From Gammaproteobacteria bacterium (GTDB lineage Bacteria > Pseudomonadota > Gammaproteobacteria > S144-34), in contig WFOW01000221.1 of NCBI GenBank assembly GCA_015487895.1, forward strand, positions 1 through 18,244: a stretch of 18,244 nucleotides of DNA, in the 5' to 3' direction. Positions 1-18,244 of this stretch are shown piece after piece. Every line of letters begins with the position of its first letter. Position 1 is the stretch's first letter. The notes under the pieces were generated by a model that was not told the origin of the DNA, made no database searches, and worked only from the letters and a program-made list of their open reading frames with translations. A program made the position numbers and the translations under genes.

Positions 1-90
1 GGCGGGCGGGGGCGGCGGGCGCAGCGCGGCGCAGGCGCCGAGGGCGAGCGCGAGCACACCGGCGAGGAGGGCGGCGGCCGCGCGCCTCAC
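1..90 (-). CDS. N-terminus of a lipoprotein, probably the second M16-family peptidase (partial)
   Basis: Thirty codons are visible before the left edge cuts the gene. It begins at a GTG whose last two bases and the next base form part of the stop of the upstream M16 gene (GTGA overlap, 4 nt), so the two are translationally coupled. The visible peptide starts MRR, has a hydrophobic stretch (residues 4-19) and ends it with the lipobox L17-G18-A19-C20, followed by a proline-rich linker. This is a lipoprotein signal peptide, predicting a protein anchored to a periplasmic membrane face through Cys20. No catalytic part is visible. In Pseudomonas-like genomes the gene at this place, next to ftsY, is a second M16-family protein. 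The M16 identity is inferred from that context only; the lipoprotein start is seen directly. Confidence 0.6.
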   Translation of the reverse strand, partial: MRRAAAALLAGVLALALGACAALRPPPPPA

Positions 91-1490
91 CGCAGCGGCC
101 CTCCGTGCGCGGGCGCCGGCGGGCTCCGGCGGGCCGGGCGGCCCGTGGGCTCGAGCACCGCCACCGTCAGGCGCTCGTCCGTGAGGTACTTGCGCGCGAC
201 CGCCTGCACCTCGGCGGGCGTGACGGCGCGCACGGCCTCGACGTAGCGCTCGGCCGTGCGCCAGCCGAGGCCCACGGTCTCGAGCATGCCGATCTGCATC
301 GCCTGGTAGAACATGGAGTCGCGCTCGTAGACCCTGGCGGCCACCACCTGCGCCTTGATGCGCGCGAGCTCGGCTTCGGTCACGGGCTCGCGCTTGAGGC
401 GCCCGGCCTCGGCGCGCAGCGCGCCCTCGAGCTCGGCGACGGTGCGCCCCTCGGCGGGCGTGCCGTCCATCAGGAACAGATCGTCCGCGCGGGCGTAGAG
501 GTCGTAGCCCGCCCCGGCGGCGGCGGCGATGCGCCGCCTGCGCACCAGCTCGCGCGGCAGGCGCGCGCTCTCGCCGCCGGAGAGCACCGCGGCGAGCACC
601 TCGAGCGCGTAGGCCTCGCGCCGGTCGGCGGCGGTGGCGAGCGAGGGCACCTTCCAGCCCAGGATGACGTAGGGCACCTCGGCCGGCGCCCGGACCACCA
701 CGCGCCGGGGGCCGCGCTGGCGCGGCTCGCCGCGCGGCGGCGGGCGGCGCGTGCCGGCGCGCGGGATGGGGCCGAAGTGACGCTCGGCCAGCCGCCGCAC
801 GGCCTCGGGGTCCACGTCGCCCACCACCACGAGGGTGGCGTTGTCCGGGGCGTAGAAGCGGCGGTACCACCGGCGCAGGTCCGCCACCGTCAGCCGCTCG
901 AGGTCCTCCATCCAGCCGATCACGGGCTGGCCGTAGGGCCCGTTGAGGAAGGCGGCGGCGTAGAGGCGCTCGTAGGTGAGCGCGCGCGGGCGGTCCTCGG
1001 TGCGCAGGCGCCGCTCCTCCATCACCACGCGCCGCTCCTTCTCGAACTCCTCGGGCGGCAGCAGGAGGTTGCGCATGCGGTCGGCCTCGAGCGCGAAGGC
1101 GACCTCCAGGCGCGAGCGCTCGAGGCGCTGGAAGTAGGCGGTGTAGTCGCGCCCGGTGAAGGCGTTCTCGCGCCCGCCGAGCTCGGCGATGATGCGCGAG
1201 AACTCGCCCGCCGGATGGCGCGGCGTGCCCTTGAACATCATGTGCTCGAGCAGGTGGGAGATGCCGGTCAGCCCCGCGGGCTCGTCGCCGGAGCCGACCT
1301 TGTACCAGATCTGGGACACCGCCACCGGAGCGCGGTGGTCCTCCTTGACGATCAGCTTCAGCCCGTTGGGGAGCGTCCACTCGTGGACGGCGCCCGCGCC
1401 GGCCTGCGCGGCCGCGGCCCACGCGAGCGCGAGGCCGGCGGCGAGCCGGCGGACGGCGCGCCAGGGGAATGCGGTGCGGGTGTCTCGCAT
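87..1490 (-). CDS. Secreted M16 family zinc metallopeptidase (pitrilysin/PqqL-like)
   Basis: The product has 467 residues. A basic N-terminus and hydrophobic stretch (about 11-30, ending AQA) form a Sec signal peptide, so the enzyme should act in the periplasm. The inverted zinc motif H79-L-L-E82-H83 is intact, and E159, 76 residues after H83, fits the third zinc ligand of M16 peptidases. A central M16_C region follows. The length fits a single-unit M16 protein that pairs with a second subunit, and the coupled downstream gene is the natural candidate. Substrate unknown; M16 enzymes generally degrade peptides or process short proteins. The start at 1490 is chosen because it gives a normal signal peptide. 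An in-frame ATG at 1508 would add six residues, and neither has a clear ribosome binding site. The frame stays open further back over ftsY, but that is GC-driven read-through. Divergent from ftsY. Confidence 0.9.
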   Translation of the reverse strand: MRDTRTAFPWRAVRRLAAGLALAWAAAAQAGAGAVHEWTLPNGLKLIVKEDHRAPVAVSQIWYKVGSGDEPAGLTGISHLLEHMMFKGTPRHPAGEFSRIIAELGGRENAFTGRDYTAYFQRLERSRLEVAFALEADRMRNLLLPPEEFEKERRVVMEERRLRTEDRPRALTYERLYAAAFLNGPYGQPVIGWMEDLERLTVADLRRWYRRFYAPDNATLVVVGDVDPEAVRRLAERHFGPIPRAGTRRPPPRGEPRQRGPRRVVVRAPAEVPYVILGWKVPSLATAADRREAYALEVLAAVLSGGESARLPRELVRRRRIAAAAGAGYDLYARADDLFLMDGTPAEGRTVAELEGALRAEAGRLKREPVTEAELARIKAQVVAARVYERDSMFYQAMQIGMLETVGLGWRTAERYVEAVRAVTPAEVQAVARKYLTDERLTVAVLEPTGRPARRSPPAPAHGGPLR

Positions 1491-1498
1491 GGGCGCTG

Positions 1499-1508
1499 AT
1501 GCTAGCAT
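1499..1508. promoter_or_regulatory. Perfect 10-bp palindrome in the divergent M16/ftsY spacer
   Basis: ATGCTAGCAT is its own reverse complement and is the only AT-containing spot in the 69-bp spacer between the divergent starts. Because it is symmetric, TAGCAT (four of six matches to a sigma-70 -10 box) reads on both strands. No -35 box is convincing on either side. It could be a shared divergent promoter core or an operator. If the M16 start at 1508 were the real one, it would lie within the coding region. Confidence 0.25.
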
Positions 1509-1559
1509 TGTCGGGCGCCGCGCGCGCGGCGACGCGCCGCGGCGCCGCTTCCGCTCACC

Positions 1560-2567
1560 ATGCTCGGATTCCGCAAGCGACGCGACGAGACGCAAGAGGC
1601 CCCCGCCGGCACGGCCGAGGGGCGCGGCGGGCTGGTGCGCCGGCTCGCCGCGCGCCTGCGGCGCACGCGCGAGGGGCTCGGCGGGGCGCTCGCGGGGCTG
1701 TTCCGGGGCCGGCGCATCGACGACGAGCTCCTCGAGGAGCTGGAGACCCGCCTGCTGCTGGCCGACGTGGGCGTGGAGGCCACCCGGCGCATCGTCGACG
1801 GCCTCGCCCGCCGCGTGGCCCGCCGCGAGCTGGCCGACGCCGAGGCCCTGAGCCGGGCCCTGCGCGAGGCCCTGCTGGAGATCCTCGCCCCGTGCGAGCG
1901 CCCGCTGGAGATCGACCGCTCGCGCCGCCCCTTCGTGATCCTCGTGGTGGGGGTGAACGGCGTCGGCAAGACCACCACCATCGGCAAGCTCGCGCACCGC
2001 TTCCGCGAGCAGGGCCTGACGGTGATGCTGGCCGCGGGCGACACCTTCCGCGCGGCGGCCGTGGAGCAGCTCCAGGCCTGGGGCGAGCGCAACGGCGTGC
2101 CCGTGGTGGCCCAGCACACCGGCGCCGACTCGGCCTCGGTGATCTACGACGCGCTCCAGGCGGCCCGCGCGCGCGGCATCGACGTGCTGCTCGCCGACAC
2201 CGCCGGCAGGCTCCACACCAAGTCCAACCTGATGGAGGAGCTCGCCAAGGTGGTGCGCGTCGTGCGCAAGCTCGACCCGGAGGCCCCCCACGAGGTGCTG
2301 CTCGTGCTCGACGCCACCACGGGGCAGAACGCGCTCGCCCAGGCGCGCCAGTTCCACGAGGCGGTGGGCGTGAGCGGCATCGCCGTCACCAAGCTCGACG
2401 GCACCGCCAAGGGGGGGATCCTCTTCGCCATCGCCGAGGCGCTGGGCATCCCCATCCGCTACATCGGCGTCGGCGAGGGCGCCGAGGACCTGCGCGACTT
2501 CGACGCGCGGGCCTTCGTCGACGCGCTCTTCGAGGAGGATCCCGCGGAGGAGCCCGCGGCCCCGTGA
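1560..2567 (+). CDS. ftsY: Signal recognition particle receptor FtsY
   Basis: The product has 335 residues. FtsY is the membrane-associated SRP-type GTPase that receives ribosome/SRP/nascent-chain complexes and hands them to the Sec translocon. A short basic and variable N-terminal region (1-50) replaces the long acidic A domain of E. coli FtsY. It is followed by the helical N domain (about 51-120) and the GTPase G domain. Visible motifs are the P-loop GVNGVGKTT (131-139), DTFRAAA (161-167), DTAGR (213-217), TKLDG (277-281) and the closing GVGEGAEDL near 303-311. ATG at 1560 is the first sensible start; no clear Shine-Dalgarno precedes it. The stop overlaps the GTG of ftsE by 4 nt, so ftsY, ftsE and ftsX are one translational unit. 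Confidence 0.98.
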   Translation: MLGFRKRRDETQEAPAGTAEGRGGLVRRLAARLRRTREGLGGALAGLFRGRRIDDELLEELETRLLLADVGVEATRRIVDGLARRVARRELADAEALSRALREALLEILAPCERPLEIDRSRRPFVILVVGVNGVGKTTTIGKLAHRFREQGLTVMLAAGDTFRAAAVEQLQAWGERNGVPVVAQHTGADSASVIYDALQAARARGIDVLLADTAGRLHTKSNLMEELAKVVRVVRKLDPEAPHEVLLVLDATTGQNALAQARQFHEAVGVSGIAVTKLDGTAKGGILFAIAEALGIPIRYIGVGEGAEDLRDFDARAFVDALFEEDPAEEPAAP

Positions 2568-3235
2568 TCGAGTTCCACGCCGTCAGCAAGCGCTATCCCG
2601 GCGGCAAGGAGGCGCTGCGCGGCGTGAGCTTCCGCCTCGGCCACGGCGAGATGGCCTTCCTGACGGGCCACTCCGGGGCGGGCAAGAGCACGCTGCTCAA
2701 GCTCATCGCCTGCCTCGAGCGCCCCACGTCCGGCCAGGTGCTGGTCGACGGGCTCAACGTAGGGCGGCTGCCCCGGCGGCGCATCCCGCAGCTTCGCCGG
2801 CGCATCGGGGTCGTCTTCCAGGACCACCGTCTCCTCCACGACCGCACCGTGTTCGAGAACGTGGCGCTGCCGCTGCATGTCGCCGGCCACCGTGGCCCGG
2901 AGGTGGGCCGGCGGGTGCGCGCCGCGCTCGACCAGGTGGGCCTGCTCGGCAAGGAGCGCGCCTACCCCGTGACGCTCTCCGGCGGCGAGCAGCAGCGCGT
3001 CGGGATCGCGCGCGCGGTGGTCAACCGCCCGCCCCTGCTGCTCGCCGACGAGCCCACGGGCAACCTCGACCCCGAGCTCTCGCGCGAGATCATGGCGCTG
3101 TTCGCGCGCTTCAACCAGGTGGGCGTGACGGTGCTCATCGCCACCCACGACATCGCCCTCGTCGAGGCCATGGGCCGGCGGCGGCTGGTGCTGCGCGAGG
3201 GGCGCCTGGTCGAGGGCGCCGCGGAGGCGGCCTGA
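2564..3235 (+). CDS. ftsE: Cell division ABC transporter ATP-binding protein FtsE
   Basis: The product has 223 residues, normal for FtsE. It is the cytoplasmic ATPase of the FtsEX complex, which at the septum drives periplasmic peptidoglycan hydrolase activation rather than transport. All ABC motifs are present: Walker A GHSGAGKS (35-42), Q-loop Q86, signature LSGGEQQ (138-144), Walker B LLLADEP (158-164), D-loop GNLD (167-169 region) and H-loop H195. The GTG start is fixed by homology, since the protein begins MIEFHAVSKRY, and by the GTGA overlap with the ftsY stop. ftsX begins on the next base after its stop, so FtsE and FtsX are made in coupled amounts. Confidence 0.97.
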   Translation: MIEFHAVSKRYPGGKEALRGVSFRLGHGEMAFLTGHSGAGKSTLLKLIACLERPTSGQVLVDGLNVGRLPRRRIPQLRRRIGVVFQDHRLLHDRTVFENVALPLHVAGHRGPEVGRRVRAALDQVGLLGKERAYPVTLSGGEQQRVGIARAVVNRPPLLLADEPTGNLDPELSREIMALFARFNQVGVTVLIATHDIALVEAMGRRRLVLREGRLVEGAAEAA

Positions 3236-4207
3236 ATGGCCGCGCGCGGCGAGCGCGCCGCCGGTGCCGCGCCCGCCGGGCGGCCGCGCCGGCCGCGCCT
3301 CCGGGCCTGGCTCGCCGAGCACCGCGACGCCGCCGCCGGGAGCCTGCGGCGGCTGGCGCGCGAGCCGCTCTCGAGCCTGATGACGCTCGCGGTCATCGGC
3401 ATCGCGCTGGCGCTGCCCGCGGGCCTCCACGTCCTGCTCGCCAACGCCCAGGCGGTCACGGGGGGCTGGCGGGGCGAGGCGCGCATCTCGCTCTTCCTCG
3501 AGCGCGGGGTGGACCCCGCGCGCGCGCGCGCCCTGCGGCGCGAGCTCGCCGCCCGCCCCGGGGTACGCGCCGTCGAGCTCGTCACGCCCGAGCAGGCGCT
3601 CGCGGAGTTCCGGCGGCTGTCGGGCTTCGGCGATGCGCTCGACGCCCTCGGGGAGAACCCGCTGCCGGCGACGCTCGTGGTCACGCCCGCCGCCTCGGAT
3701 CCGGAGGCGCTCGTGGCGCTCGCCGCGCGCCTGCGCGCCCTCCCGGAAGTCGAGGCCGCGCAGCTCGACCTCGAGTGGGTGCGGCGCCTGCACGCCATCC
3801 TGGCGCTCGCGCGGCGCGGCGTGGCGGTGGTCGCCGCGCTGCTCGCCGCCGCGGTGCTGCTCGTCGTCGGCAACACCATCCGCCTCGAGATCCAGAACCG
3901 CCGCGAGGAGATCGTGGTCACCAAGCTCATCGGCGGCACCGACGGCTTCATCCGCCGGCCCTTCCTCTACAGCGGGCTGTGGCACGGGCTGCTCGGCGCG
4001 GCGCTCGCCTGGGTGCTGGTCGAGGGCGCGCTCGCCCTGCTCGCCGGCCCCGCGGCGCGGCTCGCCGAGCTCTACGCGAGCGCCTGGCGGCCCGCCGGCC
4101 TCGGCGCCGGGGCGAGCCTCGCGCTGCTCGCCGGGGGCGCGGCGCTCGGCCTCGCGGGCGCCTGGCTCGCGGTGGCGCGCCACCTGCGCGAGATCGAGCC
4201 CGCCTGA
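3236..4207 (+). CDS. ftsX: Cell division protein FtsX
   Basis: The product has 323 residues and is the membrane half of FtsEX. It shows the FtsX layout: a basic cytoplasmic N-terminus (1-45), TM1 (about 47-69), a large periplasmic loop (about 70-190) that in other species contacts hydrolase activators such as EnvC, then TM2 (193-213), TM3 (245-270) and TM4 (288-313). The loop start EARISLFLERGV and the segment NTIRLEIQNRREEI after TM2 are FtsX hallmarks. The ATG follows the ftsE stop with no spacer. In many gammaproteobacteria rpoH follows directly; here a GGDEF gene intervenes. Confidence 0.97.
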   Translation: MAARGERAAGAAPAGRPRRPRLRAWLAEHRDAAAGSLRRLAREPLSSLMTLAVIGIALALPAGLHVLLANAQAVTGGWRGEARISLFLERGVDPARARALRRELAARPGVRAVELVTPEQALAEFRRLSGFGDALDALGENPLPATLVVTPAASDPEALVALAARLRALPEVEAAQLDLEWVRRLHAILALARRGVAVVAALLAAAVLLVVGNTIRLEIQNRREEIVVTKLIGGTDGFIRRPFLYSGLWHGLLGAALAWVLVEGALALLAGPAARLAELYASAWRPAGLGAGASLALLAGGAALGLAGAWLAVARHLREIEPA

Positions 4208-4274
4208 GGGCGCCGTCCGGCGGCCCCAACGCGCCGAAGGTCGGTGTCCGCCCGCCGCCGCCCGCATCGCCCGC

Positions 4275-4280
4275 TATACT
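4275..4280 (+). promoter_or_regulatory. Candidate -10 box upstream of the REC-REC-GGDEF gene
   Basis: TATACT matches the sigma-70 -10 consensus at five of six bases and stands out in the otherwise G/C-only 110-bp ftsX-cyclase spacer. It lies 38 bp before the ATG. No recognisable -35 box is seen 16-18 bp upstream. A purine-rich ribosome binding site (GGAGGGGGAGGAG, 4303-4315) follows. It suggests the cyclase gene can be transcribed on its own. Confidence 0.4.
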
Positions 4281-4317
4281 CCCCGCCGGGCGGGGAGCGC
4301 CCGGAGGGGGAGGAGCG

Positions 4318-5691
4318 ATGATCCGCAAGGGCGGCAGCATCCTGGTGGTGGACGGGTCCGAGGTCTCGCGGACCATCATCGCCCGCATCCTGCGCCACGA
4401 GCTCGAGGGCAGCCGCGTCGTCACCTGCGGCAGCGGCGCCGAGGCGCTCGAGCAGCTCGCCCTGAGCCGCTTCGACCTGCTGACGACGGCGCTGATGCTG
4501 CCCGACATGGACGGGCTCGACCTGTGCCGGCGCATCCGTGCCGACCACGCCCACCGCTACATGCCGGTGGTGGTGGTCTCGGGCGACGCCGACAGCCGCC
4601 TGCTGCGCGAGGGCTTCGCCGCCGGCGTCACCGACTACTTCGACAAGTCGCTCGGCTACCAGGCCTTCGTCGAGTTCGTCAAGGCCTTCATGCGCCGCAA
4701 CGCCGGGCTCGTCGGGCGCGTGCTCTACGTCGAGGACAGCCCCACGGCCGCCACCCTCGTGCGCCAGATCATGGAGCGCCAGGGCCTGCAGGTGGTGCAC
4801 ACCGAGACCGCCGAGCAGGCCCTGGCCCTGCTCGAGCAGACCCGCGCGGGCGGCCCCAAGGAGGCCGAGGGCTTCGACGTCGTCGTCACGGACTTCTACC
4901 TCCAGGGGCGCATGACCGGCGGCGACCTGCTGCACGCCATCCGCGCCCGGCTCCACTACTCGCAGCAGGAGATGCCGGTGCTGGTCATCACCGCCAACGA
5001 CAGCGAGGAGCGCCAGGCCGAGGTCTTCCACGCGGGCGCCAACGACTTCGTCACCAAGCCCATCGTGGAGGAGGTGCTGATGGCGCGCATCCGCTCGCTG
5101 CTGCTCATCAAGCAGCAGTTCAACGCCCTCAAGCGCCAGGCGGAGGAGATGCGCCGGCTGGCCACCACCGACAGCCTCACGGGGGTGCGCTCGCGCCGCT
5201 ACCTGCTCGACCACGGCGAGGCGCTGGTGGCCGAGCGCGACAACCACCCGCTCTCGGCCATGCTCCTCGACATCGACCACTTCAAGCGGATCAACGACTC
5301 CCTCGGCCACCTGACGGGCGACCACGTGCTCGCCGCCCTCGGCCAGCTCCTGAACGAGCTGTTCGAGGAGACGGGCTCGCTGGTGGTGCGCTTCGGCGGC
5401 GAGGAGTTCGCCGTCATCATGCCGCGCTGCGGCGTGCGCGAGGCCAACGCCCGTGCCGAGGTGCTGCGGCGCAAGGTCGAGCAGCTCCGCCCGGTCAACA
5501 TCCCCGTGACGGTCTCGATCGGCCTGGCCTCGACCATGGACCACCCCGACATCTCCCTCACCCGGCTCCTGGCCCTGGCCGACAAGGCCCTCTACGAGGC
5601 CAAGCGCCGGGGGCGGAACCGCATCTGCGTCTGCTCCGCCGCCGGACCCGAGTACGCCGCCCTGCCCCGCGAGGCGGGGAGCCAGGCCTGA
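4318..5691 (+). CDS. PleD-type diguanylate cyclase, REC-REC-GGDEF
   Basis: The product has 457 residues: receiver 1 (about 6-125), receiver 2 (about 133-260), a helical linker (about 262-282) and a GGDEF domain (about 283-440). It should make cyclic di-GMP from two GTP in the cytoplasm, controlled by phosphorylation. Receiver 2 is complete: acidic pair E139-D140, phospho-acceptor D192, T225 and K247. Receiver 1 is degenerate: D12 is followed by Gly, and Ala58 replaces the acceptor Asp, although S88 and K110 remain. It is probably a dimerisation module. The cyclase site is intact, with GGEEF at 360-364 and metal-binding D318. The usual inhibitory I-site RxxD before GGEEF reads ETGS, so that form of product inhibition is probably lost. 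No kinase gene is nearby. The ATG at 4318 has a strong purine-rich ribosome binding site. Confidence 0.93.
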   Translation: MIRKGGSILVVDGSEVSRTIIARILRHELEGSRVVTCGSGAEALEQLALSRFDLLTTALMLPDMDGLDLCRRIRADHAHRYMPVVVVSGDADSRLLREGFAAGVTDYFDKSLGYQAFVEFVKAFMRRNAGLVGRVLYVEDSPTAATLVRQIMERQGLQVVHTETAEQALALLEQTRAGGPKEAEGFDVVVTDFYLQGRMTGGDLLHAIRARLHYSQQEMPVLVITANDSEERQAEVFHAGANDFVTKPIVEEVLMARIRSLLLIKQQFNALKRQAEEMRRLATTDSLTGVRSRRYLLDHGEALVAERDNHPLSAMLLDIDHFKRINDSLGHLTGDHVLAALGQLLNELFEETGSLVVRFGGEEFAVIMPRCGVREANARAEVLRRKVEQLRPVNIPVTVSIGLASTMDHPDISLTRLLALADKALYEAKRRGRNRICVCSAAGPEYAALPREAGSQA

Positions 5692-5696
5692 GCCGC

Positions 5697-5718
5697 GGCG
5701 GCGGGCCGCCCGGCCGCC
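5697..5718 (+). terminator. GC-rich hairpin after the cyclase gene (weak terminator candidate)
   Basis: GGCGGC pairs with GCCGCC, and the stem continues inward as GGG/CCC with one bulged G, directly after the cyclase stop. There is no T tract after it, so it is not a standard intrinsic terminator. It could mark the mRNA 3' end or partly insulate rpoH from upstream transcription. Confidence 0.3.
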
Positions 5719-5737
5719 CCGGGAACTTCCACGCGGG

Positions 5738-5764
5738 TTAGCACTCTCAATATGCGAGTGCTAA
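5738..5764. promoter_or_regulatory. CIRCE operator (HrcA binding site) upstream of rpoH
   Basis: Half-site TTAGCACTC (5738-5746), a 9-nt spacer (5747-5755) and half-site GAGTGCTAA (5756-5764) match the CIRCE consensus exactly, including spacer length. CIRCE is bound by the heat-shock repressor HrcA, usually in front of groESL or dnaK operons. Here it lies about 180 bp before the rpoH ATG, and no chaperone gene is in the window. The element overlaps the best promoter candidate, so bound HrcA would block transcription. That HrcA exists in this organism is inferred from the site. Confidence 0.93.
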
Positions 5765-5767
5765 ACT
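5738..5767 (+). promoter_or_regulatory. Probable rpoH promoter embedded in CIRCE
   Basis: TTAGCA (5738-5743, four of six matches to TTGACA), an 18-nt spacer and TAAACT (5762-5767, four of six matches to TATAAT) with an extended -10 TG at 5759-5760 form a sigma-70 promoter. It is built largely out of the CIRCE half-sites, the arrangement usual for HrcA-controlled genes. Transcription would start near 5774, giving an rpoH leader of about 170 nt. No clear sigma-32 promoter was seen. Confidence 0.45.
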
Positions 5768-5943
5768 TGGGGGTGCGTGCCGCCGGCGCCGCCCCGGCCC
5801 GTCCGGAACCCTGACCGGGCGCAATGCCCCGGCGGCGCGGGACGTCCATCCTGTGCTCCACAGGCAGGGATGCGGCGCACCCCCGGCGGGAGGCCGGCAA
5901 CCGGCAACCCTTCCATCGACACACCTGAAAGGGGGACAAGGAG
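5768..5943 (+). other. Structured rpoH leader region
   Basis: This non-coding stretch between the predicted promoter and the rpoH ATG contains two small hairpins: CCGGG/CCCGG at 5815-5832 and CCTGTG-CTC-CACAGG at 5850-5864. A tandem repeat of CCGGCAA lies at 5894-5907. A purine-rich ribosome binding site (GGGGGACAAGGAG, 5931-5943) runs right up to the ATG. No known riboswitch is recognised. Thermosensor function is possible but not shown by the sequence. Confidence 0.35.
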
Positions 5944-6816
<873 letters not shown>

Positions 6817-6842
6817 GCCGCCGCCCCGTGCCGCGCGGCGGC
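6817..6842 (+). terminator. GC hairpin just after rpoH (weak terminator candidate)
   Basis: GCCGCCGC (6817-6824) pairs with GCGGCGGC (6835-6842) across a 10-nt loop, starting on the base after the rpoH stop. No T run follows, so intrinsic termination is doubtful; 3'-end stabilisation is an alternative. Confidence 0.3.
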
Positions 6843-6892
6843 CGTCCCACCCGCACCTGCCGCCTCCGGCACGCAGCCGGTGGGGCATGGGC

Positions 6893-6922
6893 TTGCGCGG
6901 CGCACGATGTATGGCGTATGGT
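6893..6922 (+). promoter_or_regulatory. Candidate promoter/operator of the toxin-antitoxin pair
   Basis: TTGCGC (6893-6898), an 18-nt gap and TATGGT (6917-6922) resemble a sigma-70 promoter. The -10 lies in a direct repeat of GTATGG (6909-6914 and 6916-6921). Short repeats overlapping the promoter are where ribbon-helix-helix antitoxins usually bind to repress their own operon. This is suggestive only. Confidence 0.3.
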
Positions 6923-6958
6923 AGGTGGCGCCTCTTAGGGGACCATCGGAGGCGCGGC

Positions 6959-7198
6959 GTGGAGAAGACCACCATCTACCTGCCCCGGGAGCTGGAGCAG
7001 CGCCTCGCCCAGGCGGCCCGGCGGGCCGGCCGCAGCCGCGCCTCGCTCATCCGCGAGGCGCTCGAGCGGTATCTGACGGAGGAGGCGGCGGCCGTGCGGC
7101 CCGCCTCGCTCGGCGCCGGGAGCGACGAGGCGCTCTGCGGGCGCGAGGCCGAGGGCTGGCTGCGGGCGCGCTGGTCCGAGCGGCACGGCGGGTGCTGA
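6959..7198 (+). CDS. Ribbon-helix-helix (CopG/VapB-type) antitoxin
   Basis: The product has 79 residues. The N-terminal 45 residues have the ribbon-helix-helix pattern: a beta strand KTTIYLP (3-9), helix A (10-24) and helix B (about 28-43). This is a dimeric DNA-binding fold that represses its own promoter. The C-terminal half (about 44-79) is less ordered and should wrap the toxin. The GTG start at 6959 is chosen because GGAGG (6948-6952) sits 6 bp upstream and the residues before it are unlike the family. An upstream ATG at 6887 in the same frame is less likely. It overlaps the PIN gene by 7 nt, typical of antitoxin-first type II modules. Confidence 0.8.
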   Translation: MEKTTIYLPRELEQRLAQAARRAGRSRASLIREALERYLTEEAAAVRPASLGAGSDEALCGREAEGWLRARWSERHGGC

Positions 7199-7590
7199 CC
7201 CTCGACACCTCCGCCCTGTACGCCCTGGTCAACCGCCGCGACCCGGATCACGAGGCGGTGCGGGAGGCGCTCCTGGCCGACGGCGGCCCCTGGCTGGTGC
7301 CCGCGGCCATCCTCGGCGAGATCGCCTACCTGATCGAGGCGCGGCTGGGCGGGCGGGTCCTAGACCTGTTCCTGAAGGACCTCGAGGAAGGGGTGTTCGC
7401 GCTCGACTGCGGCCGCGAGCGCATCGGCCGCGCACGGGCCCTCGCCGCGCGCTACGCGGACCTGCCGCTCGGCCTCGCGGACGCGGCGGTGGCCGCCTGC
7501 GCCGCGGAGAACGGCGGGCGCGTGCTGACGCTCGACCGCCGCGGCTTCGAGGTCCTGGCGGGGGAGCTCCCGCTCAGCCTCCTGCCCTGA
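7192..7590 (+). CDS. PIN-domain ribonuclease toxin (VapC-like)
   Basis: The product has 132 residues and is a single PIN domain. Its four acidic residues are D5 (in LTLDTSALY), E43 (in AILGEIAYLIE), D97 (in GLADAAVAA) and D115 (in LTLDRRGF). They fit the magnesium-binding site of VapC-type endoribonucleases, which cut tRNA or rRNA when free of antitoxin. The GTG start at 7192 lies inside the antitoxin gene and puts the first Asp at position 5, as usual. The actual RNA target cannot be told. The gene ends 7 bp before the convergent last gene of the cco cluster. Confidence 0.85.
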   Translation: MLTLDTSALYALVNRRDPDHEAVREALLADGGPWLVPAAILGEIAYLIEARLGGRVLDLFLKDLEEGVFALDCGRERIGRARALAARYADLPLGLADAAVAACAAENGGRVLTLDRRGFEVLAGELPLSLLP

Positions 7591-7597
7591 CCCGCGC

Positions 7598-7687
7598 TCA
7601 GCCGAGCACGACCGACAGGAAGCTCAGCCAGGCGAGCGCCACCAGCGCGAGGATGATGGCCATCGGGAAGTTCTGGAACGTGAACAT
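7598..7687 (-). CDS. 29-residue single-helix membrane protein at the end of the cco cluster
   Basis: I do not recognise this protein. The 29 residues start MFTFQNFP and continue as one hydrophobic helix (about 7-28, with W20 and no charged residue anywhere), ending in VVLG. The ATG is 3 bp after the ccoS stop. A strong Shine-Dalgarno AAGGAGG lies in the last codons of ccoS, 8 nt before the ATG, so translation is coupled to ccoS. Small one-helix subunits are known in oxidases: CcoM in Pseudomonas stutzeri cbb3 and CydX in cytochrome bd. The sequence does not look like the CcoM I remember. A small accessory subunit or assembly peptide of the cbb3 oxidase is a reasonable inference. Chance openness is possible at this length, but the binding site, spacing and hydrophobicity argue against it. 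Confidence 0.6.
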   Translation of the reverse strand: MFTFQNFPMAIILALVALAWLSFLSVVLG

Positions 7688-7690
7688 CGG

Positions 7691-7921
7691 CTAGCCCTCC
7701 TTCTTCTCCACGGATTCCGGACTGTCCGGCCCCTCGCCGCGGGCGGGGCGGTCCGCCCCGCGGCGGTGCGGCACGCGCGGGTCGTCGTCGTCGAGGATCA
7801 CGCGCCAGGCCGGCCCCTCGAGGTCCTCGAACTGGCCCGAGCGCACGGCCCAGACGAAGGCCCACACCGCCGCGGCCAGCAGCACGAAGCCGAGCGGGAT
7901 GAGCAGGAACAGGATCTCCAT
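7691..7921 (-). CDS. ccoS: cbb3 oxidase maturation protein CcoS
   Basis: The product has 76 residues. It starts with one transmembrane helix (about 3-26), followed by the family's conserved segment with GQFEDLEGPAWRVILDDDD (about 29-47), then a variable charged tail. In Rhodobacter capsulatus CcoS is needed to put cofactors (heme b and Cu) into CcoN. The ATG lies 6 bp after the ccoI stop. The gene end carries the ribosome binding site of the 29-aa gene that follows. The tail after residue 47 is longer than in many homologues. Confidence 0.93.
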   Translation of the reverse strand: MEILFLLIPLGFVLLAAAVWAFVWAVRSGQFEDLEGPAWRVILDDDDPRVPHRRGADRPARGEGPDSPESVEKKEG

Positions 7922-7927
7922 CGCGCC

Positions 7928-10444
7928 TCAGGCCTCCGCCGCCGCGGCGCCCGCGCGCGCGGGGCCGCGCGCGCCGGGTCCGCGGGGCGCGCCCCGCCCC
8001 AGGCGCAGCGCGTTGAGCACCACCACGAGCGAGCTCGCCGACATGCCGATGGCCGCCATCCAGGGCGCGACCCAGCCGGCGGCCGCCGCCGGCAGCGCCA
8101 GCACATTGTAGCCCGCGGCCCAGGCGAGGTTCTGGCGGATGACGGCCAGCGTGCGGCGGGCGAGCCGCACGCCCTCGGCGAGCGCCATGAGCCGGCCGCT
8201 GAGCAGCACGAGGTCGGCGCTCGCCTGCGCGAGCTGGGTCCCGCTCGCCATCGCGACCGAGACCTGGGCCCCGGCGAGGACGGCCGCGTCGTTGACGCCG
8301 TCGCCGACCATGGCGACCACGGCGCCGCGGCGCTGGAGCGCGCGGATGCGCTCGAGCTTGCCCTCGGGCGTGAGCCCTCCCTCGCCCTCGACGCCGAGGC
8401 GGCGGGCGACCTCCTCCACCGCCTCCGGGCGGTCGCCGCTCAGGATGCGAAGCTCGAGCCCCAGCGCGCGCAGGGCCGCCAGCGCCTCGGCGGCGTCGGG
8501 GCGCAGCTCGTCGCCGAGCTCGAGCACGGCGAGGGGCCCATCGCCGTCGGCGAGCACCACCGCGGTGGCCGTCCCGGCCACCACGCCCGCCGTGCCCGTC
8601 CAAGCCTCGGTGCCGAGGCGCAGCCTCCGGTCCCCGACCTCGCCCTCCACGCCGTGGCCGGGACGGGCGCGCAGGGCGCGGGCCTCGGGCACGGCCAGGC
8701 CGCGTGCGCGCGCCGCCGCGCGCACGGCCTCGGCGATGGGATGCTCGGAGCCCGCCTCAAGGGCGGCGGCGAGCGCGAGCGCGTCGTCGGCGTCCACGCC
8801 GGGGCGCAGCGGCCGCACGCGCTCGACGCGCAGCCGCCCCGTGGTCAGGGTGCCGGTCTTGTCGAGCACCAGGTGCGTGGCGCGCGCGAGCGTCTCCAGC
8901 GCATGGCCGCGCGTGGTCACGAGCCCGAGCCGCATGAGGGCGCCGGTGGCGGCGGTGACCGCGGCGGGCGTGGCGAGCGAGAGCGCGCAGGGGCAGGTCA
9001 CCACCAGCACGGCGAGCGTGATCTCGAAGGCGCGCGCGGGATCGTGCGTCCACCACCACCAGGCCACGGCCGCGGCGGCCGTGAGCACGGCGCCCACGAA
9101 CCAGGCCGCGGCACGGTCGGCGAGCCGGGCCACCGCGGGCTTCTCGGCCTGGGCGCGGTCGAGCAGGCGCCGGATGGAGGCGAGCACGGTCTCCTCGCCG
9201 ACGCGCTCGATGCGCACCACCAGGGGGCTGTCCGTGTTGAGGGCGCCGCCGATGACGCGCGCCCCGGGCGCCACGGGGCGCGGCATGCGCTCGCCCGTGA
9301 GCAGCGACTCGTCCACGGCGCTCTCGCCCTCCTCCACGACGCCGTCGGCGGGCACGGTCTCGCCGGGGCGCACCCGCACCCGCTCGCCCGGGGCGAGCTC
9401 GGCCACCGCCACCGTCTCCTCGGCCCCGCCGGGGCCGAGGCGCGTGGCCGTCGCCGGCAGCAGGCGCGCGAGCGCGTCCATGGCGCGGCCGGCGCGGTGG
9501 CGCGCGGCCATCTCCAGGTAGCGGCCCGTGAGCAGGAAGAAGACGAACATGGTGACCGAGTCGAAGTAGATCTCGCCCGCGCCGCGCACCGTGTGCCAGG
9601 CGCTCGCGGCGAAGGCGGCGCCGATGGCGAGCGCCACCGGCACGTCCATCCCGAGGCGGCGCCGGCGCAGGTCGCGCAGCGCCGCGGCGAAGAAGCCCGA
9701 TCCGCTGTAGAGCACGACGGGCGCGGCGAGCGCGAGGCTCGCCCAGCGCAGCAGCGCGCGGATGTCGGGGGCCATGCCCTGGGCCTCGCCGGCGTACAGG
9801 GCCACGGCCAGCATCATCACCTGCATGGTGCCGAGGCCCGCCACGGCCAGGCGCCTGAGCGCCGCGGCCCGCTCGCGCCGCGCCACCGCCTCCTGGCGGC
9901 CCGGGTCGTAGGGGTGGGCCACGTAGCCGATGGCGGCGATGGCCTTGAGGATCTCGCTGAGGCGCGTGCGCGAGCCGTCCCAGCGCACGCGCGCGCGGTG
10001 GGTCGCGTAGTTGACCTGGAAGGAGAGCACGCCCGGCAGGCGCGCCACGTGGCGCTCGGTGAGCCACACGCAGGCCGCGCAGGCGATGCCCTCGAGGATC
10101 AGCGCCGCCTCGCGCACCGTGCCCTCGCCCGCGGCGCGCACGAACTGCCGCTGGAGCTCCGGGCGGTCGTAGAGCTCGAGCTCGCGCAGCGCCTCCGGCA
10201 CGAGCTCGCGCGGGCGGCCCGGACGCTCCTCGCGGTAGCGGTAGAAGTCCGTCAGCCCCGCCTCGACGATGGCCTCGGCCACCGCCTTGCAGCCGTGGCA
10301 GCACATGGGGCGGGGCTCGCCCTCGATCTCGACGGAGAGCTCCAGCCCCTCCGGCACCGGCTCGCCGCAATGGAAGCAGCGGGCGCCCTCGTCCGGCCCG
10401 GCGGAGGGCGCCGCCTCCTGTGCCTTCGCCCTCACCTCACCCAA
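7928..10444 (-). CDS. ccoI: Copper-transporting P1B-type ATPase CcoI (FixI)
   Basis: The product has about 838 residues and exports Cu(I) to the periplasm for the CuB site of cbb3 oxidase. In order it has N-terminal Cys motifs CFHC (23-26) and CCHGC (48-52) typical of CcoI, a heavy-metal domain with CAAC (122-125), eight predicted helices with the metal-binding CPC (484-486), actuator TGE (383-385), phosphorylation site D528-KTGT, the SEHP motif (566-569) and hinge GDGVND (714-719). No methionine start is usable: the frame opens at the ccoH stop, and the candidates are TTG at 10444 or GTG at 10435. Neither has a strong ribosome binding site, so translation probably depends on ccoH. The C-terminal tail after about 815 is Ala/Gly/Arg-rich. 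The gene sits between ccoH and ccoS. Confidence 0.95.
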   Translation of the reverse strand: MGEVRAKAQEAAPSAGPDEGARCFHCGEPVPEGLELSVEIEGEPRPMCCHGCKAVAEAIVEAGLTDFYRYREERPGRPRELVPEALRELELYDRPELQRQFVRAAGEGTVREAALILEGIACAACVWLTERHVARLPGVLSFQVNYATHRARVRWDGSRTRLSEILKAIAAIGYVAHPYDPGRQEAVARRERAAALRRLAVAGLGTMQVMMLAVALYAGEAQGMAPDIRALLRWASLALAAPVVLYSGSGFFAAALRDLRRRRLGMDVPVALAIGAAFAASAWHTVRGAGEIYFDSVTMFVFFLLTGRYLEMAARHRAGRAMDALARLLPATATRLGPGGAEETVAVAELAPGERVRVRPGETVPADGVVEEGESAVDESLLTGERMPRPVAPGARVIGGALNTDSPLVVRIERVGEETVLASIRRLLDRAQAEKPAVARLADRAAAWFVGAVLTAAAAVAWWWWTHDPARAFEITLAVLVVTCPCALSLATPAAVTAATGALMRLGLVTTRGHALETLARATHLVLDKTGTLTTGRLRVERVRPLRPGVDADDALALAAALEAGSEHPIAEAVRAAARARGLAVPEARALRARPGHGVEGEVGDRRLRLGTEAWTGTAGVVAGTATAVVLADGDGPLAVLELGDELRPDAAEALAALRALGLELRILSGDRPEAVEEVARRLGVEGEGGLTPEGKLERIRALQRRGAVVAMVGDGVNDAAVLAGAQVSVAMASGTQLAQASADLVLLSGRLMALAEGVRLARRTLAVIRQNLAWAAGYNVLALPAAAAGWVAPWMAAIGMSASSLVVVLNALRLGRGAPRGPGARGPARAGAAAAEA

Positions 10445-10462
10445 TGGCCCGCGGCCCGCCGC

Positions 10463-11305
10463 TCACCGCCCGCCTCCCGTCCCGCGCCTCCCGTCACCGT
10501 CGAGCACCCAGGTCTCGCCGCGCAGCTCGAAGCGCTCGCCGCCGCGGCGCACGATCACCGTCACCTCCCAGCGCCCGGGCGCGGCGAGGGCCACCCGGCC
10601 ATGGTAGCGGCCGCCCCCGGCGGCGGCGAGCGCCAGCGCGCGGCCGAGCCCTTCCGCGCCGGGGCGCACGAAGCGCGCCTCGACGCGGGCGCCGTCGAGG
10701 GGGCCGCCGTCGCGCTCGCGCGCCTCCACCACGAACACGGCCGGCTCGCCCGCGCGCGGCGCGCCCGCCCAGCCGCCCTCCACGCGCCAGCCGAGGGCGC
10801 GCTGGCGCGCCAGCGCCTCGAGGCGCGCGCGGTGGGCGAGCGGGCGGCGCGCCGAGCCCTTGGTGACGGCGCCGGGAAAGCCCGTGGCCGCGACCTGCCC
10901 GCCCCCGCGCGGGGCGGGGAGCAGCCGCTGGGCGAGCCCGGCCGGAAGCCCGCGCTCCGCCACCAGCACGAAGACCACGTTGGCGGCCACCACCACGGCG
11001 AGGAAGGCGACGATGGCGGCCGGCACCGGATGCAGGCGCCGGCCGCCGCGCCGCGCCGCGCGCGCCTTGCCGAGGAGCGCGGCGGCGTAGCCCGTGAGCC
11101 CGTAGGCCGCGACGTGCAGCGCCGCCTCGTCGAGGCCCGGGGCGGGCGCGGAGCCGGCGAGCACCGCCGCCGCATAGCCCGCGAGCGCGAGCGCCACCGC
11201 CGCAGCCGCCGCCGCGGGCGGAGCCAGGCCCGCGAGGCGGCGGCCGGCGTGGTAGGCCACCATGACCACGAGCGCCCCACCCGCGGCGGTCAGCACCAGG
11301 CCCAT
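10463..11305 (-). CDS. ccoH: cbb3 oxidase assembly protein CcoH (FixH family) with N-terminal membrane extension
   Basis: The product has 280 residues, much longer than the usual 150-180 for FixH/CcoH. The FixH part begins around residue 92: a helix (about 93-116) with VAAN, then a periplasmic domain with the conserved ARQRALGW stretch and a beta-rich C-terminus. In front are about 85 extra residues that look like three hydrophobic segments (about 2-20, 31-51, 58-80). CcoH helps assemble the oxidase and contacts CcoN/CcoP in other bacteria. The ATG is one base after the ccoG stop, so the start is well supported and the extension is part of the same frame. The identity rests on position and the C-terminal half; the function of the extension is unknown. 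Confidence 0.8.
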   Translation of the reverse strand: MGLVLTAAGGALVVMVAYHAGRRLAGLAPPAAAAAAVALALAGYAAAVLAGSAPAPGLDEAALHVAAYGLTGYAAALLGKARAARRGGRRLHPVPAAIVAFLAVVVAANVVFVLVAERGLPAGLAQRLLPAPRGGGQVAATGFPGAVTKGSARRPLAHRARLEALARQRALGWRVEGGWAGAPRAGEPAVFVVEARERDGGPLDGARVEARFVRPGAEGLGRALALAAAGGGRYHGRVALAAPGRWEVTVIVRRGGERFELRGETWVLDGDGRRGTGGGR

Positions 11306-11306
11306 C

Positions 11307-12722
11307 TCAGCCCCCTCCCGCCGCCTGCGGCACGAAGAAGGGCGCCTCGCGCTCCACGGGCGCGACGCGCCCCCGGAGCTCCTCGACGCGGAAGCGGACG
11401 CGGCGCGCGGCGCCCTCGGGACGCTGGCGCACGCGGGCCAGCACCCGCACCATGCGCTCCGGGGCGAGGCGCACCGTGCGGATGCGGCCGAGGTCGAGCT
11501 CGGCGCCGGCGGGCGCCGCGAGGCGCACCGCGAGCTCCAGGGCGCGCTCGGTCTTGTTGACGAGCTTCAGCTCGTAGCCGTTCTGGATGCGCCCGTCCGA
11601 GAGGGTCACGTAGAGCGGCTGGCGCTGCTGGATCACGGTCGCCTCGAGCGGGGCGCGCGCGGCCACGCTCCAGGCGAGCAGCGCCACCGACAGCAGGAAG
11701 GCGGCCCCGTAGCCCAGCACCTTGGGACGCAGGATGCGCGTCGGACGGCCCGCCAGGGCGTTCTCGGAGGTGTAGCGGATGAGCCCGCGCGGCCAGCCGA
11801 GGCGGTCCATGACCGTGTCGCAGGCGTCGATGCACAGCGCGCAGGTGATGCACTGGTACTGCAGGCCGTCGCGGATGTCGATGCCCGTCGGGCACACCTG
11901 CACGCAGTAGCCGCAGTCGACGCAGTCGCCGTGGCCGGCGGCGTGGCGCTCGGCGCGCGTGCGCAGCCCCCGCACCGGCCGGTGGCGGCCCTTCCCGCCC
12001 TCGCCGCGGGCGCGGTCGTAGGCGACGATCAGGGTGTCGCGGTCGAACATCACCCCCTGGAAGCGCGCGTAGGGGCACATGTAGGTGCAGACCTGCTCGC
12101 GCGCGATGCCGGCCATCACGTAGGTGGTGGCCGTGAGGAAGGCCGCCGTGGCGTAGGCCGGGAAGGGCGCGGCGCCCGCGAAGAAGGCGCGCGCGAGCTG
12201 CGGGGCGTCGGCCCAGTAGAGGGTGAAGGTGAGCCCCGTGGCGAAGGCCACCGCGAGCCACAGCAGGTGCGTGAGCCCCTTCTTGCGGATCTTCTCCGCG
12301 TTCCACGGCTGCGCCTCGAGCCGCAGGCGCGCCGCGCGCTCGCCCTGCACCAGCCGCTCGACGAGCTGGTAGACGTCGGTCCACAGCGTCTGGAAGCAGA
12401 AGTAGCCGCAGAAGACGCGGCCCGCGAGCGAGGTGACGAAGAACAGCAGCAGCGCCGCGGCGACCAGCACGCCCGCGAGCCAGAAGATGTCGTCGGGGTG
12501 GACGACGAGGCCGAAGACGTAGAAGCGCCGCGCCGGCAGGTCGAAGAGCACCGCCTGGTCCGGGCCGGCGGGCCGCTCCCAGCGCAGCCAGGGCAGCAGG
12601 AAGTAGACGCCGTAGGCGAGGGCGAGGACCGCGTACTTCAGCCGCCGGAAGCGCCCGCGCACCGAGCGCGGGTGGATGGGGATGCGCTTCGCGTAGAGCG
12701 CGCCCTCGCCGCCGGTGCTCAT
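11307..12722 (-). CDS. ccoG: cbb3 oxidase accessory protein CcoG (RdxA/FixG), polyferredoxin
   Basis: The product has 471 residues and is a membrane iron-sulfur protein. In Rhodobacter the homologue is reported to reduce Cu(II) to Cu(I) for CcoN. It has predicted helices near 30-45, 80-97, 150-170, 187-205 and 336-352, and a membrane Cys pair C105-x3-C109 and C212-x3-C216. Two ferredoxin clusters follow: C267, C270, C273, C277 and C291, C294, C297, C301. The C-terminal 110 residues form the Ig-like FixG domain on the periplasmic side. All cysteines expected for two [4Fe-4S] clusters are there. The gene starts 164 bp after ccoP, beyond a probable terminator, and is coupled to ccoH by one base. 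No strong ribosome binding site is seen. Confidence 0.96.
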   Translation of the reverse strand: MSTGGEGALYAKRIPIHPRSVRGRFRRLKYAVLALAYGVYFLLPWLRWERPAGPDQAVLFDLPARRFYVFGLVVHPDDIFWLAGVLVAAALLLFFVTSLAGRVFCGYFCFQTLWTDVYQLVERLVQGERAARLRLEAQPWNAEKIRKKGLTHLLWLAVAFATGLTFTLYWADAPQLARAFFAGAAPFPAYATAAFLTATTYVMAGIAREQVCTYMCPYARFQGVMFDRDTLIVAYDRARGEGGKGRHRPVRGLRTRAERHAAGHGDCVDCGYCVQVCPTGIDIRDGLQYQCITCALCIDACDTVMDRLGWPRGLIRYTSENALAGRPTRILRPKVLGYGAAFLLSVALLAWSVAARAPLEATVIQQRQPLYVTLSDGRIQNGYELKLVNKTERALELAVRLAAPAGAELDLGRIRTVRLAPERMVRVLARVRQRPEGAARRVRFRVEELRGRVAPVEREAPFFVPQAAGGG

Positions 12723-12811
12723 CTCATGCGCGCGGTCCCGCGGCCGCCCTCCGTGCCGTGCAGCGAAGCGCCGTGCGCCGAGGCCCGGGGCGGAGGGTCC
12801 GAGGCCCCGGC

Positions 12812-12843
12812 AAAAAAGGCCGCCCCGCCTGAGGGCGCGCGCC
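12812..12843 (-). terminator. Probable intrinsic terminator between ccoP and ccoG
   Basis: Read on the minus strand: GGC, a 3-nt bulge, CGCCC, a 7-nt loop TCAGGCG, then GGGCGGCC and TTTTTT. The stem has eight pairs with one bulge, followed at once by six T. It lies 44 nt after the ccoP stop, inside the 164-bp ccoP-ccoG spacer, which holds no other gene. It would lower or separate ccoGHIS expression from ccoNOQP. No clear promoter for ccoG was found between it and the ccoG start. Confidence 0.5.
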
Positions 12844-12886
12844 GATTCGCCGCACCTGGCTGCGCCCCGCGCTCACGGCGCCGCGC

Positions 12887-13819
12887 TCACCGGCCTCCGC
12901 CCAGCTCGTGGACGTAGACCGTCAGGAGCTTGATCTGCACGGGGTCGAGGCGGTCCTTCCACGCCGGCATGGTGCGGCGGATGCCGTCGCGCACCACGCG
13001 CTTGACCTCCTCCTTCTTGCCCGCGAGCGTCGGCCGGCCGGGGACGTCGGCCACGGTCCAGATGCGGTCGGTGAGGTCGGCCGCCCCCTGCGACTTCAGG
13101 CCCGTGCCCTCCCTGGTGTGGCAGTAGTGGCAGCCGCCGGTCTCGCCGCGGAAGATGCGCGCCCCGCGCGCGGCCGCCTCGGGGTCGACCTCGTGGCCCG
13201 AGAGGCTCAGCACGAAGGCGGCGACGTCGTCGAGCTGGCGCTCGCTCAGCGCCTCGCCGAAGGCGGGCATGAAGCCCTGGCGCCCCTCGCGGATGGAGGT
13301 CTCGATGTCCTCGACGGTGCCGCCCCACAGCCAGGCGTCGTCGGCGAGGTTCGGGAACAGGCCGATGCGGCCCTTGCCGTCGCTGCCGTGGCAGGGCGCG
13401 CAGTTGTCGCCGTAGACCCCCTTGGCCATGGACCAGGCGAAGCCCTTCATGTCGGGGTCGGCGAGGATCTCGTCGTAGCCCGCCGCCGCGACCTTCTCCA
13501 GGTACTGGCGCTGGCGGCGCGCGGCGGGGCTGTCCTGGAGCTCGAGCATCAGCCGCGCGCGCGTGTTCCAGTGCGTGGTGACGGTCTCGCCCCCGGCCTG
13601 GAAGGTCACCCGGTTGAGCACGCCCTTCGTATAGTCGCGCCCCACCGGCCAGGCGGGATACAGGAACCAGTAGACCACGGCGAAGACCACGGTGCCGTAG
13701 AAGGCCCACAGCCACCAGCGCGGCAGCGGGTTGTTGAACTCCTGCAGGTCGCCGTCCCAGGCGTGGCCCGTGGTCTGGACGGCGGCCCCGCGGCCCTTGT
13801 CAGCGCCCCTGTCGCTCAT
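12887..13819 (-). CDS. ccoP: cbb3-type cytochrome c oxidase subunit III, CcoP (diheme c)
   Basis: The product has 310 residues. It is the membrane-anchored diheme cytochrome c that takes electrons into the oxidase. One helix (about 36-54) anchors it with the bulk in the periplasm. Heme c sites are C140-x2-C143-H144 (CAPCH) and C230-x2-C233-H234 (CHYCH), with candidate Met ligands M184 (FMPAF) and M284 (TMPAW). The N-terminal segment with HAWDGDLQEFNNPLPRWW is the CcoP_N signature. Its ATG lies inside the end of ccoQ (20-nt overlap), and it closes the ccoNOQP structural set. Confidence 0.97.
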   Translation of the reverse strand: MSDRGADKGRGAAVQTTGHAWDGDLQEFNNPLPRWWLWAFYGTVVFAVVYWFLYPAWPVGRDYTKGVLNRVTFQAGGETVTTHWNTRARLMLELQDSPAARRQRQYLEKVAAAGYDEILADPDMKGFAWSMAKGVYGDNCAPCHGSDGKGRIGLFPNLADDAWLWGGTVEDIETSIREGRQGFMPAFGEALSERQLDDVAAFVLSLSGHEVDPEAAARGARIFRGETGGCHYCHTREGTGLKSQGAADLTDRIWTVADVPGRPTLAGKKEEVKRVVRDGIRRTMPAWKDRLDPVQIKLLTVYVHELGGGR

Positions 13820-14009
13820 CGCTTCGCACCCCGTCGTCGCGCGGCTCGTCGTCCTCGAGCGGGATCCACTTGTAGGACTCGAGCCGCTGCTTGCGCGCCT
13901 TGCCGGTGTAGACGTAGATCACCACACCCATGAAGCCGAAGAAGAACAGCAGCAGCGCCACCGTCCCCGCGTTGCGGGGCTGGACGATCCACTGCCAGAA
14001 GGCCTCCAT
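13800..14009 (-). CDS. ccoQ: cbb3-type cytochrome oxidase subunit IV, CcoQ
   Basis: The product has 69 residues and one transmembrane helix (about 13-33), followed by a charged cytoplasmic tail with the family's YKWIPLEDDE stretch (46-55). CcoQ has no cofactor and stabilises the oxidase, partly through CcoP. The ATG is 7 bp after the ccoO stop, and the end overlaps ccoP by 20 nt. Confidence 0.93.
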   Translation of the reverse strand: MEAFWQWIVQPRNAGTVALLLFFFGFMGVVIYVYTGKARKQRLESYKWIPLEDDEPRDDGVRSDERQGR

Positions 14010-14016
14010 CGCCGGA

Positions 14017-14754
14017 TCAGCGGAACTGCACGAAGTAGGCCTCGCCGTACTTCTTGAAGTCCACCATGGTGCCGAGGGCCTGGAGATAGGCGACGATGGC
14101 GTCCATCTCCGTCAGCCGGCGGCGGTCGCCGTCGTAGTTGCCGGCCTCGGCCTGGGCGAGCAGCGCCTCCTCGGCGCGGCGGATGTCGAGCCGGTCGGCC
14201 ACGGCCTTGCCCCAGCGCTCGACGTTGCGCCGGTACTCGGCCTCGGTGAGCGAGTAGGGCACGCCCGCCTTGCGCAGCGCCGCCATGCGCCGGGCGATGT
14301 CGCCGTAGTCGAGCTCGCGCTCCATCAGCCAGGGATAGGCCGGCATGATGGACTCCGGCACCACCGAGCGCGGGTCGATCAGGTGCTGGACGTGCCAGGC
14401 GTTGGAGTACTTGCCGCCCACGCGCGCAAGATCCGGCCCCGTGCGCTTCGAGCCCCACAGGAAGGGGTGGTCGTACCGCGACTCGGCCGCGAGCGAGTAG
14501 TGCCCGTAGCGCAGCCACTCGTCGCGCAGCGGGCGCACCATCTGCGAGTGGCAGTAGAAGCAGCCCTCGCGCTGGTAGATGTCGCGCCCGCGCAGCTCCA
14601 GCGGCGTGTAGGGGCGCACCTCGGGCACCGCCTCCACGGTGGAGGGGATCTTGAACAGGGGCACGATCTCCACCAGGCCGCCCACGCTGATGACGACCAG
14701 GGTGAGGGCGATCAGCAGCCCCGCGTTGATCTCGATCTGCTCGTGCCGGAACAT
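14017..14754 (-). CDS. ccoO: cbb3-type cytochrome c oxidase subunit II, CcoO (monoheme c)
   Basis: The product has 245 residues. It is a membrane-anchored monoheme cytochrome c that passes electrons from CcoP to CcoN. It has an N-terminal helix (about 11-34) and a periplasmic domain with heme site C65-x2-C68-H69 (CFYCH), the following SQMVRP segment, and Met ligand M137 in [10 protein letters not shown]. The end [16 protein letters not shown] is typical of the family. It starts 10 bp after the ccoN stop. Confidence 0.98.
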
Positions 14755-14764
14755 CGCAGCCCCC

Positions 14765-16219
14765 TCAGCCGCGCGCGGCCAGCTTGGCGGCGAGCTTGGC
14801 CTCGAGGGCGGCCGCCTCGCGCCGCGCCGCCGCCACCGTCATGGCGAAGTTGTAGACCATCACCAGCACGCCGGCGAGGAAGAAGGCCCCGCCGATGGCG
14901 CGCACCACGTAGGGCCAGTGCAGGAAGCGCACGGTCTCGATGAAGGAGTAGGCGAGGTTGCCGTACTCGTCGAAGCCGCGCAGCATCAGGCCCTGGCCGA
15001 TGCCCGCCACCCACATGGCCGTGATGTAGAGCACGATGCCGATGGTGGCGAGCCAGAAGTGCACGTAGACCAGGCGCGTGCTGTGGAGCCGGGTGTCCCA
15101 CAGGCGCGGCACCAGGTGATAGAAGGAGCCGAAGGTGATCATGGCCACCCAGCCGAGCGCGCCCGAATGCACGTGGCCGATGGTCCAGTCGGTGTAGTGC
15201 GAGAGGGCGTTGACGCTCTTGAGCGACATCATCGGCCCCTCGAAGGTGGACATGCCGTAGAAGGACAGCCCCGTGATCAGGAACAGCATCACGGGATCGG
15301 TGCGCAGCTTCTCCCAGGCGCCCGACAGCGTCATGATGCCGTTGATCATGCCGCCCCAGGAGGGCAGCAGCAGCATCACCGAGAAGGTCGCCGCCAGCGT
15401 CGAGGTCCAGTCGGGCAGCGCCGTCCAGTGCAGGTGGTGGCCGCCCGCCCACATGTAGAGGAAGATCAGCGCCCAGAAGTGGATGATGGAGAGCCGGTAG
15501 GAGTAGACCGGCCGCCCCGCCTGCTTGGGCACGAAGTAGTACATCATGCCGAGGAAGGCGGCGGTGAGGAAGAAGCCCACCGCGTTGTGGCCGTACCACC
15601 ACTGCGTCATGGCGTCCTGCACGCCCGAGAACAGCGAGTAGGACTTGGTGAGGCTCACCGGGATGGCGAGGTTGTTGAAGACGTGCAGGATGGCGGTGGC
15701 GAGGATGAAGCCGACGTAGAACCAGTTGGCGACGTAGATGTGCGGCTGGGAGCGCCGCCTGAGGGTGGCCACGTAGAGATAGAGGTAGGCCACCCAGACC
15801 ACGGTGATGAGGATGTCGATGGGCCACTCGAACTCGGCGTACTCGCGCGACTGCGTGATGCCGAGCATGTAGCTGAGGGCCCCGAGGCCGACGGCGGCGT
15901 TCCAGCCCCAGAAGGTGAAGCTGGCGAGCGTGTCGCTGGCGAGCCGCGCCTGGCAGGTGCGCTGCACGACGTAGTAGCTGGTGGCGAACAGCGCCGAGCC
16001 GCCGAAGCCGAAGATGACGAGCGTGGTGTGCACCGGGCGCAGGCGCCCGAAGGTGAGCTCCGGGATCTCCAGGTTCAGCCACGGGAAGGAAAGCTCCAGG
16101 GCCGCGTAGAGCCCGGCGAGCATCCCCAGCACGCCCCATACGAGGGCGGCGATGGTGAACCGGCGGACGATCTCGTAGTTGTAGGGCTGGGCCGCGCTGG
16201 CCACGGTGGTCTGGACCAT
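14765..16219 (-). CDS. ccoN: cbb3-type cytochrome c oxidase catalytic subunit I, CcoN
   Basis: The product has 484 residues and 12 predicted helices. It is the heme b / heme b3-CuB subunit that reduces O2 to water and pumps protons with high oxygen affinity. The expected ligands are present with constant spacing to the P. stutzeri enzyme: H64 and H351 (low-spin heme b), H349 (heme b3), H211, H261 and H262 (CuB), Y255 (the Tyr cross-linked to a CuB His) and E327. No residue I checked is missing. The ATG at 16219 follows purine-rich AGGAGGCGAGGGG. It is the first gene of ccoNOQP, with its own promoter candidate in the 165-bp spacer after ctaB. Confidence 0.98.
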
Positions 16220-16284
16220 GTGTCCCCTCGCCTCCTGTGGTCTCCCCAGTTCCCCCGCAGGCGGTGCGCCGAAAAGGGGGCTGC

Positions 16285-16314
16285 ATTTTAGGAGGTACTG
16301 ATATTCTTGATCAA
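16285..16314 (-). promoter_or_regulatory. Probable sigma-70 promoter of ccoNOQP
   Basis: On the minus strand TTGATC (16314-16309), an 18-nt spacer and TAAAAT (16290-16285) match the -35 and -10 consensus at four and five of six bases. This is the only AT-rich stretch between ctaB and ccoN. Transcription would begin near 16278 and give a leader of about 58 nt. Confidence 0.55.
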
Positions 16315-16315
16315 G
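16306..16315. promoter_or_regulatory. Palindrome CTTGATCAAG over the ccoN -35 box
   Basis: This perfect 10-bp palindrome contains two overlapping TTGAT half-sites of the FNR/ANR family but lacks the 4-bp spacer of a real FNR box (TTGAT-N4-ATCAA). It covers the predicted -35 box, so a bound protein would more likely repress than activate. Which regulator binds, if any, is unknown. Confidence 0.3.
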
Positions 16316-16384
16316 GGCAGTTTCGGCCGTCCGTCGGCCCGGCCGGGGCGGCGCCCTCGCGGCGGACCCGGGGCAGCGGTGCGC

Positions 16385-17314
16385 TCAGCGGGCGAAAAGC
16401 GCAAGGATCGCGGGAAGATAGTGGTCGAGCAGGAGGAAGGCGAAGAGCGCCGTCAGGTAGAAGATCGAGTAGCCGAAGGTGCGCAGCGCCACCTGGTCGT
16501 CCCCCGTGCGGTGCAGGGTGAAGGCATGCCACAGGAAGCCCGCGCCGAGCGCGACCGCCCCCCCGAGGTAGAAGGCGCCGCTCATGCGGGTGACGAAGGG
16601 CAGCAGGCTCACCGCGAAGAGCAGCACCGTGTAGAGCAGCACGTGCAGGCGCGTGAGCGCCACCCCGTGCGTGACGGGGAGCATGGGGATGCCGGCGCGC
16701 GCGTACTCCTCGCGCCGGTAGATGGCCAGCGCCCAGAAGTGCGGCGGCGTCCACGTGAAGATGATGAGGAAGAGCAGCAGGGCGTCGGGCGAGACCTCGC
16801 CGGTGACGGCGCTCCAGCCGAGCACGGGCGGCGCGGCGCCCGCCGCGCCGCCGATGACGATGTTCTGGGGCGTGGCGCGCTTGAGGAAGAGCGTGTAGAC
16901 GACCGCGTAGCCGACCAGGCTGGCGAAGGTGAGCGCGGCCGTGAGGGCGTTGACGAAGGCCGCGAGGATGGCCATCGAGAGCGCCACGAGCACGGCGGCG
17001 AAGGCGACCGCCTCGCGCGGGGCGAGCTCGCCGCGCGGCAGGGGGCGGTCGCGGGTGCGCCCCATGGCGGCGTCGGCGCGCCGGTCGAGGACGTGGTTGA
17101 TGGCGGCGGCGCCCGCCGCCGCGAGCGCGATGCCCAGGGTGCCGAGGACGAGCGGCTGCCAGGGCGGCAGGCCCGGCACGGCGAGCAGCATGCCGACCAG
17201 GGCCGTGAAGACGATCAGGGCGACCACGCGCGGCTTGGTCAGGGCGAGGTAGGCGCGCCAGCGCGCGCCCTGCGCCCGGACCTCGCTGCCGCCGGCCGCC
17301 ACGCTCCGCGCCAT
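16385..17314 (-). CDS. ctaB: Protoheme IX farnesyltransferase (heme O synthase) CtaB/CyoE
   Basis: The product has 309 residues and about nine predicted helices; it is a UbiA-family prenyltransferase. It adds a farnesyl group to heme B to make heme O in the inner membrane. The first Asp-rich motif N73-x3-D77-x3-D81 is intact, followed by [11 protein letters not shown], and the second conserved loop has [16 protein letters not shown]. The basic segment LALTKPRV starts the family domain near residue 22. cbb3 oxidase does not use heme O or A, so this gene must serve another oxidase. It starts 3 bp after the SCO-like gene stop. COX15/ctaA, often located just before it, is not here. Confidence 0.96.
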
Positions 17315-17317
17315 GGC

Positions 17318-17935
17318 TCAGCCGATGCGCGAGGCCCGCAGCAGCCGCTGCAGGTCCTTGAGGATGCCGTCGGGCTCGGCGCCCGGCTCGTACACCAGGA
17401 TCAGCATGCCGCGCGGGTCCACCACGTAGAGCCTGCCCGCCCGCCGCGGGTCGCGCCCGTCGAGCCGGAAGCGCTCCAGCAGCGGGGCGATCGCCTCCGG
17501 CGGCCCGCCCGCGACCACCAGCCCCGGGTGGTGCGGCAGGATCGCGCGCAGGCTCGCCGCGGGGCGCTCCCCGTCCATGATATAGAGCCGCCGGACACGG
17601 CGCATGTCGGTGCCGAGGGCGAGGCGCACCTGGCGCACCTTGTAGAGGCTCTCGCCGCAGAGCCCGTCGCATTCCGTGCCGCCCACGTAGACGACCCACC
17701 AGCGCCCGCGGAGCTCGGCGGCGGTGAGCGGCGCTCCGTCCGGGGTGCGCAGCGCGAGCTCGCCGAGGGGCCGCGGCGGCTGCACCAGCGTGCCGTGGGC
17801 GGCGCGCCCGGCGAGCCCCCAGCGGTCCGCGGACAGGTAGAGCACCCAGGCGGCGATCACGGGCGCGACGAAGGTGACGATGAGCAGCGCCACCGTGAGG
17901 CTGGGCCGGCCCTCGCGGCGGGCCGGCGCGCTCAC
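17318..17935 (-). CDS. SCO-like thioredoxin-fold membrane protein of cytochrome oxidase clusters
   Basis: The product has 205 residues: a basic N-terminus, one helix (about 13-35) and a periplasmic thioredoxin-like domain. A C89-x3-C93 pair (CDGLC) sits where SCO1/SenC proteins bind copper. The proline usual in that motif is absent, and the place of the SCO copper-binding His (VDH) reads VDP (172-173), so normal SCO copper binding is doubtful. The ending LKDLQRLLRASRIG is typical of an unnamed family found between SURF1 and ctaA/ctaB in oxidase clusters. A redox or copper role in CuA or oxidase assembly is an inference. The GTG start at 17935 overlaps the SURF1 stop (GTGA); the frame is open further upstream but only over SURF1. 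Confidence 0.75.
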   Translation of the reverse strand: MSAPARREGRPSLTVALLIVTFVAPVIAAWVLYLSADRWGLAGRAAHGTLVQPPRPLGELALRTPDGAPLTAAELRGRWWVVYVGGTECDGLCGESLYKVRQVRLALGTDMRRVRRLYIMDGERPAASLRAILPHHPGLVVAGGPPEAIAPLLERFRLDGRDPRRAGRLYVVDPRGMLILVYEPGAEPDGILKDLQRLLRASRIG

Positions 17936-18244
17936 GGCCCGGCCTCCCGCCGCCGGCGGACGGCGAGCCAGATGGCGAGGACGGCGGCGGCGAGGGCGAA
18001 CCACTGCACGGCATAGGCGCGGTGGCGCTCGGGGCCGAGCTCGACGATGCGCCACTCGCGCACGAAGCCGCCGGGCGCCCCGCGGTCGAGATAGACGACG
18101 CAGCCGTAGACCTCGCGGCCCAGGGCGCGGGCGGCGATGCCGGCGTCAAGGTAGGGCACCACCAGGGGCCAGCGCAGCGGCCCTTCCAGCGCCTCGCCGA
18201 GGCGCAGGCCGACGGCGGCGGGGCGGTTCAGCATGCCCGTGACC
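17932..18244 (-). CDS. SURF1 family cytochrome oxidase biogenesis protein (C-terminal part)
   Basis: The last 103 residues are visible; the gene continues past the right edge. SURF1 proteins are inner-membrane factors for heme a/CuB insertion in aa3-type oxidases. Visible are the end of the periplasmic domain (around LNRPAAVGLRLG and PYLDAGIAA), the family's closing HRAYAVQWFALA motif, and the second transmembrane helix (about 79-93 of the visible part), ending in a basic tail RRRREAGP. The internal ATG near 18234 is not the start: the frame is open to the edge, and SURF1 proteins are usually about 230-250 residues. It heads the SURF1/SCO-like/ctaB group and implies an aa3- or bo-type oxidase beyond the edge. 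Confidence 0.85.
   Translation of the reverse strand, partial: VTGMLNRPAAVGLRLGEALEGPLRWPLVVPYLDAGIAARALGREVYGCVVYLDRGAPGGFVREWRIVELGPERHRAYAVQWFALAAAVLAIWLAVRRRREAGP

Follow-up and report, generated by a model that had tools for sequence, protein, structure and literature searches.

A 29-codon open reading frame (ORF), placed directly after ccoS in a gammaproteobacterial cbb3 oxidase cluster, is by its codon-level pattern a real protein-coding gene with a conserved family behind it. This family is tied to one branch of the cbb3 oxidases, and in the sampled class it is found essentially nowhere else. We read the peptide as a small structural (accessory) subunit of that oxidase branch, comparable to CcoM or CydX, and assign this interpretation a probability of roughly 55%. 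The stretch of DNA that was analysed, 18,244 nucleotides long, is called the window throughout.

The peptide gene and its setting

The peptide ORF occupies window positions 7598-7687 on the minus strand (the original prediction had left the strand unstated), with its ATG at 7687 and its TGA ending at 7598. It has 29 codons plus the TGA stop; the product, MFTFQNFPMAIILALVALAWLSFLSVVLG, has a predicted mass of 3214 Da and lacks D, E, K, R and H altogether. The cluster is wholly on the minus strand and runs in the order ccoN, ccoO, ccoQ, ccoP, ccoG, ccoH, ccoI, ccoS, peptide:

7598..7687, minus strand: peptide ORF, predicted one-helix membrane protein (ORF reading; conserved family)
7691..7921, minus strand: ccoS, assembly protein (PF03597, E 8.1e-20; TIGR00847, E 2e-17)
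7696..7702, minus strand: Shine-Dalgarno sequence AAGGAGG, 8 nt ahead of the peptide ATG, within the final ccoS codons
7928..10444, minus strand: ccoI, copper P-type ATPase (PF00122, PF12156, PF00403)
10463..11305, minus strand: ccoH (FixH; PF05751, E 4.5e-17)
11307..12722, minus strand: ccoG-like ORF (gene order and sequence; tblastn matches at the equivalent place in many relatives)
12887..13819, minus strand: ccoP, of the peptide-associated one-helix branch (gene order and sequence)
13800..14009, minus strand: ccoQ-like ORF (position and sequence; NCBIfam scan match at chance level)
14017..14754, minus strand: ccoO (gene order and sequence; within the peptide-positive clade of the CcoO tree)
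14765..16219, minus strand: ccoN (TIGR00780 match over 14813-16186, 700.7 bits, above cut-off)

The names ccoG, ccoP, ccoQ and ccoO are presumptive, given from gene order and sequence. The ATG, the 29 codons, the AAGGAGG at 8 nt, the uncharged product and the distance of 3 nt from the ccoS stop to the peptide ATG are all as first proposed, and the peptide does close the minus-strand cbb3 cluster after ccoS. Because the gap is only 3 nt, translational coupling of the peptide to ccoS is suggested in the window. The same genome carries another ccoN/ccoP pair, belonging to the other sequence type (G000:C418:3288-5751), so that two cbb3 types coexist there.

Convergent neighbours of the peptide on the plus strand are a ribbon-helix-helix ORF, a PIN ORF and, beyond these, a sigma-70-region ORF that we take to be rpoH. 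The first two form a toxin-antitoxin-like pair (6887-7590), which sits between peptide and rpoH and ends 7 nt from the peptide stop. Within the window's genus, the RpoH match lies at +279 in one genome (G001) versus +876 in another (G002), and since the former has no room for such a pair, the pair may be a recent insertion.

Distribution of the peptide family

Searched with the single peptide sequence, 15 of 56 relatives showed matches at E values up to 10; the five best outside the window's genus (E 1.6e-8 to 5.7e-4) have ccoS upstream in four cases and none nearby in the fifth (G045). By profile search (E <1e-3), 44 of the 274 class genomes contain the family, the ten profile rows having all been supplied by ten of these 44 positives. 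The raw count was 45; one match (G203) forms part of a 191-residue ORF with no cco gene alongside and was removed. Counting the window, 38 of the 44 genomes have the peptide start no more than 500 nt 3′ of a same-strand CcoS match. A further genome (G057) shows a gap of about 1.4 kb, and the remaining five (G045, G185, G069, G076 and G091) have no CcoS match near the peptide within the fetched stretch.

A scan of named genomes with a peptide pattern that makes no use of ccoS gave a comparable picture: among the best 80 of 115 relatives, ccoS lies upstream on the same strand, 3-401 nt away, at 75 of the 80 loci, several of which come from genomes also in the class sample (L095, for example, is G002). 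Their titles include Thiohalobacter, Thioalkalivibrio, Thiohalophilus, Thiogranum, Plasticicumulans, Competibacter, Contendobacter, Halothiobacillus, Sulfuricella, Sulfurimicrobium and a Methylobacillus MAG. The family is nonetheless narrow in distribution, since a phylum-wide sample of 249 genomes contains it in only 2, one of them the window's own.

On its 3′ side, the peptide is followed by a convergent RpoH match in 31 of the 44 genomes (window counted; the one in G173 at only 46% identity), including the five in which ccoS is away; the other 13 positives have none within the fetched 3′ stretch of 2 to 5.7 kb. The peptide gene thus accompanies ccoGHIS and rpoH rather than ccoNOQP.

Codon-level selection

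Over 32 pairs of loci without shared sequence, chosen by ORF nucleotide identity and possibly linked by common ancestry, dN/dS is 0.13, with 243 synonymous differences on 592 sites and 150 nonsynonymous differences on 2000 sites. Differences at codon positions 1, 2 and 3 number 111, 37 and 245. In frames shifted by one or two, pN/pS rises to 1.3 and 3.8, and none of 1000 random placements had an equally low nonsynonymous fraction. Because the loci had been found through amino-acid patterns, codons 9-18, outside both search patterns, were tested separately and gave dN/dS of 0.28; CcoS codons 6-50 gave 0.07 in 27 of the 32 pairs. Purifying selection acts on the peptide, though less tightly than on CcoS, as the values of 0.28 and 0.07 indicate. 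Identity falls from 85% in the ORF to 39% in the 60 nt 3′ of the stop (ungapped), a rough guide in that pairs were selected on ORF identity and indels disallowed. A Shine-Dalgarno-like tetramer stands 4-14 nt ahead of a start in 65 of 81 loci, versus 18% at random positions in the same loci.

The original prediction had argued for a real gene, and this is borne out by the recurrent frame and neighbour (44 of 274 genomes; 80 named loci) together with purifying selection. Frame, start region and ribosome-binding site are kept 3′ of ccoS in relatives, and nonsynonymous changes per site run far below synonymous ones in both estimates. An ORF of 29 codons, taken alone, could arise by chance; however, with selection visible at the codon level, no random placement as low, and both the reading frame and the Shine-Dalgarno sequence conserved, we give a spurious ORF or non-coding element a next to negligible probability.

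A predicted transmembrane helix

AlphaFold modelled a 31-aa member of the family (L099, in place of the window peptide) with 25 relatives as a single helix spanning residues 4-30, at a mean pLDDT of 92, and the peptide is accordingly modelled as one transmembrane helix. Conservation across the 80 named loci is highest at F2, F4, N6, P8, I11, L15, A/S19, W20, S22, F23, S25 and V26, and no charged residue occurs at positions 7-27 in any member. Since 79 of the 80 members have neither Cys nor His (one has), metal or haem binding by the peptide is unlikely. Over 75 rows in register, the periodicity of conservation peaks at 100 degrees, the value expected of a helix face; this signal is weak, 619 of 10,000 shuffles being equally strong. 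The flanks carry 27 K/R and 53 D/E on the N-terminal side against 0 K/R and 2 D/E on the C-terminal side. Because the K/R sit in the N-flanks, the positive-inside rule suggests a cytoplasmic N-terminus.

Comparison with known small oxidase proteins

The window peptide has no Pfam or NCBIfam match above the curated cut-offs, and 43 family members gave only scattered weak matches against the same collections (best E 0.028). CcoM (36 residues, Pseudomonas stutzeri, PDB 5djq chain N) resembles the peptide in being a single helix of about 30-36 residues associated with cbb3, but its C-terminus is charged where that of the peptide is uncharged. A search of the PDB, which includes CcoM, with the family profile (hmmsearch) returned no matches, and hhalign of the family against CcoM gave a probability of 0.4%, that is, no relation. 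On these two results, a diverged CcoM was rejected as the identity of the peptide.

CydX and YnhF/CydH are small subunits of cytochrome bd, and CcoQ/FixQ is a one-helix small protein of the cbb3 cluster. CydX and YnhF/CydH resemble the role proposed here, as one-helix terminal-oxidase subunits from very short genes, but they belong to another oxidase class, and the 43 members have no match to such families in Pfam or NCBIfam. CcoQ/FixQ shares the single helix, the small size and the cbb3 cluster with the peptide; it differs in that the window operon has a separate CcoQ-like ORF (13800-14009) and in that no FixQ match was found among the 43 members. CcoS/FixS is likewise a small protein and a neighbour in the same cluster, but CcoS occurs in 152 of 274 class genomes, whereas the peptide is restricted to a single oxidase branch. 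YnhF has been described as a small cytochrome bd subunit (PMC9264385); the titles and abstracts covered by our literature search hold no account of a peptide like the present one. A one-helix oxidase accessory protein is a known kind, of which the peptide family appears to be a new member.

Association with one cbb3 oxidase branch

All 44 positives have ccoN above the TIGR00780 cut-off and ccoS above the PF03597 cut-off, compared with 143 and 152 of the 274 class genomes overall. Since 99 of the 143 ccoN-bearing genomes have no peptide, it does not accompany cbb3 in general. What the positives share is a particular CcoP, present in 43 of 44 positives versus 2 of 230 negatives. The query for this branch CcoP, an N-terminal part taken from a positive (G037), splits the class sharply, with 45 genomes at or above 94 bits and the next value at 76.8, the 94-bit threshold having been set after the gap was visible. 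The sole positive without branch CcoP (G002) belongs to the window's genus, and its matching ccoN (98% identical) runs into a contig end.

The two negatives with branch CcoP, G118 and G233, belong to one genus; their best peptide match (E 0.89) is unconvincing. Their CcoP proteins (at loci L282 and L281, respectively) are 210-235 residues long, carry a single CxxCH and stand beside ccoN-ccoO; no ccoG, H, I or S occurs in the 12-18 kb fetched around them, and in G233 ccoI and ccoS are present on another contig. This oxidase with a one-haem CcoP is possibly decaying or specialised.

A CcoO tree of 61 rows, comprising 37 of the 44 positives (window counted) and 24 of the 99 ccoN-positive negatives, separates the 37 positives from all other rows by a long branch (length 0.58, support 100/99). 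Where a positive had more than one ccoN, its row was taken from the copy belonging to the shared branch. Because the positives form one CcoO clade, the co-occurrence may reflect one event followed by retention instead of many independent ones. The association also holds in the five genomes where the peptide is away from ccoS, and in another (G269) where it lies 214 kb from ccoN. Conversely, the 0.8-0.9 kb after ccoS contain no profile match in the 40 genomes examined out of 108 ccoS-bearing peptide-negatives (best E 0.6). One such negative (G184) has an unrelated hydrophobic ORF of 40 residues after ccoS.

CcoP could be read in the window and in 33 of the 36 positives that were fetched, and none of these 34 proteins has a hydrophobic stretch before the TTGHxWD motif. 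Of 24 sampled negatives, eight carry an extra N-terminal CcoP helix (seven found automatically, G147 by eye), a further 11 possess a one-helix CcoP that differs in sequence type, and five are unreadable. The peptide might thus be imagined to substitute for the missing first transmembrane helix of CcoP, or to be a CcoM that has diverged, CcoM itself being found in just one of the 274 class genomes (G163), which is peptide-negative. Yet the substitution is weakened by the 11 genomes that have a one-helix CcoP and no peptide, the CcoM comparison speaks for itself at 0.4%, and the flank charges suggest an N-inside orientation, opposite to that expected for CcoP helix 1 and for CcoM. We regard both ideas as very improbable.

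A putative promoter and other transcription signals

In many carriers, the peptide gene seems to have a promoter of its own. A conserved core, ATWAGAWWHCNCTWAT, lies 5′ of the peptide at 13/15 or better in 35 of 81 loci, the core having been derived from the same loci as were counted; in the background, 2 of 1544 windows reach 13 and none exceeds it. The best -35 in six registers, which had no part in choosing the loci, begins with TTG in 35 of 35 at a spacing of 17 or 18 nt, and reads TTGAAG or TTGATG in 24 of them. Scanning 285 loci for exact matches to TTGA, a spacer of 16-18 nt and the core gave one match each in 25 (19 distinct places, as loci overlap), and by coordinates all 25 lie just 5′ of the peptide on the same strand. 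The promoter-like element reads TTGAWG, 17 nt, TAAGAT or TAGAAT, then CNCTWAT (for example L112:4943-4980 and L137:4946-4983). Its -35 falls within the last ccoS codons in several loci, and the conserved stretch beyond the -10 may be an operator. In the window the element is absent (best score 7/15). FNR/ANR boxes number zero in the window at up to one mismatch and zero in 80 loci within 250 nt upstream.

A hairpin followed by a T-run occurs within 110 nt after the stop in 47 of 81 loci. Given these and the convergent 3′ neighbours in the window, a leader peptide serving a downstream gene was considered and judged unlikely.

Subunit, assembly factor or regulator

The near one-to-one association with one oxidase branch indirectly favours the original suggestion of a cbb3 subunit or assembly peptide. 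We envision that a peptide of about 30 residues would be translated, would insert as a single transmembrane helix with its N-terminus in the cytoplasm, and could dock on the large oxidase subunits via a conserved face of P8, L15, A/S19, S22, F23 and V26, thereby stabilising the oxidase complex. We prefer a subunit to an assembly factor because the peptide tracks the oxidase branch, not ccoS generally, and has no residues suited to metal or haem chemistry.

The main rival, which we hold to be unlikely though well short of implausible, is an assembly or maturation factor that aids CcoG, CcoH, CcoI and CcoS and is not retained in the finished oxidase. The proximity to ccoS (38 of 44 genomes; 75 of 80 named loci) speaks for it, and persists even where ccoN is elsewhere, as in G269; the company of ccoGHIS and rpoH rather than ccoNOQP fits it as well as it fits a subunit. 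However, ccoS accompanies all cbb3 types, yet none of the 40 examined negatives has the peptide after ccoS; the peptide follows the oxidase branch and is without metal-binding residues. The subunit reading is itself tempered by the single clade, in which co-occurrence may be one event, by the weakness of the helix-face signal, and by weak matches away from cco genes in four genomes (G028, G173, G237 and G123).

These weak matches bear equally on a further candidate, a small regulatory membrane protein for another process that is carried at a conserved locus beside rpoH. Such a role would suit the convergent RpoH match in 31 of 44 genomes, the five genomes in which the peptide remains beside RpoH without ccoS, the predicted promoter in 35 of 81 loci and the weak extra copies that adjoin other genes. 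But within the class sample the peptide occurs solely in ccoN genomes, 43 of 44 with branch CcoP, and 13 positives lack RpoH across the 2 to 5.7 kb stretch on its 3′ side; rpoH is presumably present in most peptide-negative genomes too. We consider this role improbable.

Turning back to the subunit reading, a tentative extension, to which we lean slightly less than to its converse, is that a constitutive, unrecognised subunit marks a separate cbb3 branch of sulfur-oxidising and related Gammaproteobacteria, with a one-helix CcoP, a divergent CcoO and an added helix, often under its own promoter. If so, cbb3 structures and assembly models based on Pseudomonas or Rhodobacter would be without a component kept by a whole branch, and the conserved promoter in many carriers would make peptide supply adjustable apart from the oxidase operon. 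If the subunit reading holds, the purified oxidase should contain a component of about 3.2 kDa. The peptide is a clear test case, being a conserved microprotein that gene callers easily overlook and that has named cultivated hosts, among them Plasticicumulans acidivorans, Thiohalobacter thiocyanaticus and Thioalkalivibrio denitrificans.

Further copies and an atypical contig

Two tandem copies of the peptide, spaced 229 and 236 nt apart, stand beside rpoH at L062 (G091) and L074 (G076), with no ccoS in the fetched stretch. The weak extra profile matches away from cco genes (E 5e-6 to 0.05), all in peptide-positive genomes, are L083 and L085 (G173), L089 and L092 (G028), L084 (G237) and L091 (G123); L092 has an internal stop. 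Their neighbours, named by eye, resemble coq7, a glutamate-cysteine ligase and ppk. Because these matches stand away from cco genes, part of the family may act outside cbb3 loci. Finally, a contig assigned by its label to a Synechococcaceae cyanobacterium MAG (L102, JAAUTD010000200.1) carries ccoS and a peptide that, by eye, is Competibacteraceae-like; this contig is probably mis-binned.
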